Source: Geothrix terrae | Lineage (GTDB): Bacteria; Acidobacteriota; Holophagae; Holophagales; Holophagaceae | Length of the DNA stretch: 64,000 nt | Assembly (NCBI RefSeq): GCF_022808775.1 | Contig: NZ_JAKZLA010000007.1 | Coordinates: 39,751-103,750, forward strand | Direction of reading: 5' to 3' | Shown here: in pieces, positions 1-64,000 of the stretch | How positions within the stretch are numbered: the stretch's first letter is position 1 | Layout of the letters: every line of letters starts with the position of its first letter | Translations under genes and position numbers: made by a program | Notes under the pieces: generated by a model | What the model saw: the letters and a program-made list of their open reading frames with translations, nothing else | The model's database searches: none | What the model was told of the DNA's origin: nothing

Positions 1-7
1 ACCGACC

Positions 8-54
8 GCCGGGTGACTACGCAGGCTGCGGGGCAGCCTGCGTAGTCACCCGGC
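8..54. repeat. Perfect 22-bp hairpin with GGG loop
   Basis: Positions 8-29 pair perfectly with 33-54 around a three-base GGG loop. No T-tract follows, so it is not a classic intrinsic terminator. A long perfect stem with a G-rich triloop resembles the second hairpin of the stop-codon repeats elsewhere in this window (for example 47858-47890), so it may be the distal end of another copy whose start lies outside the window. That link is inference. Confidence 0.6.
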
Positions 55-78
55 GAGGAGGTTATGCCACCGACGCAG

Positions 79-100
79 AAGGCCGCCGAAAGGTGGCCTT
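79..100. terminator. Possible terminator hairpin
   Basis: AAGGCCGCC (79-87) pairs with GGTGGCCTT (92-100), one G-T wobble, across a GAAA tetraloop. Only a weak pyrimidine-rich tail follows. It could end a gene lying upstream of the window. Confidence 0.4.
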
Positions 101-227
101 CGTCATTCAAGCAAGCCCATGCGCGCGGGCGCCTCGGCGCCTCTCAATGCGTGCTCGCGGTTGGGCCCCCGGATCGGGGGTCCACCTGGTTTTGGGCGTA
201 ACCTGATGGCACTCCCCCGGAGGCGAC

Positions 228-929
228 GTGGCTGCGAAGACGACTTCCTCTGGACTGGAGAACCCGCTGGGTCCCGGCCTCTTCCGCTTCCTGAAAGAGC
301 TGAAGGCCCACAACGAGCGCGCGTGGTTCCTAGAGCACAAGGCGCGGTACGAGACCGAGGCCCGCGAGCCCATGCTGCGGCTCATCGCCGCCTTCAGCGG
401 CCCCCTGGCCTCCCTCAGCCGCCACTTCATCGCCGACCCGCGGCCCTCGGGTGGCTCCATGTTCCGGATCTACCGCGACACGCGGTTCGCCAAGGACAAG
501 ACCCCCTACAAGACCCACGTCGCGGCCCACTTCCCCCACCGGGCCATGCTGGCCGGCGGCGTTCACGGGCCTGGATTCTACCTCCACCTGGAGCCCGGCG
601 GCAGCTTCGCGGGCGGCGGCCTCTGGCACCCGGATCCCGATTCGCTGATCAAGGTCCGCCAGGCCATCGCCGCCAAGCCCGCCGCCTGGAAGGCCCTCCG
701 GAAGTCCGGGCTGGAGATCGAAGGCGATGCGCTCAAGCGGGTTCCCCAGGGCTTCGATCCCGCCCACCCCTGCGCAGAGGACCTCAAGCTCAAGGACTTC
801 TACACCTCCGTCGGCTTCACGAACGCTGAGGTGCTAGCGTCCGATTTCGTCGACCAAGTGGCCGCCGCCTGCCGGCAGGCCTCGCCCCTCGTCGCCTTCC
901 TGTGCAAGGCCCTGGACCTGCCCTGGTAG
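228..929 (+). CDS. DUF2461 (TIGR02453) family protein
   Basis: A 233-residue soluble protein with the family hallmarks: FRFLKELKAHNERAWF near the N-terminus, a central MFRIYRDTRFAKDKTPYKTH stretch, and a C-terminal half describing a compact alpha/beta fold. No signal peptide or membrane segment is visible. The start is GTG at 228, chosen because GGAGG sits just upstream and the family begins close to this point. Biochemical function of DUF2461 is unknown. It stands alone: the next gene starts about 130 bases downstream and has an unrelated role. Confidence 0.85.
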   Translation: MAAKTTSSGLENPLGPGLFRFLKELKAHNERAWFLEHKARYETEAREPMLRLIAAFSGPLASLSRHFIADPRPSGGSMFRIYRDTRFAKDKTPYKTHVAAHFPHRAMLAGGVHGPGFYLHLEPGGSFAGGGLWHPDPDSLIKVRQAIAAKPAAWKALRKSGLEIEGDALKRVPQGFDPAHPCAEDLKLKDFYTSVGFTNAEVLASDFVDQVAAACRQASPLVAFLCKALDLPW

Positions 930-1056
930 CTGGAAGGACGGTTCGGCCCAGCTTCAGTTCACCTCCCCCGACATCCAGATGCCGGAAGCCGGCGTATCCC
1001 TTTGTGTCCCCCCATCGGGCGGACGGATCACCGGGCCGGGCCCGGGAGGGGGGTGC

Positions 1057-2007
1057 ATGGCTTCGCAGATGGATCGGCTCACGTTCCTGAAGGTCATGGG
1101 CATCGGGGGCGCCGTGTTCGCCACGGGACTGCCGGGCTTCGCGGAGGCGCTCGGCCCCGCGGGCGGCAAGGCCGGTGCAGCGGCTTCGGACTTCTACTGG
1201 GTGCAGCTCTCGGACACGCACTGGGGCTTCGAGGGGCCCAAGGTCAACCCGGATGCGACCGGCACCCTGGGCAAGGCCATCGACGCGGTGAATGCCCTCG
1301 ACCCCCAGCCGGATTTCGTCATCTTCACGGGCGACCTCACCCACGACACCGACGACCCGCTGCTCCGCCGCAAGCGGATGGCGGAGTTCAAGCAGCAGGC
1401 CGGCCGGCTGCGGGTCCGGCAGATCCGCTACCTGCCGGGCGAGCATGACGCGGCGGAGGACCGCGGCGAAGCCTACCGGGAGGCCTTCGGCATCTCGCAC
1501 TACGCCTTCACGCACCGGGGCGTGAACTTCCTCGCCCTGGACAACGTGTCCCAGGTGGGCTCCATCCTTGGCGCCGAGCAGCTGAAGTGGCTGGCGGGCG
1601 AGCTGAGCCATACGCCCAAGGACGAGCCCCTCGTGATCTTCGCGCACCGGCCCCTCTTCGACCTTTATCCCGACTGGGACTGGACCACCCTGGACGGCCA
1701 GAAGGCCCTGGACCTGCTGCAGGACCACCGCTTCGTGACGGTGTTCTACGGCCACATCCACCAGGAGCACCACCACCGCACGGGCCACATCCAGCACCAC
1801 GCGGCCACTTCCCTCATCTTCCCCCTGCCGGCCCCCGGCTCCGCTCCCAAGCGGGCACCGGTGCCCTGGGATCCGGCCCACCCCTACCGGGGCCTCGGTT
1901 TCCGGCAGATCCACACCCAGCCTCAGCTGAAGACCGGCGAGGGACTCCAGGTGCTGGCCGAGAAGCCCCTGGCCGACTCGCTGAAGGGCGCGGGGGCGCC
2001 GGCATGA
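1057..2007 (+). CDS. Calcineurin-like metallophosphoesterase, probably Tat-exported
   Basis: Dimetal phosphoesterase fold shown by LSDTHWG, FTGDLTHD, a GEHD variant of the GNHD motif, FAHRP and YGHIHQEH in the expected order. The N-terminus (MASQMDRLTFLKVMGIGG, then a hydrophobic stretch) looks like a Tat or Sec leader that lacks a clean twin-arginine, so export is inferred. ATG 1057 is preferred over the in-frame ATG at 979 because the longer version adds a Pro/Gly-rich tail and a GGGAGGGGGG site precedes 1057. The stop overlaps the Rieske start by ATGA, so the pair are probably co-translated. Substrate unknown. Confidence 0.8.
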   Translation: MASQMDRLTFLKVMGIGGAVFATGLPGFAEALGPAGGKAGAAASDFYWVQLSDTHWGFEGPKVNPDATGTLGKAIDAVNALDPQPDFVIFTGDLTHDTDDPLLRRKRMAEFKQQAGRLRVRQIRYLPGEHDAAEDRGEAYREAFGISHYAFTHRGVNFLALDNVSQVGSILGAEQLKWLAGELSHTPKDEPLVIFAHRPLFDLYPDWDWTTLDGQKALDLLQDHRFVTVFYGHIHQEHHHRTGHIQHHAATSLIFPLPAPGSAPKRAPVPWDPAHPYRGLGFRQIHTQPQLKTGEGLQVLAEKPLADSLKGAGAPA

Positions 2008-2483
2008 GGACGGAGCCCCTCGACGGCCCGCCCCAGGTCTCGGTCCACCCGCGACGCACCTTCTGCGCCACCCTCGGCCTCCTGCTGGCGGGCGCGGCCC
2101 TCCCGGGTGGAGCACAGCCCCCCGCTCCGCCGGAGCTGCCGCCCGATCCCCACCCGCTGAAGCTCACCGAGGCCACGCGGGCGGACCTGATGCCCGGCAA
2201 GGTGCTGGACTACCGGCGGCTCGGAGCCTTCTTCCTCATGGCGGACGAGCGCGGGATCTACGCCCTGTCCGGCATCTGCACGCACCTGGGCTGCATCGTC
2301 CATTCGGAAGGCGCTGCCGGCTTCGCCTGCCCCTGCCACGGCAGCGAGTACGACGGCCATGGCGAGGTCACGCATGGGCCGGCCAAGCGCCACCTGCGGC
2401 ACCTGGACGTCAAGGAGACCGACCCCCAGGGGCTGCTGCTGGTGGACACCGCCAGCACCGTGCCCCCTGAGACCCGCCTTTGA
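2004..2483 (+). CDS. Rieske [2Fe-2S] protein with signal sequence
   Basis: 159 residues. The Rieske cluster motifs are both present: CTHLGC (Cys-X-His-X2-Cys) and CPCHGS, about 16 residues apart, as in the bc1/arsenite-oxidase-type Rieske family. The N-terminus has an RRTFCATLGLLLAG leader, consistent with membrane-anchored or Tat-exported Rieske subunits. It overlaps the upstream phosphoesterase by ATGA. No cytochrome b or molybdopterin subunit is adjacent, so the electron partner is not identifiable here. It could serve the phosphoesterase-like neighbour or a quinol-oxidising chain; this is speculation. Confidence 0.85.
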   Translation: MRTEPLDGPPQVSVHPRRTFCATLGLLLAGAALPGGAQPPAPPELPPDPHPLKLTEATRADLMPGKVLDYRRLGAFFLMADERGIYALSGICTHLGCIVHSEGAAGFACPCHGSEYDGHGEVTHGPAKRHLRHLDVKETDPQGLLLVDTASTVPPETRL

Positions 2484-2545
2484 CCCGGATTCCGGGCCCA
2501 CCGGGACTGGCCCGGGGGCCCGTGAGGGAAGAGGATGAAGCCACG

Positions 2546-3601
2546 ATGACCGTCCCGGTCCCCCCTTCCCCCGCCAGCCCCCTCGGAGAGGAGGACGCGA
2601 TCCTCGTCCAGCAGGTCCGGGAAGGGCGGGAGGAGGCCCTCCAGCAGCTGCACCGGCGCTATGCGCCCCTGGTGTTCCACCTGGCCTGCCGCTCGCTGGA
2701 CCGCGCCGCGGCCGAGGAGGTCGTGCAGGACACCTTCCTGGCGGTGTGGCGGAAGGCCGGTGAGTTCGACCCGGCCAGAGGATCCTTCCGCACGTGGCTC
2801 CTGGGCATCAGCCGGCACCGGATGCTGGACGAGCTGCGCTCCCGGTCCCGGCGACCCCAGTCCTCCGGCGATCCCCTGCTCGAGCAGGTGGCCTTGTCGG
2901 CGGAGGATCCCCTGCCCGATGAGGCCCTGTGGCGGGAGTACCAGAAGGACGCCGTGGCGGAGGCCTTGTCGGCCCTGCCGGAGCCCCAACGGAAAGCCCT
3001 GCGCCTGGCCTACTTCGCCGACCTCACCCACGAGGAGGTGGCCCGGGCGCTCCAGGTCCCCCTGGGCACGGCGAAGACGCGGATCCGCAGCGGCCTGCGG
3101 CTCCTGGAGCGGCATCTGGGCGGCCTGGTGGCCATCCTGGTCGCAGGGATGGCCGCCACGGGGACCTGGCTCTACGACCGGCACACCAGGCGGGATGCCC
3201 TGGGGCAGGAGGCCATCCACCTGCTGGCGGACAGCCAGACGAAGGCCCTGCGCCTGGTGCCGCCCGGGGCGGCCGCCGGGGAGGCCGGCCTCCACGCCGC
3301 CTACCGCAGCGCCCCGGGCGCCCGTCTCGCCGTACTGACCCTGTCCCACTTCCCGCCGGCCCCCGACGGAGAGCGCCTTGTGCTGTGGGTGCGGACCGCC
3401 TCCGGCTGGCGGCACTTGGACCTCCAGGGCCCCGACCGCGAGGGGAAGGGTCTGCAGATCCTGGAGGCTCCTTGGCTGGCGGAGGCCTGGCCCCTGGAAC
3501 TCCGCATCACCCGCGAAGCCCGGCCCGGAGACCGACCCGCGGGCACCCTGGTGGTGGCCTGGGAGGGCGCGACTGAGGGCGGTCAGCCCTTGGCACCCTG
3601 A
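2546..3601 (+). CDS. ECF-type sigma factor fused to a membrane-anchored RskA-like domain
   Basis: Residues about 20-100 form sigma region 2 (EEVVQDTFLAVWRK, RTWLLGISRHRMLDELR); residues about 135-190 form region 4 with a helix-turn-helix (THEEVARALQVPLGTAKTRIRSGL). Residues about 191-210 are a hydrophobic transmembrane segment. The remaining 140 residues (about 211-351) have the pattern of the RskA anti-sigma C-terminal domain, including LVLWVRTASGW and a PAGTLVVAWEG ending. ECF factors are normally about 180-200 residues and soluble, so this is a sigma factor tethered to the membrane by its own anti-sigma-like tail. ATG 2546 is preceded by GAGGGAAGAGG. No separate anti-sigma gene is adjacent. 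The 3' end overlaps convergent tyrA by 19 bases. Confidence 0.8.
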   Translation: MTVPVPPSPASPLGEEDAILVQQVREGREEALQQLHRRYAPLVFHLACRSLDRAAAEEVVQDTFLAVWRKAGEFDPARGSFRTWLLGISRHRMLDELRSRSRRPQSSGDPLLEQVALSAEDPLPDEALWREYQKDAVAEALSALPEPQRKALRLAYFADLTHEEVARALQVPLGTAKTRIRSGLRLLERHLGGLVAILVAGMAATGTWLYDRHTRRDALGQEAIHLLADSQTKALRLVPPGAAAGEAGLHAAYRSAPGARLAVLTLSHFPPAPDGERLVLWVRTASGWRHLDLQGPDREGKGLQILEAPWLAEAWPLELRITREARPGDRPAGTLVVAWEGATEGGQPLAP

Positions 3602-4629
3602 GCGGAGCGCGAAGCCCGCAGCACCGCGCGGAAGACGTCCTCGACACCCTGGCTGTCCAGGCCTGCTTCCTGGGCCCAGGCGCGGCGGGCCTGGAGCTGC
3701 GAGGCTTCCCGGTCGGGGTCGTGCACGGGGAGGCCCAACTCAGCCTTGGCGCGGCCAGCGCGGAGCACCAGCTCCGTGCGGCGGGCCAGGAGGGCCACCA
3801 GCTCCTGGTCCAGGGCGTCGATGTGGTCGCGCGTTTCCTGCAGGATCGGGGACCGCTCCCCGAGGCTGGGGATGGCCAGCTGCTGCTCGTCCGCGCCTTC
3901 GGCCACGGCTTCCGCCAGGGTCTGGTGGATGGCGGAGAGGGCCTCCAGCAGGCCTTCCCGGGCCCCGGCGGCGAAGGGGTTCTGGTTCTGGAGGGCGGCG
4001 AAGAGGTGGCCGGCGTCCTCGCGCACGGACTCCAGCGTGCGGGCGATGGCGTGGAAGGAGGGCGGCGTGAAGGGCAGCTCGGCCCCGGCGCCCACGGCCA
4101 GCAGGCCCTTGGCGATGAAGAAGGTGAGGGCGTGGGTGGTGGCCATGACCCGGTCGTGGTCCTCGGGGCTCTGGCGCAGCACCTCGCAGCCCAGGCTCTC
4201 GAACAGGGCCTGCACCCGGTCGGCGGTGGCGGGATGGTGGGCCGAGGGGCAAAGCACCACGCGCAGGGGCCGCTCCGCCCGGGCCAGGCTCACGGGCCCG
4301 AAAAGGGGATGGGTTCCGGCGTGGGGGATGGCGTCCCCCAGCTGGGCGTCCATCAGGGCGCAGGGGCCCGACTTCACGCTGCCCACATCGAAGACCAGCT
4401 GGTCCGGCCGGAGGTGGGGCCGCAGGCTCGCCAGGGCCGCGGCCTGGGCGGCCACGGGCACCGCCAGCACCAGGCCCTCCGCGTCCACCAGGTCCTGGAG
4501 GCCGGCGGCCCGGCGCTCGGCGGGGACCTCCGCGGCGGGATCCCAGGCCCGGTAGCCATGGCCGGCCTCGCGGAGGAGCTCGCCCAGCGCGCGCCCGAAG
4601 CGGCCGTAACCCAGGATGCCGATGCGCAT
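3583..4629 (-). CDS. tyrA: Prephenate dehydrogenase-chorismate mutase fusion
   Basis: 348 residues. The N-terminal two-thirds is a TyrA dehydrogenase: a Rossmann motif GILGYGRFGRALGELL, the VFDVGSVKSG motif, and HPLFGP with the catalytic-region His. Residues about 265-345 are an AroQ-class chorismate mutase (ETRDHIDALDQELVALLARR, then an R...K-containing helix). The bifunctional enzyme would convert chorismate to prephenate and on to 4-hydroxyphenylpyruvate for tyrosine. In E. coli TyrA the mutase is N-terminal; here it is C-terminal. Convergent with the sigma gene and overlapping it by 19 bases. NAD versus NADP preference is not evident. Confidence 0.88.
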   Translation of the reverse strand: MRIGILGYGRFGRALGELLREAGHGYRAWDPAAEVPAERRAAGLQDLVDAEGLVLAVPVAAQAAALASLRPHLRPDQLVFDVGSVKSGPCALMDAQLGDAIPHAGTHPLFGPVSLARAERPLRVVLCPSAHHPATADRVQALFESLGCEVLRQSPEDHDRVMATTHALTFFIAKGLLAVGAGAELPFTPPSFHAIARTLESVREDAGHLFAALQNQNPFAAGAREGLLEALSAIHQTLAEAVAEGADEQQLAIPSLGERSPILQETRDHIDALDQELVALLARRTELVLRAGRAKAELGLPVHDPDREASQLQARRAWAQEAGLDSQGVEDVFRAVLRASRSAQGAKG

Positions 4630-4656
4630 GAACGCCCCTCGCGGTGTGGGGAAATC

Positions 4657-4887
4657 CTACCGCAGCAGGTCGCGGATGGCCGCCACCGTGGGCACGTGGC
4701 CCTGGCTCTTCACCGCGCCATCCACCACCAGGCCCGGGGTGGACATCACCCCCCGGGCCACGATGTCCGGATACTCCGTGACCTTCACCAGTGTGAAGTC
4801 CACCCCCAGCTCCTTCGCGGCTTCCTCGGCCCGCTCCGCCAGCAGCTTGCACTTGGCGCAGCCGCTGCCCAGGATCTCGATCTTCAT
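4657..4887 (-). CDS. Small thioredoxin-like redox-active disulfide protein
   Basis: 76 residues with the GSGCAKC redox motif near the N-terminus, an STPGLVVDG cis-proline segment and an AAIRDLLR ending. This is the short thioredoxin family (TIGR00412, redox-active disulfide protein 2) often found beside UPF0718 permeases. It is the last gene of the second ars unit, about 145 bases downstream of the permease. A role in thiol redox chemistry linked to arsenic handling is inference from context. Confidence 0.85.
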   Translation of the reverse strand: MKIEILGSGCAKCKLLAERAEEAAKELGVDFTLVKVTEYPDIVARGVMSTPGLVVDGAVKSQGHVPTVAAIRDLLR

Positions 4888-4921
4888 GGCATCACCTCAT
4901 GATTAACAGGCATGAAAATCA

Positions 4922-5013
4922 CACGCAGAGAACGCGGAGGGATAGGAGGTACGGAGAGAAGGGAAGGCCAGACCTTCTCCGCGCACCTCTGCTTTCTCCG
5001 CGTTCTCTGCGTG
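4922..5013. repeat. REP-like inverted repeat between permease and thioredoxin-like gene
   Basis: CACGCAGAGAACGCGGA at 4922-4938 is repeated as its exact reverse complement at 4997-5013, enclosing about 58 bases rich in purine runs on one side and pyrimidine runs on the other. The CGCAGAGAACGCGGAG unit is of a type scattered in many bacterial genomes. It fills the gap between two co-oriented genes. Confidence 0.7.
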
Positions 5014-5031
5014 AGTGGTTTCCCTTGCAAG

Positions 5032-6105
5032 TCATAGCAGCGTATTGAACAGGAAGCCCACCAGCACGATGCCCGCGGTCACCACGCCCAGGAACACCGC
5101 CAGCAGCCGGGGCTTGAGCACCTTGCGGAGGATGACGGTCTCCGGCAGCGACAGGCCCGTCACCGCCATCATGAAGGCCAGGGCCGTGCCCAGGGCCGCG
5201 CCCTTGGCCAGCAGCACCTGCACGATGGGGATGATGCCTGCGGCGTTCGAGTACAGGGGCACGCCGATGAGGACCGCCAGGGGTACGCTCCACCAGGCGG
5301 ACTTGCCCATGACGCGGGCCATCAGCTCGGCGGGCACATAGCCGTGGAGGAACGCGCCGACGGCGATGCCCATGAGGACATAGAGCCACACCTTCCCCAC
5401 GATGTCCTTCGTCGCCTGGAGCGCCAGGTCCAGGCGCGCCGGGAAGCCCAGGGTGGCGTCGGAGGCCTTGGAGGCTTCAAAGGGGATCTCCAGGATCCAG
5501 GGTTCCAGGTGGCGCTCCATGCGGAGCTTCCCGAGGATCCAGCCCGCCACGAAGGCCACCGCCACGCCCGTCACGGTGTAGAGGAGGGCGATGCGCCAGC
5601 CGAAGAGGCCGAAGAGGAGGAACAGCGCCACCTCGTTCACCATGGGCGCCGACACCAGGAAGCTGAAGGTGGCGCCCAGGGGCACGCCCACCCGCACGAA
5701 GCCGATGAAGAGCGGCACCGCCGAGCAGGAACAGAAGGGCGTGGCGATGCCCAGCAGCGAGGCCAGCAGGTTGCTCCAGGCGCCGGTGCGCTTGGCCAGC
5801 AGGTCGCGGGTGCGCTCGGGGCTGATGAACGTCTGCACGAAGCTGACGCCCAGCACCACGGCCCCGAGGAGCATCAGCACCTTGGGCGCGTCATAGGCGA
5901 AGAAGGCCACGGCCTCGCCCAGGCGGCTGCCCGGGGCCAGGCCCAGGACCCGGAAGGCCAGCCAGTCGCCGGCCGGGTGCAGCACGACGTAGAGGCCGAT
6001 CCAGGCCGGGAGGGCGGCCAGCAGCCACCCTCCCGATTTCCAGAAACCGCCGCCCGGAGCTGACGTCGGCGCGGCACAAGCACAGCTTTTCGAAGCATCC
6101 GTCAT
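5032..6105 (-). CDS. UPF0718/ArsP-type permease
   Basis: 357 residues with about eight to ten hydrophobic segments. The diagnostic FCSCSAVPLFIGF motif with paired cysteines and the NAAGIIPIVQVLLAKG segment identify the DUF318/UPF0718 permease family, which includes the trivalent organoarsenical exporter ArsP. The N-terminus carries a Cys-Ala-Cys cluster (KSCACAAPT). It lies 7 bases downstream of arsM, so export of methylated arsenicals made by ArsM is the most economical role; this is inference, since other UPF0718 members have no proven substrate. Confidence 0.85.
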   Translation of the reverse strand: MTDASKSCACAAPTSAPGGGFWKSGGWLLAALPAWIGLYVVLHPAGDWLAFRVLGLAPGSRLGEAVAFFAYDAPKVLMLLGAVVLGVSFVQTFISPERTRDLLAKRTGAWSNLLASLLGIATPFCSCSAVPLFIGFVRVGVPLGATFSFLVSAPMVNEVALFLLFGLFGWRIALLYTVTGVAVAFVAGWILGKLRMERHLEPWILEIPFEASKASDATLGFPARLDLALQATKDIVGKVWLYVLMGIAVGAFLHGYVPAELMARVMGKSAWWSVPLAVLIGVPLYSNAAGIIPIVQVLLAKGAALGTALAFMMAVTGLSLPETVILRKVLKPRLLAVFLGVVTAGIVLVGFLFNTLL

Positions 6106-6112
6106 GACACCC

Positions 6113-6976
6113 TCACCCGCAGCAGCCAGGGGCGCAGCAGGCCCGATCCACCGCCTTAGCCGCCTTGGTGGCTTCCACCTGGACGCTGAGCACCGAGCTG
6201 GCCAGGTGCTCCAGTTCCTCCGGACTCATGCCCGGGTAGCGCTGCTTCGCCAGCGCCATCAGCTCCGGCGAGAGTTCCGCCAGGCCGAAGCGCCGCTCGG
6301 AAGCCACGGTCACGCCCCCGAAGCCCGCGGCGCGGATGGCGGCCAGGTAGTCGTCCTTGAGCATGGCGCCGGACACGCAGGCGGCGTAGATGTCCATGTC
6401 CTGGAGCAGGGCCTCGGGCAGGGGCCGGGCCAGCACCAGATCGGAGACGTGGAGGCGGCCACCGGCCTTCAGCACACGGTAGGCCTCGCGGAAGACTTTG
6501 GCCTTGTCCGGGGCGAGGTTCACCACGCAGTTGGAGAGGATCACGTCCACGCTGGCGTCGTCCACAGGCAGGGCCTCGATGTCGCCCTGGCGGAACTCGA
6601 CATTCCCGTAGCCATGCTTCCGGGCCAGGGACGTGGCGCGCTCGATCATCTCCGGCGTCATGTCCACGCCGATGACGCGGCCTTCGGGGCCCACGCGCTG
6701 GGCGGCGAGGAAGGCGTCGAAGCCCGCGCCGGAGCCCAGGTCCAGCACGGTCTCGCCGGGCTTCAGCGCGGCCAGGGCCACGGGGTTGCCGCAGCCCAGG
6801 CCCAGGTTGGCGCCCTCGGGCACGGCGGCCAGGTCCTTCGGGTCGTAGCCCACATCCAGGCTGGCGTCACCGGGAGCGCAGCCGCAGGAGGCGGCAGGCC
6901 CACAGCAGCTCTGGTTCTTGCTGACGAAGCCGGCGTAGCGGTCGCGGACGGCGGATTTGAGGGTTTCGGGTTCCAT
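6113..6976 (-). CDS. arsM: Arsenite S-adenosylmethionine methyltransferase
   Basis: 287 residues. An N-terminal Cys-rich stretch (SCCGPAASCGC) precedes the SAM-binding Rossmann fold (VLDLGSGAGFDAFLAA, IGVDMTPEMI). Further conserved cysteines follow in LSNCVVNL and YAACVSGA, the ArsM arsenic ligands. The C-terminus ends in Cys-rich ACCAPGCCG. ATG 6976 is used rather than an in-frame ATG at 7093, which would overlap arsR. ArsM methylates As(III) to mono-, di- and trimethyl species. It sits between arsR and the ArsP-like permease. Confidence 0.93.
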   Translation of the reverse strand: MEPETLKSAVRDRYAGFVSKNQSCCGPAASCGCAPGDASLDVGYDPKDLAAVPEGANLGLGCGNPVALAALKPGETVLDLGSGAGFDAFLAAQRVGPEGRVIGVDMTPEMIERATSLARKHGYGNVEFRQGDIEALPVDDASVDVILSNCVVNLAPDKAKVFREAYRVLKAGGRLHVSDLVLARPLPEALLQDMDIYAACVSGAMLKDDYLAAIRAAGFGGVTVASERRFGLAELSPELMALAKQRYPGMSPEELEHLASSVLSVQVEATKAAKAVDRACCAPGCCG

Positions 6977-7043
6977 GGTGGGGCCTTTCAGATGGAGGTT
7001 TCCCGGGACACCGGAGGCATCCACGTCCCAGGACGATGGAAGG

Positions 7044-7379
7044 TCAGTCCCTGTCGCAGCAGGGCGAGGTTGGCGGCGGTTCCGCCGCGCCACCGGCGCA
7101 GCAGTCCTGCCAGATGTAGTCGGTGAGGGCGTGCAGCACGCCGAAGTCGGCGCGGTAGCGGAGCGTGGTGCCTTCCCGGGCCACCTGCACCAGGCCGGCG
7201 TCGGCGAGGGTGGCCAGATGATGGCTGAGGGTGGAAGCCGGGATGTCCAGGCGCGACTGCAGCTCTCCGGCGGGCGTCCCCGCCTCGGGGCCCTGCACCA
7301 CGCGGCGCAGGATGGCCAGGCGGACCGGATGCCCGAGGGCCTTCAGTCGCTCTGCCGCCTGTTCCACACGCCCGGTCAT
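7044..7379 (-). CDS. arsR: ArsR-family metalloregulator (second copy)
   Basis: 111 residues with a winged-helix DNA-binding core (LGHPVRLAILRRV, IPASTLSHHLATLADAGL) and a C-terminal CCAGG...CCDRD tail whose four cysteines likely bind As(III). The classic ELCVC motif is absent, so the metalloid site must be C-terminal, as in other ArsR subtypes. ATG 7379 follows AGGAGGAGACC. It heads the arsM-permease-thioredoxin unit, with palindromic candidate operators just upstream at 7409-7451. Confidence 0.9.
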   Translation of the reverse strand: MTGRVEQAAERLKALGHPVRLAILRRVVQGPEAGTPAGELQSRLDIPASTLSHHLATLADAGLVQVAREGTTLRYRADFGVLHALTDYIWQDCCAGGAAEPPPTSPCCDRD

Positions 7380-7408
7380 GGTCTCCTCCTGTCTTAATTC
7401 TATGTTTG

Positions 7409-7451
7409 TCGAAATAGCGTGCAAGGTCTAATTTCGATTTTTTTCGAAATT
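7409..7451. promoter_or_regulatory. Candidate ArsR operators
   Basis: AATTTCGA (7430-7437) and TCGAAATT (7444-7451) form a perfect inverted repeat around six thymines; another TCGAAAT lies at 7409-7415, inverted relative to 7431-7437. TCGA-cored AT-rich dyads are typical ArsR boxes. The site lies directly upstream of arsR at 7379 and also abuts the arsC stop, so the hairpin could double as an arsC terminator. Confidence 0.6.
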
Positions 7452-7870
7452 CAGGAAACCCAGCCCCGCTCCCGGCCGAGGGCCTCCAGGCGGCGGGCGA
7501 TCTCGTCGCGGGCGGCGCGGAAGCGGGCGCGGAGGTCCTCGGGGGCGAGGGCCGGGTCATCGCTGGCCGGGTCGGGGATGGGCCAGTGCAGGCGTTCGGC
7601 CCGGCCCAGGAAGGCGGGGCAGACTTCCTCGGCGCAGAGGGTGATGACCAGGTCCACAGAGGCCGGGTCGATGTCCGACACGGGCTTCGAGGTGTGCGTC
7701 GAGGCATCGATGCCCCGCTCCGCCAGGGCCTCGAGGGCGTAGGGGTTCACGCGGCTGGGCCGGCTGCCGGCGCTCTGGATGCGGAAGCCCGGGAACATCC
7801 GGCGGGCCAGGCCCTCGCCCAGCTGGGACCGGGCGCTGTTGGCCACGCAGAGGAAGAGGATCGAGGTCAT
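7451..7870 (-). CDS. arsC: Thioredoxin-coupled arsenate reductase
   Basis: 139 residues of the low-molecular-weight phosphatase-like ArsC family. The nucleophile loop CVANSARSQ carries Cys8, and TLCAEEVCP supplies Cys79 and Cys84 for the intramolecular disulfide relay reduced by thioredoxin. It reduces arsenate to arsenite. ATG 7870 is preferred to 7876 or 7909 because AAGGG lies at normal distance. It is the last gene of the arsR-CMD-arsD-arsA-acr3 unit. Confidence 0.92.
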
Positions 7871-7880
7871 GGTCATCCCT

Positions 7881-8363
7881 TCAGAGCAGCAGTTCCCAGA
7901 AGCCCACATCCACCCAGGCGCCGAACTTCCAGCCGGCCTCGGTCATGTGGCCCACCTTCCGGAAGCTGAGTTTTTCGTGCAGCCGCACGCTGGCCTCATT
8001 GGGCAGGCTCAGGCAGCCCAGGGCGGAATGGAAGCCCCGCTTCCGGAGCTCGTCCAGCAGCGCCTGGTAGAGCGCGGCGCCCTGCCCCTTCCCGTGGTGG
8101 CCCTGGGCCAGGTAGATGGTGGTCTCCACCGCGAAGCGGTAGGCATGCCGGGTGCGCCAGGTGGAGCCGTAGGCGTAGCCCCGCACGACGCCGTCCTCCT
8201 CCCACACGAGCCAGGGATAGGTTGCCGTCACCTTGGCGATGCGGGCGCCCATCTCCGCCGCCGAGACGGGCTGCTCCTCGAACGTGATGATGGTGTCCCG
8301 GATGTAGGGGTTGTAGATCTCGGCCAGGGCCGGGGCGTCGGTGGGCAGGACGGGGCGGATCAT
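7881..8363 (-). CDS. arsN: GNAT acetyltransferase, ArsN/phosphinothricin type
   Basis: 160 residues, GNAT fold: N-terminal [20 protein letters not shown], acetyl-CoA loop [15 protein letters not shown], and a [21 protein letters not shown] ending, the standard phosphinothricin-acetyltransferase layout. ArsN enzymes within ars operons acetylate arsenical amino-acid antibiotics (arsinothricin) or related compounds. Function is inferred from family plus location. The 3-base overlap with the rhodanese gene (ATGA at 8360) supports co-translation. Confidence 0.85.
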
Positions 8364-8773
8364 CGGTGGCCTTTCCGGGGGCGCAGGACGCAGGGACAGG
8401 GCCCGTAGAGGAGGGCCGCGGCGTCCGTCGCCACGGGCAGGCCCTCCTGGTCCCAGAGGAGCATGCCGCCGTTGAGGCAGGCCACCTGGGTGAAGCCGTG
8501 GTCGAGCAGCAGGTGGGCGGCTTCCTTGGTGTAGACACCGGCGCTGTCGGCCAGGAGGAGGGGACGGTCCGTGGGCAGCTCGGCGAGCAAGCCAGAGAGC
8601 TCCTCGTGGGGGATGCGGATCGTCTCGGGCACCTGGAAGGCCTTCATCTCCGCCAGCTCATCGAGACGGAGGTCCACCAGGACCGCGCCCTCGTTCAGCA
8701 CCGCCAGCGCGTCCTTCGGCGCCAGGAAGCGCAGCCCCTGGATCACCATGCCCCGGCCGTCGAAGATGGCCAT
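8360..8773 (-). CDS. Rhodanese-like domain protein lacking the catalytic Cys
   Basis: 137 residues with a single rhodanese fold: AVLVDLRLDELAEMKAF at the first conserved region and VACLNGGMLLWDQEGLPV at the end. The active-site loop, normally Cys-X4-Arg, reads LADSAGVYTKEA, with Asp where Cys is expected. The C-terminus has GPCPCVLRPRK, a possible metalloid-binding Cys pair. Sulfur transfer is therefore unlikely by the usual route. It sits in the ars unit between acr3 and arsN. Confidence 0.8.
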   Translation of the reverse strand: MAIFDGRGMVIQGLRFLAPKDALAVLNEGAVLVDLRLDELAEMKAFQVPETIRIPHEELSGLLAELPTDRPLLLADSAGVYTKEAAHLLLDHGFTQVACLNGGMLLWDQEGLPVATDAAALLYGPCPCVLRPRKGHR

Positions 8774-8776
8774 GGT

Positions 8777-9883
8777 TCACCTCCTGTGGGAATCCGCCGA
8801 GGGTTCGGTGGCCGGGCCACCGGCGGCTGCGACCTCCTCCGCGCTGGCGGCGTACCACTTCCGCCGCAGCCAGAGGGCCACGTTGACCAGGCCGATGAGC
8901 ACGGGAACCTCCACGAGCGGCCCGATGACGGCCGCGAAGGCCGCCCCGTGGGCGATGCCGAAGGTGCCGACAGCCACGGCGATGGCCAGCTCGAAGTCAT
9001 TGGAGGCGGCCGTGAAGGAGAGGGTGGCCGTGTGGCCATAGGGGGCGCCCAGCCGGTGGCTGATCCAGAACGAGACGAAGAACATGATGAGGAAGTAGAG
9101 CAGCAGGGGCAGGGCCACCCGCGCGACGTCGAAGGGGACCCGGACGATGCTGTCGCCCTTCAGGCTGAACATCACCACGATGGTGAACAGCAGCGACACC
9201 AGGGTGATGGGGCTGATCGCCGGCACGAAGCGATGGTCGTACCATTCGTGGCCCTTCATCCGGACCAGGACCAGGCGGGTGAGGAGACCCGCGACGAAGG
9301 GAATGCCCAGGTAGATGAGGACCGTCTTGGCGATCTCGCCCATGGTGATGTGGATGGCCACCCCGTGCAGGCCCAGCCAACCCGGGGCCACCGTGAGGAA
9401 GAACCACGCATAGACCGAGTAGAGCAGCATCTGGAAGACGGCGTTGAAGGCCACGAGCCCCGCGCAGTACTCGCGGTTCCCGCAGGCCAGGTCGTTCCAG
9501 ACGATGACCATGGCGATGCACCGCGCGAGGCCCACGAGGATGAGGCCCGCCATGTACTCGGGCTTGTCGCGGAGGAAGAGCACCGCCAGGAGGAACATGA
9601 CCACCGGCCCCGCCACCCAGTTCTGGATGAGGGAGAAGGTCAGGACCTTCCGGTTCAGGAACACCTTCCCCATCTCCTCGAAGTGCACCTTCGCCAGCAC
9701 GGGGTACATCATCAGGATGAGCCCCGCGGCGATGGGCAGGCTGGTGGTGCCCACGTTGAGGCTGTTGACCGCCCGGTTGAAGCCCGGGACGGCGTAGCCC
9801 AGGAGGATGCCCAGTCCCATGGCCAGGAAGATCCACAGGGTCAGGTAGCGGTCCAGGAAGGCGAGGCGCTTGGGCGCGGTCAT
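8777..9883 (-). CDS. acr3: ACR3-type arsenite efflux permease
   Basis: 368 residues with about ten transmembrane helices. [24 protein letters not shown] contains the conserved fourth-helix cysteine that is essential in ACR3 proteins, and [16 protein letters not shown] is the other family hallmark. It extrudes As(OH)3 using the proton motive force, or as a pump when paired with ArsA. ATG 9883 overlaps the arsA stop (ATGA), consistent with translational coupling to the ATPase upstream. Confidence 0.93.
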
Positions 9884-11628
9884 GGGTGGACTCCAGGGGA
9901 AAGGGCGGGATCTGCCGCGAGGCAGGCGAGGGGCTCGAGCACGACGGAGGGCGTGTGGCGGAGGAGCTCGTCCAGGAAGCGGGCCTCCTGTCCCTGGCGC
10001 GCCTTCAGGATTGGATCCGTGACCGCCAGGGGCGTAAGGCTCTGGTTCACCACCCAGGCGAAGGGATGGATCCCCGCGCGGGCGAGGTCCCGCTCCAACT
10101 GCATGGCCTCGTGGATGGGCGTGGCCTCCGGAAGGGTGACGAGCAGGATGCGCGTGAAGGCCGCATCGCGAAGCCGCGGCAGGAGCTGCCTCACCGCTTC
10201 CGGCACATCGCTGGCCTGGCGGAGCACCTCCCGGTGGTAGGCCTCCGCCGCGTCCAGCAGGAGCAGGGTGTGCCCCGTGGGGGCCGTGTCGATGATGACG
10301 AAGCCCTCCCGGCCCTGGGCCACCGTCTCCGCGAAGGCCCGGAAGACGGCGATCTCCTCCGTGCAGGGCGAGCGCAGATCCTCCTCCAGGAGCGCGCGCC
10401 CCGGGGCGTCCAGGTCCGGCTCCGCCGCAGCCAGGACCTCGGCCCGGTACTGGTCTGTCACCCGCCCGGGATCGATGCGGGTCACCCGCAGCGCGGGCGG
10501 CCGCACGCCGACAGCCGCCTCCACATGGGCCGCCGGGTCCGTGGTGGTGAGCGTGACCGGGAAGCCCGCGCCGGCCAGCCGCAGGGCCAGGCGGGCCGCC
10601 AGGGTGGTCTTCCCCACGCCGCCCTTGCCCATGGTCATCACGACGCCCTTCCCCTGGGCCGCCAGACGGTCCGCCAGGGCTTCCAGCGTGTCGAACCGCG
10701 ACGGGTCCACCGCTTCCCCGGCCGCTTCGATTCGCGGCGAGCCGGCGTCGCCGCCCATGCTCCGCAGGGCCTCCAGGCCGACGAGGCCGTAGGGCAGCAG
10801 GGGGACGGTGGTGCGGGGCAACCCCCGGAGCCCCTCGGGCAGGTGGCCCAGGGCCTGGGCTTCCCGGGCCTGAAGCTCCGCGGCGACGGGGTCCGAGGAA
10901 CCCATCGCCCGGAAGAGGCCATTGAGGATCAGGTGGACCTGCCGGAGGCCCAGGTGGGCCAGCTCGATCCGGGTGCGCTCCGCTTCCCGCAAGGAGGCCT
11001 CGTCGGGCCGGGCCACCAGCACGAGGGTGGTGCGGCCGGTGTCCCGGAGGGCGGCCTGGGCGGCCGCATAGAGTTCCCGCTGGGCCGAGAGCCCCAACAG
11101 CGGCCCCAGGCACGAGTTCCCTCCGACATTGGTCTCGATGAACGTGGACCAGGCCGCGGGAAGTTCCAGCAGGCGCAGGGTATGGCCGGTGGGAGCCGTG
11201 TCGAAGAGGATGTGGTCGAAGGCGGCCGTCCGGGCCGGATCGCCCAGCAGGCGGGAGAACACATCGAAGGCCGCGATCTCCGTGGTGCAGGCCCCCGAGA
11301 GCTGTTCCTCCATGCTGGCGACGACCGCCTCGGGGAGCAGGCCCCGAACGGGCGCGATGATGCCCTCCCGGTAGGCGCGGGCCGTCTCCTCCGGATCGAT
11401 GTTCAGGGCCCGGAGGCCCGGCACCCCCGGGACCGGCAGCGGCTCGCCGGAAAGCGCCGTGCCCAGCACCTCGTCCAGGTTGGAGGCCGGGTCCGTGCTG
11501 ACGAGCAGCACCCGCTTCCCCACGTCGGCGAGCGCGATGGCCGTGCTGCAGGCCGCGGAGGTCTTGCCGACGCCCCCCTTTCCTGTGAAGAACAGGAGCG
11601 GCGTGGGATGGGGAACCAGGAGAGCCAT
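9880..11628 (-). CDS. arsA: Arsenite-transporting ATPase
   Basis: 582 residues, two homologous halves as in true ArsA. Each half has a P-loop ([11 protein letters not shown] near residue 15 and [11 protein letters not shown] near residue 330) and a DTAPTGHT switch. Metal-site cysteines appear in [12 protein letters not shown] and [10 protein letters not shown], matching the conserved ArsA positions. It would energise the ACR3 permease and receive As(III) from ArsD. Start at ATG 11628, 10 bases after the arsD stop. Confidence 0.93.
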
Positions 11629-11638
11629 GAGATGCGCT

Positions 11639-12268
11639 TCAGCGGCAGGAGCTGGGGGTCTGGCCGGTGCCCGCACCGCCTTCCATCGAGGCAGCCGGGA
11701 GCTCGGACCCGAGGTCCGGGGCCTCGATCCGGCTGCGGGAGGGCTGGGCCAGGTAGCGCTCCGCCAGGCCCAGGACGGACTTGGCGGGAACCTGCTTGAC
11801 GCTCTGGGCCGTCTGGACGGCCCGGAGCATGTCCTCCCGCGACACGCCGAGGCGCCGGGCCTTGTCGTAATGGAATTTGAAGCAGTTCTCGCAGTTCGAC
11901 GCGACGGCGGCACCGATGGCGACGAGCTCCTGGACCGCCTCCGTGAAGAGGGATGGTTCCGGAGCTCCCAGTCCCACCCATGCGGCGAGTTCCTCCCTCG
12001 CTGGGTAGCGTCCGCGGCTCCGGACCTGGCCCTCCACCTTGATCAGCGGCAGGGCCTTCTCTCCTTCACCCTGGAGCGCCGCCTTGACCTCGGGATCCTG
12101 GGCGAACGCGAGGGGCTGCTGCGCGAGGTTGTACCGCTCCACGGCCACGTCTTGCGTCTTCACCCAATCCAGATCCGCGGAGAAGCGCACGAGCTTGGGA
12201 TCCACGGAGGGACCGCAGACGCCGGTGGCGCAGCACATGGGGGGATCGAACACCTGGACGCGGATCAC
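11639..12268 (-). CDS. arsD: ArsD metallochaperone fused to a CMD/AhpD-like domain
   Basis: 209 residues. Residues 1 to about 110 are ArsD with the arsenite-binding cysteines at 12, 13 and 18 (MCCATGVCG) and a thioredoxin-like core. Residues about 115-170 form a carboxymuconolactone-decarboxylase-type helical domain with SNCENCFKFH, the CxxC-H redox motif of AhpD-like proteins. ArsD delivers As(III) to ArsA; the added domain may provide a thiol redox or arsenic-relay function (inference). Standard ArsD is about 120 residues, so the extension is a real second domain. The C-terminal tail is low complexity. Confidence 0.88.
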   Translation of the reverse strand: MIRVQVFDPPMCCATGVCGPSVDPKLVRFSADLDWVKTQDVAVERYNLAQQPLAFAQDPEVKAALQGEGEKALPLIKVEGQVRSRGRYPAREELAAWVGLGAPEPSLFTEAVQELVAIGAAVASNCENCFKFHYDKARRLGVSREDMLRAVQTAQSVKQVPAKSVLGLAERYLAQPSRSRIEAPDLGSELPAASMEGGAGTGQTPSSCR

Positions 12269-12312
12269 GGGACCTCCTCTGGCGCTGAGTTCACCTGTTT
12301 CGATTCCGGCCT

Positions 12313-12336
12313 CCGGCCCGCCCCATCGCGGGCCGG
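12313..12336. other. 9-bp GC hairpin in ars operon gap
   Basis: CCGGCCCGC (12313-12321) pairs perfectly with GCGGGCCGG (12328-12336), loop CCCATC. It occupies the 116-base gap between the CMD-like gene and arsD and could tune read-through or mRNA decay. No T-tract on the minus strand. Confidence 0.45.
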
Positions 12337-12384
12337 GAAGGCCGCGATCGGGGAGGACAAGCGATCCGGAGACATGAGGGCTCC

Positions 12385-12723
12385 CTAGCCGCAGTCGCAG
12401 TCGTCGCCGCAGTCGCCCTTCTGGCCGCCCGCCTCCTCGCAGGCACAGGCACCGCCGCAGCAGCCGCCAGCGCTCTCGCCCACCAGCGTCGTCTGGGCCA
12501 GGGCCATGATCTGGGAATGGGGGTCCCCCTTCACGCGGAGGGCCATGTTCACGGCCTCGATCATGTCCTCCTTGGAGACACCCAGCTCCTCCAGGCGGCT
12601 CTGGTGGGCGCGGAAGGCCCGCTCGGCGTTGGAGCCGATGGCGGCGCCCAGGGCGATGAGGTTGAGGGTGGTCTCGCTGAGGCCGGATTCGGTCGAGGTC
12701 TCAGTCTGGGCCTGGGTGGTCAT
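12385..12723 (-). CDS. CMD-like small protein with Cys-rich C-terminus
   Basis: 112 residues. The core (LIALGAAIGSNAERAFRAH, LEELGVSKEDMIEAV) is clearly paralogous to the C-terminal domain of the neighbouring ArsD fusion, but the CxxC positions read NAERA, so the redox cysteines are lost. Instead the last 30 residues are rich in Cys, Gly and acidic residues (GGCCGGACACEEAG, CGDDCDCG). It looks like a helical domain with a metalloid-binding tail, perhaps an As(III) buffer; function not established. ATG 12723 overlaps the arsR stop (ATGA). Confidence 0.75.
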   Translation of the reverse strand: MTTQAQTETSTESGLSETTLNLIALGAAIGSNAERAFRAHQSRLEELGVSKEDMIEAVNMALRVKGDPHSQIMALAQTTLVGESAGGCCGGACACEEAGGQKGDCGDDCDCG

Positions 12724-13109
12724 GCATGCTCCTTGAGGGTGCGTGAAGGGGGACAGTCGGCGGGATCGCAGACATCGCAGCGGAGGGCGCGGGCCTGGGC
12801 CCGGTCGCGGGAGAGCTCGGCCTCGGCGCCGGCCATGAGGGGCCACAGGGCCTCCAGCAGGGGGCGGGTGGCGGCCTCGTCGGAGAGGGCCACGTGGACC
12901 CAGCGGCCCACCTTCCACTCGCGCACCAGGCCCGTGCGGCGCAGGCCGGTCAGGTGCTCGGAGACGGTGGAGGGGGCCAGGCCCAGCACCTCGGCCACCT
13001 CGCAGACGCAGAGCTCGCCTGCGTGCAGGAGCGCGAGGATGCGCAGGCGCACGGGATGGGCCAGGACTTTGAGGGTGTCCACGAGGGGGCGGAGGGGGTC
13101 GGAGGTCAT
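12720..13109 (-). CDS. arsR: ArsR-family arsenic-responsive repressor (first copy)
   Basis: 129 residues with winged-helix core LAHPVRLRILALL and the textbook ELCVCEVAEVLGL motif, whose two cysteines bind As(III) in E. coli-type ArsR. A second Cys set (RCDVCDPADC) lies near the C-terminus. It heads the long ars unit running to arsC. Repression relieved by arsenite is the expected behaviour from the family. Confidence 0.93.
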   Translation of the reverse strand: MTSDPLRPLVDTLKVLAHPVRLRILALLHAGELCVCEVAEVLGLAPSTVSEHLTGLRRTGLVREWKVGRWVHVALSDEAATRPLLEALWPLMAGAEAELSRDRAQARALRCDVCDPADCPPSRTLKEHA

Positions 13110-13212
13110 TTCGCAATTTCCCGAAACATCGTCATCATACCGGCCGAAAGGAGCATTGCCATACCTCGTTTTTTGATGTTTGATGAAACCAGCCTTCCCC
13201 ACAGGAGTTCCC
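13110..13212. promoter_or_regulatory. Divergent promoter region, arsR / M28 peptidase
   Basis: About 100 bases between divergent genes, more AT-rich than the surroundings. TTGATGTTTGATG (around 13173-13186) and an approximate inverted counterpart CATCGTCATCA (around 13126-13137) could form an ArsR operator. TTGCCA followed after about 17 bases by TTTGAT is a weak sigma-70-like match toward the peptidase. AGGAG precedes ATG 13213. Confidence 0.35.
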
Positions 13213-14703
13213 ATGCTGCGGATTCCCTCTGCCCTGGCAGGGCTGGCCCTGGCCGCCCTCCTCCAGGCCCAGACGCCCTTCCCCCCGGCTGCCCCCGCGC
13301 CCTCGCCGGTGCCCATCCTGAAGGAATACCCGGACACTCCGGCCGGGAGGCTGCTACGCGAGATCAAGGACCACGCGGAGGTGGTGGCGCGGGTGGAATA
13401 CCTGTCGGACGTCATCGGCCCCCGGCTCACGGGCTCGGACAGGCTGCGACAGGCCCAGGCCTGGGCCGGGGCCGAGATGGCGCGGCTGGGGGCCGCGAAC
13501 ATCCATGAGGAGGCCTACGACTTTGGTCTGGCCTGGACCCGCGGCACGGACGGCGCCCGGCTGCTCACTCACAACGGCATCCGGTTCCGGGTGGACCAGC
13601 AGGCCTGGACCCCGGCCACCCGGGGCGCGATCCAGGGCGAGCTGCTGCTGGTGGACGCCCGGAACCTGGCGGAGTTGCTGGCCTTCAAGGGGCAGCTCAA
13701 GGGGAAGATCCTCCTGCGCACCAACCCCGACGACAAGCGGCCCCCGCTGGCGCGCCGAGGGGCGGACTTCGCGGCCTACCAGGCCGAGCAGGCGGCCATG
13801 ACCCAGTTCCTCCAGGAGGAGGGCGCCCTGGCGGCCCTGACCATGTCCGGCCGGAAGAACGGCCTGGGTTTCGCCTCCGGCGGCGCGGGCCGCGATCCGC
13901 AGAAGGCGGGCCTCCCCGCGGCCTACGTGCCCCAGGAGCCTTACAAGATGCTGCTGCGCCTGCTGGCCCGGAAGGAGCCCGTGAAGCTGGAGCTGACCCT
14001 CGGCGGCGCCTTCTCCAAGGCCCCCGTCCAGGCCTTCAATGTGGTGGGCGAGCTCCGGGGCAGTGAGCGGCCCGACGAGGTGGTCCTCCTCGGCGCGCAC
14101 CTGGACAGCTGGGACCTGGGCACCGGCGCGACCGACAACGCCACAGGCAGCGCCATCGTCCTGGAGGCCCTGCGCGCGCTCCAGGCCACGGGCCTGAAGC
14201 CCAAGCGGACGATCCGGTTCGTGCTCTTCAGCGGTGAGGAGCAGGGGCTGCTGGGCTCCCGGGCCTACGTGGAGGCCCACCGGGCCGAGCTGGACGCCAT
14301 CCAGGCCGTGCTGATCCACGACATGGGCACGGGCATGGTGAAGGGCTTCACCCTCCAGGGCCGCGAGGCCTGCCGCGGCCCCATGGCCCAGGCCATCGCG
14401 CCCTTGAACGACCTGGGCGTGAAGGACCTCTCGCTTCGCGTCATGGGCAGCACGGACCACGCGCCCTTCGACCGGGCCGGCGTGCCCGCCTTCGCCGCCA
14501 TCCAGGAGCCCGCGGACTACTTCCTGGGCACCCATCACAGCCAGATGGATTACCCCGACCACCTGGTGCCGGACCAGCTCGTGCAGGGCGCCCAGGCCAT
14601 GGCCGTCACCGCCTGGGAGCTGGCGGAGATGCCCGGCCGCCTGCCCCACGGGGTGAACCTCCGGCCCCCCACCGGGGCCGTGAACCCCTCGGCCCCCCGC
14701 TGA
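13213..14703 (+). CDS. Secreted M28-family zinc aminopeptidase
   Basis: 496 residues with a cleavable signal peptide (LRIPSALAGLALAALLQAQ). The M28 zinc ligands can be read in order: GAHLDSWD (His, Asp), GATDNATGSA (bridging Asp), SGEEQGLLGS (catalytic Glu and ligand Glu), an Asp in a later segment, and THHSQMD (His). A PA-like insertion domain is expected between residues 130 and 260. It is exported to periplasm or surface and releases N-terminal residues from peptides. Start 13213 is chosen over 13180 because of AGGAG and the clean signal peptide. Confidence 0.88.
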   Translation: MLRIPSALAGLALAALLQAQTPFPPAAPAPSPVPILKEYPDTPAGRLLREIKDHAEVVARVEYLSDVIGPRLTGSDRLRQAQAWAGAEMARLGAANIHEEAYDFGLAWTRGTDGARLLTHNGIRFRVDQQAWTPATRGAIQGELLLVDARNLAELLAFKGQLKGKILLRTNPDDKRPPLARRGADFAAYQAEQAAMTQFLQEEGALAALTMSGRKNGLGFASGGAGRDPQKAGLPAAYVPQEPYKMLLRLLARKEPVKLELTLGGAFSKAPVQAFNVVGELRGSERPDEVVLLGAHLDSWDLGTGATDNATGSAIVLEALRALQATGLKPKRTIRFVLFSGEEQGLLGSRAYVEAHRAELDAIQAVLIHDMGTGMVKGFTLQGREACRGPMAQAIAPLNDLGVKDLSLRVMGSTDHAPFDRAGVPAFAAIQEPADYFLGTHHSQMDYPDHLVPDQLVQGAQAMAVTAWELAEMPGRLPHGVNLRPPTGAVNPSAPR

Positions 14704-14730
14704 GTGGCCCGCTAACTGGCCCCGCGCTGG

Positions 14731-16752
14731 CTAGCTCCGCCCCGGCTCGCGTCCCAGCAGCGCCTCGGCCTGATCCAGGGCCGAGGCCGGGCCGCTGAGG
14801 GCCAGCAGGTCGCCCGCCTGGAGGCGCGCCTCGGGCCGGGGCTCCAGCAGGTGTCCCTCCCGCAGCAGGGCCACCAGGGCCGCCCCTGAACCGCCCGGCA
14901 GATCCAGGTCTCCCAGGCTGCGGCCCAGCGAGGGGCAGCGGGGCCCGATGCGGAGGGTGCGCCAGCCCCCGGCCGGAGCCGCGGAGGCCGCGCTTGGATC
15001 GCCCCAGGGATCCCGGGCATCCGTGCCCATCCAGTCGGCGCCGGCGTCCAGGTCCCTCTGGAGGCCCCTGGCCCGCCGCCAGAGCAGCAGCGGGATCGCC
15101 AGGGCCGCGGCCGCGCCCAGCGCGCCCAGGGAGGCGAGGGGGATGAGGGCCGAGACCGCCGCCAGCACAGGCAGGCCCGTGAGCAGCAGCACGCCAAGGC
15201 GCAGGCCCGTGCGGAAGGCGCGGCGCATGTCGGGGCGGCTGCCCAGGCCGCCGGGACCCGGGAGGTCCAGCAGGCGCTCGGCCAGGGTCCGGGTGCGGCG
15301 CACCATGCGGCTCACCAGGAGGCCCACCACGACCACCGCCGCCAGCAGGACCGCGCCCTGGGCCAGGGTGTGCCCCAGCGCGCCCCGCCCTTCGAGCCAG
15401 GTGGCGCCCAGCCGCATCACCCGCGGGGCGAGGACCCCCACCAGGCCGATGAGCACCGCATCCAGCAGCAGGCGCAGGAAGGTCCGCCGCACCGCGACCC
15501 CCGGGGCCTTGCGAAGCGCCGGGGCCCGCAGGGCGGCGGCCCAGGACTGGTAGAGGCCCAGGTAGGTCTTCAGGGCCACGGGCAGGTGCCGCTCCACGAA
15601 CCGGGCCGCGGGCTCCCCTCCGCTGAGGAGCGCCGGCGTGGCCAGGGCCGTGGCCACGCCGATGGCCGCCAGCAGGGCGTAGCGGGAAGGGTCCACCACG
15701 CCCAGGCCGATGCCCGCGCTGAGGAGGATGAACCCGAACTCCCCCACCTGCCCCAGGGCGAGGCCCGCGCGCACGCCAAGGGCCAGGGGCAGGCCCGCGA
15801 GCGTGGCCCCCACAGTGACGGAAAGGGCGTTCACCACGATGACCAGGGCGGTGAAGAGCAGCACCAGCGGCCAGTCGCGCGCCACCACCGCCGGTTCCAT
15901 CAGCATGCCCACCGCCACGAAGAACATGGCCGCGAAGAGGTCCCGCAGGGGGTGGACCAGGTGCTCCACCTTGCGGCCCCGGCCGGATTCGCAGACCAGC
16001 ATGCCCGCCACGAAGGCGCCCATGGCCACGGAGAAACCCGCCCAGGCCGCCAGCTGGGCCAGGCCGAAGCAGAGGGCCGCGGCCACCACCAGCAGCACCT
16101 CGTCCCGGGCATGGTCCGCCACCCAGCGCACGGCGCGGGGCACCACCAGGCGGCCCATGCCGATGAGCACGGCCAGGAAGGCAGCCAGCTTGAGCAGGGT
16201 GCCCGCGATGGCCCTGGCGCTGGGTCCGCCCAGGGAGGCCGCCGCCGTGAGCGCCGCCAGGAGCAGCACGGCGTGGAGGTCCTCCACCAGCAGGACGCCC
16301 AGGATCGTCTCCTTCAGCGGGCCCCGGATGCCCCGCTCGTCGAAGAGCTTGGCCAGGATCATGGTGGAGGCGATGGCGAGGCTGGCGCCGAAGAAGGCGC
16401 TCTCCAGGGGCGGCCACCCCAGCAGCCGCGCCGCGAGGAAGCCCACCACCAGCTGGGTCCCCACCTGCAGCGTGCCCGTGAGCAGCGCCTGCGGCCCGGC
16501 CTGCAGCAGCTTCGACAGGCTGAACTCCAGGCCGATGGTGAACATCAGGAGGATGACGCCCAGCTCGCCCATGAGGCGCACGTTGTCCAGGTCCGCCACC
16601 AGCGGCACGGGCACATGGGGGCCGACGATCATGCCCGCCAGGAGGTAGCCCAGGACCGCCGGCTGCTTCAGCTTCTGGAAGAGCACCGAAGTCAGCGCGG
16701 CGACGCCCAGCACCATGGCCAGGTCCAGCAGGAGGCGCGCGTGCCCCTCCAC
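14731..16752 (-). CDS. CPA2-family cation:proton antiporter with RCK_C domain
   Basis: 673 residues. The first 380 or so form 12-13 transmembrane helices of a KefB/YbaL-like antiporter (LKQPAVLGYLLAGMIVGPH, LGELGVILLMFTIGLEFS pattern, FVAGMLVCES). Additional membrane segments follow, then a C-terminal TrkA-C (RCK_C) domain beginning near LRIGPRCPSLGR. It probably exchanges K+ or Na+ for protons under ligand control. No N-terminal RCK (Rossmann) domain is present. Its start lies 4 bases after the stop of the RCK channel gene, so the two are likely one operon for potassium/pH homeostasis. Confidence 0.85.
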   Translation of the reverse strand: MEGHARLLLDLAMVLGVAALTSVLFQKLKQPAVLGYLLAGMIVGPHVPVPLVADLDNVRLMGELGVILLMFTIGLEFSLSKLLQAGPQALLTGTLQVGTQLVVGFLAARLLGWPPLESAFFGASLAIASTMILAKLFDERGIRGPLKETILGVLLVEDLHAVLLLAALTAAASLGGPSARAIAGTLLKLAAFLAVLIGMGRLVVPRAVRWVADHARDEVLLVVAAALCFGLAQLAAWAGFSVAMGAFVAGMLVCESGRGRKVEHLVHPLRDLFAAMFFVAVGMLMEPAVVARDWPLVLLFTALVIVVNALSVTVGATLAGLPLALGVRAGLALGQVGEFGFILLSAGIGLGVVDPSRYALLAAIGVATALATPALLSGGEPAARFVERHLPVALKTYLGLYQSWAAALRAPALRKAPGVAVRRTFLRLLLDAVLIGLVGVLAPRVMRLGATWLEGRGALGHTLAQGAVLLAAVVVVGLLVSRMVRRTRTLAERLLDLPGPGGLGSRPDMRRAFRTGLRLGVLLLTGLPVLAAVSALIPLASLGALGAAAALAIPLLLWRRARGLQRDLDAGADWMGTDARDPWGDPSAASAAPAGGWRTLRIGPRCPSLGRSLGDLDLPGGSGAALVALLREGHLLEPRPEARLQAGDLLALSGPASALDQAEALLGREPGRS

Positions 16753-16756
16753 GGCC

Positions 16757-17800
16757 TCAGCCCTTGGCCAGCCGCGTGAGGGTCTCCAGCGCGTCCGGCG
16801 GCCCCATCACCAGTAGCTCGTCGCCCTTCTGGAAGCGCTCCTCCCCGGAGGGATTGAACCGCAGGCCGGAACCGGGATGCACGAGGCCCACCAGCAGCGA
16901 GCCGGTGGCGTGGCGCAGCCGGGCCTCCCGCAGGGTCTGGCCCACCAGGGGCGAGCCGGTGGCGATGGCGATGCGCTCCAGCCCAAGCTCCAGCTGCTCC
17001 TGCTGCAGCACGATGTCGAAGAAGTTCATCATCTCGGGCTTGAGCAGCAGGCCGGCCATGCGGCGCCCGCCGATCTCGTAGGGGCTCACGATGTGGTCCG
17101 CGCCGGCGGCCTTCAGCTGACGCTCGGTGCCCAGCTTGGCGCTCCGGGCCACCACGGGGATGTCCGGACGCATCTGCTTGACGGTGAGGGTCACCAGCAC
17201 GTTGTCGGCGTCGGTGGTGAGGGCCGTGATGAGGCCGCGGGCCCGCCGGACGCCCGCGCGCTCCAGCACCATCTCCTCCATGGCGTTGCCGTAGAGGATC
17301 ATCTCACCGGCGAAGCGCGGGCTGCGGCCCTTGGTCTCGTCCTGCTCGATGATGACGAAGGGGATGCCCGCCTTCTTCAGCTCCCAGGCGGCCTGGAAGC
17401 CCATCTTCCCGAAGCCGCAGACAATGATGTGGTCCTTGAGGTCGTCCAGACGCTTCTGCATGCGGCGCTCCATGATGTAGCCCTTGAGGTCCCCCTCCAG
17501 GAGCAGGGCGGTCAGGTTCGATACGGCATAGGAAGCCGTCCCCAGGCCGATGACGAGGTAGAAGATGGTGAAGAGCTTGGTCTGGGCGTTCACGTCGCCC
17601 AGCTCCCGGAAGCCCACGGTGAACAGGGTGGTGACGGCCATGTAGAGGCTGTCGAGGGCGTTGAGGTGCGCCAGCTGGTGGTAGCCGAGCCCCCCGCACA
17701 CGATGACCGCCACCAGCAGGGCCAGGGTGTACTGCAGGCGCCTCAGAGGGACGGCCTGGCGCCCGTTCCGCTTCTCGGGAAATGGCGTCCCGCCCCTCAC
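16757..17800 (-). CDS. Two-TM potassium channel with RCK domain
   Basis: 347 residues: two transmembrane helices flanking a pore loop with TLFTVGFRELG (TVGF in place of the usual TVGY selectivity filter), then a RCK_N Rossmann domain (HIIVCGFGKMGFQAAWEL, TTDADNVLVTLTVK) and RCK_C. GTG 17800 is chosen because GGAGG sits 5 bases upstream, overlapping the thioesterase stop; upstream in-frame ATGs would overrun that gene. It is likely a ligand-gated K+ channel, encoded with the antiporter. Confidence 0.85.
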   Translation of the reverse strand: MRGGTPFPEKRNGRQAVPLRRLQYTLALLVAVIVCGGLGYHQLAHLNALDSLYMAVTTLFTVGFRELGDVNAQTKLFTIFYLVIGLGTASYAVSNLTALLLEGDLKGYIMERRMQKRLDDLKDHIIVCGFGKMGFQAAWELKKAGIPFVIIEQDETKGRSPRFAGEMILYGNAMEEMVLERAGVRRARGLITALTTDADNVLVTLTVKQMRPDIPVVARSAKLGTERQLKAAGADHIVSPYEIGGRRMAGLLLKPEMMNFFDIVLQQEQLELGLERIAIATGSPLVGQTLREARLRHATGSLLVGLVHPGSGLRFNPSGEERFQKGDELLVMGPPDALETLTRLAKG

Positions 17801-17801
17801 G

Positions 17802-18245
17802 TCATCCTCCGAGACCGGCCTTGATGGCGAAGTTGGCGGTGCTGTGCGCCACCAGGTCCGGGCCGCAGGTGAGCCGGCACGCGAGGATGCCGCTGCGGCC
17901 GGAGATCCGCACCACCTGGGCTTCCGCACGAACCTCGCCCCGGGCGGGCTCCAGGTAGCGGATGTGCAGGTCCGAGGTGGCGAAGGGCATGGCCCCGTCG
18001 AAGGCGGTGCTGAGGGCGAGGGCGCTGACCATGTCGGCGATGGTGGCGAGGACGCCGCCGTTCACCGTGCCGCGGCTGCCGTTGATGACGGCCTTGGTGG
18101 GTGCCAGCACCATGACGGCCTGGCCGGGGGTGACGGACTCGATGGTGAGCCCCCAGCCGCTGATGAGCGGCCAGGGGTGGAACCGCGTGCGCAATCGCTC
18201 CAGGAGATCCGGCGCCAGGGTCTCGGGTATGTGCGGCTTGACCAT
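17802..18245 (-). CDS. PaaI-type hotdog thioesterase
   Basis: About 147 residues of hotdog fold: GTVNGGVLATIADMVSALAL is the family signature with the catalytic-site Asp, followed by TSDLHIRYLEPARG and CRLTCGPDLVAHST. It probably hydrolyses acyl-CoA thioesters; substrate unknown. The start is uncertain between ATG 18245 and ATG 18263: a weak GGAG lies 12 bases before 18245 and nothing clear before 18263. Upstream of the channel gene. Confidence 0.8.
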   Translation of the reverse strand: MVKPHIPETLAPDLLERLRTRFHPWPLISGWGLTIESVTPGQAVMVLAPTKAVINGSRGTVNGGVLATIADMVSALALSTAFDGAMPFATSDLHIRYLEPARGEVRAEAQVVRISGRSGILACRLTCGPDLVAHSTANFAIKAGLGG

Positions 18246-18343
18246 GGTCCAGGATAGCTCCATTCGCCGGGGTCACGGCAAAGGAGCCCGGGCTTCACGA
18301 CCGCGTCACACCGCCATGGGGCAATGGTTCCGGAGGAACTCCC

Positions 18344-19342
18344 ATGACCTTTCGCGCGATCGTTCCCATCGCCCTGCTCGCCGTCGGCCTGGCCTGCCAG
18401 CCGCCCCGAGCGGTCCCCGTATCCGCGCCTCCCCCGCCCCCCGCGGCCCGGGAAGTGGCCCTGCCCGCCTACGCCGCGGAGCGGCCGGTATCGGGGGAGC
18501 TGAAGAGCGTGGGCTCGGATTCCATGGAACCGTTGATGGTGCTCTGGGGCGAGGACTTCAAGAAGGTCCACCCCCGGGTCGCCACGCAGTTCATCTGCAA
18601 GGGCTCCGCCACGGCTCCGAAGGCCCTCCTGGAGGGCAGCGCCATCATGGGCCAGATGAGCCGCGAGATGACCGACGCGGAACTGGCGGCCTTCCAGGCC
18701 AAGTACGGCTACGCGCCCACGCGCATCCCCGTCGCCGTGGACGCCCTGGTGGTCTACGTCAACGCCAACAACCCCATCAAGCAGCTCCGCATGGAGGAGA
18801 TCGACGCCATCTTCTCCACCACCCGCAGGAGCGGCGCGAAGCGCGACATCCTGCGCTGGGGCGACCTGGGCCTCGGCGGCGACTGGAAGCAGCGGGACAT
18901 CCAGGCCTACGGACGGGACGAGAACTCCGGCACCCGCGCCTTCTTCCGGGAGCACGTCATGAAGAAGGGCGACTTCAAGCCCGGCGTGAAGGCCTTCATG
19001 GACCAGTTCGCCGTGGTGGAGGCGCCGGCGGTGGATGGCGGCGGCATCAGCTATGGGCCCCTGCAGTACGCCAACCGCATGGTGAAGGGCGTGCCCGTGG
19101 CCTCCTTCGGCAGCGACACCTTCGTGGAACCGGCCCTGGAGACCATCCAGAGGGCCACCTACCCCCTGACCCGCTTCCTCTACATCTACGTGAACAAGGC
19201 CCCGGGCCGGGCGCTGGACCCCACGGTGAAGGAATTCCTCCACTTCGTGCTGTCCCGGGAGGGCCAGGCGGCGGTGGCCAGCTTCGGGGCCGTGCCCATC
19301 CCCGGGGACCTGGCGGCCATGGGCGTGGGCAAGCTCAACTGA
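18344..19342 (+). CDS. pstS: Phosphate-binding lipoprotein PstS-like
   Basis: 332 residues. LLAVGLAC at the N-terminus is a lipobox, followed by a Pro-rich linker. The PBP fold shows VGSDSMEPLM, GSATAPKALLEG, GRDENSGTRAFFREHVM (the phosphate-binding SGT segment) and ISYGPLQYANR. It is a periplasmic phosphate receptor of the PstS/SphX group. No pstC, pstA or pstB is nearby, so it may serve a remote transporter or another scavenging role. AGGAGG precedes the ATG. Confidence 0.85.
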   Translation: MTFRAIVPIALLAVGLACQPPRAVPVSAPPPPPAAREVALPAYAAERPVSGELKSVGSDSMEPLMVLWGEDFKKVHPRVATQFICKGSATAPKALLEGSAIMGQMSREMTDAELAAFQAKYGYAPTRIPVAVDALVVYVNANNPIKQLRMEEIDAIFSTTRRSGAKRDILRWGDLGLGGDWKQRDIQAYGRDENSGTRAFFREHVMKKGDFKPGVKAFMDQFAVVEAPAVDGGGISYGPLQYANRMVKGVPVASFGSDTFVEPALETIQRATYPLTRFLYIYVNKAPGRALDPTVKEFLHFVLSREGQAAVASFGAVPIPGDLAAMGVGKLN

Positions 19343-19349
19343 GGTCGCC

Positions 19350-19877
19350 ATGCCGCCACTGAGGCCACTGCTGATGCCGCTGCCGCTCGCCGCCCTGCTC
19401 GGGGCCGGGCCGGAGCCCCTGCCCGCGCCGCCGCCCCACCGTATCGTCCTGCAGCTGCCGGTGACGCCCGCGGCAAGAGGAGCTGCGGACCTGCGGCTCC
19501 AGGAGAACGGCTCGACGTACCCGGTGCCGGCGGGGCTCGAAGTGCCCCTTCGGATCGAAGGCGACCTCACGGCGCCTCCGACGGATCCCGGCCGCACCCT
19601 GATCCACTTCAGCCTGGAAGCGCCGGTCTATGACGCGCGCCGCCGCGCCCTGCTGCTGCCGGCCGGCACCCGACTGGTCGGGTTGGTCCACCTGCTGCGC
19701 GGCGAGTACCGGTTCGTGGCCTTCCAGTCCCTGACCCTCCCGGATGGCCGCAGCCTGGGGGCTCCGGAAGAAGGGTTCCGCCTGGGTCCAGGAACCCAGC
19801 TCGACATCCATGACGGCGGCCGGGCCATGCTTACCGTGGCCCGGCCGCTCCGGGTCGAGGCGTTCGGGAAACCTTAG
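19350..19877 (+). CDS. Exported protein with VirB10/TrbI-like C-terminal region
   Basis: 175 residues, short N-terminal hydrophobic leader, then a beta-rich body. DARRRALLLPAGTRLVGLV and FQSLTLPDGRSLG follow the pattern of VirB10/TrbI domains (LIPxGTRLIG ... LILPDGRS). It is much smaller than VirB10 and no secretion genes are adjacent. It starts 8 bases after pstS with a GAGG site, so it is likely co-transcribed. Function not known. Confidence 0.65.
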   Translation: MPPLRPLLMPLPLAALLGAGPEPLPAPPPHRIVLQLPVTPAARGAADLRLQENGSTYPVPAGLEVPLRIEGDLTAPPTDPGRTLIHFSLEAPVYDARRRALLLPAGTRLVGLVHLLRGEYRFVAFQSLTLPDGRSLGAPEEGFRLGPGTQLDIHDGGRAMLTVARPLRVEAFGKP

Positions 19878-19880
19878 GAC

Positions 19881-20915
19881 CTAGAGCTTCAGCACGCCCT
19901 TGAGGGTCTCCGCCATGTCCTGGAAGACCTTGGTCTGGACACTGTGGGGGTGCTCCGCCACGAAGGGCTTGCCGCTGTCCCCGCCCTCGCGGATGGCCAG
20001 GTCGATGGGGACCTCGCCCAGGAAGGGCAGCTCCATGCGGATGGCCGCGGCCTTCACGCCGCCGTGGCCGAAGATCTGGGTCTCCTTCCCGCAGCCGGGG
20101 CAGATGAAGCTGCTCATGTTCTCGATGATGCCGAGCACCGGCACCTTCACCGTGCCGAACATGCCGATGGCCTTCTTGGCATCGAGGAAGGCCACGTCCT
20201 GGGGCGTGCTGACGATGACCGCGCCGTCCACCTGGGCATTCTGGATGAGGGTGAGCTGCACGTCGCCGGTGCCGGGCGGCAGGTCGATGAGCAGCACGTC
20301 GAGGTCGCCCCAGGCCACGTCCTTCAGGAACTGCTGGAGGGCCTTGTTGAGCATGGCGCCGCGCCAGATGACCGGCCGGTCCTCCTCGATGAGCAGGCCC
20401 ATGGACATGACCTTGATGCCGAACTTCTCGAGGGGCAGGATCTGGCCATCGGGCGTGCCCAGGGGCGAGTCCTTGAGGCCCAGCATCATGGGGATGGAGG
20501 GGCCGTAGATGTCGGAATCCAGCAGGCCCACCTTCAGGCCCAATTGGGACAGCGCGATGGCGAGGTTGGCGGTGACGGTGCTCTTGCCCACGCCGCCCTT
20601 GCCGGAGCCCACCACCACGCAGCGCTTGATGCCGGGGATGAGGTTCTTGAACTCCACCTGGGCCGTCTTCTCCCAGCCGATCTCGATATCCGCCGCCGTG
20701 ACGCCGGGCTGGTTGAGGATCAACTCCTCCAGCGCCTGCTTGATGACCGCCACGCGGTCCCGGTAGGCGTCCATGAGCTGGAGCAGCACCGTCACCTTGC
20801 CCTCGGTGACGTCGATGCCCTTCACCGCCTTCAGGTTCGTGAGAGTGGCGTTGGTTCCGGGAACGACATAGGCATTCAGGGCTTCGAACAGGGCGGCGCG
20901 GCTGATCTTCGTCAT
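19881..20915 (-). CDS. apbC: Mrp/ApbC-type Fe-S cluster carrier ATPase
   Basis: 344 residues. The N-terminal MIP18/DUF59-like domain (about 1-90) precedes a MinD-like P-loop ATPase with the deviant Walker A VGSGKGGVGKST, LLDSDIYGPSIP, IDLPPGTGDVQL and the cluster-binding CPGCGKE. It assembles or transfers [4Fe-4S] clusters to apoproteins. ATG 20915 is preceded by GGAGACACGC. Convergent with the gene at 19350, separated by only 3 bases. Confidence 0.92.
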   Translation of the reverse strand: MTKISRAALFEALNAYVVPGTNATLTNLKAVKGIDVTEGKVTVLLQLMDAYRDRVAVIKQALEELILNQPGVTAADIEIGWEKTAQVEFKNLIPGIKRCVVVGSGKGGVGKSTVTANLAIALSQLGLKVGLLDSDIYGPSIPMMLGLKDSPLGTPDGQILPLEKFGIKVMSMGLLIEEDRPVIWRGAMLNKALQQFLKDVAWGDLDVLLIDLPPGTGDVQLTLIQNAQVDGAVIVSTPQDVAFLDAKKAIGMFGTVKVPVLGIIENMSSFICPGCGKETQIFGHGGVKAAAIRMELPFLGEVPIDLAIREGGDSGKPFVAEHPHSVQTKVFQDMAETLKGVLKL

Positions 20916-20959
20916 GCGTGTCTCCAGCCCATTAGTCTGACACGGGGAATGAATGGCGG

Positions 20960-21218
20960 CACGCGATGGTCCCGCGCGGCTCCCAGCCCCGTGCGGAGTT
21001 CCAGCCGGGGCGAGGCTCCACCTCCGCGAGCCCAAAGGGCGAGTGGGAGCCAGGCCCTGCGTGGCGTCAGGTGGAGGCGCGCAGCGCAACCCTAGGTCCC
21101 CGCAACGCGTGCGTTGCGAGGGGGGCCCCTGGAGGGCTGCCAGCCGAGGCAAGGTCCCCTTGCCTTGGCGCGGGGGTCCCGGGGTGTTCGCGAAGCGAGG
21201 AACCCCGGGAGAGCATCA
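20960..21218 (-). repeat. Stop-codon repeat, tandem short plus long copy, after ppk
   Basis: Read on the minus strand, the ppk TGA (21218-21216) begins TGATGCTCTCCCGGGG. Stem 1 is 21202-21210 with 21176-21184; hairpin 2 is 21157-21163 with 21147-21153. A second, longer unit follows with an inner palindrome CGCAACGC/GCGTTGCG (21101-21118) and a 75-bp module at 21012-21088 also found near 29.2 and 32.4 kb. This fills almost the whole 300-base gap before apbC. It probably also ends transcription. Confidence 0.75.
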
Positions 21219-23348
21219 AATATCCGGATCCAGCGGCCCCAGCTTCTGGGTCAAAGCTCCCACCCCGCTGGCCAGGAGGGTGTGCTCGTAGATGCGGAGC
21301 TGGCTGCGGAGGGGCGGGTCCTGGGGATCCAGGCCCCGGCGCAGCACATCGCCCTCGGGACCGAGGACCCGGCCCTTCAGGGTGTCATGCAGCTGGAGCT
21401 CCACCATCTCCATCACCTGGGCGGCCAGCACCGGGTCCACCAGGGGGAAGGCCAGCTCCACGCGGCGATCCAGGTTGCGGGGCATGAGGTCGGCGCTGGC
21501 GAGCAGCGTCTCGGGCTGTCCGTCATTGGCGAAGTGGTAGATCCGGGCGTGCTCCAGGAAGCGGTCGAGGATGGACAGCGCGCGGATGTTCTCCGACAGC
21601 CCCGGAACGCCGGGCCGCAGGCAGCAGGTGCCCCGCACGATGAGGTCCACCTTCACCCCCTCGCGGCTGGCCTCGTAGAGCAGCTGGATGAGCTGCGGGT
21701 CCACCAGGGCGTTCATCTTGAGCACCATCCGCGCCGGGCGCTTCTTCCGCGCATGGCCGATCTCCCGCTGGATGCGCTCCTTGAGCGCCTTCTTCAGGTG
21801 CTGGGGCGCCAGGAGGATCTGGTTGAACTTCGGGGGGCGGGTGTAGCCCGTGAGCATGTTGAAGAGGTTGGAGAGGTCCTCGCCGAACTCCGGCCGGGCG
21901 GTGAAGAGGCCCAGGTCCGAGTAGAGGCGGCTGGTCCGCTCGTTGTAGTTGCCCGTGCCCAGGTGGCAGTAGCGCTGGATGCCGGCGGCTTCCTGGCGCA
22001 CCACGAGGCAGGCCTTGCAGTGGATCTTGTGGTTGGGCAGGCCGTAGACCACGTGGACGCCGGTCTTCTCCAGGCGCCGGGCCCAGGCGATGTTGGCGGC
22101 CTCGTCGAAGCGGGCCCGCAGCTCCACGATGGCGGCCACCTGCTTGCCCCGCTCCGCGGCGCGCTCCAGGGCCGCGGCCACGGGGCTGTTGGCCGTCACC
22201 CGGTAGAGCGTCATCTTGATGGCGAGAACCTTGGGATCCTCGGCGGCCTCCCGCACGAAGCGCACCACGCTGTCGTCGAAGCTCTGGTAGGGATGGTGGA
22301 GGAGGATGTCGTTCTTGGCGATGGCATCGAAGACGCTGCCCGCCTGGTCCAGCTGGGGCACGGGCAAGGGCGGCAGCGGCGAGTCCTTGAGGTGGGGCAG
22401 GTCCAGCTGGACGTAGAGCTGCATGAGGTCCGAGAAGGCCGTGAGGCCCGAGCTCGGGTAGAGGTCTTCGGGGCTCAGCTCCATCTCCTCGATGAGCAGG
22501 TCCAGCACCTTGGCCGACAGGCCGTGCTCGTACTGGAGGCGCACCACGGCGCCCCGGCGCCGGTCGCGCAGGCTCTCCTCCACGGTCTTGAGCAGGTCCT
22601 CGGAGGGATCCTCCTCCACCGGCTGGTCCGAGTCGCGGGTGACGCGGATGGCGTGGCAGCACTTCACCGCATAGCCCAGGAAGAGGCGGGACAGGTGATG
22701 GCGGACCACGTCCTCGAGCATGACGAAGGCGTGGGCGTCCGGCCCCGAGGGCACGCGGAGGAAGCGGGAGGCGAGGCCCGTGGGCACGTGGATGAAGGAC
22801 AGCTCCGAGGCCGGCAGGTCCCCGTCCAGCAGGTCCTCGTCCGGCACCAGCTCCACCACCAGCACCAGGGCCCGGTTGCCCAGGCGCGGGAAGGGGTGGC
22901 CCGTGTCCACGGCCAGGGGCGTGATCAAGGGCAGGATGCTGCGCTCGAAGTAATCGAGGACGAAGGCCTCCTGGGCCCCATCGAGCTCCCTCGGATCGAG
23001 GATGCGGATGCCCGCGGCCTCCAGCTGGGGCTCGAGGATGGCGTGGAACAGCTCGTGCTGCCGGGCGGAGTAGGCGTGGATCCGCCCCGCCACACGCTCC
23101 AGCAGCTGGCGGGGCGTGAGGCCGTCCGGGCCGGGCTGGGTGATCCCCGCGTCGATCTGGCGCCAGATGCCCGCCACCCGCACCATGAAGAACTCGTCCC
23201 AGTTGTTCGATACGATGCCGAGGAACTTCACCCGCTCCAGCAGCGGCACCGAGGGGTCCTCCGCTTCCTCCATGACCCGGGCGTTGAAGTCCAGCCAGCT
23301 CAGCTCGCGGTTGAGCAGCTCCTCGGGACGGGGGATGGGGTGGAACAT
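21216..23348 (-). CDS. ppk1: Polyphosphate kinase 1
   Basis: 710 residues, the usual PPK1 length. LLNRELSWLDFNARVMEEA at the N-terminus, the catalytic histidine region LPNHKIHCKACLV, YCHLGTGNYNERTSRLYSD and the second His motif ARIYHF are all present. It reversibly makes polyphosphate from ATP at the membrane face. Start ATG 23348 matches the family N-terminus; in-frame starts further upstream would overlap the divergent rplY promoter. The TGA stop is the first codon of a repeat element. Confidence 0.93.
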   Translation of the reverse strand: MFHPIPRPEELLNRELSWLDFNARVMEEAEDPSVPLLERVKFLGIVSNNWDEFFMVRVAGIWRQIDAGITQPGPDGLTPRQLLERVAGRIHAYSARQHELFHAILEPQLEAAGIRILDPRELDGAQEAFVLDYFERSILPLITPLAVDTGHPFPRLGNRALVLVVELVPDEDLLDGDLPASELSFIHVPTGLASRFLRVPSGPDAHAFVMLEDVVRHHLSRLFLGYAVKCCHAIRVTRDSDQPVEEDPSEDLLKTVEESLRDRRRGAVVRLQYEHGLSAKVLDLLIEEMELSPEDLYPSSGLTAFSDLMQLYVQLDLPHLKDSPLPPLPVPQLDQAGSVFDAIAKNDILLHHPYQSFDDSVVRFVREAAEDPKVLAIKMTLYRVTANSPVAAALERAAERGKQVAAIVELRARFDEAANIAWARRLEKTGVHVVYGLPNHKIHCKACLVVRQEAAGIQRYCHLGTGNYNERTSRLYSDLGLFTARPEFGEDLSNLFNMLTGYTRPPKFNQILLAPQHLKKALKERIQREIGHARKKRPARMVLKMNALVDPQLIQLLYEASREGVKVDLIVRGTCCLRPGVPGLSENIRALSILDRFLEHARIYHFANDGQPETLLASADLMPRNLDRRVELAFPLVDPVLAAQVMEMVELQLHDTLKGRVLGPEGDVLRRGLDPQDPPLRSQLRIYEHTLLASGVGALTQKLGPLDPDI

Positions 23349-23407
23349 GGAAGCAGGATAATCCCGGCCCGTGGCGGTCGTGCGCCGGGGCGCGGTGAAT
23401 ATCCCCT

Positions 23408-23435
23408 TTGGTTTCGGGGCTTTTTCGGGCAGAAT
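23408..23435 (+). promoter_or_regulatory. Possible rplY promoter
   Basis: TTGGTT (23408-23413) and CAGAAT (23430-23435) with a 16-base spacer are a moderate sigma-70-like match about 95 bases before the rplY start. The same AT-leaning stretch could also serve divergent ppk. Confidence 0.35.
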
Positions 23436-23529
23436 CGGGGATTCGGCCCTCCATGGGGAGGCGCCGAGCGGTCCGCCCGGACCCACCCCAACGAGAGGGC
23501 GGCATCCAGCCGCCAGGTAGGAGGAAGAC

Positions 23530-24177
23530 ATGTCCCAGGAAGTCCTGGTCGTCCCCAAGCGCGAGACCTTCGGCAAGGCCGCCATCCGTGACCTCAAGAA
23601 GAACGGCATGATCCCGGCCGTGGTCTATGGCCTGAACGAGGCGCCCATCGCCATCGCCATCAGCCCCAAGGCCGTGGCCCGCGTGCTGGCCAGCGACGCC
23701 GGCATGAACTCCGTGATGTTCCTCCAGCGCGAGGGCACGGACATCAAGCGCCACGTCATCATCAAGGACCTGCAGCGCGACCCCATCACCGGCCGTCTCC
23801 GCCACGTCGATTTCATGCGCGTGGACATGACCCACAAGGTGCGCGTGAAGGTGCCCGTGCGCCTCATCGGAACCTCCATCGGCGTGAAGAGCATGGGCGG
23901 CATCCTCGACTTCGCCCACCGTGAGATCGAGCTCGAGTGCCTGCCCAGCATCATCCCCGCCCACATCGACGTGGACGTGACCAACCTGGCCGTGGGTGAC
24001 AGCATCCGCTTCGAACAGATCGCCCTCATGCCCAACGTGGCCTTCGTGGGCGACGCCCACCAGACGGTGTGCTCCGTCCGCGGCAAGGCCGCCGAGGAGG
24101 AGGAAGCCGCCGCTCCCGCGGCCGCCGCCGCCGAACCTGAAGTGGCCAAGAAGGGCAAGAAGGAAGAGAAGAAGTAA
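23530..24177 (+). CDS. rplY: 50S ribosomal protein L25/Ctc, long form
   Basis: 215 residues: the N-terminal L25 domain (VVPKRETFGKAAIRDLKKNGMIPAVVYG, HVIIKDLQRDPITGRLRHVDF) is followed by the CTC-type TL5 C-terminal domain and an Ala/Glu then Lys-rich tail. It binds 5S rRNA. AGGAGG precedes ATG 23530 and a clear terminator follows. In many bacteria rplY is immediately upstream of pth; here a TetR gene and a DUF6448 gene lie between them. Confidence 0.93.
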   Translation: MSQEVLVVPKRETFGKAAIRDLKKNGMIPAVVYGLNEAPIAIAISPKAVARVLASDAGMNSVMFLQREGTDIKRHVIIKDLQRDPITGRLRHVDFMRVDMTHKVRVKVPVRLIGTSIGVKSMGGILDFAHREIELECLPSIIPAHIDVDVTNLAVGDSIRFEQIALMPNVAFVGDAHQTVCSVRGKAAEEEEAAAPAAAAAEPEVAKKGKKEEKK

Positions 24178-24198
24178 CTTCTGGCCATCAGTTTTCAG

Positions 24199-24230
24199 AA
24201 AACGGGCGCCCTGCGGTGCCCGTTTTTTTT
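24199..24230 (+). terminator. Intrinsic terminator after rplY
   Basis: AAAACGGGCGCC and GGTGCCCGTTTT pair around CTGC and run into eight thymines (24223-24230). Confidence 0.92.
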
Positions 24231-24234
24231 GGGA

Positions 24235-24262
24235 TTGACAAAAGTAAGTACTTACTTACAAT
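24235..24262 (+). promoter_or_regulatory. TetR promoter with 16-bp operator palindrome
   Basis: TTGACA (24235-24240) and TACAAT (24257-24262), spacer 16, form a near-consensus sigma-70 promoter. The perfect palindrome AAGTAAGTACTTACTT (24242-24257) fills the spacer and touches the -10, a typical autorepressor site. The transcription start expected 6-7 bases after the -10 falls on or beside the ATG at 24269, so the mRNA may be leaderless. Confidence 0.85.
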
Positions 24263-24268
24263 CAAGTC

Positions 24269-24862
24269 ATGGCCCGACCTGCCCTGGAGCTCACCCCGAA
24301 GCGCGCGGAGATCGCGGACGCGGCGCTGCGTGTCATCGAGACCCGAGGCATCGCGGCCTTGACGACCAGCGCCCTGGCCGCGGAGCTGGGCGTCAGCAGC
24401 GGCGCCCCCTTCCGCCACTTCGCGAATCGCGATGAGATTCTCGAGGCCGTGGTCCTGCGGGTGGAGGAACTGATTCTCGGCACCTTCCCCCCGGAAACGG
24501 ATCCGCCCCTGGAGCGCATCCAGTCCCTCATCCGGGCCCGCGCGAAGGTGGTGGGCGGCCACCGGGGCATCGGGCGGCTGATGTTCTCCGAGCAGTTCGC
24601 CCTGGCGCTGCCGGAGACCGCCGCCGTCCGCCTGCGGACCGTGGTCGCCCGGACCCGGGCCTTCCTCCTGCAGGCCCTCGACGAGGGCCGCAGGGAGGGC
24701 ACCGTCCGCACCGATCTCTCGCCGGAGGCCCTGCTGACCGTGACCTTCGGGATGCTCATGCACCTCGTCTACGCCCAGGCCGCCGGCCAGGGCCGCCTCC
24801 AGGATGCCGGCGAGACCTGCGCCATCCTGCTCACCCTGCTCCGACCCGTCTCCGCGCCCTGA
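24269..24862 (+). CDS. TetR/AcrR-family regulator
   Basis: 197 residues. N-terminal helix-turn-helix: AALRVIETRGIAALTTSALAAELGVSSGAPFRHFANRDEIL. The C-terminal ligand domain is poorly conserved, as usual (MFSEQFALALPETAAVRL). Its own promoter carries a perfect palindrome, so autorepression is likely. The next gene, 24 bases downstream, is a DUF6448 protein and may be its target. Ligand unknown. No ribosome-binding site is visible before ATG. Confidence 0.88.
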   Translation: MARPALELTPKRAEIADAALRVIETRGIAALTTSALAAELGVSSGAPFRHFANRDEILEAVVLRVEELILGTFPPETDPPLERIQSLIRARAKVVGGHRGIGRLMFSEQFALALPETAAVRLRTVVARTRAFLLQALDEGRREGTVRTDLSPEALLTVTFGMLMHLVYAQAAGQGRLQDAGETCAILLTLLRPVSAP

Positions 24863-24886
24863 GCGCAGCACCTCACAGGAGTCCCC

Positions 24887-25525
24887 ATGCGCAAGTTCCC
24901 CCTCCCAGCCCTGCTCGCAACCATCCTGATGGGGCTCTCGACCCTGCCCCTGGCCGCCCACTGCGACGCCCTCGACGGTCCCGTGGTGACCGCCGCGCGT
25001 CAGGCCCTCGCCAAGGGCGACGTCAACCCGGTGCTGGCCTGGGTGAAGGGCGAGGACGAGGCCCAGATCCGCGCCGCCTTCGCCCGCACCCTCAAGGTCG
25101 GCGCCCTGGGCCCCGAAGCGAAGGAGCTGGCCGAAACCTACTTCTTCGAGACCCTGGTGCGCGTCCACCGGGCCGGCGAAGGCGCGCCCTACACGGGCCT
25201 CAAGCCCGCGGGCCTGGACCTGGGCCCCGCCATCCCCGCCGCGGACAAGGCCATGGCCTCCGGCGACCTGAAGCCCGTGTTCGAGCTCATGCACGGCGTC
25301 CTCAAGCCGGGCCTCGAGGCCCGCTTCAAGGAGGCCCGCGCCACCCGGAGCCAGGCCACCTCCGATCCCGCTTCCGGCCGCAAGGCCGTGGCCGCCTATG
25401 TGGATTTCCTCCACTACGTGGACGGTGTCTACCAGGCCGCCGCTGGTGGCGGCGCCCACGCCGAAGGTGCCGAAGCAGAAGCCCATGCCGCCCCCGCCAA
25501 GCCCGAGCCACACCACCAGCATTGA
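24887..25525 (+). CDS. DUF6448-like exported protein
   Basis: 212 residues with a signal peptide (FPLPALLATILMGLSTLPLAAH). The mature part begins HCDALDGPVVTAARQALAKGD and contains LGPEAKELAETYFFETLVRVHRAGEGAPYTGLKPAG, a strongly conserved stretch of the DUF6448 family. Helical throughout. The tail is rich in Ala, Glu and His (EAHAAP, PHHQH), possibly metal-binding. CAGGAG precedes the ATG. Probably co-transcribed with the TetR gene. Function not known. Confidence 0.78.
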   Translation: MRKFPLPALLATILMGLSTLPLAAHCDALDGPVVTAARQALAKGDVNPVLAWVKGEDEAQIRAAFARTLKVGALGPEAKELAETYFFETLVRVHRAGEGAPYTGLKPAGLDLGPAIPAADKAMASGDLKPVFELMHGVLKPGLEARFKEARATRSQATSDPASGRKAVAAYVDFLHYVDGVYQAAAGGGAHAEGAEAEAHAAPAKPEPHHQH

Positions 25526-25542
25526 AGGCTCTTCACTCCGGG

Positions 25543-25566
25543 AGCGGGCGCCAGACGGCGCCCGCT
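25543..25566 (+). terminator. Terminator-like hairpin after DUF6448 gene
   Basis: AGCGGGCGCC and GGCGCCCGCT pair perfectly around AGAC, followed by GCCTTTCC rather than a strong T-tract. Confidence 0.75.
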
Positions 25567-25578
25567 GCCTTTCCCGAG

Positions 25579-25603
25579 AGCTGACAGCCGACAGCTGATA
25601 GCT
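25579..25603. repeat. Short dispersed repeat (AGCTATC...GCTGTCGG type)
   Basis: The reverse complement begins AGCTATCAGCTGTCGG; AGCTATCGGCTGTCGG occurs at 35682-35697, 15 of 16 bases the same. Both lie in intergenic gaps. The unit is built of overlapping GCTGTCGG/GCTGTCAG words and is self-similar. Confidence 0.6.
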
Positions 25604-25610
25604 TCAACCC

Positions 25611-26189
25611 ATGTGGACCCTCGTTCCCCTCGGCAACCCCGGCCCCGAGTACCAGGACACTCGGCACAACCTCGGCCGTCTCATGCTCCAGCGCTGGATG
25701 GCGGACCGGAAGCTGGCGCCGTCCCCAACCAGGCGTTTCCCCTCGGGCACGCTCTATCCGCTGACGGAGGGCCTCCAGGCCCTGGTGCCCGCCACCTACA
25801 TGAACCTCTCCGGGGAGGCCTGCCTCCAGGCTGAAGCCGCGGGGATCTACCCCCGCAACCTGGTGCTCCTCTACGACGACAAGGACCTGCCCCTGGGCAC
25901 GGGCCGCTTCCGGCTCGACGGCTCCAGCGGCGGCCACAACGGCCTCCGCTCCGTGTTCGAGTGCCTGGGCACCACGGACATCGCCCGCCTCCGCCTGGGC
26001 ATCGGCCCCTTCCAGCGCCCCCTGGTGGACTACGTGCTGGAACGCTGGACCGATCCCGAGTGGGAGGTCATCGACCGGCTGGACGCCCCCTTCGCCCGGT
26101 TCCTGGAGTCGCTGGGCCAGGCCGGGGATCTGGCGGGCCTGGCCAACCAGGTGAATCCGGCGGCGTTCTGGACCCCGGCCGAGGCTTGA
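25611..26189 (+). CDS. pth: Peptidyl-tRNA hydrolase
   Basis: 192 residues. LGNPGPEYQDTRHNLG holds the conserved Asn9 and catalytic His19; MNLSG, LLYDDKDLPLG and GSSGGHNGLRS complete the active site. It cleaves peptidyl-tRNA released by stalled ribosomes. Begins at the GNPGxxY-adjacent methionine, as is standard. Upstream of rpsF. Confidence 0.93.
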   Translation: MWTLVPLGNPGPEYQDTRHNLGRLMLQRWMADRKLAPSPTRRFPSGTLYPLTEGLQALVPATYMNLSGEACLQAEAAGIYPRNLVLLYDDKDLPLGTGRFRLDGSSGGHNGLRSVFECLGTTDIARLRLGIGPFQRPLVDYVLERWTDPEWEVIDRLDAPFARFLESLGQAGDLAGLANQVNPAAFWTPAEA

Positions 26190-26314
26190 GCCGCACGACT
26201 TTCCATTGAATTTCCTGGCCTTCCACGCGAAACTATCCGTTCGCGCCTCCGCTGGAGGCGTCTTCCTTGCTCCCCGGAACCCAGAGGGGGGCTTCACATC
26301 CACAAGGAGGACAG

Positions 26315-26704
26315 ATGCGTCATTACGAGACCATCTTCATCGCCTCCCCCACGCTGACGGACGAGCAGAGCGATGAGCTCGTCAAGCAGTTCGAGGGGAT
26401 CATTGCCGAGCAGGGTGGCGAGCTGCTCAAGACCGACAAGTGGGGCCGCAAGAAGCTGGCCTACGAAGTCCAGAAGTTCAGCGAGGGCTACTACACGCTG
26501 TTCGAGATGAACGCGGGCCCCGACCTCATCGCCGAGCTGGAGCGCCGCTTCCGCAACCACGATTCGGTCATCAAGTACCTGAGCGTCCGCATGGACGAGG
26601 CCGAGAAGGCCGCGGGCCGCGCCAAGCAGCGCATCGAGCGCGAGGCCAAGCGCAAGGCCCAGGCCGGCATCAAGGAACGTTCCGCTGAAGAGGTGATGGG
26701 ATGA
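26315..26704 (+). CDS. rpsF: 30S ribosomal protein S6
   Basis: 129 residues with the S6 core: [45 protein letters not shown], and a charged C-terminal tail. AAGGAGGACAG precedes ATG 26315. The stop overlaps rpsR by ATGA. S6 and S18 form a heterodimer on the 30S platform, in line with translational coupling. There is no ssb between them. Confidence 0.95.
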
Positions 26705-26967
26705 AGCGCCGCGCCGATGCCAAGAAGGGCAAGCCCAAGAAGAAGAAGGCCTTTGGGGGACGACGCGCCAAGTTCTGCAAGTTCTGCGTCGAGAAGAGCA
26801 CCCTCATCGACTACAAGGACGTGAAGACCCTCCAGGCCTTCACCCCCGAGCGCGGCAAGGTGCTGCCCCGCCGCACCAGCGGCGTGTGCGCCGTCCACCA
26901 GCGCGCCCTCGTGGAAGCCATCAAGCGCGCTCGCAACATCGCGCTGCTCCCCTTCGCCACGGACTAG
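26701..26967 (+). CDS. rpsR: 30S ribosomal protein S18
   Basis: 88 residues: a Lys/Arg-rich N-terminus, [16 protein letters not shown] with two cysteines, [22 protein letters not shown] and the conserved ending [13 protein letters not shown]. It follows rpsF with an ATGA overlap. rplI, the usual next gene, is absent. Degenerate copies of the 3' end of this gene occur at 27032-27106 and 29267-29385. Confidence 0.95.
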
Positions 26968-26990
26968 TCCTGGCGCTGGCGGACTTTCAA

Positions 26991-27020
26991 CGAAGAGGGG
27001 GCCGAGCGGCCCCCTCTTCG
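26991..27020 (+). terminator. Terminator after rpsF-rpsR
   Basis: CGAAGAGGGGGCC pairs perfectly with GGCCCCCTCTTCG around GAGC, followed by TTT. Confidence 0.85.
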
Positions 27021-27031
27021 TTTCCGCACGA

Positions 27032-27106
27032 AAGCCTCCCCCGGAGCCTCCTCCGCGACCCGCATCGTCCCTCGCATCGCGCTGCTGCCGTTCGCCTCGG
27101 ATTAGG
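27032..27106. repeat. Direct repeat 1 containing rpsR 3'-end copy
   Basis: 75 bases that match 29311-29385 (offset 2279) with about three differences. Its last 35 bases (CGCATCGCGCTGCTGCCGTT and so on to GGATTAG) are a diverged copy of the rpsR end, including the stop. The two copies bracket the sulfatase-fold gene. The 88 bases from 27107 to 27194 hold no recognisable feature. Confidence 0.85.
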
Positions 27107-27194
27107 CGCTGTCAGGCCGAGCCTGCTCGGACGTTACGGCGCCAATTCCCGTACTTCCGCAGGAAGTTCGGGGCCAGTCCTGATCGTAGTAATC

Positions 27195-27226
27195 GACAAA
27201 GCGGGGGTGGGCGCCCCCGCTTTGTC
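27195..27226. terminator. Hairpin downstream of sulfatase-fold gene
   Basis: GACAAAGCGGGGG (27195-27207) pairs with CCCCCGCTTTGTC (27214-27226). It lies about 50 bases past the minus-strand stop at 27278 and probably ends that transcript; the T-run is modest on either strand. Confidence 0.75.
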
Positions 27227-27277
27227 GGATCCGGCTTCCATGCCAGCGGCGACTCGGATGTCAGCCGCCTCGCCAGT

Positions 27278-28897
27278 TCAAGGGAGGTCCGGCACCCCCG
27301 GCTGGGGCATGAACACACGTTTATCCTTGTCGATGATCAGGTAGGAAATGGGCTTGCCGAACAATCCCATGGGCGAGCCGTAGAAGGCCCGGTGCCTGGA
27401 GGCGTCTTCGGGGCTGGGCACCGACCAGAGCGTCGCCATCCCGGGCATCCGCTGGCCCAGGAGATTCCGGATGGATTCACTTATCAGAGCGTGCGACGCA
27501 TGGTCCTGCCAGCCTGGATCGATGCCCTGGAGCCTGCCTGCCAGGTCAGGGCTGGAAAGCACGATCACGGGGACAGTCCACTCGGAAATGCCGCATTCCC
27601 CGGGCAGATTCCCGTGGGGAGCCTTGGCCTGGAAATTTTGCCCATGGTCGCTGGTATAGAACACCAGGGTACCCTCCGGAAGCCGCCCGGCCACGCCCTG
27701 TAGGAACGCCAGCGAGGCCCGGGAGATCGCGATGGAATAGGGGTTCGGGGCCCCGGCCAGCTCAGGCGGAAGGCTATGCGCATAGGGGAAGTGGGTCCCG
27801 ACCTTGTTGATGAGGGTGAACGTCCGCTCCGCCTTCCCCAGCTGGCCGATCAGCGCGGGGATGGCATTGAGATCCCGTTCCGTTCGCACACCCAACGCCC
27901 CGGACGGCAGGACTTCGTCGATGAAGGACTTCTCGAGGTCATCGAAGTAGTCCTGGATGGCCAGGTCGTTCAACACACCCTGGCAATCGATGTAGGCAGT
28001 TCGGAAACCAGCCTCCTTCGCCATCTGGAAAAGGCTGGGGAAGTGGCGAAGGGATGTTCCCGGATCTTTCGGATCAGCGCCCCGCCTGAGCATCAGGTTC
28101 GACGCGGCGCTGGAATTGGCGAAGCTGTACCCCAGACCGAGATTGCGGAGGTTCGGCAGGTGGGCCCGATCGACCAGGTCCCGGAACGCGCCCCCTTCCA
28201 CCGATTCGTCGATGACGAGAACGAGGTGCCGCACCATGGGGTCAATGGGAACGTGCTGGAACGCCGCCGCAGCTTTCCCGTCCTGTACCCATCGGCGGGC
28301 CGCGGCGTCCACGGCCAGAGTTCCGGCGTGCAGCCCCGCCTGGAACTGCATGGGAAACCCATTCAAAGCCGTGTCTCCACCGATGGCCAGGATCGCCACG
28401 TACATGACGACCGCGGTCAGGCTGGCGGTGATCATGGGGATGCTGTTCCTGGCCCGCAGGGCGACGCGGATCCAGATAAGCAGGACCAGCACCCCCAGGA
28501 TCTGCAGCACCACGATGAGGATGGGTGCCGTGAATTGGGATAGCGCATCTCCCGTGTTCCCGACCGATTCCAAGAGGGTCTTCCCGTCGACCAGGGTCAG
28601 GGGCCGCCCCCTGATCCTGAAGAAGGAGGTGCCGACCAGAAAATTGAGAGAGAAGAAAAGCCCCCCCAGGATCGCCCACCGGCGACGGGCGAGCCCGCAA
28701 CCCACCAGCGCCAAGACTGCGGCCAGGATTTCCACCAGGTAGATCACCTGTTTCAGCGGGTGCCCCAAGGTGGCCATCCGGTGGGGGATCTGGGGATTCA
28801 TCCACAGCGATAGCGCCACCAGCAGCGCGCACGCGACCAGCACCTGCGCTCGTCGGGTCAACTTGAGAGGTCTGGGCAGGATCGATTCCGTGACCAC
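27278..28897 (-). CDS. Membrane sulfatase-fold phosphotransferase (EptA/LtaS-like)
   Basis: 539 residues. Four or five transmembrane segments occupy about residues 15-175, followed by a periplasmic alkaline-phosphatase-like domain: VLVIDESVEGG (metal-binding Asp/Glu), SSAASNLMLRRG at the nucleophile region (Ser where Thr is usual), NKVGTHFPY and FYTSDHGQ (Asp-His ligands). It likely transfers phosphoethanolamine or phosphoglycerol to an envelope glycan or lipid. Starts with GTG 28897 after GGAG. Base composition looks lower in G+C than the neighbours. It is enclosed by rpsR-tail direct repeats, suggesting insertion. Confidence 0.8.
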   Translation of the reverse strand: MVTESILPRPLKLTRRAQVLVACALLVALSLWMNPQIPHRMATLGHPLKQVIYLVEILAAVLALVGCGLARRRWAILGGLFFSLNFLVGTSFFRIRGRPLTLVDGKTLLESVGNTGDALSQFTAPILIVVLQILGVLVLLIWIRVALRARNSIPMITASLTAVVMYVAILAIGGDTALNGFPMQFQAGLHAGTLAVDAAARRWVQDGKAAAAFQHVPIDPMVRHLVLVIDESVEGGAFRDLVDRAHLPNLRNLGLGYSFANSSAASNLMLRRGADPKDPGTSLRHFPSLFQMAKEAGFRTAYIDCQGVLNDLAIQDYFDDLEKSFIDEVLPSGALGVRTERDLNAIPALIGQLGKAERTFTLINKVGTHFPYAHSLPPELAGAPNPYSIAISRASLAFLQGVAGRLPEGTLVFYTSDHGQNFQAKAPHGNLPGECGISEWTVPVIVLSSPDLAGRLQGIDPGWQDHASHALISESIRNLLGQRMPGMATLWSVPSPEDASRHRAFYGSPMGLFGKPISYLIIDKDKRVFMPQPGVPDLP

Positions 28898-29197
28898 TGG
28901 AGGCTCCGGATCAGGTCACTGTGAACACCTGACGCCCCAAGGACAAGTATTGCGGATGGGGGGAATCAAGAAGCCTATATTGATCTGCCTTTGGGACTTT
29001 AGTCAGAGAATTCGAAGCGGACGCTCTGGGAGGGTCAGACGAACCGGGCTGGGACTCAGCGGAGACAAGGTGGTTCCATTTCAAGAGCCCCGGACGAGGC
29101 CAGGCGCTGGCAGATATTCAACGAAGGGAGCCATCCGGTCTCCTTTGGAGCCTACCCGTCCCTTCGGAACCGGTCGCCTTCTGCCGCCCTCCAACTC
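28898..29197. other. AT-rich gap upstream of sulfatase-fold gene
   Basis: No convincing gene. Positions about 28950-29020 are noticeably AT-rich and probably hold the minus-strand promoter of the sulfatase-fold gene, though no clear -35/-10 pair was found. GGCGCTGGCAGATATTCAACGAAG (here split at 29101-29125) resembles the sequence right after rpsR (26971-26995), indicating that post-rpsR sequence is also duplicated here. Confidence 0.5.
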
Positions 29198-29266
29198 GCC
29201 TCCATCTGACGGGCGCCCCTCCGGGTGCGCCCTCCCACTCGCTCCGCTCGTGGAGACGGAGCCTCC
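29198..29266. repeat. Long-form repeat module, 29.2-kb copy
   Basis: CGCCTCCATCTGACG at 29198-29212, then CTCCCACTCGC and a GGAGACGGAGCCTCC ending. The same order of blocks occurs on the minus strand at 21088-21012 and 32489-32426 within stop-codon repeats. It directly precedes an rpsR-tail copy. Confidence 0.7.
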
Positions 29267-29385
29267 ATGGAAGCCATCAAGCGCGCACTCCGGACGGCGG
29301 AGCCCCGCTCCGAAGGCTCCCCCGGAGCCTCCTCCGCGACCCGCATCGTCCCTCGCATCGCGCTGCCGCCGTTCGCCACGGATTA
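29267..29385. repeat. Direct repeat 2 containing split rpsR 3'-end copy
   Basis: ATGGAAGCCATCAAGCGC (29267-29284) matches rpsR 26911-26928 in 17 of 18 bases; after a 40-odd-base interruption, 29350-29385 matches the rpsR end through its stop. Positions 29311-29385 are the partner of 27032-27106. The reading frame is not kept across the interruption, so it is not a functional S18 tail. Confidence 0.8.
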
Positions 29386-29402
29386 GGTTCGTTTTTGATC
29401 CT

Positions 29403-29438
29403 GCGAAAAAGCGGGGGCCTCGGCCCCCGCTTTTTCGC
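29403..29438. terminator. Bidirectional terminator
   Basis: GCGAAAAAGCGGGGGCC pairs with GGCCCCCGCTTTTTCGC; A-run on one side and T-run on the other. It lies just beyond the stop of the minus-strand lipoprotein gene (29457). Confidence 0.88.
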
Positions 29439-29456
29439 ATGGCATAAGACAACTAC

Positions 29457-30572
29457 TCAGTCCGTCACCGCGAACACCACGCGGTCGTTGCGCAGGCGCT
29501 CGGGGTCCAGGATGCGGATGGTGGCGTTCTTCCGGTCGTCAGCGAGGATCACGGTGTAGTCCTTGTCCTTCTGGAGGGAGCCGGGCACCACGTTCACCTT
29601 GCTGATCTTGGCGAGGCCCACGTCCGAGGCCTGGATCTGGACCTGGGGATTCGGATCATCCAGCGGGAGATCCTTCACGAAGCGGGAAGCCACGGCCTTG
29701 GGGCCCATGCGGTCCTTGGCGAAGACGGGCACCACGATGACGCCTTCGTTCTCCAGCTGTTTGCGCTGGCCGACCAGGTAGTGCATCGAGTTGAGCTTGA
29801 CCTTCTGAGCCTGGCTCAGGGTGGTCAGCTCACTCACCTGGGCCGTCAGGGTGGTCTTCTCGGAATGGAGGGCGTCCACCTCCTCTTGCACCTTGGAGCG
29901 CTCGGTCTTCAGGTCCTGTACCTGGGTGGAGAGATCATCTCGATCCTTCTGCAGGGCCGCCCGCTGGTTGTGCAGGTACTCGGTGGGGCCGATCTCGGCC
30001 TTGCCTTGCGTGACAGCGGTGAAGTAGGCGCCGCCGGCGTACTGCTGGTAGACCTGCCAGCCAGGCTGGAGCTCTTCCAGGATGTTCGCCCGGGCGGCGA
30101 GGGCCTTGGCCTTCTCCTCCGAGAGGCCCTTGCCCTTCAGGAAGCGCACGGCCATGGCGAAGTGGTTGTCCTTCTCGGTGGCGATCTGGGGCTTGGGCAG
30201 CTGGGACTGGAGCTTGGCGACCTTGGTGTGGAGCTCGCCGATCTGCTTGTCGCGATCGAGGATCTCCTGCAGGAGGGCCGCGGTGCCGTTGTTCTTCTCG
30301 GCCTTGATGCGCGCCTCCAGGAGGGCCCGCTGGTCCTCCGTCAGCTGGATGCCCGCGGCGTTGGGCTGCAACCCCGCCTTGGCCATGGCTTCAGCCTGGG
30401 CCTTGGTGGCGCCCTGGGCCTGTCCTTCAGCCTGCTGGGCCTCCGCCACCTTGCTGGCGAAATCCTTGGATTCCGTGGACTCGGACTGCGACTTCTGATT
30501 GCACCCGACCGCGAGGGCGAGCGGGAGGACCGCGAGGGCGGCCCCGAGGGCGAAGGGTTTCAGGAATGTCAT
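29457..30572 (-). CDS. Coiled-coil lipoprotein, unknown function
   Basis: 371 residues. VLPLALAVGCNQ at the N-terminus is a lipobox. Residues about 90-290 are largely heptad-like coiled coil (RDKQIGELHTKVAKLQSQL, TQVQDLKTERSKVQEEVDALHSEK). The last 90 residues are a globular beta-rich domain (VIVVPVFAKDRMGPK, KDYTVILADDRKNATIRI). AGGAGG precedes ATG 30572. Not recognised as a named family. Possibly a periplasmic stalk or trans-envelope anchor. Monocistronic between two terminators. Confidence 0.75.
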   Translation of the reverse strand: MTFLKPFALGAALAVLPLALAVGCNQKSQSESTESKDFASKVAEAQQAEGQAQGATKAQAEAMAKAGLQPNAAGIQLTEDQRALLEARIKAEKNNGTAALLQEILDRDKQIGELHTKVAKLQSQLPKPQIATEKDNHFAMAVRFLKGKGLSEEKAKALAARANILEELQPGWQVYQQYAGGAYFTAVTQGKAEIGPTEYLHNQRAALQKDRDDLSTQVQDLKTERSKVQEEVDALHSEKTTLTAQVSELTTLSQAQKVKLNSMHYLVGQRKQLENEGVIVVPVFAKDRMGPKAVASRFVKDLPLDDPNPQVQIQASDVGLAKISKVNVVPGSLQKDKDYTVILADDRKNATIRILDPERLRNDRVVFAVTD

Positions 30573-30771
30573 GCACACCTCCTCAGGGAGCGGGGAACGT
30601 TGGACCTGAAGGGTGGTGCCGCCTCCGGATTCACGCAAGTTAATGTAGATACACCATTTGTTCTACCACCAACCCATCCCTGCGGAGGTGCGCCCCACTT
30701 AAAGGCCGTGATCTCTTCACTCAAGGAGGGGTCCATCGAAGCCGCGGCCGCGAAGATTTCTGCGCCGGCAC

Positions 30772-30802
30772 AAAAAAAGCGGGAGCCGGAGCCCCCGCTT
30801 CT
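30772..30802 (-). terminator. Terminator after dctA
   Basis: On the minus strand AAGCGGGGGC pairs with GCTCCCGCTT (one wobble) around TCCG and runs into seven thymines. Confidence 0.88.
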
Positions 30803-30820
30803 CCTTCAGGTGTGGAGGCC

Positions 30821-32131
30821 CTACTCCATCTCGTTGGCCAGGACCGGCACCTCGACCACGGGCGCGGGCGCTTCCGCCTTGCCGCCCAGAGTGGCGTGGA
30901 AGGTGTCCCAGTCCAGCTCCTTCTCCCAGCTGGCCATCACGACAGCGGCGATGCAGTTGCCGATGTGGTTGGTGATGGCACGGGCCTCGGACATGAACTT
31001 GTCGATGCCGAGGATCAGCGCCATGCCGGCCACGGGGATGCTGGGCACCACGGCCAGGGTGGCGGCCAGGGTGATGAAGCCCGAGCCGGTGACGCCCGCA
31101 GCGCCCTTGCTGGTGATCATCGCCACCACGAGGATGCCCAGCTGCTGGCCGAGGGTGAGCTCGATGCCCAGGGCCTGGGCGATGAAGAGGGAGGCCAGCG
31201 TCATGTAGATGTTCGTTCCGTCCAGATTGAACGAGTAGCCCGTGGGGATCACCAGGCCGACGATGGACTTGGAGAGGCCCAGCTTCTCCATCTTCTCCAT
31301 GAGGGGGATCAGGGCGGATTCGGACGAGCTGGTGGCCATGACCAGCAGGAGCTCGCTCTTGATGTAGCCCACCACCTTGAAGATGTTGAAGCCCGCCAGC
31401 CGGGCGATGATGCCCAGCACCACGAAGATGAACACGGCGCAGGTGGCGTAGAAGAGGAAGATGAGCTGGGCCATGGGGATCAGCGACTTCAGGCCGAACT
31501 TCCCGATGGTGTAGGCGATGGCGGCGCCGGCGCCCAGGGGGGCGAGGTAGAGGATCTGCTTCATGACGCCGAAGAACATCTTGCTGAGGTTGTCCAGCAT
31601 GGAGACGACCGGGTCCTTGACCTTGTCAGGCAGGGCCGCGAGGGAGAAGCCCATGAGCACCGAGATCAGCAGCACCTGGAGGATGTCGCCCTCCGTGAAG
31701 GCGCTGAACAGGGTCTTGGGGATCATCTTCAGCAGGTGGTCCGCGATCGTCAGGTGCTGGGCCTGGGTGACGTAGTTGGCCACGAGCTTGGGATCGAGCT
31801 TCGACGGGTCGGCGTGGAAGCCGCGGCCGGGTCCGAACACGTTGGCCATGACGAGGCCGATCACCAGCGCCAGGGTGCTGACGATCTCGAAGTAGAGGAT
31901 GGCCTTCCCGCCCACGCGGCCGGCCTTCTTGATGCTGCCGGAGCCCGCGATGCCCAGCACCACGCTGCAGAGGATCACCGGCGGGATGAGCATCTTGATG
32001 AGGTTGATGAAGCCGTCGGCCAGGGGCTGCATCTTCACGGCGACGCCGGGGTAGAAGTGCCCCAGCATCGCCCCGAGGACGATCATGACGGCGACCCAGT
32101 TGTACAGTTTTGATGCGGCACGCTTGAACAT
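30821..32131 (-). CDS. dctA: C4-dicarboxylate/proton-glutamate symporter family (DAACS)
   Basis: 436 residues with eight transmembrane helices and two re-entrant loops. The Ser-rich loop ATSSSESALIPLMEK and TGYSFNLDGTNIYMTLASLFIAQA are the DctA/GltP signatures for substrate and cation binding. It imports C4-dicarboxylates (or glutamate/aspartate) with protons or sodium. AAAGGA precedes the start. The adjacent CitA/CitB-type two-component genes strongly suggest dicarboxylate rather than glutamate as substrate. Confidence 0.9.
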   Translation of the reverse strand: MFKRAASKLYNWVAVMIVLGAMLGHFYPGVAVKMQPLADGFINLIKMLIPPVILCSVVLGIAGSGSIKKAGRVGGKAILYFEIVSTLALVIGLVMANVFGPGRGFHADPSKLDPKLVANYVTQAQHLTIADHLLKMIPKTLFSAFTEGDILQVLLISVLMGFSLAALPDKVKDPVVSMLDNLSKMFFGVMKQILYLAPLGAGAAIAYTIGKFGLKSLIPMAQLIFLFYATCAVFIFVVLGIIARLAGFNIFKVVGYIKSELLLVMATSSSESALIPLMEKMEKLGLSKSIVGLVIPTGYSFNLDGTNIYMTLASLFIAQALGIELTLGQQLGILVVAMITSKGAAGVTGSGFITLAATLAVVPSIPVAGMALILGIDKFMSEARAITNHIGNCIAAVVMASWEKELDWDTFHATLGGKAEAPAPVVEVPVLANEME

Positions 32132-32388
32132 GCGGATGGTCCTTTCAGAGATCCAGACATGGGTGACAGGCGGCCCCGATGGGGCCGGATGGGAACGTGG
32201 TGGGAAAGATGCCGGAGGTCTGAGCGGAAACCCGGGAAGGGTCCAGGGTGCCGGACAGGCGCACTGCTCACACGACCTGCGGGTAGGTTTCCTGATTCTC
32301 GGTCAGCCTCCCCGGAACGCGCCGTTCTGGAAGTTGATTCCCCGATTTGGAACTTTTGAAAGTGCCCCCCCCCAAAGTATCGAAGCGA
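32132..32388. promoter_or_regulatory. dctA upstream region
   Basis: Holds the dctA leader and promoter. A near-perfect dyad ACTTTTGAAAGT at 32352-32363, close to a C-run, is the only palindrome seen and may be a response-regulator site. No sigma-54 -24/-12 element was recognised. Confidence 0.35.
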
Positions 32389-32540
32389 GGTCCGGCTTCG
32401 CCGGCCGAGCGCGGGGGTCCGGGGGGAGGCTCCGGCTCCACGTGCCCGGCGTGTGGGAGCGGCGCGTCAGACGGAGGCGCGCGGCGCGCCCATAGATCCC
32501 TGCCACGCCTGCGTGGCGGGGGACCCCCCGGAGCGCATCA
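32389..32540 (-). repeat. Stop-codon repeat, long form, after citB-like gene
   Basis: On the minus strand the response-regulator TGA starts TGATGCGCTCCGGGGGG. CCCCCCGGA at 32524-32532 pairs with TCCGGGGGG at 32418-32426, enclosing an inner palindrome GCCACGC/GCGTGGC (32502-32517) and the long module (32426-32489). A second hairpin (GGTCCGGC/GCCGGCC, 32389-32405) closes the element. Confidence 0.8.
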
Positions 32541-33254
32541 GAGGAATTTCTGGACCTCGCGCAGGTACCCCTTCTGGAACTGGAAGCGGTGGACCGGCCG
32601 CCCCCCGGTGCCGTACCCGGGTTCCATCCGGAGCACCTTCAGCGTGCTGAGGAACTCGAAGTACTTCCGCACGGAGACCCTGGAGATGCCCACCTGGTGG
32701 CCGATCTCCTCGGCGGTGAACCATGGGGACGGCCCCTGCCAGGCCGCGACCGCCTTCACCACCCTCTCCAAGGTGTTCCGGTCCAGGCCCTTGGGGAGCC
32801 CTTCCGCCTTCCGGCCTTCCATGGCCCGCCCGGCCAGGCGCTTGTCGAGCTCGGTCTGATCGAGGACCTGGCCGCCCCGGATCAGGCGGCGGGTCTCACC
32901 GTAGCGATCCAAGGCCTGCTTGAGCCGCTCGAACTCGAAGGGCTTGATGAGGTAGTCCACCGCGCCCAGCTTCAGGGCCCGATCGATGGTCGCCGCATCC
33001 CTCGCGGCCGTCACGAAGATGACGTCCACATCCAGGGCCTGCCGGCGGATCTCCCCCATGAGCTCGATGCCGCTCTGTCCGGGCATGAAGATGTCCATGA
33101 GCAGCAGGTCCACGGTGTGGCGCCGCAGCAGGTCCAGGGCCTCGGCGGCGCTGCCGGCGGACGCCACGGTCTCGAAACCCGGCACGCGGCTCAGATACAT
33201 CCGGTTGAGCTCGGCCACCATGGGATCGTCTTCGACCAGCAGCACCCGGATCAT
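32538..33254 (-). CDS. CitB/DcuR-type response regulator
   Basis: 238 residues. Receiver domain with Asp9-Asp10, phosphorylation site Asp54 (LLMDIFMPG), and Lys near 105 (DYLIKPFEF). The C-terminal DNA-binding part has WFTAEEIGHQVGISRVSVRKYFEFL, the helix-turn-helix of the CitB/DcuR/MalR group. It overlaps the kinase by ATGA and most likely activates dctA in response to external dicarboxylates. Confidence 0.9.
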   Translation of the reverse strand: MIRVLLVEDDPMVAELNRMYLSRVPGFETVASAGSAAEALDLLRRHTVDLLLMDIFMPGQSGIELMGEIRRQALDVDVIFVTAARDAATIDRALKLGAVDYLIKPFEFERLKQALDRYGETRRLIRGGQVLDQTELDKRLAGRAMEGRKAEGLPKGLDRNTLERVVKAVAAWQGPSPWFTAEEIGHQVGISRVSVRKYFEFLSTLKVLRMEPGYGTGGRPVHRFQFQKGYLREVQKFL

Positions 33255-34864
33255 GGTTCCTCCCGGAGGAACAGGGTAAACGTGGCCGTGAAGAGGGCGC
33301 CGCCTTCTTCGCGATTCTGCGCGACCAAGCGCCCACCCCGGGCCTCGATGGCCCGGGCGGCCTGCCAGAGGCCGAAGCCGCGGTTCTCCCCCTTGGTGGA
33401 GAACCCCAGGTTGAAGGCTTCGGCCAGGATGTCCTCGGGCATCCCCGGGCCGCTGTCTGCGACGGATAGGTGCAGCAGGGTGCCTTCAGGCCGGAGGGAC
33501 ACCTGGATCTCGCGGCGCGGGCCGTCGCCGATGGCCTCGACGGCATTCTCCAGCAGGTTGCCGAGCACGGTGACGAGGTCGTGGGAGGCCGCGTCGTCGG
33601 GACAGGGGGGCAGCGAGGCGTCCTGGTCCAGCTCCATGTGGATGTTCTGCTCCCGGGCCGAGGCGAAGCGGGCCAGCAGGAAACCCGCGATGACGGGGTC
33701 CTTGATCCGCTGGACCACGAAGCCCACCTCGTCGTCCAGCCGGCCCACCACGCCGGCGATGTAGCTCTTGAGGCGCCCGTACTCCTCCAGCCGGACCAGC
33801 CCCAGGATCACGTGGAGCTTGTTCATGAACTCGTGGGCCTGGGCCCGGAGGGCGTTGGCGTACAGGCGGACGCCCGTGAGCTGCTCCGCCAGCCGGTTCA
33901 TCTCGGTGATGTCGCGGAAGGTGGCGAGCGCCCCGGTGATGCGGCCGTCCACCAGCACGGGCACCCGGTTCGTGAGGATCTTCAGGCCCAGGATGTCGCC
34001 CTCCTGGTCGTACTCCGCCTGGCCGGTCTCCATCACCGTGCCCAGCCTGGAGCTGGGGAGGACCTCCTCCACCGGATGACCCACCAGCTCGCCATGGCTT
34101 CCCGCCAGCGCGAACAGGCGCAGGGCCTCCTCGTTGACGATGGTGACCACCAGATCCCGGTTCACGCCGATGATGCCCTCCCGCACCGAGTGCAGCATGG
34201 CGTTGCGCTGCTGGAGCATGGTGGCGATCTCCTGCGGTTCCATGCCCAGGAGGATCTTCTTGATGCGGCCGCCCAGGTACATGGCCCCCAGGATCCCCGC
34301 GGCGAACCCGATGACGCCCCCGATGACGATGCGCTTGCGCACGCTCACGATCGTGCGATCCACCCCCGACTGGAGGATGCCCACCGCCACCGCCCCCACC
34401 TGCCGGTCCCCCTTCCACACGGGCGTGAAGGCGCGCAGCGAGAGGCCGAGGGTGCCCTTGGCGATGGAGAGGTAGGACCGCCCGCGGTACACCTCCGCAT
34501 CGTCGCCGCCGGCGAAGCGGGCGCCGAGGAGGGACACGTTGGGGTGCGAGAGCCGCATCCCGCGCATGTCCATGACCACGACGTAGTCCACGCCGGATTC
34601 GATCCGCATCCGCTCCGCGAGGTCCTGGACGTCGGCCTGGGAGCGGCTCCCCGCCAGGGCGTCCCGCACCACCTCCGCCTCAGCGGTGATCCGCGACAGC
34701 AGGACCACCTTCTGCCCCAGGACGTCCCGGGTCTGGCGGGCCATCCGCCAGTCCACCATGGCCCCCGTGACGGTCAGGGCCAGGGCCAGGATCAGCGAGA
34801 CCAGGATGGTGATCCGGGTCCGGAGCTGGAGGAACGGGCGCATCCGCGGCATGGTAGGGACCAT
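33251..34864 (-). CDS. CitA/DcuS-type sensor histidine kinase
   Basis: 537 residues: transmembrane helix near residues 15-35, periplasmic sCache/PDC sensor about 40-180, second helix about 185-205, cytoplasmic PAS about 220-330 (REGIIGVNRDLVVTIVNEEA), then a DHp with RAQAHEFMNKLHVILGL (phospho-acceptor His) and an HATPase domain (NLLENAVEAI, DSGPGM, GFSTKGENRGFGL). Family members sense citrate, malate or fumarate. In-frame alternatives at 34852 and 34843 cannot be excluded for the start. Confidence 0.9.
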   Translation of the reverse strand: MVPTMPRMRPFLQLRTRITILVSLILALALTVTGAMVDWRMARQTRDVLGQKVVLLSRITAEAEVVRDALAGSRSQADVQDLAERMRIESGVDYVVVMDMRGMRLSHPNVSLLGARFAGGDDAEVYRGRSYLSIAKGTLGLSLRAFTPVWKGDRQVGAVAVGILQSGVDRTIVSVRKRIVIGGVIGFAAGILGAMYLGGRIKKILLGMEPQEIATMLQQRNAMLHSVREGIIGVNRDLVVTIVNEEALRLFALAGSHGELVGHPVEEVLPSSRLGTVMETGQAEYDQEGDILGLKILTNRVPVLVDGRITGALATFRDITEMNRLAEQLTGVRLYANALRAQAHEFMNKLHVILGLVRLEEYGRLKSYIAGVVGRLDDEVGFVVQRIKDPVIAGFLLARFASAREQNIHMELDQDASLPPCPDDAASHDLVTVLGNLLENAVEAIGDGPRREIQVSLRPEGTLLHLSVADSGPGMPEDILAEAFNLGFSTKGENRGFGLWQAARAIEARGGRLVAQNREEGGALFTATFTLFLREEP

Positions 34865-34932
34865 CGTAGGGCGGAAGGACGAGGAAAGGCGAGGCCGGCG
34901 GAGGCCCGCCCGTTCTGGGGTAACCTAGGGGC

Positions 34933-35433
34933 ATGACCGACGACAAGTCCGTTCCACGGCTCCCCATGCCCCTCCGCCGCCAGAAGGCCGTCCAGGCCGC
35001 ATGGAAGCCGCTGCTGTTCCAGTGGCTGGTGCCGGGGGCGGGCTACTGGATGATCGGCGAGAAGGGCCGGGCCAAGGTGTTCTTTGGTGTCTGGGTCCTC
35101 TTCTGCCTCCTTGGCGCCCTGCAGATGCAGCACGGCGCGGTGGCGGGAGTGAAGGGCGGCGTCTTCGTGCCCCAGGCCGGGGCCTGGCTGCCCACCCTGG
35201 GCGCCTTCGCCACCGCGGGCATCGGACCGGTGTACGGCGTGTTCGCCTGGGCCTTCGGCGGCGCGGGCACTGAGCCCGTGCGCACACTCACCCAGGAGTA
35301 CGGGGCCACTTACGTGATGGTCGCCGGCCTCCTCAACTGGCTCTGCTGCTTCGACCTCTGGGACCGCATCACCGGGCGCTGGGTCTTCCGCCTGCCCAAG
35401 GACGAGCAGGAGAAGATCGCCAAGGGCGAGTAG
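34933..35433 (+). CDS. Small membrane protein, DUF6677/TM2-like
   Basis: 166 residues. LFQWLVPGAGYWMIGEKGRAKVFFGVWVLFCLLGALQ is the TM2/DUF6677-like motif of a hydrophobic turn with Pro-Gly-X-Gly. About four transmembrane helices in all, ending in a charged tail (RLPKDEQEKIAKGE). It diverges from the sensor kinase. No function is assigned. Its last 115 bases are duplicated 250 bases downstream. Confidence 0.75.
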   Translation: MTDDKSVPRLPMPLRRQKAVQAAWKPLLFQWLVPGAGYWMIGEKGRAKVFFGVWVLFCLLGALQMQHGAVAGVKGGVFVPQAGAWLPTLGAFATAGIGPVYGVFAWAFGGAGTEPVRTLTQEYGATYVMVAGLLNWLCCFDLWDRITGRWVFRLPKDEQEKIAKGE

Positions 35434-35568
35434 CCATCACGCCCTCCGGGCCGCCGCTGGGCGCGCCTTCGGCTGCGCACGCGGCTCTGGCTGCCCGCGA
35501 TCGGACGTGCCACTGGCACGTCCTCCCACTCACGGGGCCTGCCGCCCCATTCGCGGAGCGGGGCCCCC
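35434..35568. repeat. GC-rich palindromic insert between tail copies
   Basis: Contains GGACGTGCC-ACT-GGCACGTCC (35503-35523) and CCTCCCACTCACGGGG, which resembles the CTCCCACTCGC block of the long repeat module. It separates the genuine gene end from its duplicate. Confidence 0.6.
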
Positions 35569-35687
35569 GGTCGCCGGCCTCCTCAACCGGCTCTGCTGCT
35601 TCGACCTCTGGGACCGCATCACCGGGCGCTGGATCTTCCGCCTGCCCAAGGACGAGCAGGAGAAGATCGCCAAGGGCGAGTAGCTAT
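35569..35687 (+). pseudogene. Duplicate of the 3' end of the 34.9-kb membrane gene
   Basis: Matches 35319-35437 at an offset of exactly 250 bases, including the TAG stop, with two clear substitutions within the coding part (AACTGG/AACCGG and GGGTCTT/GGATCTT). It has no start. The remaining gap to 35714 has GATCGGTGATCGGTGATCAG, a short tandem. Confidence 0.9.
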
Positions 35688-35714
35688 CGGCTGTCGGTGA
35701 TCGGTGATCGGTGA

Positions 35715-36821
35715 TCAGCCCTCGGTCTTGAGCGACTTCGCCAGGAGCTGGGCGCGGATGAAGGCGTCGATGTCGCCGTCGAGGACCTTCTGGGTCTGGC
35801 TGGTCTCCTCGCCGGTGCGGTGGTCCTTCACCATCTGATAGGGCTGGAGGACGTAGCTGCGGATCTGGCTGCCCCAGGCCACGTCGGCCTTGTCGCCGCT
35901 GGCGGCGGCCACCTTCTCCTGGAACTTGCGCTGCTCCAGCTCGTAGAGCCGGGCCTGGAGCACCTTCATGGCCGTCGCGCGGTTCTTGATCTGGCTGCGT
36001 TCGTTCTGGCAGCTCACCACGATGCCCGTGGGCAGGTGGGTGAAGCGCACGGCCGATTCGGTGCGGTTCACGTGCTGGCCGCCGGCGCCGCTGGCGCGGA
36101 AGACATCGATCTTGAGGTCCTTCTCGGGGATCTCGACGTTGATGGTGTCGTCCAGCTCGGGGCTCACGTACACGGCTGCGAAGCTGGTGTGGCGCCGCTT
36201 GGCGGCATCGAAGGGGCTGATGCGCACGAGCCGATGGACGCCCGCCTCGGCCCGCAGGTAGCCGTAGGAGAAGGGCGCGTCGACGATGAAGGTGGCGCCC
36301 TTGATGCCGGCCTCCTCCCCATCCTGGTAGTCGATCATCTCCGTGGCCCAGCCCTTGGATTCGCAGAAGCGCAGGTACATGCGCAGCAGCATGGCGGCCC
36401 AGTCCTGGCTCTCGGTGCCGCCGGCGCCGGGCGCGATGGCGACGATGGCGTGATTGTTGTCCAGGTCGCCGCTGAGCATCATCCGCAGCTCGGCATCCTC
36501 CACCGCCTTGCGGAGCCCCGTCTCCACGGCCTCGGCCTCGACCAGCATCTCAGCATCCTCGCGGGCCAGCTCCAAGCCCGTCTCCAGGTCCTCGAGCCCA
36601 CCGGACAGGCGCTTGGCCAGGGCGATGTCGTCGCTGATGGAGCCCCGCTTCTGGAGCAGGGGCTTGGCGGCCTCGGGATCGTCCCAGAAGCCCGGGGCGG
36701 TGGTCCGCTCCTCGATCTGTTCCAGTTCCAGGGCCTTGCGCTCGGGATCCAGGTGGGCGACCAGCTGCCGGACCCGGGGCTCCAGTTCGTTCTTGGCCCG
36801 CACCAGGGTCTCGAAATCCAT
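35715..36821 (-). CDS. prfB: Peptide chain release factor 2
   Basis: 368 residues. GAGGQHVNRTESAVR supplies the GGQ catalytic motif and RISPFD the SPF stop-recognition tripeptide for UGA/UAA. The coding frame is continuous from ATG 36821 (GGAGACGCGG upstream) without the internal UGA and +1 slip site found in most bacterial prfB genes, so autoregulation by frameshifting is absent. It diverges from the lipase gene. Confidence 0.95.
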   Translation of the reverse strand: MDFETLVRAKNELEPRVRQLVAHLDPERKALELEQIEERTTAPGFWDDPEAAKPLLQKRGSISDDIALAKRLSGGLEDLETGLELAREDAEMLVEAEAVETGLRKAVEDAELRMMLSGDLDNNHAIVAIAPGAGGTESQDWAAMLLRMYLRFCESKGWATEMIDYQDGEEAGIKGATFIVDAPFSYGYLRAEAGVHRLVRISPFDAAKRRHTSFAAVYVSPELDDTINVEIPEKDLKIDVFRASGAGGQHVNRTESAVRFTHLPTGIVVSCQNERSQIKNRATAMKVLQARLYELEQRKFQEKVAAASGDKADVAWGSQIRSYVLQPYQMVKDHRTGEETSQTQKVLDGDIDAFIRAQLLAKSLKTEG

Positions 36822-36906
36822 CGTCCGCGTCTCCAGCCCGGCCTTCCGGGGAACCTTTAAGTTTAAGCGAATCGGGGATCGGCCGTCCCCACGGTATTCT
36901 GATCGG

Positions 36907-37908
36907 ATGCATGATCCCACCCCCGTGCTGCCCGCCGACCTGGAGCCCACCGCCCGTGGGGTCCTGTCGGGCCATGGGGGCGTGACCCTCGCCTACGCGC
37001 GGTGGGAGCACCCGGAGCCCAAGGGGCGGGTGGTCATCTCCCACGGCTACGGCGAGCACGGCGAGCGCTACCGCCACACGGCCCGCTGGCTGCACGGGCT
37101 GGGCTGGTCCGTGTCCGCCATGGACCACAGCGGCTTCGGGCGCTCCGGAGGCCTCCGGGGCGATGCGGATGGGATCCGCGTCTTCGTGGACGACTTCGCC
37201 CTCTTCCTGCGCCAGGAACGCCGCCACGACGCGGAGCGCACCGGCGCCGCGCCCCGGGTAGTGGACGGCGTGCCCATGCCGCCCCTGCCCGTCTGCCCCC
37301 AGGTGGTGCTGGGCCACAGCTTCGGGGGGCTGGTCGCCCTGCTCACCCTGCTCTGGCATGCGGATACCCTGGATGGATTGATCCTGTCGAGCCCCAGCGT
37401 GGCCGTGCGGTCCAACTCGAAGGCCCTGGTCGTGCTCTCCCGCCTCCTCAACTGGCTCATGCCCCACCGGCCCATCCAGCTCCACGGCGACAAGAGCCGG
37501 GTCTGCTCGGATCCCGTCCTCGTGCAGCGCTACCAGACCGACCCCCTCTGCCACCGCTGGGCCACCGCCGCCTTCGGCGCCGCCCTGGACGAGGGCCGGG
37601 CCGAGCTCCTGCCCCTGGGCCAGGAACTGGATCGCCCCATGCTCCTGCTGGAATCCGGCGAGGACACGGTGGTGGATCCGGACGCCTCCGAGGCGCTCTG
37701 GTCCGCCGTGAAGCCGGGCCTGCTGGAGCGGCACCGCCTGCCCGGTTTCTACCATGAGGTCTTCCACGACCGCCGGCGCGCGGAGGCCCAGGCCCTGGCC
37801 GAGCCCTGGCTGGACCACCTGTACCAGGCCTGGAATCCCTCCCAACGCTCCCGGAACCCTTCGCTCCGTCCCGCCATGTCTGAAATGCTGTCCCCGGAGT
37901 CCGCATGA
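36907..37908 (+). CDS. Alpha/beta hydrolase, monoacylglycerol lipase-like
   Basis: 333 residues. ISHGYGEHGERYRHTA is the oxyanion-hole region of the lysophospholipase/MAG-lipase group; VVLGHSFGGLVALL holds the nucleophile Ser; ESGEDTVVDPDAS the Asp; and LPGFYHEVFHD the His. Cytoplasmic, no signal. An insertion with PRVVDGVPMPPLPVC lies before the nucleophile. The stop overlaps bamD by ATGA. Substrate probably a lipid ester. Confidence 0.88.
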   Translation: MHDPTPVLPADLEPTARGVLSGHGGVTLAYARWEHPEPKGRVVISHGYGEHGERYRHTARWLHGLGWSVSAMDHSGFGRSGGLRGDADGIRVFVDDFALFLRQERRHDAERTGAAPRVVDGVPMPPLPVCPQVVLGHSFGGLVALLTLLWHADTLDGLILSSPSVAVRSNSKALVVLSRLLNWLMPHRPIQLHGDKSRVCSDPVLVQRYQTDPLCHRWATAAFGAALDEGRAELLPLGQELDRPMLLLESGEDTVVDPDASEALWSAVKPGLLERHRLPGFYHEVFHDRRRAEAQALAEPWLDHLYQAWNPSQRSRNPSLRPAMSEMLSPESA

Positions 37909-38837
37909 AGCGCATCCTCACCGCCCTGTCCGTCAGCCTCCTCCTCGCGGGGCTGGGATTGGGCTGCCGCAAGCCGAAGACCGCCAGCCAGGCGACCCTC
38001 AGCTCCACCGTCCTGATGGCCGAGGCGGACAAGCAGATGAAGCAGGGCAAGTTCAACGAGGCCCGGACGACCCTCCGCCAGCTGGAGCAGTACCTTCCGG
38101 GCTCTCCCGAATTCCCCAAGGCCAAGCTCATGCTGGGCGACAGTTTCTTCTTCCAGTCGAACCCCAGCTTTCCCGAAGCAGAAGTGGAGTACACCAGCTT
38201 CCTGAACTACTTCCCCCGCCACGAACTCCGGGACTACGCCCTGTACCACCGGGCCCTGTGCCACTTCTCGTCCATCGAGAGCGCCGAGCGCGACCAGACC
38301 GAGACCCGCAAGGCGCTCGACGGGTTCCAGCAGCTGCTGACGGAATCCCCGGGCAGCCCCTATGCCCCCGAAGCCAGGTCCAAGGTGGTCCAGTGCTGGC
38401 GGCGCATCGCCGAGCACGAGCTGATCGTGGGCATCTTCTACGTGAACGTCTACTACTACCCCGGGGCCGAGCGGCGCCTGAAGGCCCTGCTGGAGACCTA
38501 TCCCGACTACGTGGACCGCGAGCGGGCCTACTTCTACCTCGGCGAGGCCCTGCGCCAGCGGCTGCTGCTTCCCGAGGAGCTGAACCAGTTCGAGAAGGAC
38601 TACGCCAAGAAGCTCCAGAAGGAAGATCTGAAGGAACTCACCCGGGAGCAGGGCATGCAGTACCAGAAGGACTTCACCACCTTCACCACCGAGCGCATCA
38701 AGGGTTTCCGCGACGAGGCCAGGAGCTACTACCAGAAGCTGGTGGAGAGCTACCCCGGCTCCGAGTGGGCCCGCCGCGCGGCGGACCGGCTGGTGACCAT
38801 GGGCACCGATGGCGTGAAGGAAGATCTGGATAGTTGA
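37905..38837 (+). CDS. bamD: BamD-like outer-membrane assembly lipoprotein
   Basis: 310 residues. LLLAGLGLGC is a lipobox. The mature protein is built of TPR-like helical repeats (MAEADKQMKQGKFNEARTTLRQLEQYLPGS, PEAEVEYTSFLNYFPRH, EARSYYQKLVESYPGSEWARRA), the YfiO/BamD arrangement. It would be a BAM-complex component anchored in the outer membrane. Longer than E. coli BamD (245 residues). Its TGA is the beginning of a repeat element. Confidence 0.85.
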   Translation: MKRILTALSVSLLLAGLGLGCRKPKTASQATLSSTVLMAEADKQMKQGKFNEARTTLRQLEQYLPGSPEFPKAKLMLGDSFFFQSNPSFPEAEVEYTSFLNYFPRHELRDYALYHRALCHFSSIESAERDQTETRKALDGFQQLLTESPGSPYAPEARSKVVQCWRRIAEHELIVGIFYVNVYYYPGAERRLKALLETYPDYVDRERAYFYLGEALRQRLLLPEELNQFEKDYAKKLQKEDLKELTREQGMQYQKDFTTFTTERIKGFRDEARSYYQKLVESYPGSEWARRAADRLVTMGTDGVKEDLDS

Positions 38838-38890
38838 TGTCGTCCGGGGGTTCCGCGCTTCGCTTCGCTGCGCGCACACCCCCGGACCAA
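38835..38890 (+). repeat. Stop-codon repeat, short form, after bamD
   Basis: TGATGTCGTCCGGGGGT starts at the bamD stop. TCCGGGGGT (38843-38851) pairs with ACCCCCGGA (38878-38886), enclosing a CGC/GCG-rich loop. The second hairpin seen in other copies is not obvious here. Confidence 0.78.
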
Positions 38891-38962
38891 GCCTCGACCC
38901 TTCGGGAAGTCCTCAGGTGAGCGAACACCTCCTGGGCTCTCCACCACCCATCCGGAGGCGCC

Positions 38963-39952
38963 ATGGACCTGAGCAGCCTCGGCCTCGGCACCTACCTCGG
39001 GGAGGCCACCTCCGCCGTCGATGAGGGCTATGTCGCCGCGGCCCGCACCTTCTTCACGGCCGGGGGCACCGTCTTCGACACAGCCGCCAACTACCGGGCC
39101 GGCCGCTCGGAGCGGGCCCTGGGCTCCGCCTTCGCCGGTCTGCCCCGAGAGGCGTTCTTCGTCTCCACCAAGGCCGGCTACCTGCCCATGGGGGATGGGC
39201 TCACGGAAGAAAGCCCGCGGGACTGGTTCCGGCGCACGCTGGAGGCCCCGGGCATCCTGTCCGCCGAAGATGTGGTGGACGGTTGCCACGCCATGACCCC
39301 CCGCTACCTGGCCCACCAGCTGGAGGTGAGCCGGGCCGCTTTGGGCGTGGAGGCCGTGGATCTCTTCCACCTGCACAATCCCGAGCAGCAGCTCCCGCAT
39401 CTTGGGCCGGAGGCCTTCTACGCCGTCGTCCAGAAGGCCTTTGAAGCCTGCGAGGGCTTCGTGGCCTCCGGAGCGATCCGCGCCTACGGCGTGGCCACCT
39501 GGAACGGCTTCCGGGTGCCGCCGGGGCGACCCGACCACCTCAGCCTGGGGCGCCTGCTGGCCGCCGCGGAGGCCGCCGGAGGGCGGGGCCACCACTTCCG
39601 CTGGATCCAGCTTCCCCTCAACCTCGCCCTGCCCGAAGCCTTCCTCGCCCCCACCCAGCCATTCCGGGGCGAACGCCTGACGCCGCTCCAGGCCGCCCGC
39701 GCCGCCGGCCTGTCCGTGCAGACCTCCGCCTCGATCATGCAGGCCCGCATCCTCTCCCAACTTCCCGCGGACCTGGTGGAAGCGCTGGGAGGGGCGACCC
39801 CTGCCCAGGCGGCGCTTCAGTTCACCCGTTCCTGCCCGGGCGTCACGGTGGCCCTCTGCGGCATGGGCCGCGCGGACCACGCCACCGAGAACGCCGCCGT
39901 GCTGGCCCTGCCGAAGGTGGCCCCGGCCGTGCTGGAGGGCCTCTTCGGATGA
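38963..39952 (+). CDS. Aldo/keto reductase family protein
   Basis: 329 residues, TIM-barrel AKR pattern: LGLGTYLGE at the N-terminus, FDTAANYRAGRSERALG with the catalytic Asp/Tyr pair, VEAVDLFHLHNPE, and a late GMGRADHATENAAV NADPH-binding segment. Substrate unknown. GGAGG precedes the ATG. It overlaps the next gene by ATGA, suggesting a functional link with a thiazole- or thiamine-type enzyme. Confidence 0.85.
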   Translation: MDLSSLGLGTYLGEATSAVDEGYVAAARTFFTAGGTVFDTAANYRAGRSERALGSAFAGLPREAFFVSTKAGYLPMGDGLTEESPRDWFRRTLEAPGILSAEDVVDGCHAMTPRYLAHQLEVSRAALGVEAVDLFHLHNPEQQLPHLGPEAFYAVVQKAFEACEGFVASGAIRAYGVATWNGFRVPPGRPDHLSLGRLLAAAEAAGGRGHHFRWIQLPLNLALPEAFLAPTQPFRGERLTPLQAARAAGLSVQTSASIMQARILSQLPADLVEALGGATPAQAALQFTRSCPGVTVALCGMGRADHATENAAVLALPKVAPAVLEGLFG

Positions 39953-40506
39953 TCCTCCTCGCCATCACGCCGGGCCTCGGCTTCGACCGCCCCCGCTGGG
40001 CGGCCGTGCTGCGCTCGGGCGTGGACGGCTTCCTGATCCGCGAGAAGCAGCTGGAGGCGCGCGCGCTCCTGGAGGCCGCAACCTGGTGCCAGGACACCGC
40101 CCCGGAGGTGGCGCTCTGGGTGGCTGGCCGCCTGGACGTGGCCTTTGCCGCGGGCTGCGGCCTGCACGCCCCGGAAGCCCATCCGGAGGTGGAGCCGGGC
40201 CTGGTGCCGCTGTCCCGCCCCCTGCACGACGAAGACCAGTGGGCCGCCCGCAGCCGAGTGGACCAGCTGCTCATCTCGCCGATCTTCGCCAGCCCCGGCA
40301 AGGGCGCGCCCTGGGGGCCGGAACGGCTACGCCGCTTCCTCGACGGCCTGCCGGCGGAGGGCCCGCGTCTTCTGGCCCTGGGCGGAGTCGAACCCGCGAA
40401 GGCGGCCCTGCTCAGGCATCCGCGCCTGGCGGGAGCGGCGGCCATCCGGCCCTTCTGGGACGGGGATCCGCGCCGTGCTGTCGCGGCCTTCCGCGAGTCC
40501 TCCTAG
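39949..40506 (+). CDS. ThiE/TenI-like protein
   Basis: 185 residues, beta/alpha-barrel: LLAITPGLGFDRPRWAAVLRSGVDGFLIREKQLEARALL matches the thiamine-phosphate synthase opening, with ISPIFASPGKGAPWGPERL and LALGGVEPAKAALL for the phosphate-binding loops. It is shorter and more diverged than ThiE; TenI (thiazole tautomerase-like) is as likely. No thiC or thiG nearby and no TPP riboswitch seen. Confidence 0.75.
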   Translation: MILLAITPGLGFDRPRWAAVLRSGVDGFLIREKQLEARALLEAATWCQDTAPEVALWVAGRLDVAFAAGCGLHAPEAHPEVEPGLVPLSRPLHDEDQWAARSRVDQLLISPIFASPGKGAPWGPERLRRFLDGLPAEGPRLLALGGVEPAKAALLRHPRLAGAAAIRPFWDGDPRRAVAAFRESS

Positions 40507-40550
40507 CCGGTGGATCTGGAACCGGCTGGTATTCTGAAAGCGGAGGCTCC

Positions 40551-40814
40551 ATGGATCTGCCCGAGAACCTGCATCACCTGGTCAGCGAACTGGGCGATTC
40601 GCTGGTGAAGGCCTTGGCCGAAGACGACCACTGCCGCGACCTCACCTTCCAGATCCAGGCCCAGGGCTACGGACTCATGCTCATCCTGGAGGCGGCGCCC
40701 ATCCGGCTCCGCGGGGAGGGTCCCAGCGAAGGGCTGCCCCAGGAGGGCCCCGAGCAGCCCTTCTCCGAGGACGACAAGCGCCTGATGAAGTCCTTCAAGA
40801 TCCGGATGGACTGA
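40551..40814 (+). CDS. Small conserved-looking protein, unknown function
   Basis: 87 residues, acidic, no signal peptide. MDLPENLHHLVSELGDSLVKALAEDDHCRDLTFQIQAQGYGLMLILEA suggests an alpha-beta fold, followed by a charged tail (SEDDKRLMKSFKIRMD). GGAGG precedes the ATG and the stop is 2 bases from rlmN, so it is probably in one unit with it. TATTCT at about 40530-40535 could be a -10. Not recognised. Confidence 0.6.
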   Translation: MDLPENLHHLVSELGDSLVKALAEDDHCRDLTFQIQAQGYGLMLILEAAPIRLRGEGPSEGLPQEGPEQPFSEDDKRLMKSFKIRMD

Positions 40815-40816
40815 CG

Positions 40817-41932
40817 ATGCCCCCGCTGTGGGATCTGCCGGCCCCTGAAGCCGGCCACGCCGCGCGTCCCAATGCCGCGGGCCAGGATGCCGCGGGCCTG
40901 AAGGCGCTGGTGTCCGCCCTGGGCGAGCCGGCCTGGCGTGGCGGCCAGGTCTTCGAGGGCCTCTACCGGCAGCGCTGGACCCGCTGGGAGCAGTTCTCCA
41001 GCCTGTCCAAGGCGCTGCGGACACGCCTGGAGGCCGAGGTGGATCTGGCCTGGCCCGCCATCGTCCAGAGCCAGGCGTCGGAGGACGGATCCACCAAGCA
41101 CGCCTTCGAGCTCACGGACGGGAAGCAAGTCGAGGGTGTATGGATGCCCTACGACGACCGGGTGACACTCTGCCTCTCCAGCCAGGTGGGCTGCGCCATG
41201 GGCTGCACCTTCTGCGCCACGGGGCAGATGGGCATTGTGCGCAACCTCACGGCCGCGGAGATCGTGGGCCAGGTGGTGGCCATGCTGAACCACCACGGCC
41301 ACCCCGAAGGCCGGCCCGTGAACCTGGTGTTCATGGGCATGGGCGAGCCCCTGCACAACCTCGACCACCTCATGGCGGCCTTCGCCATCCTCACGGATCC
41401 CAAGGGCCTGGCCATCCCGCCCCGGCGCATCACCGTGTCCACCTCCGGCCTGGTGAGCGGCATCGAGCGCCTGGGCGCCTTCCCGAGGCGGCCGCGCCTG
41501 GCCCTGAGCCTCAACGCCACCACGGACGCCCACCGCTCGGCCATCATGCCCGTGAACCGGGTCTGGAACCTGGAGGCGCTGGCAGCGGCCCTGGCGGCCT
41601 TCCCCCTGCAATCCGGCGAGCGCGTCACCCTCGAATACGTCCTGCTGAAGGGTGTCACCGACAGTCTGGAGGACGGGCGGCGCCTCGCCGCCTTCGCCCG
41701 CCGCTTTCCCGCCAAGGTGAACCTGATCCCCTTCAACCCCCACGAGGGCAGCGGCTTCGAGCCCCCGGACGAATCCCGCGTCGGCGCCCTCTGCCGCCTG
41801 CTGTCGGAGGTGGGCCTGCCCGTGAGCGTCCGCCGCAGCCGCGGCCAGGACGTGGCGGGCGCCTGCGGTCAGCTGGTGCGGGAAGGCCAAGCCCGGAAAC
41901 CGAAAGACTCAGGCCTGAAGACCGGGGACTGA
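40817..41932 (+). CDS. rlmN: Dual-specificity RNA methyltransferase RlmN
   Basis: 371 residues. The radical-SAM cluster CAMGCTFCATGQMG, FMGMGEPLHN, the N-terminal helical domain (EPAWRGGQVFEGLYRQR) and the C-terminal substrate Cys in GACGQL identify RlmN. It methylates A2503 of 23S rRNA and A37 of some tRNAs. The last 15 residues form an unconserved tail. It precedes exoD and trmD. Confidence 0.93.
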   Translation: MPPLWDLPAPEAGHAARPNAAGQDAAGLKALVSALGEPAWRGGQVFEGLYRQRWTRWEQFSSLSKALRTRLEAEVDLAWPAIVQSQASEDGSTKHAFELTDGKQVEGVWMPYDDRVTLCLSSQVGCAMGCTFCATGQMGIVRNLTAAEIVGQVVAMLNHHGHPEGRPVNLVFMGMGEPLHNLDHLMAAFAILTDPKGLAIPPRRITVSTSGLVSGIERLGAFPRRPRLALSLNATTDAHRSAIMPVNRVWNLEALAAALAAFPLQSGERVTLEYVLLKGVTDSLEDGRRLAAFARRFPAKVNLIPFNPHEGSGFEPPDESRVGALCRLLSEVGLPVSVRRSRGQDVAGACGQLVREGQARKPKDSGLKTGD

Positions 41933-41958
41933 AGGCCTTTTTCCGTCATCCTGGAGGG

Positions 41959-42561
41959 GTGCTGTCCACCCCGAAGCCCTTCTTCGAGACCCTCCACGCC
42001 CTGCTGGACGCGGAAGGCGAGGTCACGCTCGGGGAGCTGCTGGACGCCGCGGGCGAGCAGACCTACGGCCTGCTGACCCTGCTGCTGTCCCTCCCGAGCC
42101 TGGTGCCGGGCCTGAACCTCGGGCTGGCCCCGGTGGGCGGCATCGGGCTCATCGCCCTGGGCACCCAGCTGGCCTGGGGCACGCCCCATCCCTGGATGCC
42201 CCGGCGGGTGCAGACCCAGCCCATCCACAAAGGCCGCATCAAGAACGCCCTGGCGAAACTCGAGACCCAGCTCGACCGCCTGCGCTGGCCCAGCGCCCGG
42301 CGGCGGCCCATCAACCACCGCTGGGTGGGCGCCTGCATCGCCTGGACGGGTTTCCTGCTGGCCATCCCCGTCCCCCTCCCCTTCGGCAACCAGCTCCCCG
42401 CCGCGATCCTCTGCCTCCTGGGCGCCTCCCTCCTGGAGGAGCGCCCCCTCTGGGCCTGGATCGGCGCCGCCGCCGCCCTCGCCAACACCCTGTACTTCGC
42501 CTTCAGCTTCGACCTCATCGCCCGCACTTTCATGAAGGCCTTCCACGCGATGATGAAGTGA
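41959..42561 (+). CDS. ExoD-family membrane protein
   Basis: 200 residues with four hydrophobic segments: LTLLLSLPSLVPGLNLGLAPVGGIGLIALGTQLA, then RWVGACIAWTGFLLAIPVPLPFGNQLPAAILCLLGASLLE. The LPxxxPG pattern is typical of ExoD (exopolysaccharide synthesis-associated). The only reasonable start is GTG 41959, with GGAGG unusually close, so the start is uncertain. The stop TGA overlaps the trmD ATG by one base. Confidence 0.78.
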   Translation: MLSTPKPFFETLHALLDAEGEVTLGELLDAAGEQTYGLLTLLLSLPSLVPGLNLGLAPVGGIGLIALGTQLAWGTPHPWMPRRVQTQPIHKGRIKNALAKLETQLDRLRWPSARRRPINHRWVGACIAWTGFLLAIPVPLPFGNQLPAAILCLLGASLLEERPLWAWIGAAAALANTLYFAFSFDLIARTFMKAFHAMMK

Positions 42562-43346
42562 TGCGCATCGACGCCCTCACCCTCTTCCCGGAGTTCTTCG
42601 AGGCCGCCCGCCTCGGCGTCACGGGGCGCGCCTTCCGGGAGCTGGGGCACACCCTCCTCACCCACAGCTACCGCCCCTTCGCGGGCAATCCCTTCGGCCA
42701 CGTGGACGACGCCCCCTTCGGCGGCGGGCCGGGCATGGTGCTGCGCCCCGAGGTGCTGCGCGACACCCTGGCTTCCGTGCCCCGGGCGGCGTCGAGCCGC
42801 GTCATCCATTTCAGCCCCGCCGCGCCGCCCCTCAGCCACGCCAAGGTGCTGGAGCTGGCCCGCCTGGATCAGCTGATCCTCGTCTGCACGCGCTACGAGG
42901 GGCTGGACCAGCGGGCGGTGGAGCGGTACGTGGACGAGGAGCTCAGCGTGGGCGAAGCCGTGCTCAGCGGCGGTGAGCTGCCGGCCCTCTTCCTCGTCGA
43001 CGCGGTCTGCCGCTGGCTGCCGGGCGTGCTGGGCAATGAGGCCAGTGCCGAGGAGGACAGCTTCGCCACCGGCCTGCTGGACCACCCCCACTACACGCGC
43101 CCCGCCACCTTCGACGGCCTGGAGGTGCCGGCGGTGCTCCAGGGCGGCGACCACGGCGCCATCCGGCTCTGGCGCCTGCGGGAGGCCATGGCCCGGACCA
43201 GGCGCCTGCGGCCGGACCTCTGGACCGCCTACCTGCGGGACCGCCTGCCCGCCCTGGACCGGCCCGCCCAGTGGTGCGCCTGGCAGGTGGAGCACCCACA
43301 GGACTGGGACCGGGTCAAACCCAAGGGATGGAAGGGCTGGACGTAG
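42561..43346 (+). CDS. trmD: tRNA (guanine37-N1)-methyltransferase
   Basis: 261 residues: IDALTLFPEFFEAARLGVTGRAF, HVDDAPFGGGPGM, CTRYEGLDQRAVERYVDEELSVG and the trefoil-knot SGGELPALFLVDAVCRWLPGVLG. It makes m1G37 to prevent frameshifting. ATG 42561 is chosen rather than GTG 42558. rpsP and rimM, the usual upstream partners, are absent; rplS lies after a beta-barrel gene. Confidence 0.94.
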   Translation: MRIDALTLFPEFFEAARLGVTGRAFRELGHTLLTHSYRPFAGNPFGHVDDAPFGGGPGMVLRPEVLRDTLASVPRAASSRVIHFSPAAPPLSHAKVLELARLDQLILVCTRYEGLDQRAVERYVDEELSVGEAVLSGGELPALFLVDAVCRWLPGVLGNEASAEEDSFATGLLDHPHYTRPATFDGLEVPAVLQGGDHGAIRLWRLREAMARTRRLRPDLWTAYLRDRLPALDRPAQWCAWQVEHPQDWDRVKPKGWKGWT

Positions 43347-43491
43347 ATCCAGGTCGATTTCCTTGGATCCGGACTAGACCTCCGGATACAAGATGCGTAG
43401 GTACCATTAGCCCCATCGGGCGGCCGGGGCCTCGGAGGCCCCCAGACCTGTCCGATGGACCTCGGCCCCGCATGGGCCTCAAGGAGATTTC

Positions 43492-44046
43492 ATGACGATC
43501 CGCGCACTCATCCTGGCCGCCGCCGCGCTGGTGGCCCCCGCCCTCTCCGCCCAGGAAGGCCCCCGCTTCGGGCTCCAGGCGGGCCTCAACCTCCCCCAGA
43601 GCGACCTCAAGGACGCGGTGGACAGCAAGGTCGGCCTCAACATCGGCGCCCAGGTCACCTTCAACCCCACCGGCGGCCACATGATCCGCCCCCGCCTGGA
43701 CTACACCTGGTTCCCCGAATACTCGGAGAGCGCCTTCGGCGCTTCGGCGAGCATGAAGATCTCCAACTTCGCCCTCGGCGCCGACTACCTCTACTTCGTG
43801 GACGGCAAGCCCCAGGGCTTCTACGTTACGGGCGGCCTCTCCGTTGTGCGCTGGAAGATGGAAGTGAGCGCCTCCTACCTGGGTTCCAGCGCCTCGGCGA
43901 GCGAGGACACCACCAAGCTGGGTCTGGCCGCCGGCGTCGGCTACCAGTTCAACAAGACCGTGGGCGCCGAGGTCCGCTACCTGAAGAGCAGGGCCTGGGA
44001 TGCGGACATGGACATCATCCAGGTGGGCGCCACCTTCCGCTTCTAG
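43492..44046 (+). CDS. Outer-membrane beta-barrel protein (paralog 1)
   Basis: 184 residues with signal peptide ending in PALSAQ. Alternating hydrophobic strands (FGLQAGLNLP, VGLNIGAQVTF, MIRPRLDYTWFPE, FALGADYLYFVDG, GFYVTGGLSVVRW) and a terminal Phe (VGATFRF) mark an eight-strand porin-like barrel. AAGGAG precedes the ATG. It is a clear paralog of the gene at 44765. It sits between trmD and rplS, which are usually adjacent. Confidence 0.82.
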   Translation: MTIRALILAAAALVAPALSAQEGPRFGLQAGLNLPQSDLKDAVDSKVGLNIGAQVTFNPTGGHMIRPRLDYTWFPEYSESAFGASASMKISNFALGADYLYFVDGKPQGFYVTGGLSVVRWKMEVSASYLGSSASASEDTTKLGLAAGVGYQFNKTVGAEVRYLKSRAWDADMDIIQVGATFRF

Positions 44047-44058
44047 CCAGCCAAGCTG

Positions 44059-44100
44059 GGAAAGGGGCCTTCCGCGGCTTCCCGTGAAAGGCCCCTTTCC
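44059..44100 (+). terminator. Terminator after beta-barrel gene 1
   Basis: GGAAAGGGGCCTT pairs with AAAGGCCCCTTTCC around a 16-base loop, then a pyrimidine run. Confidence 0.78.
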
Positions 44101-44199
44101 TTTCCTGCCTTTTCCGATACACTGATGGACTCCCCGACTCCGGGGACATCGAGCCATGTCCGCCGATTCCGGCCCGGGACCGCTGGCCCAGGAGCCCAC

Positions 44200-44559
44200 A
44201 TGAGCCACATCATCGACCAGCTCGAAGCGAGCCTGCTTCGTTCCGATCTGCCCCGCATCCAGCCCGGCGACACCGTCAAGGTGCACGTGAAGGTGAAGGA
44301 AGGCGAGAAGGAGCGCATCCAGCTCTTCCAGGGCATCGTCATTGGCATCAAGGGCGGCGGCATGCGCACCTCCTTCACCGTCCGCAAGATCGCGAGCGGC
44401 GTGGGCGTGGAGCGCATCTTCCCCCTGAACAGCCCCACCATCGACAAGCTGGAAGTCGTGCGTCACGGCAAGGTCCGCCGCGCCAAGCTCTACTTCCTGC
44501 GCGAGAAGCTCGGCAAGGCCGGCCGCCTCAAGGAGCGCCGCTCCGAGAACGGCGAGTAG
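44200..44559 (+). CDS. rplS: 50S ribosomal protein L19
   Basis: 119 residues, with [47 protein letters not shown] and [20 protein letters not shown], all standard L19. GGAG precedes ATG 44200. A GATACACT -10-like word lies about 80 bases upstream. A strong terminator follows, so it is transcribed separately from trmD. Confidence 0.95.
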
Positions 44560-44576
44560 GTTCGACCGCTTCCCCG

Positions 44577-44602
44577 AAAAGGCGCCCGCGAGGGCGCCTT
44601 TT
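44577..44602 (+). terminator. Terminator after rplS
   Basis: AAAAGGCGCCC and GGGCGCCTTTT pair perfectly around GCGA. Confidence 0.9.
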
Positions 44603-44764
44603 CATTGGAAATAACCGGAATCGGATTCACCTCAACTCAAGCTAGATCTTTATTTCTAGTTCCATCTTTTCCCGCCCGAATGAAGGGTGACCTCCCCATT
44701 TTTTGTGGGAATATGGCCCCGGCGCCGGTCGGCCCGCCCTGGGCCCGCGCCTTCCGGAGGAACC
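44603..44764. promoter_or_regulatory. AT-rich upstream region of beta-barrel gene 2
   Basis: Positions about 44605-44715 are far lower in G+C than anything around them (AAGCTAGATCTTTATTTCTAG at 44639-44659, including CTAGA/TCTAG arms). Probably a promoter/operator zone; individual elements could not be fixed. GGAGG precedes ATG 44765. Confidence 0.4.
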
Positions 44765-45301
44765 ATGAAGATCCTGTCCCCGCTGACCCTGGCCATCCTG
44801 GCCGCCGCCGCCCTGTCCCTCCAGGCTGAAGCACCCCGATACGGCGTGCAGGGTCTCGTGAACATCCCCCTGGGCGACCTGAAGGACTACGTGGACAGCA
44901 AGCCGGGCCCGGGCATCGGCGTACATGGCACCTTCGATCTGGGCGATGGCCACATGCTGCGCCCCCGCCTCGACTACTCGGTCTATCCAGAGTCCAGCTT
45001 CGGCAGCCTCAAGCAGGACGCCAACAACCTCAGCCTGGGTGGCGACTACCTCTACTTCATCGCCGGCAAGCCCGAGGGCCTCTACCTGACGGCGGGCCTG
45101 TCCGCCATGCGGTGGTCCTTCGAGGTGAAGGATCCCGTCCTCGGCGACACCACGAGCCACACCACCAAGCTCGGCCTGGCCGCCGGCGCCGGCTACCAGT
45201 GGAACGCCACGGTGGGCACTGAGGCCCGCTTCATCCACTCGCGCATCACCAGCCAGTTCCAGGCCGATGCCCTCCAGGCGGGCGTCACGATCCGGTTCTG
45301 A
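44765..45301 (+). CDS. Outer-membrane beta-barrel protein (paralog 2)
   Basis: 178 residues, signal peptide LAILAAAALSLQAEA. It shares order and motifs with the 43492 protein: YGVQGLVNIPLGDLKDYVDSKPG against FGLQAGLNLPQSDLKDAVDSKVG, RPRLDYS, GGDYLYFIAGKPEGLYLTAGLSAMRW, TTKLGLAAGAGYQ, terminal VTIRF. A second copy placed on the other side of rplS. The stop TGA opens a repeat element. Confidence 0.82.
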   Translation: MKILSPLTLAILAAAALSLQAEAPRYGVQGLVNIPLGDLKDYVDSKPGPGIGVHGTFDLGDGHMLRPRLDYSVYPESSFGSLKQDANNLSLGGDYLYFIAGKPEGLYLTAGLSAMRWSFEVKDPVLGDTTSHTTKLGLAAGAGYQWNATVGTEARFIHSRITSQFQADALQAGVTIRF

Positions 45302-45409
45302 TGCTCTCCGGGGGTCCCCCCAGCCACGCATGCGTGGCCGGGGTCTAAGGTCGCGCTGCGCGCACACCCCCGGGGCCCCCGCGCAAAGCCCGGCACAGCC
45401 GGGCTTTGC
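45299..45409 (+). repeat. Stop-codon repeat, intermediate form, after beta-barrel gene 2
   Basis: Begins TGATGCTCTCCGGGGGT at the stop. Inner palindrome GCCACGC/GCGTGGC (45323-45338), stem partner ACCCCCGG near 45366-45373, then a second hairpin GCAAAGCCCGGC-ACA-GCCGGGCTTTGC (45383-45409). Confidence 0.82.
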
Positions 45410-45421
45410 TTTGTACTCTGA

Positions 45422-46891
45422 TTAGAGGCCGTATTCCTTCCAGCGAGCCTCCAGCCGGGCCAGGATCTCCTCCGGGAAGACCAGATCCCGCGGCCACTCG
45501 CGAGGGAAGCCGTCCCAGGGGCGGTTCTTGCGGGTGGCGTCGATGCCCACCTTGCTGCCGAAGGCGAAGCGGTCGGCGCTGTGGTCCAGCACATCCAGGG
45601 GCCCTTCGGTGAAGAGCATGTCGCGCTTGGGGTCCACGTTGCTGGTGAGGCGGAAGAGCACCTCGTTCAGGTCGTGGGGGTCGATGTCCTCGTCCACCAC
45701 CACGATGCCCTTGGTGAACATGATCTGGCCCGTGCCCCAGATGGCGTTCATCACCTTCTGCGGGTGGCCCGGATACTCCTTCTTCATGGAGAGGATCACC
45801 AGGTTGTGGAAGGCCCCGGCGGCGGGCAGATGCATGTCCCGGATCTCGGGCAGCACCATTCTCAGCAAAGGCAGGAAGATCCGCTCCGTGGCCAGGCCCA
45901 GGTAGGCGTCCTCCTGGGGCGGCCGGCCCACGATGGTGGCGGGGAACACGGGGTTCTTCCGCATGGTGATGGCTTCCACGTGCAGCACGGGGTAGTCGTC
46001 CGCCAGGGAGTAGTAGCCCGTGTGATCGCCGAAGGGGCCCTCCCGCCGCAACTCGCCGGGGTTCACGTAGCCCTCGATGACGAGCTCGCTGTCGGCCGGC
46101 ACCTCCAGGTCGTTCGTCACGCAGGGCACCATCTCGATGCCCTCGCCCCGCAGGAAGCCCGCGAACATCACCTCGCTGAGGAAGGGCGGCAGGGGGGCCG
46201 TGGCGGCGTAGGTCAGCGCCGGGTCGCCGCCGAAGCTCACAGCCACGGGCATGCGCTCGTCCCGGCCATAGCCGTGCCGGTTCCGGGCGCCGTCGTGGTG
46301 GAGCTGGGTGTGGAAGCCCAGCGTGCGGTCGTCGTAGACCTGGAGCCGGTAGAGGCCCGTGTTGCGGTGGCCCGTCTGCTTGTTGCGGGTGTGGCTCATG
46401 CCGAGCGTGATGAAGGGTCCGCCGTCCTCGGGCCAGGTGGTGAGCACCGGCAGGTCCGAGAGCCTCACCTGGTCGCCCCTCAGCACCACCTCCTGGCAGA
46501 GGCCCTTGCGCACGGTCTTGGGCATCCAGTTGGAGACCTCCGCCAGCACGGGCAGCTTGGCCAGCTTCTCGAAAAAGCCCGTGCCCGGCTTGGGCATGGC
46601 CTCCTGCACCAGCTTCTCAATGCGATCGGCGATGGCATCCAGGCCCCGGGGCTCCCGGTCCACGCCCAGGGCCATCTCCATGCGCTTCAGGCTGCCGAAG
46701 GCGTTCATGGCCACGGGCATGGCCTTGCCCCTGGGCCGGTCGAAGACCAGGGCCCTGCCGCCGCCGGGCTGCTTGGACACCCGGTCGGCGATGGCACCCA
46801 TCTCCAGGAAGGGATCCACCTCGACGGCCACGCGGGCCAGCTCGCCGACGGCCTCAAGCTGCTTCAGGAAGGTCTGGAAATCACGGCCCAT
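45422..46891 (-). CDS. ubiD: UbiD-family decarboxylase
   Basis: 489 residues. FQTFLKQLEAVGELARV opening, GHRNTGLYRLQVYDDRTLGFH, FGGDPALTYAA, ELRREGPFGDHTGYYS (the E-containing active-site segment) and GIVVVDEDIDPHDLNEV fit UbiD, which uses prenylated FMN from UbiX. It likely decarboxylates a polyprenyl-aryl acid in quinone synthesis or another aromatic acid. ATG 46891 follows GGAG. No ubiX here. Confidence 0.9.
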   Translation of the reverse strand: MGRDFQTFLKQLEAVGELARVAVEVDPFLEMGAIADRVSKQPGGGRALVFDRPRGKAMPVAMNAFGSLKRMEMALGVDREPRGLDAIADRIEKLVQEAMPKPGTGFFEKLAKLPVLAEVSNWMPKTVRKGLCQEVVLRGDQVRLSDLPVLTTWPEDGGPFITLGMSHTRNKQTGHRNTGLYRLQVYDDRTLGFHTQLHHDGARNRHGYGRDERMPVAVSFGGDPALTYAATAPLPPFLSEVMFAGFLRGEGIEMVPCVTNDLEVPADSELVIEGYVNPGELRREGPFGDHTGYYSLADDYPVLHVEAITMRKNPVFPATIVGRPPQEDAYLGLATERIFLPLLRMVLPEIRDMHLPAAGAFHNLVILSMKKEYPGHPQKVMNAIWGTGQIMFTKGIVVVDEDIDPHDLNEVLFRLTSNVDPKRDMLFTEGPLDVLDHSADRFAFGSKVGIDATRKNRPWDGFPREWPRDLVFPEEILARLEARWKEYGL

Positions 46892-47012
46892 GGGATGCTC
46901 CGGATCCCGATCATCCCATCCCCGGGGCGGGGCCGGAAACCAATGCGCCTTGGCCACAGGCCTACGGGCTCCCAAGTCGCGGGCCCACGGCCCGTGGTTT
47001 CAGGAATTTCCC

Positions 47013-47041
47013 TTGAGGGGGCAGGGATTTTCCCGCATACT
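47013..47041 (+). promoter_or_regulatory. Probable rplU promoter
   Basis: TTGAGG (47013-47018) and CATACT (47036-47041) with a 17-base spacer, about 80 bases before rplU. Confidence 0.55.
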
Positions 47042-47121
47042 GATGGGCCTTGCCCTGGCCGTGGGCTCCCAAGTGCGTCCGATGGACCGCCGCCCCCGCG
47101 CCCCAACCGAATGAGGTTTCC

Positions 47122-47433
47122 ATGTTCGCAATCATCAAGACCGGCGGGAAGCAGTACCGCGTCGCCGAGGGCGATATCCTCCGCGTGGAGCTGCTGGAGA
47201 AGGATCCCAAGCAGGCCGTGACCTTCGAGGATGTGCTCCTCATCGACAAGGACGGCGACCTGAAGGTGGGCCAGCCCACCGTGAAGGGCGCCAAGGTCGA
47301 GGCCGAGGTCATCACCCACGACCGTGCCAAGAAGGTGATCATCTTCAAGAAGAAGCGCACCACCACCTATCAGCGCACCCAGGGCCACCGTCAGGGGTAC
47401 ACCGAGGTCCGCATCAAGGCCATCAAGGGATGA
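47122..47433 (+). CDS. rplU: 50S ribosomal protein L21
   Basis: 103 residues: MFAIIKTGGKQYRVAEGD, VLLIDKDGDLKVGQPTVKGAKV, and RTTTYQRTQGHRQGYTEVRIKAI. It heads the rplU-rpmA-obg cluster. ATG 47122 is the standard start. The TGA begins a repeat element that separates it from rpmA. Confidence 0.95.
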   Translation: MFAIIKTGGKQYRVAEGDILRVELLEKDPKQAVTFEDVLLIDKDGDLKVGQPTVKGAKVEAEVITHDRAKKVIIFKKKRTTTYQRTQGHRQGYTEVRIKAIKG

Positions 47434-47495
47434 TGCTCTCCGGGGGTCCCGCGCTGCGCGCACACCCCCGGACCCCCGATGCACGCACGGGCCAA
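47431..47495 (+). repeat. Stop-codon repeat, short form, after rplU
   Basis: TGATGCTCTCCGGGGGT from the stop codon, CGCGCTGCGCGCACACCCCCGG follows closely, then GGGC-CAA-GCCC as a weak second hairpin. Confidence 0.8.
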
Positions 47496-47552
47496 GCCCG
47501 CACTCGCATCCTTCCCTCCATCCACGAATCCTGATTCTGAAGAGGTATTCCC

Positions 47553-47813
47553 ATGGCTCACAAAAAAGGCGTCGGTTCCAGCCGCAATGGTCGTGATTCC
47601 CATTCCCAGCGCCTGGGCGTGAAGGAGTTCGGTGGCGAGGTCGTCACCGGCGGCTCCATCCTGGTCCGCCAGCGCGGCACCAAGTTCAAGGCCGGCATCA
47701 ATGTCGGCATGGGCAAGGACCACACCCTCTTTGCCAAGATCGACGGCAAGGTGCGCTTCCAGGACAAGGGCCAGTCCGGCCGCTTCATCCACATCGATCC
47801 CATCGAGGGTTGA
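47553..47813 (+). CDS. rpmA: 50S ribosomal protein L27
   Basis: 86 residues: [28 protein letters not shown], then [12 protein letters not shown] and [16 protein letters not shown]. Begins directly with MAHKKG, without the cleavable N-terminal extension known in Firmicutes L27. The stop is part of a repeat element. Confidence 0.95.
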
Positions 47814-47890
47814 TGTTGTCCGGGGGTTCCGCGCTGCGCGCACACCCCCGGGCCCCCGTTCACAGGCCGGGCGGAGCCCGGCCTGTGAAC
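47811..47890 (+). repeat. Stop-codon repeat, short form, after rpmA
   Basis: TGATGTTGTCCGGGGGT starts at the stop; ACCCCCGG at 47844-47851 pairs back with it. The second hairpin is a perfect 15-bp stem, 47858-47872 with 47876-47890, loop GGA. Confidence 0.85.
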
Positions 47891-47922
47891 ATTCAACCCC
47901 CTTCTTGAAATGACCCTCCACC

Positions 47923-48945
47923 ATGTTCCTTGACCAAGTCCAGCTCCGCGTCGCTGCTGGCCACGGCGGTTCCGGCGCCATGAGCTTCCGCCGCGAGAAG
48001 TTCGCCCCCGAGGGCGGGCCCGATGGCGGTGACGGCGGCAAGGGAGGCTCCATCTTCCTCCGGGCCAACCGGGCCCTGAACACCCTCAACCCCTACCGCC
48101 ACAAGCGCGACTTCGCCGCCGACCGGGGGCGCCAGGGCGAAGGCTGCCTGCGCCACGGCAAGGACGGCCTCGACATCACCCTGGACGTGCCCCTCGGCAC
48201 CGTGGTGAAGGACGGTGACACCGGCGAGGTGCTGGCGGAGCTGCTGGTCCACGGCCAGGATGTCTGTGTGGCCCGCGGCGGCCGCGGCGGCCTGGGCAAC
48301 ACGAACTTCAAGAGCTCCACCAACCGCACGCCCCGCCACCACCAGCCCGGCGAGGAGGGCGAGGAGCGCACCCTCGACCTGGAGCTGAAGCTCATCGCGG
48401 ACGTGGGCCTGGTGGGCTTCCCCAACGCCGGCAAGAGCACCCTCGTGAGCCGCCTCAGCGCGGCCCGGCCCAAGATCGCCGACTACCCCTTCACCACCCT
48501 GGAGCCCCAGCTCGGCGTGGTGAGCCTGGACCGCTTCGGCGGCGACCTGCTCGACAGCTGGGTCATCGCCGACATCCCGGGCCTCATCGAGGGCGCGGCG
48601 GGCGGCGCGGGCCTCGGCATCCAGTTCCTCCGCCACGTGGAGCGCACCCGCATGCTGCTCCACCTGGTGGATCTCTCCGATCCCGTCACGGAGCCCGTGG
48701 AGGCCGTGCGCGTCATCGAAGGCGAGGTGGAGGCCTTCAGCCCCGTGCTGGCCGCCAAGCCCCGCTGGCTGGTGGGCACCAAGCTCGACGCCCTGCAGGA
48801 CGAAGAGCGCCGCGACGCCTTCGAGGCCCTCTGCGCCGACCGCGGCCAGAAGCCCATCTTCATTTCGGGCGTCACGGGCGAGGGGCTGCGCGAGCTGGCC
48901 TTCGCAGTGGATGCGGCCCTCAAGGACAAGGACGCGGCCCAATGA
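47923..48945 (+). CDS. obgE: Obg-family GTPase
   Basis: 340 residues. Glycine-rich Obg fold ([33 protein letters not shown]) followed by the G domain: [10 protein letters not shown] (G1), [12 protein letters not shown] (switch), [11 protein letters not shown] (G3), GTKLDAL (G4). It takes part in 50S maturation and stress control. No C-terminal OCT domain. Overlaps nadD by ATGA. Confidence 0.95.
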
Positions 48946-49559
48946 AGCGCGTGGGCCTGCTCGGTGGGGCGTTCAATCCCCCCCATGAAGGTCATCTGAA
49001 GCTGGCGCGGCTGGCCCTGGACCACTTGGACCTGGATGAACTGCGCTTCGTGCCCACGGCCATCAGTCCCCACAAGCCCGACCCCGGCGGTCCCGCGCCC
49101 GGAACCCGCCTGCACCTGCTGGACGAGGCGCTCCGCGCCTTCGACGCGCGCTGCGGCGTCGAGACAGCGGAACTCGAGCGGGGTGGCGCCAGCTACACCG
49201 TGGACACCCTGGAGGCGCTGACCGCCCGGGAGCCCGGCACGGCCTGGATCCTCGTCATGGGCAGCGACCAGCTGGCGGGCTTCGCCACCTGGCGGCGCCC
49301 GGAGCGGATCCTCCAGCTGGCCTCCCTGGCCGTGGCCCTGCGCCCCGGCGCCCCCGCGAATGCTCCGGCCTTCCCCGGGTTGCGCCCGGCGTCCATCTGG
49401 TCCGGCGGAACCGGTGAGCTGGTCTGGCTCCCGTCCACGGACACGGACCTCGCCTCCACGGAACTCCGCCACCGTCTGGCGGCGGATCCTGCCCACGATC
49501 CGGGCGGCATCCCACCCCAAGTTCTCGCTGCCATCCGCGCGGAAAACCTGTATCGTTAG
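48942..49559 (+). CDS. nadD: Nicotinate-nucleotide adenylyltransferase
   Basis: 205 residues: GLLGGAFNPPHEGHLKLA (HxxH of the nucleotidyltransferase fold), FVPTAISPHKP, MGSDQLAGFATWRRPERIL, and TDLASTELRHRLA near the end. It adenylates nicotinate mononucleotide in NAD synthesis. ATGA overlap with obg; rsfS follows within 20 bases, the typical order. Confidence 0.94.
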   Translation: MKRVGLLGGAFNPPHEGHLKLARLALDHLDLDELRFVPTAISPHKPDPGGPAPGTRLHLLDEALRAFDARCGVETAELERGGASYTVDTLEALTAREPGTAWILVMGSDQLAGFATWRRPERILQLASLAVALRPGAPANAPAFPGLRPASIWSGGTGELVWLPSTDTDLASTELRHRLAADPAHDPGGIPPQVLAAIRAENLYR

Positions 49560-49577
49560 CCCTGTTTCGGAGCCCGC

Positions 49578-49952
49578 ATGACCCTTGATTCCCGGCTCGC
49601 GACCGTCGTCGAAGCCGCCCGGTCCAAGAAAGCCTTCCGCATCCGCCTCCTGGACGTGAGGGACATCGCCAGCTTCACCGACACCTTCGCCTTCATGAGC
49701 GGGGGCAGCGACCGACAGAACCGCGCCATCGCCGAGGCGGTGGAGGATGCCCTCAAGCTCACCGGAGAGCGCCCCATCTCCCGAGAAGGCGAGGCCAACG
49801 GCAACTGGGTGCTGCTGGACTACGGGAACCTGGTCGTCCACGTCATGGACGAGGAGACCCGCCGCCACTACAACATCGAGGGGTTCTGGAGCGCCGGCCG
49901 CGATCTGGAACTGCCGGCCGAGACCCATCCCGCCCAAGAAGCCCGTCCGTAG
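49578..49952 (+). CDS. rsfS: Ribosomal silencing factor RsfS
   Basis: 124 residues of the Iojap/YbeB family: LLDVRDIASFTDTFAFMSGGSDRQNRAIAEAVEDAL, SREGEANGNWVLLDYGNLVVHVMDEETRRHYNIEGFW. Binds L14 to block subunit joining in starvation. Confidence 0.94.
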   Translation: MTLDSRLATVVEAARSKKAFRIRLLDVRDIASFTDTFAFMSGGSDRQNRAIAEAVEDALKLTGERPISREGEANGNWVLLDYGNLVVHVMDEETRRHYNIEGFWSAGRDLELPAETHPAQEARP

Positions 49953-49964
49953 GAGATGCCCTCC

Positions 49965-51218
49965 ATGCTGACCAACCAGACCAACGCCTTCGAGGCCATG
50001 CAGGCCCGTCTTCGCGTCGCTTCCCAGCTCTACGGCCTGGATGACGCGCTGTTCAAGGTCTTCATGGCTCCCAGCCGGTCGATGATCGTGAGCCTCCCCG
50101 TGCTCATGGACAGCGGGCATTGGGAAGTCTTCACGGGCTACCGCGTCCAGCACAACATCGCCCGCGGCCCCGCCAAGGGCGGCATCCGGTACGACCTGAA
50201 CGTCACCCTCGACGAGGTGAAGGCCCTCGCCGCCTGGATGACCTGGAAGTGCGCCGTGGTGGACGTGCCCTTCGGCGGTGGCAAGGGCGGCATCGTGTGC
50301 GACCCCTCCCGCCTGAGCCTGGGCGAGAAGGAGCGCCTCACCCGCCGCTACATCGCCGAGATCATGGACATCCTCGGCCCCGACCGTGACGTGCCCGCGC
50401 CCGACATGGGCACGGACGCGCAGACCATGGCCTGGGTGCTCGATACCTACTCCATGCACGTGCGCCGCACCGAGAACGCCATCGTCACAGGCAAGCCGCT
50501 GGGTCTGGGCGGCAGCCTGGGCCGCAACGAGGCCACGGGGCGGGGCATCCTCATCACCGCCCGCGAGGCCATGCAGCGCCTGGGCAAGCCCCTGGCCGGC
50601 GCCACGGTGGCCGTGCAGGGCTTCGGCAACGTGGGCAGCCAGGCCGCCCGCCTGCTGCACGAGGCCGGCGCCCGCGTCGTGGCCATCAGCGACATCCAGG
50701 GCGCCGTGAGGAACGACCGCGGCCTGGACATCCACGCCCTGCTCAAGCATGTGGCCGAGGCCCGCACCGTCGTGGGCTTCCGGGGCGCCGAGCCCATGGA
50801 CCCCAACGCCCTCCTCGCCCACCCCGTGGACATCCTGGTGCCCGCCGCCTCGGAGAACCAGATCACCGAGACCAACGCCGCCCAGGTCCGGGCCAAGGTC
50901 ATCGTGGAGGGCGCCAACGGCCCCACCACCCCCGAGGCCGATCCCATCCTGCTGGAGCACGGCGTGCTGGTGGTGCCCGACATCCTGGCCAACGTGGGCG
51001 GCGTGACCGTCAGCTACTTCGAGTGGGTGCAGAACCGCCAGGGCTTCTACTGGCGGGAACGCGAGGTGAACGAGCGCCTCGTGGACTACATGACCCACGC
51101 ATTCCAGGCCACCTTCGCCACCACCGACAAGTACAAGACCAACCCCCGCATCGGCGCCTACATCCTGGCCCTGGACCGCGTGGCTCAGGCCATGAAGTAC
51201 CGCGGATTCTACGCCTGA
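49965..51218 (+). CDS. gdhA: Glutamate dehydrogenase (Glu/Leu/Phe/Val family)
   Basis: 417 residues. ARGPAKGGIRYDLNV, PFGGGKGGIVCDP (catalytic Lys), PAPDMGTDAQTMAW, GSLGRNEATGRG and the dinucleotide motif VQGFGNVGSQAARLL. Hexameric NAD(P) glutamate dehydrogenase. ATG 49965 is preferred to 49956 since GGAG sits 9 bases before it and directly abuts 49956. Confidence 0.93.
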   Translation: MLTNQTNAFEAMQARLRVASQLYGLDDALFKVFMAPSRSMIVSLPVLMDSGHWEVFTGYRVQHNIARGPAKGGIRYDLNVTLDEVKALAAWMTWKCAVVDVPFGGGKGGIVCDPSRLSLGEKERLTRRYIAEIMDILGPDRDVPAPDMGTDAQTMAWVLDTYSMHVRRTENAIVTGKPLGLGGSLGRNEATGRGILITAREAMQRLGKPLAGATVAVQGFGNVGSQAARLLHEAGARVVAISDIQGAVRNDRGLDIHALLKHVAEARTVVGFRGAEPMDPNALLAHPVDILVPAASENQITETNAAQVRAKVIVEGANGPTTPEADPILLEHGVLVVPDILANVGGVTVSYFEWVQNRQGFYWREREVNERLVDYMTHAFQATFATTDKYKTNPRIGAYILALDRVAQAMKYRGFYA

Positions 51219-51279
51219 GGCCGAATCCAGGGCCCGCGCTAGGATGGAGGCTCTTTCCGCCGGCAGGAACCTCCCGCTC

Positions 51280-52680
51280 ATGTTGAAGCCGCTTCCCAGG
51301 TCCCTCGCGACCCTGGCCTTCGCCGGGATGCTCCAGGCGCAGTCGCCCATCGGCACCCTCATTTCCGAGCAGTCCCGCACCAACTTCGCTGTGCAGGGGG
51401 CGGGCGCCCGGGCCATGGGGCTCGGCGGCGCCTTCATCGCCGTGGCCGACGACGCCACGGCGGTTTCCTTCAACCCCGCGGGCCTGGCCCAGCTCCTCCA
51501 GCCGGAAGTGAGCTTCGTCGCCCGGGGGGCTCAGCACAACGTGGGCTACCAGGATTTCGAGACGACGAGCCAGGGACGGGTGCTGGCCGCCAGCGACGCG
51601 GTCACCACCAGCACCCGGTGGGATCCCCTCTTCGCGTCCGCCACCGCGCCCCTCCGCCTCGGCGGGCGGAACCTGGTGCTCCAGCTCTCCATCCAGCGGG
51701 CCTTCACCCAGAACGAAGACAGCGACCGCGCCATGACCGAGGTCCCCACCACCGGTGATCCGGCGACGGGAGGGCACCTCGACCAGAGCATCAACCAGTC
51801 CGGCCAGATCGATCTGTATTCGCTGGCGGTGGCCTACGAGGTCTCCCAGCGCATCCTCCTGGGCGTGGCCTACAACCGGTGGCGGGGACGCTGGGACCTC
51901 GACTCGTCGAGCGCTTGGACCTCCTCCCTGGGCACCACTCAGGTGGCCTACCGGCAAGTCAACGCCCTCGATGGGGAGAACTTCAACCTCGGCCTCATCT
52001 GGCGCTGGCCCACCTGGAGCCTGGGGATCGTCCATCGCACGGGTTTCCACGCCGACTACACCTTCGCCACCCACCTGGCCACCAGCTTGGCTCTGGGCAA
52101 CCGCCAGTACGGCCCGATCACCACCGGCCTGCACTGGCCCTCCAGCACGGGAATCGGGTTCGCCTACCGCCCCGCCTCCCATTGGCTCCTCACCTCCGAC
52201 CTCACGCACACCCTCTGGTCCACCACCCGCTACATGTCCGATTCGCGGTATCTCAACGGCCAGAGCTTCTTCGACTTCGACAAGGGCAGCCGGACCCCCG
52301 ACGCCACCACGGCCCACCTGGGCGTCGAATACCTCATCCTCACCGAAGCGGACGCGGTCATTCCCCTGCGGGCGGGCTTGAGCCGCGAACCCCAGCCGGT
52401 GGTGGACGGCGTGACGGGGGAGCAGCGCGTGATGTACCGGGTGTCGGTGGGCAGCGGTTTCAAGCGCGGGAACGCCGGCCTCGACCTGGCCTACCGCTAC
52501 GGCTGGTCCCACCGCCGGGCCTCCCAGTTCCTCGAGATCGACCAGATCCTCAGCCACACCCCCCCGACATCCGTGGGCACCGAGCGCATCCGGGAACACC
52601 GGCTGGATCTTTCGTTCATCTACAAGTTCGACCGGAGGCCCCTGGAGCGCGCCCTGCACTACCTGTTCGTGGGGGACTGA
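51280..52680 (+). CDS. FadL/OMPP1-like outer-membrane protein
   Basis: 466 residues. Signal peptide LPRSLATLAFAGMLQAQ, then QGAGARAMGLGGAFIAVADDATAVSFNPAGLAQL, the hallmark N-terminal hatch of FadL/TodX and PorV-type barrels. About 14 amphipathic strands follow. Likely a hydrophobic-compound channel or a surface-protein scaffold. The start at 51280 gives the cleanest signal peptide; ATG 51244 is possible. The kinase begins 1 base after its stop. Confidence 0.82.
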   Translation: MLKPLPRSLATLAFAGMLQAQSPIGTLISEQSRTNFAVQGAGARAMGLGGAFIAVADDATAVSFNPAGLAQLLQPEVSFVARGAQHNVGYQDFETTSQGRVLAASDAVTTSTRWDPLFASATAPLRLGGRNLVLQLSIQRAFTQNEDSDRAMTEVPTTGDPATGGHLDQSINQSGQIDLYSLAVAYEVSQRILLGVAYNRWRGRWDLDSSSAWTSSLGTTQVAYRQVNALDGENFNLGLIWRWPTWSLGIVHRTGFHADYTFATHLATSLALGNRQYGPITTGLHWPSSTGIGFAYRPASHWLLTSDLTHTLWSTTRYMSDSRYLNGQSFFDFDKGSRTPDATTAHLGVEYLILTEADAVIPLRAGLSREPQPVVDGVTGEQRVMYRVSVGSGFKRGNAGLDLAYRYGWSHRRASQFLEIDQILSHTPPTSVGTERIREHRLDLSFIYKFDRRPLERALHYLFVGD

Positions 52681-52681
52681 G

Positions 52682-54286
52682 ATGCGCGGCGCCTGGCTCC
52701 TTCCGGCCGCCCTCACCCTGTCGGCCCAAACCCAGCCCACCTTCTACGCGGCCTGGCAGGACGGGCTCGACGCGGAGCACGCGGCCCGCTGGCAGGAGGC
52801 CGCGGCGGCCTACCGCCGGGCGCTGGAGCTCCGGCCTGCGCCCGCGGCCCGGGCGTTCACCTACGGCAACAACCTGATCCGGGACTACTACCCCCGCACC
52901 CGCCTGGCCCGGTGCCTGGTGGAGCTGGGTGATCTGGACGGCGCCGAAGGCGTCCTCAGCGCGGCCCAGGGCGAGCCTTCCGCCGCGCGGGAAGCCCTGG
53001 CCACGCGGATCGCCAGCCTGCGAACCGCGCGGATCGCAGCATCCGTCCCGGCCAAGCCGGAGCAGGTCTCCACCTCGGCCCCGCCGGCCGATCCCGCGCG
53101 ACCCCAGGTGGCGCCGCCGCCCTCAGCCGCCGCGTCCGAACAGACCTCTGCCCAGACTCAGGCACAGGCTCAAGCCGCCTCCGGATCGCCTTCCCCCGGG
53201 GCCATCCCCATCTCCCCCGCTCCGGACCGGCGCCTCCCGGCGACGGAACCGCCTTCCCCGCCACAGCCCCAGACCCAGATCGCCCCCTCCCTTCCCGCGC
53301 CCTCGGAACCTCCTCCGCTCCCCCGCTGGCTGCCCTGGGCGGCCGGTCTGGGCTTGGTGGCCCTGGCCGCGGCCCTCTTCGGCCGCCGCCGAAGGAGGCC
53401 TTTGTTCTCGCAGGCGCAGCCGGCCGATTCCAGGGGCCTCGAATATGCCCCGCCGTCGGCCGTCGGCCCCTATCGGGTGGGACCTCTCCTCGGGCGCGGC
53501 GGTTTCTCGAGCACGTACCTCGCCTGGCACCAGGAGACCGGCCAGGAGGTGGCCCTCAAGCTGCCCCATCCCCATCGCCTGGATGATTCCGAATTCCAGC
53601 TGCGCTTCCGGCGGGAGGCCCAATTGGGAGCGCAGCTGGACCATCCGAACCTGGTGCGGATCCTCGATCCGGGGCCGCCGGAGGGTGTCCCGTACCTGGC
53701 CATGGAATACATTCCCGGGCCCACCCTGGACCAGCGACTGAAGGAGGGGGGCCCCCTGCCCATCGAGGAGGCGCGCGCCATCGCCTTGGACGTGGCCCGG
53801 GCCATGGCCTACGCCCACGGTCGGGGCGTGGTCCACCGCGACCTCAAGCCCGGCAACATCCTGCTCACCGGCGCGGGGGCCCGGGTCATGGACCTGGGCA
53901 TCGCCCGGGTGATGGACGCCGCCACCGTCACCACGACCTACGCCTTCCTCGGCACGCCCCTCTACGCAGCGCCGGAGGCCCAGCTCAAGACCCACGTAGG
54001 CCCCGCCGCGGACCGCTACAGCCTCGGCGTGATCCTCTTCCACATGCTGGCGGGGGCTCCGCCCTTCCAGGGGGAGACGCCCTTTGAAATCCTGGACCGG
54101 CATCGCACGGCCCAGCCTCCCGACCTCCGGTCCCTCCGCCCCGAGGTGCCCCCGGTCCTGGCCCGGCTGGTGGCCCGTCTCCTGGACAAGGAGCCGGATC
54201 AGCGACCCGACGACGAGGAGGTGGTGAACCTCCTGATGGGGCGGATCCCGCTCATGGCCCGGCCAGAAGGCGCGCCGCGGGATTGA
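52682..54286 (+). CDS. Membrane Ser/Thr protein kinase with N-terminal exported TPR region
   Basis: 534 residues. N-terminal signal-like segment, TPR-like repeats about 25-95 (WQEAAAAYRRALELRP), a Pro/Ala/Gln linker about 125-213, a transmembrane helix about 215-234, then a Hanks kinase domain about 263-530: GRGGFSSTY glycine loop, ALKLPHP (Lys293), HRDLKPGN (Asp387), DLG replacing DFG, and APEAQ. In PknB-like kinases the catalytic domain is N-terminal; here it is C-terminal, so the sensor precedes the kinase. Overlaps the convergent glycosyltransferase by 35 bases. Confidence 0.85.
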   Translation: MRGAWLLPAALTLSAQTQPTFYAAWQDGLDAEHAARWQEAAAAYRRALELRPAPAARAFTYGNNLIRDYYPRTRLARCLVELGDLDGAEGVLSAAQGEPSAAREALATRIASLRTARIAASVPAKPEQVSTSAPPADPARPQVAPPPSAAASEQTSAQTQAQAQAASGSPSPGAIPISPAPDRRLPATEPPSPPQPQTQIAPSLPAPSEPPPLPRWLPWAAGLGLVALAAALFGRRRRRPLFSQAQPADSRGLEYAPPSAVGPYRVGPLLGRGGFSSTYLAWHQETGQEVALKLPHPHRLDDSEFQLRFRREAQLGAQLDHPNLVRILDPGPPEGVPYLAMEYIPGPTLDQRLKEGGPLPIEEARAIALDVARAMAYAHGRGVVHRDLKPGNILLTGAGARVMDLGIARVMDAATVTTTYAFLGTPLYAAPEAQLKTHVGPAADRYSLGVILFHMLAGAPPFQGETPFEILDRHRTAQPPDLRSLRPEVPPVLARLVARLLDKEPDQRPDDEEVVNLLMGRIPLMARPEGAPRD

Positions 54287-55994
54287 GCACCACCACCGGC
54301 GCCCGCCGCCGATGGGAGGGCTTGAGCGTCGAGGCTTCCGTTGGCAGGGTGCTGCCGGCCGGGATCTGATCGGCCACCGACGCCCACCAGGCCGGTTCCA
54401 CCAGGGCCACCACTGGAACCGGCGCGGCCAGAGCGGCCTGCAGGCCGGCGGGCGTGTCGAGCTCCGGCAGATCATGGCGCAGGCGGAGGCTGGCGAACCC
54501 CAGCTGGGTTTCCGTCAGCTGGCTCTCCACCACCCGCGCCCCGTTCCGCTCCAGGCGGAGGGCCGCCGCATAGGGGGCGGCGAGGGGACGCCAGATCTCC
54601 CGATCCCACTGGGGCACCGCGATCGCCAGGAAGAGGGCCAGGAAGACCGCCCATTGGGTCATGCCCCAGTCCAGGGCCCCCCGGAAGTCGCGCCGCCACA
54701 GCCGGCCCAGAGATACGATGCTGAGGGCCAGGGATCCGGCGGACAGGCCCAGCGCCAGGGGCCAGGGCAAATGGGCCCGGGCCATGGCGATCCAGGGGAA
54801 GCCCACCGCCAGGATGCCGACCAGGAAGAAGCTGAGCCCCAGGACGGCCATCAGCGTCCGGTCGATGCGGCGACGCGCCCGGGGCACCCGCATGTCCAGC
54901 CACAGGGCCGCGTGCAGGAAGGTGATCGGGAAGACCGGGAGGATGTACTCCATGCGCTTCTCGGCCGACAGGGAGAGCAGCAGCAGGTTCAGGGCAAAGG
55001 CCAGGGGCAGGAAGTAGCTCCGCGGGGACAGGTGGTGCCGCCGCCGGCGCGGGAAGGCCGAAGCCATCGCCGCGGCCCAGATGGCGAGCCAGGGCAGCAG
55101 GTTGCCGGGACTGCGCTGGAGGTAGAAGGCAAAGGGCTCCACGTGCTCGCCAAGGCGCCCAGTGCGCGGCACCAGGCTCGGGTCCGCCATGAAACGGCCG
55201 AGGGTATTCCTCAGGAAGACCTCCATGAGGAATTCCTTCCCGCCCCGGAGGGCGAGGGGGATCACCCATCCCAGGGCCAGCAGCACCGCCACCGCCATGC
55301 CCCAGCTCGGCCGGAGGAAGGCCTTCGCCAGCTCGCGATCCTGCTGGATGAGGACCGTGATTCCCAGGGGCAGCAGGATCAGCACCGGGCCCACCAGCCC
55401 CTTTGCCAGGAAGGCCAGGCCCAGGCTGGTCCAGAACCAGGGGATCCAGCGCCCGCGATAGTAGGGCTCCACCAGGGCGAGGAAGGCCAAACCCAGGCTG
55501 AAGCTGACGGCGGCGGTCAGGGTCATGTCCACCACGGCCATGTGCCCGACCTGGAAGAAGAGCACGCTGGTGCCCACCATGAACCCGGCCCAGCCCCCGG
55601 CCCGGGCCGAGCTCAGGCGCCATCCCAGAAAGCTGGTCCACACCACGGTGGCGAGGGCGAGGAGGGCCGAAGGCAGCCGGAGGGCCCAGGGCTCGAAGCT
55701 GCCCGTGGCCCGGCAGACCAGGGCTCCCAGGACATAGAAGAGGGGCGGCTTCTCCAGGTAGGGATGGCCGTTCAGGGTGGGTACGACCCAGTCGCCGGTG
55801 GTGGCCATCTCCCGCACGATGCCGGCCACGTAGGGCTCGAAGTAGTCCCACAGCTCGTGGTTCCGCAGACCCAGCCCATAGAGGGCCAGGGCCGCCAGGG
55901 CCGTCCAGAGCAGGGTCTGCCATCCCAGGATGCGCCGCCCGCTGACCTTCAGCGTCTCGGAGGTATGGGCCTTGAAGGGGGTGACGGGGCGCAT
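54252..55994 (-). CDS. ArnT-like glycosyltransferase (GT39/GT83 type)
   Basis: 580 residues, about 12 transmembrane helices. ELWDYFEPYVAGIVREMATTGDW is the first periplasmic loop with the acidic catalytic/metal site of the C-type glycosyltransferases, followed by HPYLEKPPLFYVLGAL. Transfers sugar from a polyprenyl phosphate donor to an envelope acceptor such as lipid A or a protein. Its product may modify the outer membrane. Overlaps the kinase 3' end. Confidence 0.85.
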   Translation of the reverse strand: MRPVTPFKAHTSETLKVSGRRILGWQTLLWTALAALALYGLGLRNHELWDYFEPYVAGIVREMATTGDWVVPTLNGHPYLEKPPLFYVLGALVCRATGSFEPWALRLPSALLALATVVWTSFLGWRLSSARAGGWAGFMVGTSVLFFQVGHMAVVDMTLTAAVSFSLGLAFLALVEPYYRGRWIPWFWTSLGLAFLAKGLVGPVLILLPLGITVLIQQDRELAKAFLRPSWGMAVAVLLALGWVIPLALRGGKEFLMEVFLRNTLGRFMADPSLVPRTGRLGEHVEPFAFYLQRSPGNLLPWLAIWAAAMASAFPRRRRHHLSPRSYFLPLAFALNLLLLSLSAEKRMEYILPVFPITFLHAALWLDMRVPRARRRIDRTLMAVLGLSFFLVGILAVGFPWIAMARAHLPWPLALGLSAGSLALSIVSLGRLWRRDFRGALDWGMTQWAVFLALFLAIAVPQWDREIWRPLAAPYAAALRLERNGARVVESQLTETQLGFASLRLRHDLPELDTPAGLQAALAAPVPVVALVEPAWWASVADQIPAGSTLPTEASTLKPSHRRRAPVVVLNPAARLLAGP

Positions 55995-56069
55995 GGGCCC
56001 CTCAGGTTACCTCACCCTCGAGGACGGCGGCGGCCCGTCCCCGGACCGCCGCCTTCGGACCGGCCAGCC

Positions 56070-57221
56070 TCACAACCCCAGGTTCACCGTCAACGTCAGG
56101 CCCGCCGTCACGGTGGCAGGCTGGACCGTGGAGGTGCTCACGGTGGTGGTGCCGTCGGCGTTGAGGGTGGTCCGCACGGCCTGCACGCTGTAGGCCCCGG
56201 CCGGCACCGTCGCGAAGCCGTAGGTCTCCGTGGAGGTGCCCACGACGGCCATGCCGCTGTCCACGATGAAGGCGAAGCTGCCCGAGCCTGTGGTCAGGGT
56301 CTGGAGGAGGTTCACCGCGTCGCTCTGGCTGCTGGTGGCCACGGGCGTCAGGCCGCCGGACACGCCGCCGGTGGCCGCGTCCGCGGTGAAGGCCGCGCTG
56401 TAGGTGAAGACGGGCGTGGTCGCGCTGAGGGCATAACCGTCGCTGGCCTTGGCGTCATAGGCCTTCGGCGTGGTGGTCCCCAGCACGGGCTGGCTCACCA
56501 CGTAGTAGGTGGCGCCCACGGGCAGGAGGTCCAGGGTGTAGGCGCCGGTGGCGTCCGTGGTGGTGCTGCGGGCGATCCGGGCGTTCCCCGCGGTGTCCAG
56601 GGTTTCGGCGTAGACCACGGCGCCGGCCAGACCCGTCGAAGTCGCGGCATCCGTCAGCTTCCCGGAGATGGAGCCCGTCACGATCTTGTCGTAAGCCCAG
56701 ACCGTGGGCCGGAGGAGGTACTGGTTCGACGCCCCGGCCTGCACCACCTGGATGGAGTGGGCCGCATCGAAGTCGATCCACACGTCCTTGGTGGTGCCGG
56801 CCGCCACGTCAAAGCTCACGATCAGCTTGACGCCCGTCTGGAGGCCCGAGGGCACGGTGAGGGGCTGGACGCTGCCATCCGCCAGCTTCACGGTGTTGCC
56901 CGATCCGAGGATCAGCCGCATCTGCTGGTAGTGGCCCGCGGGCAGCGTCGTCCCCGAAGCCAGCATCTCGCTCACGCCGCCGGTGAGGCTCAGCAGGTTG
57001 TAGGTCTTGTCCGGGTTGCCAAGGGTGATCCAGCCGCCATTGCCGCTGATCTCCACGGACTGGATGTGGACGTTCACCTCCTGGTAGCCCGTGATGGGGC
57101 CGTCCACCAGGTGGACGTTCATGGTGCCCGTGCTGGAGCCCGACGAGCCCCCGCAGGCCATCAGGAACGCCAATCCCAGGGTTGCCAAAACAACGATGGT
57201 TAATCCACGCCAACGGCTCAT
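56070..57221 (-). CDS. DUF4382 lipoprotein with carboxypeptidase-regulatory-like repeat
   Basis: 383 residues. LGLAFLMACGG is a lipobox. Residues about 35-180 are DUF4382 (TMNVHLVDGPITGYQEVNVHIQSVEI, SLTGGVSEMLASGTTLPAGHYQQMRLIL). Residues about 205-265 are a carboxypeptidase-regulatory-like Ig fold (ISGKLTDAATSTGLAGAVVYAET, TTTDATGAYTLDLLPVG). A further beta-rich part ends in VNLGL. Surface or periplasmic, role unknown. AGGAGGCAACC precedes ATG 57221. Confidence 0.83.
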   Translation of the reverse strand: MSRWRGLTIVVLATLGLAFLMACGGSSGSSTGTMNVHLVDGPITGYQEVNVHIQSVEISGNGGWITLGNPDKTYNLLSLTGGVSEMLASGTTLPAGHYQQMRLILGSGNTVKLADGSVQPLTVPSGLQTGVKLIVSFDVAAGTTKDVWIDFDAAHSIQVVQAGASNQYLLRPTVWAYDKIVTGSISGKLTDAATSTGLAGAVVYAETLDTAGNARIARSTTTDATGAYTLDLLPVGATYYVVSQPVLGTTTPKAYDAKASDGYALSATTPVFTYSAAFTADAATGGVSGGLTPVATSSQSDAVNLLQTLTTGSGSFAFIVDSGMAVVGTSTETYGFATVPAGAYSVQAVRTTLNADGTTTVSTSTVQPATVTAGLTLTVNLGL

Positions 57222-57362
57222 GGTTGCCTCCTCGGGAGTTATTGAGTCCCGAAACCATTCTTTGGTTGAAGGGCGGAAAGACACCATCACGGCCAACCGG
57301 CAAGAATATGAGTGTTTATACAAAATCATAAACAACGATAAAAATCGGAAGCCGTCGAGTGC
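57222..57362. promoter_or_regulatory. AT-rich promoter zone upstream of DUF4382 gene
   Basis: Positions about 57300-57375 are strongly AT-rich against a GC-rich background, with TATAAA-like words on the minus strand near 57315-57325. This fits a promoter for the DUF4382 gene. No exact -35/-10 assigned. Confidence 0.45.
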
Positions 57363-58190
57363 CTATTTTTGTGACGTTTCACCCCCATCCAAAGGCGTAG
57401 CTCCATCTCGACTCTTGGTTCCGATCCGCCCCAGCAGGCGCAGCAGGCCATCCAGGATCGTCAGGGGGTGCGGCGGGCAGCCGGGGATGAAGAGGTCCAC
57501 GGGCACCACGCTCGCGGCGCCGCCGAGCTGCTCCTCCTGCTGGTAGTAGGGCCCACCGGCGATGGCGCAGGCCCCCACGGCGATGACGAGCTTGGGCCCT
57601 GGGATGGCGTCGTAGGTCTTGCGCACGGCCAGCGCCATGTTCTTCGTCACCGGCCCGCAGAGGAGCAGGCCATCGGCGTGGCGCGGCGAGGCCACGTATT
57701 GGATGCCGAAGCGTCCCAGGTCCCAGGCCAGGGTGCCCAGCACGTTCACGTCCACCTCGCAGCCGTTGCAACCTCCGGCGCTCACCACCCGGAGCTTGAG
57801 CGACCGACCGAAGAGCCGCTTCATCTCCCCGTCCAGGGCCGCCGCCAGCCGGTATTCCTCCGTGGAATCCCACACCAGGTCCTCCCGGCGCCGGGTGGCA
57901 AGGCGGTGCTCCTGCGTGTACTCGATGGCGCCCTCGGGACAAGCCTCGACGCAGTCGGGGCAGAAGAGGCAGCGGCCGAGATCGAGGCGCGGCCCCGTGG
58001 GTCCGAGCGTGATGGCCTCGGTGGGGCAGGCCTCCGCACAGGCCCGGCAGCCCCCGGAGTAGTTCTCGGAGCAGCGCTCCGGGTGGATCCGTGGCCGCCC
58101 CCGGAACCGCTCGGGCAGCGCGGGCAGCTCCTTCGGATAGGGCAAGGTGCGGTACCCCTGGCGCCAGCGGGAGAACAGGATGTGGATCAT
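57363..58190 (-). CDS. hyfI: Ferredoxin/NuoB-like fusion subunit (HyfH-HyfI type)
   Basis: 275 residues. Residues about 30-95 carry two [4Fe-4S] ferredoxin motifs (CRACAEACP and CLFCPDCVEACP). Residues about 130-260 are a NuoB/HyfI small subunit with cluster cysteines in GGCNGCEVD, GACAIAGG and PGCPPHP. It merges HyfH and HyfI functions. Electron transfer subunit on the cytoplasmic side. ATGA overlap with the large subunit. Last gene of the unit. Confidence 0.86.
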   Translation of the reverse strand: MIHILFSRWRQGYRTLPYPKELPALPERFRGRPRIHPERCSENYSGGCRACAEACPTEAITLGPTGPRLDLGRCLFCPDCVEACPEGAIEYTQEHRLATRRREDLVWDSTEEYRLAAALDGEMKRLFGRSLKLRVVSAGGCNGCEVDVNVLGTLAWDLGRFGIQYVASPRHADGLLLCGPVTKNMALAVRKTYDAIPGPKLVIAVGACAIAGGPYYQQEEQLGGAASVVPVDLFIPGCPPHPLTILDGLLRLLGRIGTKSRDGATPLDGGETSQK

Positions 58191-59701
58191 AGGTCGTGCC
58201 CGCAGTAGGAGAGGTTGAAGCTCTTGTTGCACAGGGGGAAGTCGGAGACCTGCTCGCCCCGCAGGGCCAGGGCCAACCCGAACCAGTTGTGGAAGGAGGG
58301 ATCCACGATCTTGTAGCGGGCGAAGCGGCCCTGCGCGTCGGTCCAGGCCAGGTGTAGCACCTCGCCGCGCCAGCCTTCCGTGAGCGAGACGCACAGGTGC
58401 TCCGGGGCCCGCGGCGGCAGGGGCCGGGGCCTGGGATCGGCTTCGCTTTCAGCCAGCGAGGCCAGGGCCGTGGAGAGGAAACCCGCGCTCTCGCCCAGTT
58501 CCAGCCAGCGCACCCAGGCCCGGGAGTGCACATTGCCGCTCTCGGCCTGGGCCACGGGGATGGGCCGGCTCCCGTAGGGCCCGAACGGATGGTCGTGGCG
58601 CACATCGCGGCCCAGACCGCAGGCCCGCGCCGCCACGCCCACCAGCCCGATCTCGCGGGCCTGGCCGGGATCCACGCGGCCCGCCGCCTCGAAGCGGATC
58701 ATCACGGAGGCGGCGCCCCAGAGCAGCTCCACCGCGTCCTTCGTGTCCGCCCAGGCCCGCTCCAGGCGCGGTCGCATGGCGGCGGCCCGGGCCGGCTCCA
58801 GATCCTGCCGCAGACCCCCGGGGCGCAGCCAGTCCCGGCCCAGGCGGCTGCCGCAGCCCTCGGCGCTCAGGTTCAGCCAGTCGCCCCGGATGCGCCCGCA
58901 GAAGGAGGCCGTGGGGAGGAAGCCCACATCGCCGGACAGGGCGCCCAGATCGCCCACATGGTTGGCGGCGCGCTCCAGCTCCAGGGCCACGCCGCGCACC
59001 AGGTCCTCACGGGACGTCGTTTCCACACCCGCCAGGCCCTCCAGCAGGCGGCAGTAGGCCCAGGCGTGGGCGATGCTGCTGTCCCCCGACGCGGTCTCCG
59101 CCTGCTTGAGGCTGAGGGGATGGGGCCCGCCGAGCAGGGCCCTCTCCAGCCCGCGGTGCTGGTAGCCCAGGGCGATCTCCAGGTGGAAGACCCGCTCGCC
59201 GTGGCACTGGAAGCGGAAGTGGCCAGGCTCGATGACGCCCGCGTGGACCGGCCCCACGGCCACCTCATGGACTTCCTCGCCCTCCACCCGGTAGAAGTCG
59301 GCCACGCCGGGAACGGGAGCCCCGCCGTGCTTCCAGGGATCCGGCGCGCCGGTCCAGGGGAGGTGGAAGCGCACGGGCTTCAGCCAGGGATGGCCCTCGG
59401 GGATGATGCCGGTCTGCTCGGCGAGCTCCCGCTCGAAGAGGTGGGCCTGGGGACAGTCCGGCGTGAGGGCGGGATAGCAGGGCGCGTCCAGCTTCGTGCG
59501 GAGGACGCGGAGCGCCTGCCCCGCATCGTCGGCCAGCACCGCATAGAGGTGGAGGTCGAAGTCGGCGCACAGGCAGGCGAGGCGGTCCCCTTCCTGCACG
59601 CGCCGCAGGATGGCTTCGCGGAACTCGCGGATGGGCAGCTCGGGCACCTCCCGCAGGGGCAGGCGCTGGCCGTTGCGGAGGCTGGGCAGATCGGCGTTCA
59701 T
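58187..59701 (-). CDS. hyfG: HyfG/HycE-like large subunit, apparently without NiFe ligands
   Basis: 504 residues. N-terminal about 150 residues resemble NuoC (HPWLKPVRFHLPW), then NuoD/HycE (VGPVHAGVIEPGHFRF, ALGYQHRGLERALLGG). Where [NiFe] enzymes have RxCGxC, this reads TASGDSSIAHAWAYC; the C-terminal DPCxxC is replaced by FPLCNKSFNLSYCGHDL. Hence a hydrogen-active site is unlikely, and the complex belongs with the energy-converting hydrogenase-related (Ehr) group. Overlaps both neighbours by ATGA. Confidence 0.83.
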   Translation of the reverse strand: MNADLPSLRNGQRLPLREVPELPIREFREAILRRVQEGDRLACLCADFDLHLYAVLADDAGQALRVLRTKLDAPCYPALTPDCPQAHLFERELAEQTGIIPEGHPWLKPVRFHLPWTGAPDPWKHGGAPVPGVADFYRVEGEEVHEVAVGPVHAGVIEPGHFRFQCHGERVFHLEIALGYQHRGLERALLGGPHPLSLKQAETASGDSSIAHAWAYCRLLEGLAGVETTSREDLVRGVALELERAANHVGDLGALSGDVGFLPTASFCGRIRGDWLNLSAEGCGSRLGRDWLRPGGLRQDLEPARAAAMRPRLERAWADTKDAVELLWGAASVMIRFEAAGRVDPGQAREIGLVGVAARACGLGRDVRHDHPFGPYGSRPIPVAQAESGNVHSRAWVRWLELGESAGFLSTALASLAESEADPRPRPLPPRAPEHLCVSLTEGWRGEVLHLAWTDAQGRFARYKIVDPSFHNWFGLALALRGEQVSDFPLCNKSFNLSYCGHDL

Positions 59702-61155
59702 GGCCGGACCTCCAGGCGGGCGGAGAGGGCGCCCTCGGCGGTGGTGCTGGCCTGGTCGAGCATGGCCTGGAGGGGCCGGGGCATCCAGATCCCCAGGACC
59801 AGCGCCAAGGCCAGCGCCGCGATGAGGGGCGCCGTGGTGGCCGGCGCATCCTTGTAGGGCGTGCGGACCCGCTGGGCGCTGGGCGTGCCGAAGACCACCT
59901 TCACCACCGTCTCGCTCATGGCCAGGAAGATGCCGCCCAGCAGGACGAGGAAGGCCGCGCCGCTGGCGAGGTGGCCGGTTCCCAGGGCGCCCGACGCGAT
60001 GCTGAACTCGCTGAGGAAGGGCGCGAAGGGCGGCATGCCCGTGATGGCCAGGAAGCCCAGGAGGAAGAGCCAGCCGGACACCGGCGTGCGGCGGAGGGCG
60101 CCGGTGACGAAGGGCAGCTGCTTGCTGGCGTAGCTGCGGTGGATGTTGCCCGCCGACAGGAAGAGCACGCTCTTCACCAGGGCGTTGGCCGCCAGGTGGA
60201 ACAGGGCGAACTTCGCCGCCAGGCCCCCGATGCCGATGCCGAAGACGAGGATGCCCATGTGCTCCACGCTGGAGTAGGCCAGCAAGCGCTTGATGTCCGT
60301 CTGCCGGATCATGAAGACCAGGGCCCAGGCCATGGAGAGCATGCCGAAGGCCACCAGCAGCTCCCGGGCGAAGGCCCCCTCCCCCGCCGCGGCCACCACG
60401 CCGTAGATCCGAAGCAACGCGAGGAACGCGCAGCTGGTGACGCCGCCCGCCAGGAGGGCGCCCACCAGGCCCGGCGTCTCGCCGTAGGCATCGGGCTTCC
60501 AGGTGTGCAGCGGTGCGAGACCCATCTTGGTGCCGTAGCCCACCAGGGTCAGCACGAAGCCCGCCCGCAGCCAGGGCCGCGACAGGAGCGAGGCGTTCTC
60601 CATGAGCCGCGTGTAGCGCAGGGGCTCCTCCAGTCCGCCCATGTGCGCCGCGTAGGCGATGAACAGGGTGCCCAGCAGCGCCAGGGCGATGCCCACGGAG
60701 CCGATGACCAGGTACTTCCAGGTGGCCTCCAGCGAGCGGCGGTTGTGGTTGAAGTAGATGAGGGGCGCGGTGACCAGGGTGGTGGTCTCCATGGCCACCC
60801 AGGCGATGCCGGGGTGGCGGGCCTGCGCCAGCAGCGAGGCCAGGCCCAGGAAGCCCAGGAGGCAGGTGGAGAGCACGCGGTGGTCGCGTTCGGGCCGCAG
60901 GGCCAGGTAGGCCGGGGCGTAGAAGGCGCAGATGCAGAACAGCACGCTGATGACGAGCAGCACCCAGCCGCCCAGGGCGTCGAGGCCGAACCAGGCATTG
61001 ATTGGCAGGGTGCGCCACCCGCCGAGCGCCGCGAGCAGCAGCCCCAGGTGGAGGACGCCCACGGCCGGCAGGATCCAGGCGCGGAGGGTGGGGGACGACA
61101 CGGCGAAGGCCAGGGCGGCGGCCAGGAGGGGGACGAGGATGAGCAGCCAGGCCAT
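59698..61155 (-). CDS. hyfF: HyfF-like proton-pumping membrane subunit
   Basis: 485 residues, about 14 transmembrane helices, Mrp/NuoL/N type. YFNHNRRSLEATWKYLVIGSVGIALALLGTL, KMGLAPLHTWKPDAYGETP and DIKRLLAYSSVEHMGIL hold the conserved Lys/His/Glu of the antiporter-like proton path. Downstream ATGA overlap with hyfG. Confidence 0.88.
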   Translation of the reverse strand: MAWLLILVPLLAAALAFAVSSPTLRAWILPAVGVLHLGLLLAALGGWRTLPINAWFGLDALGGWVLLVISVLFCICAFYAPAYLALRPERDHRVLSTCLLGFLGLASLLAQARHPGIAWVAMETTTLVTAPLIYFNHNRRSLEATWKYLVIGSVGIALALLGTLFIAYAAHMGGLEEPLRYTRLMENASLLSRPWLRAGFVLTLVGYGTKMGLAPLHTWKPDAYGETPGLVGALLAGGVTSCAFLALLRIYGVVAAAGEGAFARELLVAFGMLSMAWALVFMIRQTDIKRLLAYSSVEHMGILVFGIGIGGLAAKFALFHLAANALVKSVLFLSAGNIHRSYASKQLPFVTGALRRTPVSGWLFLLGFLAITGMPPFAPFLSEFSIASGALGTGHLASGAAFLVLLGGIFLAMSETVVKVVFGTPSAQRVRTPYKDAPATTAPLIAALALALVLGIWMPRPLQAMLDQASTTAEGALSARLEVRP

Positions 61156-61158
61156 GGG

Positions 61159-61794
61159 TCAGTCCTTCAGCTCGGCCAGGTGCCGGGTATCGGTGGAATC
61201 GAAGGCCACGCGGATGTGGTTGATGACGATGCCCATCACGAAGATGCCGACGAAGAGGTCCAGCAGGATCCCCGCCTCCACCAGGGCCGGCATGTCCTCC
61301 ACCAGCAGCAGGCCGAAGAGGTAGATGCCGTTCTCCAGCACCAGGTAGCCCACCACCTGGGTGAGGGCCTTCCGGCGGGACACCAGCAGCAGGAAGCCTG
61401 TGAACAGCGTGGCCAGCGAGGCCGGCACCATCAGCACGTACTCCGTGCCCGGCTTGAGCGGCAGGTTGTGGGCCAGGAGCAGGCTGAGGCCCGTGCCCAG
61501 GGCGCAGAGCATCAGCGACACGGTGTAACCGATGTAGGGATCCACCTCGCGCTGGATGTGGACCTGCTTCAAGGCGCGGCGGAAGAGGAAGGGGATGAGC
61601 CAGCCCTTCACCGTGACCGCCGCGACGGCCAGCAGGACGATGTGGAAGTGGCGGCCCAGGCCCATGGCCAGCGGCATCAGGCCCAGCAGCACGCCCTGGA
61701 GGACGGCGAACTGGATGGCCTTGCTGACGCGGCTGGTGGCCACGAGGCTGAAGTTGGACAGCATGGTGAGGGCGATGAGCAGGTCGGGCAGCAT
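61159..61794 (-). CDS. hyfE: HyfE-like membrane subunit
   Basis: 211 residues, six or so helices. The later half (VVGYLVLENGIYLFGLLLVEDMPALVEAGILLDLFVGIFVMGIVINHI) matches NuoK with its membrane Glu residues; the first half is the HyfE extension. Co-translated, 3 bases from hyfF. Confidence 0.85.
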   Translation of the reverse strand: MLPDLLIALTMLSNFSLVATSRVSKAIQFAVLQGVLLGLMPLAMGLGRHFHIVLLAVAAVTVKGWLIPFLFRRALKQVHIQREVDPYIGYTVSLMLCALGTGLSLLLAHNLPLKPGTEYVLMVPASLATLFTGFLLLVSRRKALTQVVGYLVLENGIYLFGLLLVEDMPALVEAGILLDLFVGIFVMGIVINHIRVAFDSTDTRHLAELKD

Positions 61795-61796
61795 GG

Positions 61797-62747
61797 CTAC
61801 ACCAGCATCAGGAGGAAGGCGAAGGCCGTGGCCAGCACCCCGGCCACGAGGAACTGCGGGACCTTGGTCATGCGGAACCGCGCCATGGAGCTCTCCACCA
61901 GGCCCACCCCCACCGCGAGGCCGGCCAGGGCCGCATAGAACGCCAGCCAGTTCTGCCAGGCCTGCGGCGCGCGGGGCAGGGCCGGCGTCAGGATGAGCGC
62001 GCCCAGCACCAGGAGCTTGAGGCTGGCCCCGTAGAGCACCAGGGCGAAGGGGCGGCCCGAGTGGTCGAGCACCATCACCTCGTGGATCATGGTGAGCTCC
62101 AGGTGCGTGTTGGGGTCGTCCACGGGGATGCGCGAGTTCTCCACCAGGTAGACGATCACCCAGCCCGCCAGGATGAGGATCAGGGGCCCCGTGAACCGCG
62201 CCGTGAGGCTGCCGGGGAAGGCCAGCATGGTCCCCAGCGATAGGCTGGCGTTGGCCTTGGCCAGGGCCGCGAAGCCCAGGAAGAGCGCGGGCTCCGCCAG
62301 GGCCGAGAAGGTCGCCTCCCGGGCCGCGCCCATGCCCTCGAAGCTGGAGCCCGTATCCAGGGCGGAGAGGATCGTGAGGAAGCGGGCCAGCCCGAAGAGG
62401 TAGGCGAAGAGGATGACATCGCCCTGGAAGGAGACCGGCGCCGGGGTATGGCCGAAGGGCACCAGGCAGGAGGCCACCAGGACCGCGGCCACGCCACCCA
62501 CGGGACCGGCGAGGAACACCCAGGTGGTGGTGCGGCTGAAGACGGCCCGCTTGCGGGCGAGCTTGGCCAGGTCGTAGTAGAGCTGAAGCACCGGTGGCCC
62601 CTTCCGGCCGGCCATCAGGGCCTTGGTCTTGGCGATCAGGCCGGGGAGCAGGGGCGGCAGCAGGAGCACCGTGAGCCCGTGCAGCAGGAACTGGAGCATC
62701 GCCGGGAGCATGGTTGGGGGCGTTGTCGGGAGCAGGGATCGAACCAT
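61797..62747 (-). CDS. hyfC: HyfC-like (NuoH-type) membrane subunit
   Basis: 316 residues, about eight helices. GRKGPPVLQLYYDLAKLARKRAVF, FLTILSALDTGSSFEGMGAAREATFSALAEPALFLG and ENSRIPVDDPNTHLELTMIHEVMVLDHSG are strong HyfC/HycD/NuoH signatures (the E/D cluster of the quinone or interface channel). ATG 62747 is one base from the hyfB stop; ATG 62711 lacks a site. Links the soluble and membrane arms. Confidence 0.87.
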   Translation of the reverse strand: MVRSLLPTTPPTMLPAMLQFLLHGLTVLLLPPLLPGLIAKTKALMAGRKGPPVLQLYYDLAKLARKRAVFSRTTTWVFLAGPVGGVAAVLVASCLVPFGHTPAPVSFQGDVILFAYLFGLARFLTILSALDTGSSFEGMGAAREATFSALAEPALFLGFAALAKANASLSLGTMLAFPGSLTARFTGPLILILAGWVIVYLVENSRIPVDDPNTHLELTMIHEVMVLDHSGRPFALVLYGASLKLLVLGALILTPALPRAPQAWQNWLAFYAALAGLAVGVGLVESSMARFRMTKVPQFLVAGVLATAFAFLLMLV

Positions 62748-62748
62748 G

Positions 62749-64000
62749 TCAGGCCACCATCCAGACCAGGAGCGCGAGCAGGGTGAGCAGGACGTAGAGC
62801 AGGTAGACGGGGAGCGCCCCGCCCTGGGCCACGCGGAGGAGGCCGGCGCCGCGCACGGCAAGCTGGAGCGCGGGCGAGGCCGCCCGGTCCAGGGCCGGAT
62901 CCGGCACATGGCTTTCATACCGCGCCGGATGGGGGAACCAGCCCGCCACGCGGGGGAGGTGCGCCACGGGCCGCAGGGCCCAGCGGAGGCCCCGGACCAG
63001 GCCGTCCGCGAAGGAGGAGGCGGTGTACTGCATCCGCGCGTCTGCCGCTGCGTAGCCGCAGTCCCAGGTGGGCAGATCCCTCCCCTGCGGCACCAGGCGG
63101 AGCCAGCGCCCGAGCAGGAGGGCCAGCAGCGCCAGGATCACCGCGGCCCAGGTCAGCATGCGCAGGGGGGCCAGCGCCATGAGCGTCTCGCCGCCAGCCA
63201 ATGTTCCTCCACCCAGGGCTCCGCCACTCAACACGCCGACCACCCGCTCCAGGGCCGGCGCGAAGAGGGCGGGCACCACCCCGATGGCCAGGCAGGCCAG
63301 GGCCAGCAGGCCCATGGGCAGGAGCATGGTGCGCGGCGATTCCGGCGCCTGTTCCGCCGCCTGGGTCCGCGGCAGCCCCAGAAAGGCCGCCCCGAAGGCC
63401 TTGGCGAAGCAGGCCAGGGCCAGGGCCCCGATGAGGGCGAGGGAGACGAGGATCACCAGCGGCCAGGCCTGACGCCCCAGCCCGAGCTCGAGGCCCAGGC
63501 CCCGGAAGGCGCCCAGGTAGATCAGCCACTCGCTTACGAAGCCGTTGAGGGGCGGCAGGCCGCAGATGGCCCAGGAGCCCGCCAGGAACGCGCCGGAGGT
63601 CCAGGGCATCGTCCGCCCCAGGCCGCCCAGGCGCTCCAGGTCGCGGGTGCCCGTGGCGTGCAGCACGGAGCCCGCCGACAGGAACAGCAGGCCCTTGAAC
63701 AGGCTGTGGTTCACCACATGGAGCAGGGCCCCGGCGAAGCCCAGGACCTGCATCACCGGGTGACCCGTCGCCTTGCCGAGGGTGCCGAGCCCCAGCCCCA
63801 GCAGGATGATCCCGATGTTCTCGATGGAGTGGTAGGCCAGCAGGCGCTTCAGGTCGTGCTGGCCCAGGGCGAAGGCCACGCCGAGGATGCCGGACAGGGC
63901 GCCCAGCGCCACCAGCGTCCCGCCCCACCAGGACGGCGGGTCCGGCACCCAGGAGAGAAAGCGGACGATCCCCAGGATGCCCATCTTCAGCATCACGCCC
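62749..64000 (-). CDS. hyfB: HyfB-like proton-pumping membrane subunit (partial)
   Basis: At least 417 residues; reading continues past the window end, where the antiporter-type MLKMGILGIVRF segment is in progress. QHDLKRLLAYHSIENIGIILLGLGLG and NHSLFKGLLFLSAGSVLHATGTRD are the conserved proton-path motifs; a long C-terminal extension (YAAADARMQYTASSFADGLVRGL) is typical of HyfB/HycC. First visible gene of the unit. Confidence 0.88.
   Translation of the reverse strand, partial: GVMLKMGILGIVRFLSWVPDPPSWWGGTLVALGALSGILGVAFALGQHDLKRLLAYHSIENIGIILLGLGLGTLGKATGHPVMQVLGFAGALLHVVNHSLFKGLLFLSAGSVLHATGTRDLERLGGLGRTMPWTSGAFLAGSWAICGLPPLNGFVSEWLIYLGAFRGLGLELGLGRQAWPLVILVSLALIGALALACFAKAFGAAFLGLPRTQAAEQAPESPRTMLLPMGLLALACLAIGVVPALFAPALERVVGVLSGGALGGGTLAGGETLMALAPLRMLTWAAVILALLALLLGRWLRLVPQGRDLPTWDCGYAAADARMQYTASSFADGLVRGLRWALRPVAHLPRVAGWFPHPARYESHVPDPALDRAASPALQLAVRGAGLLRVAQGGALPVYLLYVLLTLLALLVWMVA

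Follow-up and report, generated by a model that had tools for sequence, protein, structure and literature searches.

Hairpin elements bracketed by duplicated gene ends in Geothrix, and a hotspot of gene turnover without integrase downstream of rpsR

In the genome of Geothrix terrae (G000), within a 64,000-nucleotide stretch of contig NZ_JAKZLA010000007.1 (positions 39,751 to 103,750, hereafter the window), a gene for a membrane sulfatase lies between two direct repeats that both finish with the 3' end of rpsR, the neighboring ribosomal protein gene. This raises the question of how copies of the end of a housekeeping gene came to stand on either side of an unrelated gene. The original prediction was integration at the 3' end of rpsR, with the repeats as att-like sequences that rebuild the gene end.

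The host gene rpsR (26701-26967, plus strand), encoding ribosomal protein S18 (PF01084/TIGR00165), is intact and followed on the same strand by a post-stop region with a terminator (26970-27022, hairpin at 26993-27018). Adjacent to it lies repeat A (27024-27106, plus strand), consisting of a REP-like hairpin element (about 27030-27074) and the last 31 nt of rpsR (27075-27105), and then E2, a 73-nt module with two hairpins (27106-27178, plus strand) that occurs only downstream of rpsR and in four of the 12 genomes searched. A bidirectional terminator-like hairpin (27194-27227) is situated at the 3' end of the sulfatase gene. Beyond that gene, a displaced and degenerate copy of the last approximately 12 nt of rpsR with the terminator region (29087-29146, plus strand), alignable with the rpsR end and downstream region of genome G015, precedes a remnant of the spacer module E1 (29147-29185, plus strand), which is intact and tandemly repeated in genome G067. 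Repeat B (29186-29386, plus strand) is a longer displaced rpsR tail that is interrupted by two hairpin elements (about 29204-29267 and 29288-29355) and carries the rpsR stop at its end; another terminator-like hairpin (29404-29437) stands between it and the gene at 29457-30638. When E1 and E2 were searched for as dispersed repeats, full-length matches were located solely downstream of rpsR in the genomes searched.

The direct repeats 27024-27106 and 29305-29387 share 93% identity over 83 nt. A 75-base repeat with three differences had been described, and 72 of 75 positions are indeed identical once the right copy is taken at 29313-29387, two bases to the right of the 29311-29385 given originally; both copies end with the rpsR tail through its stop. 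A 111-nt query (27000-27110) matched the second copy in the same genome at 1e-29, the remaining matches being to the hairpin or the tail in part only. The hairpin of copy B reads AAGGCTCCCCCGGAGCCTCCTCCGCGACCCGCATCGTCCCTCG, with partial copies on other contigs, and the rpsR tail following the hairpin in each repeat reads CATCGCGCTGCTGCCGTTCGCC.CGGATTAG. It had been missed that a dispersed REP-like hairpin, and not rpsR, makes up the first half of each repeat, that the right copy is part of the longer, hairpin-interrupted rpsR tail at 29186-29386, and that a decayed rpsR end with its terminator is present at 29087-29126. The repeats at 27032 and 29311 are best explained as a composite unit present twice, in which a REP-like hairpin element adjoins a duplicated rpsR end.

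The enclosed gene (27278-28897, minus strand) appears as cargo and encodes a membrane protein of 539 amino acids resembling sulfatases and phosphoethanolamine transferases, with a C-terminal sulfatase domain (PF00884, 3.4e-6) and an N-terminus of weak likeness to the phosphoethanolamine transferase CptA. Its G+C content of 0.638 (GC3 0.815) compares with a mean of 0.70 for long ORFs, and the earlier impression of foreign composition was a fair one. Codon use is likewise atypical, codon adaptation falling at the 18th percentile among 595 long ORFs, while neighboring genes range from the 44th to the 94th. A sulfatase gene is present at the same locus in genomes G025, G006 and G060, which makes four genomes with G. 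terrae; the nearest such loci are those of G. paludis SG195, Geothrix sp. SG200 and G. fuzhouensis SG12.

The interval from rpsR to the next conserved gene (34933-35433, plus strand), which forms its distal edge, was compared among the 38 genomes in which both edges were seen. Its length varies from 65 bp to 12.3 kb, whereas most other gaps between neighboring core genes vary far less, apart from a few of 1-3 kb. Near-empty sites, as anticipated for an insertion, occur in G009 and G066, where rpsR is separated from the next core gene by 65-66 bp, and the other cargo that had been envisaged was found as well: G015 and G024 have only the gene corresponding to 29457, G005 has a Ser/Thr-kinase-like gene, and other relatives have dctA together with a two-component system or further genes. 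Among the interval ORFs of relatives, which were inspected by eye and not HMM-scanned, no integrase or mobility gene was recognized. Within the genus, the interval from rpsR to 34933 is a hotspot of gene turnover that is free of integrases. Insertion at the rpsR end is supported by this hotspot interval together with the occurrence of the sulfatase in four genomes and its atypical codon use. As a separate observation, the terminator directly after rpsR (26967 onward) falls into several unrelated types depending on the species, a pattern resembling repeated exchange; such exchange is only suggestive of an excess of homologous recombination in the flanking core genes. Contig breaks inside rpsR in some MAGs were considered as recombination sites and rejected, as they fit overlaps of mixed strains.

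A DNA search revealed extra rpsR ends in many relatives. Tail copies of 78 nt are found in G067 (as two tandem units of 199 bp), G068 and the clade of G. terrae, one of about 47 nt is found around the kinase-like gene of G005, and tails of about 28-31 nt in G002, G028, G063 and G064. A further candidate tail (G031C35) proved to be a mere contig overlap and was discarded. The copies in G067, G068 and G063 carry the variants of their own species, and in some genomes the duplication of the rpsR end extends beyond the stop. In G005 (L058, 903-3400, reoriented strand) the kinase-like gene has rpsR on one side and, on the other, a displaced rpsR end that carries a terminator of its own, an arrangement that parallels the sulfatase block. 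Within the window, 27107-27277 and 28898-29052 match G060 with 78% and 75% identity, while 29087-29452 matches the segment of G015 from the rpsR end to gene 29457 with 87% identity over 340 nt. Given these alignments of the left part with G060 and of 29087-29452 with G015, the locus is best read as an rpsR tail-sulfatase haplotype, as in G060, placed ahead of a haplotype of rpsR end, terminator, E1, tail and gene 29457, as in G015.

The composite unit is not peculiar to rpsR. Gene ends followed by a hairpin element, termed S, and then by a copy of the gene end constitute a genome-wide class in Geothrix. A sample of the G. terrae genome (864 kb, 645 ORFs) was scanned for copies of gene ends shortly downstream, and seven tail copies reached a score of at least 22, compared with none in permuted and none in reverse-complement controls. 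Five of these are S cases, and the other two, L105 (a tandem pilin-like pair) and L096, represent ordinary similarity. At score 20 there were 14 tail copies against two and one in the controls; the weaker ones are not all S cases, and further S cases lie below 22. The same architecture was recognized at the gene 34933-35433 and at asnS, groEL and clpB-, ridA-, yebC-, glmS-, hppD- and macB-like genes, names beyond those of the Pfam-scanned window genes being provisional and read from C-terminal sequence. Loci were also collected by S sequence alone, and about 26 of these 36 loci, which are not all independent, have flanking direct repeats above the 95% control level, mostly gene ends; about ten, all short and of the R-type, are S-like matches without a clear flanking repeat. 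Each query yields about a dozen S matches in the G. terrae genome, and at most sites the gene-end copies are spaced by about 55-160 nt. In a 200-kb sample of the AT-rich outgroup genome G067, whose composition is too different for a firm contrast, no such duplications stood out.

Empty and tandem states of S coexist, and individual loci illustrate this. In the window, the gene 34933-35433 has its 3' end duplicated around a two-hairpin, REP-like S element of the M-type (135 nt, 35434-35568, plus strand), after which a 115-nt copy of the gene's 3' end (35569-35683, plus strand) ends at the stop codon and gives way to unrelated DNA. The 115-nt boundary is common to G. terrae, G015 and G034, each with a single unit, and to G006 with two, and the site is empty in the closest relative G025, in G007 and in most other genomes. 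At asnS, the same 58-nt boundary is found in G. terrae, G015, G024, G060, G001, G063 and G026, in addition to decayed forms; at least seven lineages from different parts of the tree carry the duplication with a highly similar S, and about 16 genomes lack it. Two tandem S-plus-tail units were observed at asnS (L108, reverse strand near 16480; L136), a site common to distant species of the genus, and three tandem S, each followed by a gene-end copy, at a ridA-like gene (L196, about 1430-1930). In G001 the 3' end of a glmS-like gene is duplicated around an S element (L220, 1440-1620); in other bacteria glmS is the gene used by Tn7.

Most of the duplications stop at the stop codon, and at most sites the 16-18 nt past both stops are no more alike than background, which renders plain target-site duplication without homogenisation and drift inadequate as an explanation. 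A mechanism specific for stop codons was also considered and is weakened by duplicated gene starts at L189 and L202 as well as by the copy at the glmS-like gene, which ends just before the stop. At L189 (1460-1740), the S elements stand at the start of an rsmI-like gene and duplicate its 5' and not its 3' end.

The S elements themselves have properties of structured sequences. Three long ones fold better than shuffled sequences (z from -2.0 to -2.7); for the hairpin of the window repeat, which is short at 52 nt, the difference is not clear (z -1.1). The first stem of S shows covariation across genes and species, with 12 double-change cells, a number reached in none of 500 shuffles. No match near the gathering score was obtained for the hairpin elements in Rfam. 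At asnS, identity within S (0.86-0.96) exceeds that at four-fold sites of the host gene (0.70-0.86) in every pair, and S is therefore either constrained or has been exchanged between species after their divergence. The asnS copies match their own gene with 0.95-1.0 identity in five of seven genomes, more than the genes match each other, and the copies in G060 and G026 match their own gene poorly. Such likeness of copy and own gene is as expected if the repeats are homogenised or the duplication is young.

We regard it as the probable explanation, held with moderate confidence, that the insertion of S elements brought about long duplications of gene ends, and that loss, amplification and exchange of cargo are driven by recombination of one duplicate with the other, the sulfatase locus being one case. 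S would have been inserted in the past by some activity that duplicates 16 to 150 or more nt of its target, and selection may have retained insertions only where the host gene stayed complete. Duplicated ends that recombine with each other could then lead to clean loss, and hence empty sites, to tandem gain and to homogenisation. The duplicated ends and the conserved rpsR would also offer homology, a landing place for incoming DNA, and the sulfatase block may have arrived in this way. More tentatively, and as a possibility rather than an expectation, S might represent small mobile DNA of a new class that settles at housekeeping gene ends and duplicates the end up to the stop, with each lineage bound to one gene and moved by some enzyme or by the host recombination machinery alone.

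As an alternative that we consider rather unlikely, no mobile element would be involved at all: S would be a functional hairpin of the 3'-UTR or terminator, and gene end and S would have been duplicated locally by slippage or unequal crossing over and subsequently homogenised. The tandem units at rpsR in G067, at gene 34933 in G006 and at the ridA-like gene in G. terrae are in line with this, as are the resemblance of copies to their own gene and the conserved, structured nature of S. Single-unit sites, however, consist of end, S, end and unrelated sequence without a second S, and at the empty 34933 site of G025 S is missing altogether. Furthermore, many unrelated genes have related S cores beside them (71-98% identity to one query), which argues that S has been copied between loci.

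Improbable to a greater degree is the originally predicted integration, in which the sulfatase block is a degenerate integrative element at the rpsR 3' end, served by a tyrosine recombinase in trans and flanked by attL and attR. Insertion at the rpsR end stands, as the displaced rpsR end with its old terminator downstream, the restored gene end, the near-empty sites, the varied cargo and the codon use all agree with it. The att sites do not: the left boundaries of the displaced tails lie about 78, 47, 31, 28 and 12 nt from the rpsR end, a poor fit to a single, fixed att core, and the same structure recurs at asnS, groEL, ridA and other, unrelated genes with merely about 55-160 nt between the copies. 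As had been stated, no phage-type integrase or tyrosine recombinase is encoded on the 225-kb contig of the window (C12), to which none of the seven PF00589 matches in the genome belongs, and relatives' interval ORFs gave the same picture by eye. The viral contigs searched contained neither the rpsR tail pattern, as expected of an attP, nor S motifs.

In diversity-generating retroelements (DGRs), too, the 3' end of a gene occurs together with a hairpin and a repeat that is copied. S elements as classical REPs mobilized by RAYT transposases or as DGR- or retron-like products of reverse transcriptase are nevertheless very improbable and were rejected despite their palindromic, intergenic character next to stop codons, because Y1_Tnp gave no match in G. 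terrae or in 42 of 47 genomes of the genus (five were positive) and RVT_1 none in G. terrae, G015, G001, G063 and G026, differences between copies were not adenine-specific in the case read, and IS200/IS605-type enzymes, RAYTs included, make no larger target duplications (PMC2817692).

Most clear S copies carry an apparent insertion scar, a gene end duplicated over tens to more than a hundred bases. Different species have the scar at the same position, and this site is empty in some cases and holds tandem units in others. By means of the scar, insertion, loss and amplification of S can be followed in complete genomes and put to experimental test. Bacterial genomes often contain small palindromic repeats, and the manner of their spread is unsettled. 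The class described here may mark a new way for small mobile DNA to settle beside essential genes while leaving them unbroken. Gene ends such as that of rpsR can, moreover, become landing places for new genes without an integrase, which bears on many hotspots that lack recognizable mobile elements.

Among known systems, integrative elements at gene 3' ends, of the tRNA, guaA and rpsI type, likewise restore the gene end and leave a displaced end on the far side; here, there is no integrase, no fixed core and, at most sites, an insert of only about 55-160 nt. Structured small repeats measuring 100-200 bp have been well described, several families of them showing target duplications (PMC2229807), and S shares with REPs and bacterial MITE-like repeats (REP, RPE, ERIC, Correia) that it is small, intergenic, strongly palindromic, non-coding, strain-variable and present in several copies per genome (PMC2229807; PMC3733652). 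It differs from them in being flanked by gene-end copies of 16 to 150 or more nt, in that each S lineage is tied to one gene end across species and in that most genomes are devoid of RAYT; classical REPs usually exceed 100 copies (PMC2817692), more than the dozen or so matches per S query. Among the open-licence papers searched, none was found to describe long gene-end duplications on either side of small hairpin elements. Hotspots without mobile elements, supplied through recombination in the core genes beside them, have been amply documented (PMC5635113), and these, or minimal mobile elements (term from PMC3388099), resemble the interval downstream of rpsR in the varied genes between two conserved ones, the lack of visible mobility genes and an exchange ascribed to homologous recombination, which for Geothrix we infer. 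We rate the sulfatase locus itself as a case of such an integrase-free hotspot, with the difference that exchange here leaves behind duplicated rpsR ends and stacked terminators.

Follow-up and report, generated by a model that had tools for sequence, protein, structure and literature searches.

Some integrative elements rebuild the 3′-end of their target gene, as do phage e14 in icd and the islands found in tRNA genes. Group I and group II introns, and retroelements that move by TPRT, employ a guide that pairs across the insertion point and have a precise 3′ junction together with a variable 5′ side. A different form of guidance is found in the insertion sequences IS608 and ISDra2, in which bases located 5′ of a hairpin foot act as the guide by pairing with those that immediately precede the cleavage site; in IS200/IS605 elements insertion takes place 3′ of the paired bases and the target is reprogrammable (PMC5934647). 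REPs are sequences of 20–40 bp, which in the two large super-families carry a GTAG or CGTC tag (PMC3733652), and IS1549 and IS1634 are flanked by long duplications of variable length, from 8 to 514 bp (PMC2266710).

The locus described here lies in a window of 64,000 nucleotides (the whole stretch of DNA analysed) from Geothrix terrae. The end of a gene encoding a membrane protein is present twice, and between the two copies is a member of a dispersed, non-coding family, which we refer to as E. The features of the locus are the following:

34933–35433, + strand: host gene, intact, encoding a membrane protein of 166 aa, TAG stop; orthologues occur in most genomes of the genus
35313–35320, + strand: target CGTGAT|GG; the duplicated segment begins between 35318 and 35319 (site x)
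35319–35438, + strand: T1, the first gene-end copy, functional, holding the stop codon
35434–35441, + strand: guide CCATCACG, the reverse complement of CGTGATGG, directly 3′ of the stop codon
35453–35485, + strand: HP1, an optional hairpin of E
35487–35568, + strand: core of E, a three-way junction
35487–35498 with 35558–35568, + strand: P1 of the core
about 35503–35523, + strand: P2 of the core
about 35523–35557, + strand: P3 of the core
at the end of 35487–35568, + strand: constant border of E, its 3′-end GGGGCCCCC
35569–35688, + strand: T2, the second gene-end copy, flush with the 3′-end of E

The recurrence of the gene end stands as originally predicted, although its length is 120 nt rather than the 115 first given, and the spacing between the copies is exactly the 250 bases claimed. 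T1 and T2 are identical at 117 of 120 positions (97.5%), a match whose BLAST E value of about 1e-52 excludes chance; of the three differences two are in the coding part, as had been noticed, and one is past the stop. The intervening 130 nt (35439–35568) are indeed palindromic. The insert had, however, been thought related to another repeat module of the window, and here the claim fails: it does not match the CCGGGGGT-type module (38836, 45300, 47430 and 47815) and belongs to a family of its own. The window holds a second palindromic family, CCGGGGGTYCCGCGCTGCGCGCACACCCCCGG, located directly behind stop codons and unrelated in sequence to E, with copies at 38836–38888, 45303–45393, 47431–47500, 47810–47880 and 21077–21218.

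A search with the window insert returned about ten clear copies of E in the host genome (3.43 Mb), and a covariance model built from 11 copies detected the family in 39 of 41 congeners. Among 93 genomes of the class searched with this model E is present in 53, all of them within the host's own family, where it spans seven genera; it was not found in the other two families of the class. Flanks and fold were analyzed in 133 copies. The copies, of about 80–130 bp, share a strongly covarying three-way junction (P1–P2–P3): 93.8% of cells are paired in an alignment of 118 distinct rows, whereas shuffles reach 74% and slid structures no more than 59%, and in 24 of 29 pairs both partners have changed. 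Wobble is rare overall, with 78 cells of A-C mismatch and 32 of G-U; the excess of the former is as expected if the folded RNA were the minus strand. Identity is about 89% between species at one locus and about 72% between loci, and at the latter level no recent jump from one locus to another was seen. E is not a known RNA as judged by Rfam, in which it has no match up to an E value of 5. A weak match in the window at 21012–21123 (minus strand) has no flanking copy.

In 117 of the 133 copies the 3′-end is flush with a copy of the upstream sequence (score of at least 25). Controls typically score 16 or less, with three high values in 126 (37, 57 and 116) that are likely tandem copies. Shorter flush copies, down to 8–11 bases, are found in nearly all the remainder, and a solitary E is very rare (about 2/133). 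The duplicated part (T) measures 27–240 bp; its start, x, typically lies within a gene and its end at the terminus of that gene, which may be the stop or the start codon. The original prediction, which spoke of duplicated 3′-ends, is thus correct for those and needs extending to 5′-ends, the terminus being in each case the one nearest the 5′ side of E. Its suggestion that a repeat-like insert followed by a gene-end copy is a general pattern is borne out at more than 25 loci in the genus and in other genera of the family.

The arrangement has a polarity. Read in the orientation of E, T1 is crossed by a clear coding frame, which ends there, in about 22 of 26 loci; in none does one cross T2. Wherever coding is clear the intact gene lies on the 5′ side of E, never on the other, and T2 is therefore always a displaced or redundant copy behind the 3′-end. 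A simple target-site duplication fails on this polarity.

At each place inspected in the host genome E is bracketed by direct repeats of the adjoining sequence, including the end of prfA, a YebC-like gene and a RidA-like gene that has three units in tandem (names assigned by eye from translated ends); arrays comprise one to three units. The survey for gene-tail duplications and repeat enrichment that had been proposed was run on 845 kb of this genome and returned E-type inserts in most gene-end duplications. With repeats of repetitive genes set aside, an E-type insert accompanies about six duplications, gene-end or intergenic, outside the window (contig and position C7:52563, C7:101227, C7:146516, C7:288197, C1:305960 and C1:325497), and other palindromic modules are found at a few (C1:261253, C7:104298 and C7:154688). 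Two further arrangements in the host genome (G000) deserve mention. At C1:261200–261500 a gene tail and the other palindromic module form a tandem unit (a 131 bp repeat with a period of 96), and this second module may thus also travel with gene tails. At C7:104260–104700 a duplication of 166 bp with a period of 198 lies beside a tRNA-like stretch; its palindromic insert is unmatched by the E model.

A second example in the window, at rpsR, had also been put forward:

26913–26967, + strand: functional copy of the rpsR tail, with related tail copies near 27067–27106 and 29266–29387
29202–29259, + strand: fragment of E (24.8 bits, E 0.17, a weak match by itself), with copies of the rpsR tail behind it

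A fragment of E followed by copies of the rpsR tail is indeed present; the case is consistent with the family, in a region too rearranged to prove more. Between 26913 and 29387 tail copies are nested, with a stretch of 2.2 kb between them that includes a sulfatase-like gene (27278–28897, minus strand).

One element escaped the earlier account of the insert: a guide with complementarity to the point at which the duplication begins. It is found at several loci just 5′ of the E fold – either immediately before the three-way junction or, where that hairpin is present, before HP1 – and is the complement of the bases from about −5 to +2 around x. The site itself has a motif of its own, with A or T at −1 in 23 of 30 cases and T at +3 in 19 of 30, and pairing typically spans −5 to +2 and stops at this conserved T. 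At locus 8, 22 of 25 bases just 5′ of the junction are complementary to x. In a fixed window the true x stands out from about 330 other positions per locus (Fisher p 1.2e-6), a test that missed the HP1 loci because the guide there lies 5′ of HP1. When the leader was widened to take in that stretch, complementarity at x in 26 loci gave Fisher p values from 1e-6 to 1e-10, depending on the window; a direct-orientation control on the same loci was null. The mean complementarity profile has a sharp peak at x and is again at baseline within about 12 bases. The 6-mer from −4 to +2 is matched in 10 of the 26 loci (15 when any copy counts), whereas at 185 other offsets the number of matching loci averages 0.63 and never exceeds 3. 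In about half of the loci no guide is detected.

At the window locus the guide is exact in G000, G006, G015 and G030 and one base shorter in G034. In a further species, G060, the duplication begins further on, at GAA|GGACG, and the leader carries CGTCCTTC instead, which fits its own site better than the old one (8 versus 5; for G000, 8 versus 6). Clear tracking of species-specific target changes is confined to loci 7 and 8, and co-variation of guide and target between species, own versus cross, is not significant over 20 loci (p 0.15).

Empty sites in relatives, which the original prediction had advised looking for, are common: 24 of 31 species are empty at the window locus and seven are occupied, and in several empty species the stop codon runs almost straight into the end of prfB. 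The occupied species are scattered over the tree, requiring seven changes, no fewer than with shuffled labels (many forks of the tree being open); G025 is empty though close to both G000 and G006. Six of the seven occupied species share the same start x. At loci 0, 3, 4 and 5 the start differs in some species and T2 is again flush with E. Within a genome T1 and T2 are more alike (0.960) than are the T1 copies of different species (0.888), from which it follows that the copies are homogenised or remade. The copy is fresh, as had been said, only as far as its sequence goes: at several orthologous sites both junctions are common to species with coding DNA that differs by 10–17%, so the copy has been kept identical or remade. 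Distances between E sequences correlate weakly with those between hosts, a result that neither proves nor excludes horizontal homing. Up to three types of E are nested at a single gene end at locus 12, where one E lies inside a T2 copy with no new duplication and a loss of about three bases.

Searches for an enzyme gave the following. Reverse transcriptase (PF00078) is not found in G000 and is absent from 28 of 41 genomes (present in 13), and Y1 HUH transposase (PF01797) is absent from G000 and 36 of 41 congeners (present in 5). In the host's own genome searches for IS4-type DDE transposase (DDE_Tnp_1, PF01609), TnpB (PF07282) and IS110 (PF01548) returned nothing. With all five absent from this genome, we reject the view of E as the remnant of a resident insertion sequence or retroelement. 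A diversity-generating retroelement (DGR), with a variable gene tail and its template, is likewise rejected: differences between T1 and T2 show no adenine bias and the reverse transcriptase is absent here.

How does E compare with the systems described above? As in IS200/IS605 elements the guide lies 5′ of a fold and is complementary to the bases −5 to −1 before the junction, which is 3′ of the paired bases. Unlike those elements, pairing continues past the junction to +1 and +2; a copied gene end separates the left border from the fold; E has no coding part; the Y1 transposase is absent from its host genome; and, whereas IS200/IS605 insertion occurs without target duplication, E comes with one, locus 12 being the exception. 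In the way it would work E is reminiscent of an IS608-type end, without necessarily being one. Like REPs and their RAYTs, E is a dispersed intergenic palindrome with a tag 5′ of a hairpin; it differs in its length (about 80–130 bp), a guide specific to the locus in place of a fixed tetranucleotide, flanking duplications and the lack of a RAYT. Long and variable direct repeats are shared with IS1549 and IS1634, but these are autonomous DDE elements for which neither polarity nor guide is known. In common with e14 and the tRNA-gene islands, a replacement gene end arrives with the insert and the original one comes to lie on its far side, yet E, about 120–310 bp in all, has neither integrase nor genes, and its host genes are unrelated, each with its own copied end. 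E also recalls group I and II introns and TPRT in having a guide that spans the point of insertion, an exact 3′ border and a 5′ side that varies, although it has no catalytic intron core or Rfam match and its host genome no reverse transcriptase. No known kind tested has all the features of E, and no earlier description was found in the literature searched, where coverage is thin. Our confidence is high as regards the anatomy of E and moderate as regards its mechanism.

The reading that we favor, at a probability of roughly 45% and with no candidate enzyme found in the host genome, is guide-directed insertion of E with duplication of the gene end. E would be a small non-coding mobile or homing-like unit that recognises x, in a gene near its terminus, by pairing of the guide with about −5 to +2. 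The fixed 3′-end of E would be joined to the base after x, and its 5′-end would come after a copy of the gene running from x to the terminus. With the copied end on the 5′ side the gene would stay intact (T1) and the displaced original end would lie behind E (T2). Pairing of guide and T1 around x would bring the base before x beside the E–T2 junction; joining the two would excise T1 and E and restore the empty site. The guide may direct the joining, and the reaction may act on single-stranded DNA or via RNA. Recombination between T copies could remove E, change the number of units in an array and keep T1 and T2 alike. The constant 3′-end, complementarity centred on x, the shift in G060, the motif at x and the polarity all argue for guided insertion, as do empty sites, scattered occupancy, arrays, the likeness of T1 to T2 and the E at locus 12. 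Against it stand the failure to find an enzyme in this genome, the lack of a recent jump, the failure to detect a guide in about half of the loci and the co-variation of guide and target, which is clear only at loci 7 and 8. More tentatively, E may be a homing element of about 100–300 bp with a built-in guide, which supplies a replacement gene end, either carried along or newly made, and depends on an as yet unrecognised enzyme; the replacement end would render insertion into essential genes harmless and permit reinvasion of the same site after precise loss.

The main rival requires no dedicated enzyme, in keeping with a host genome in which no transposase was found. E would be an old palindromic repeat at gene ends where the host's own replication or repair switches template: at the fold the new strand would leave at the 3′-end of E and restart upstream at x, producing T2 as a direct copy, while folding back would also copy the x region in inverted form, producing the ‘guide’. 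The age of E and its attachment to its loci fit this account, as do the truncated second E sometimes seen after T2 (G000 C9 and C7:288k; G027), the shift of the copy start between species and the very few wobble pairs, the fold perhaps being kept at the level of DNA. But the solitary E should be the starting state, and it is the form that is nearly missing; moreover, the base motif at x is left unexplained, and so is the register of the inverted copy around x, which is constant and ends at +2. On balance we regard template switching as rather unlikely.

Less probable by far is that E and T2 together constitute a selected functional module at gene ends, for example an RNA regulator or a recombination switch, in which T2 must match T1. 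Such selection would account for the continued likeness of T1 and T2 and for the conservation of E and its loop sequences between species, about as good as that of coding DNA. It sits poorly with a patchy distribution in which close relatives lack E with no other change seen (G025 beside G000 and G006), and with host genes that are unrelated and invaded alike at 3′- and 5′-ends. The reading of E as an ordinary MITE with long variable target-site duplications of the kind reported for IS1549 and IS1634 (8–514 bp; PMC2266710), followed by gene conversion between the copies, agrees with the clean empty sites in relatives and is nonetheless improbable and already disfavored, because a symmetric duplication predicts intact genes about equally on either side, a guide is not predicted, and the IS4-type DDE transposase (PF01609) is absent from the host genome.

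If guide-directed insertion is true, base pairing could bring a non-coding unit of about 130 bases to selected positions within essential genes, insertion and repair of the gene being a single step; the mechanism would be a new one, as would the enzyme, and both would interest those working on guided DNA insertion. Should template switching be the answer, the loci would still preserve an exceptionally clear trace, left by nature, of structure-driven switching, with the direct and the inverted copies in fixed register. Dozens of related species offer both empty and filled sites on which the system can be tested, and the pattern, should the favored reading hold, points to an undescribed form of guide-directed DNA insertion that leaves the gene unbroken.
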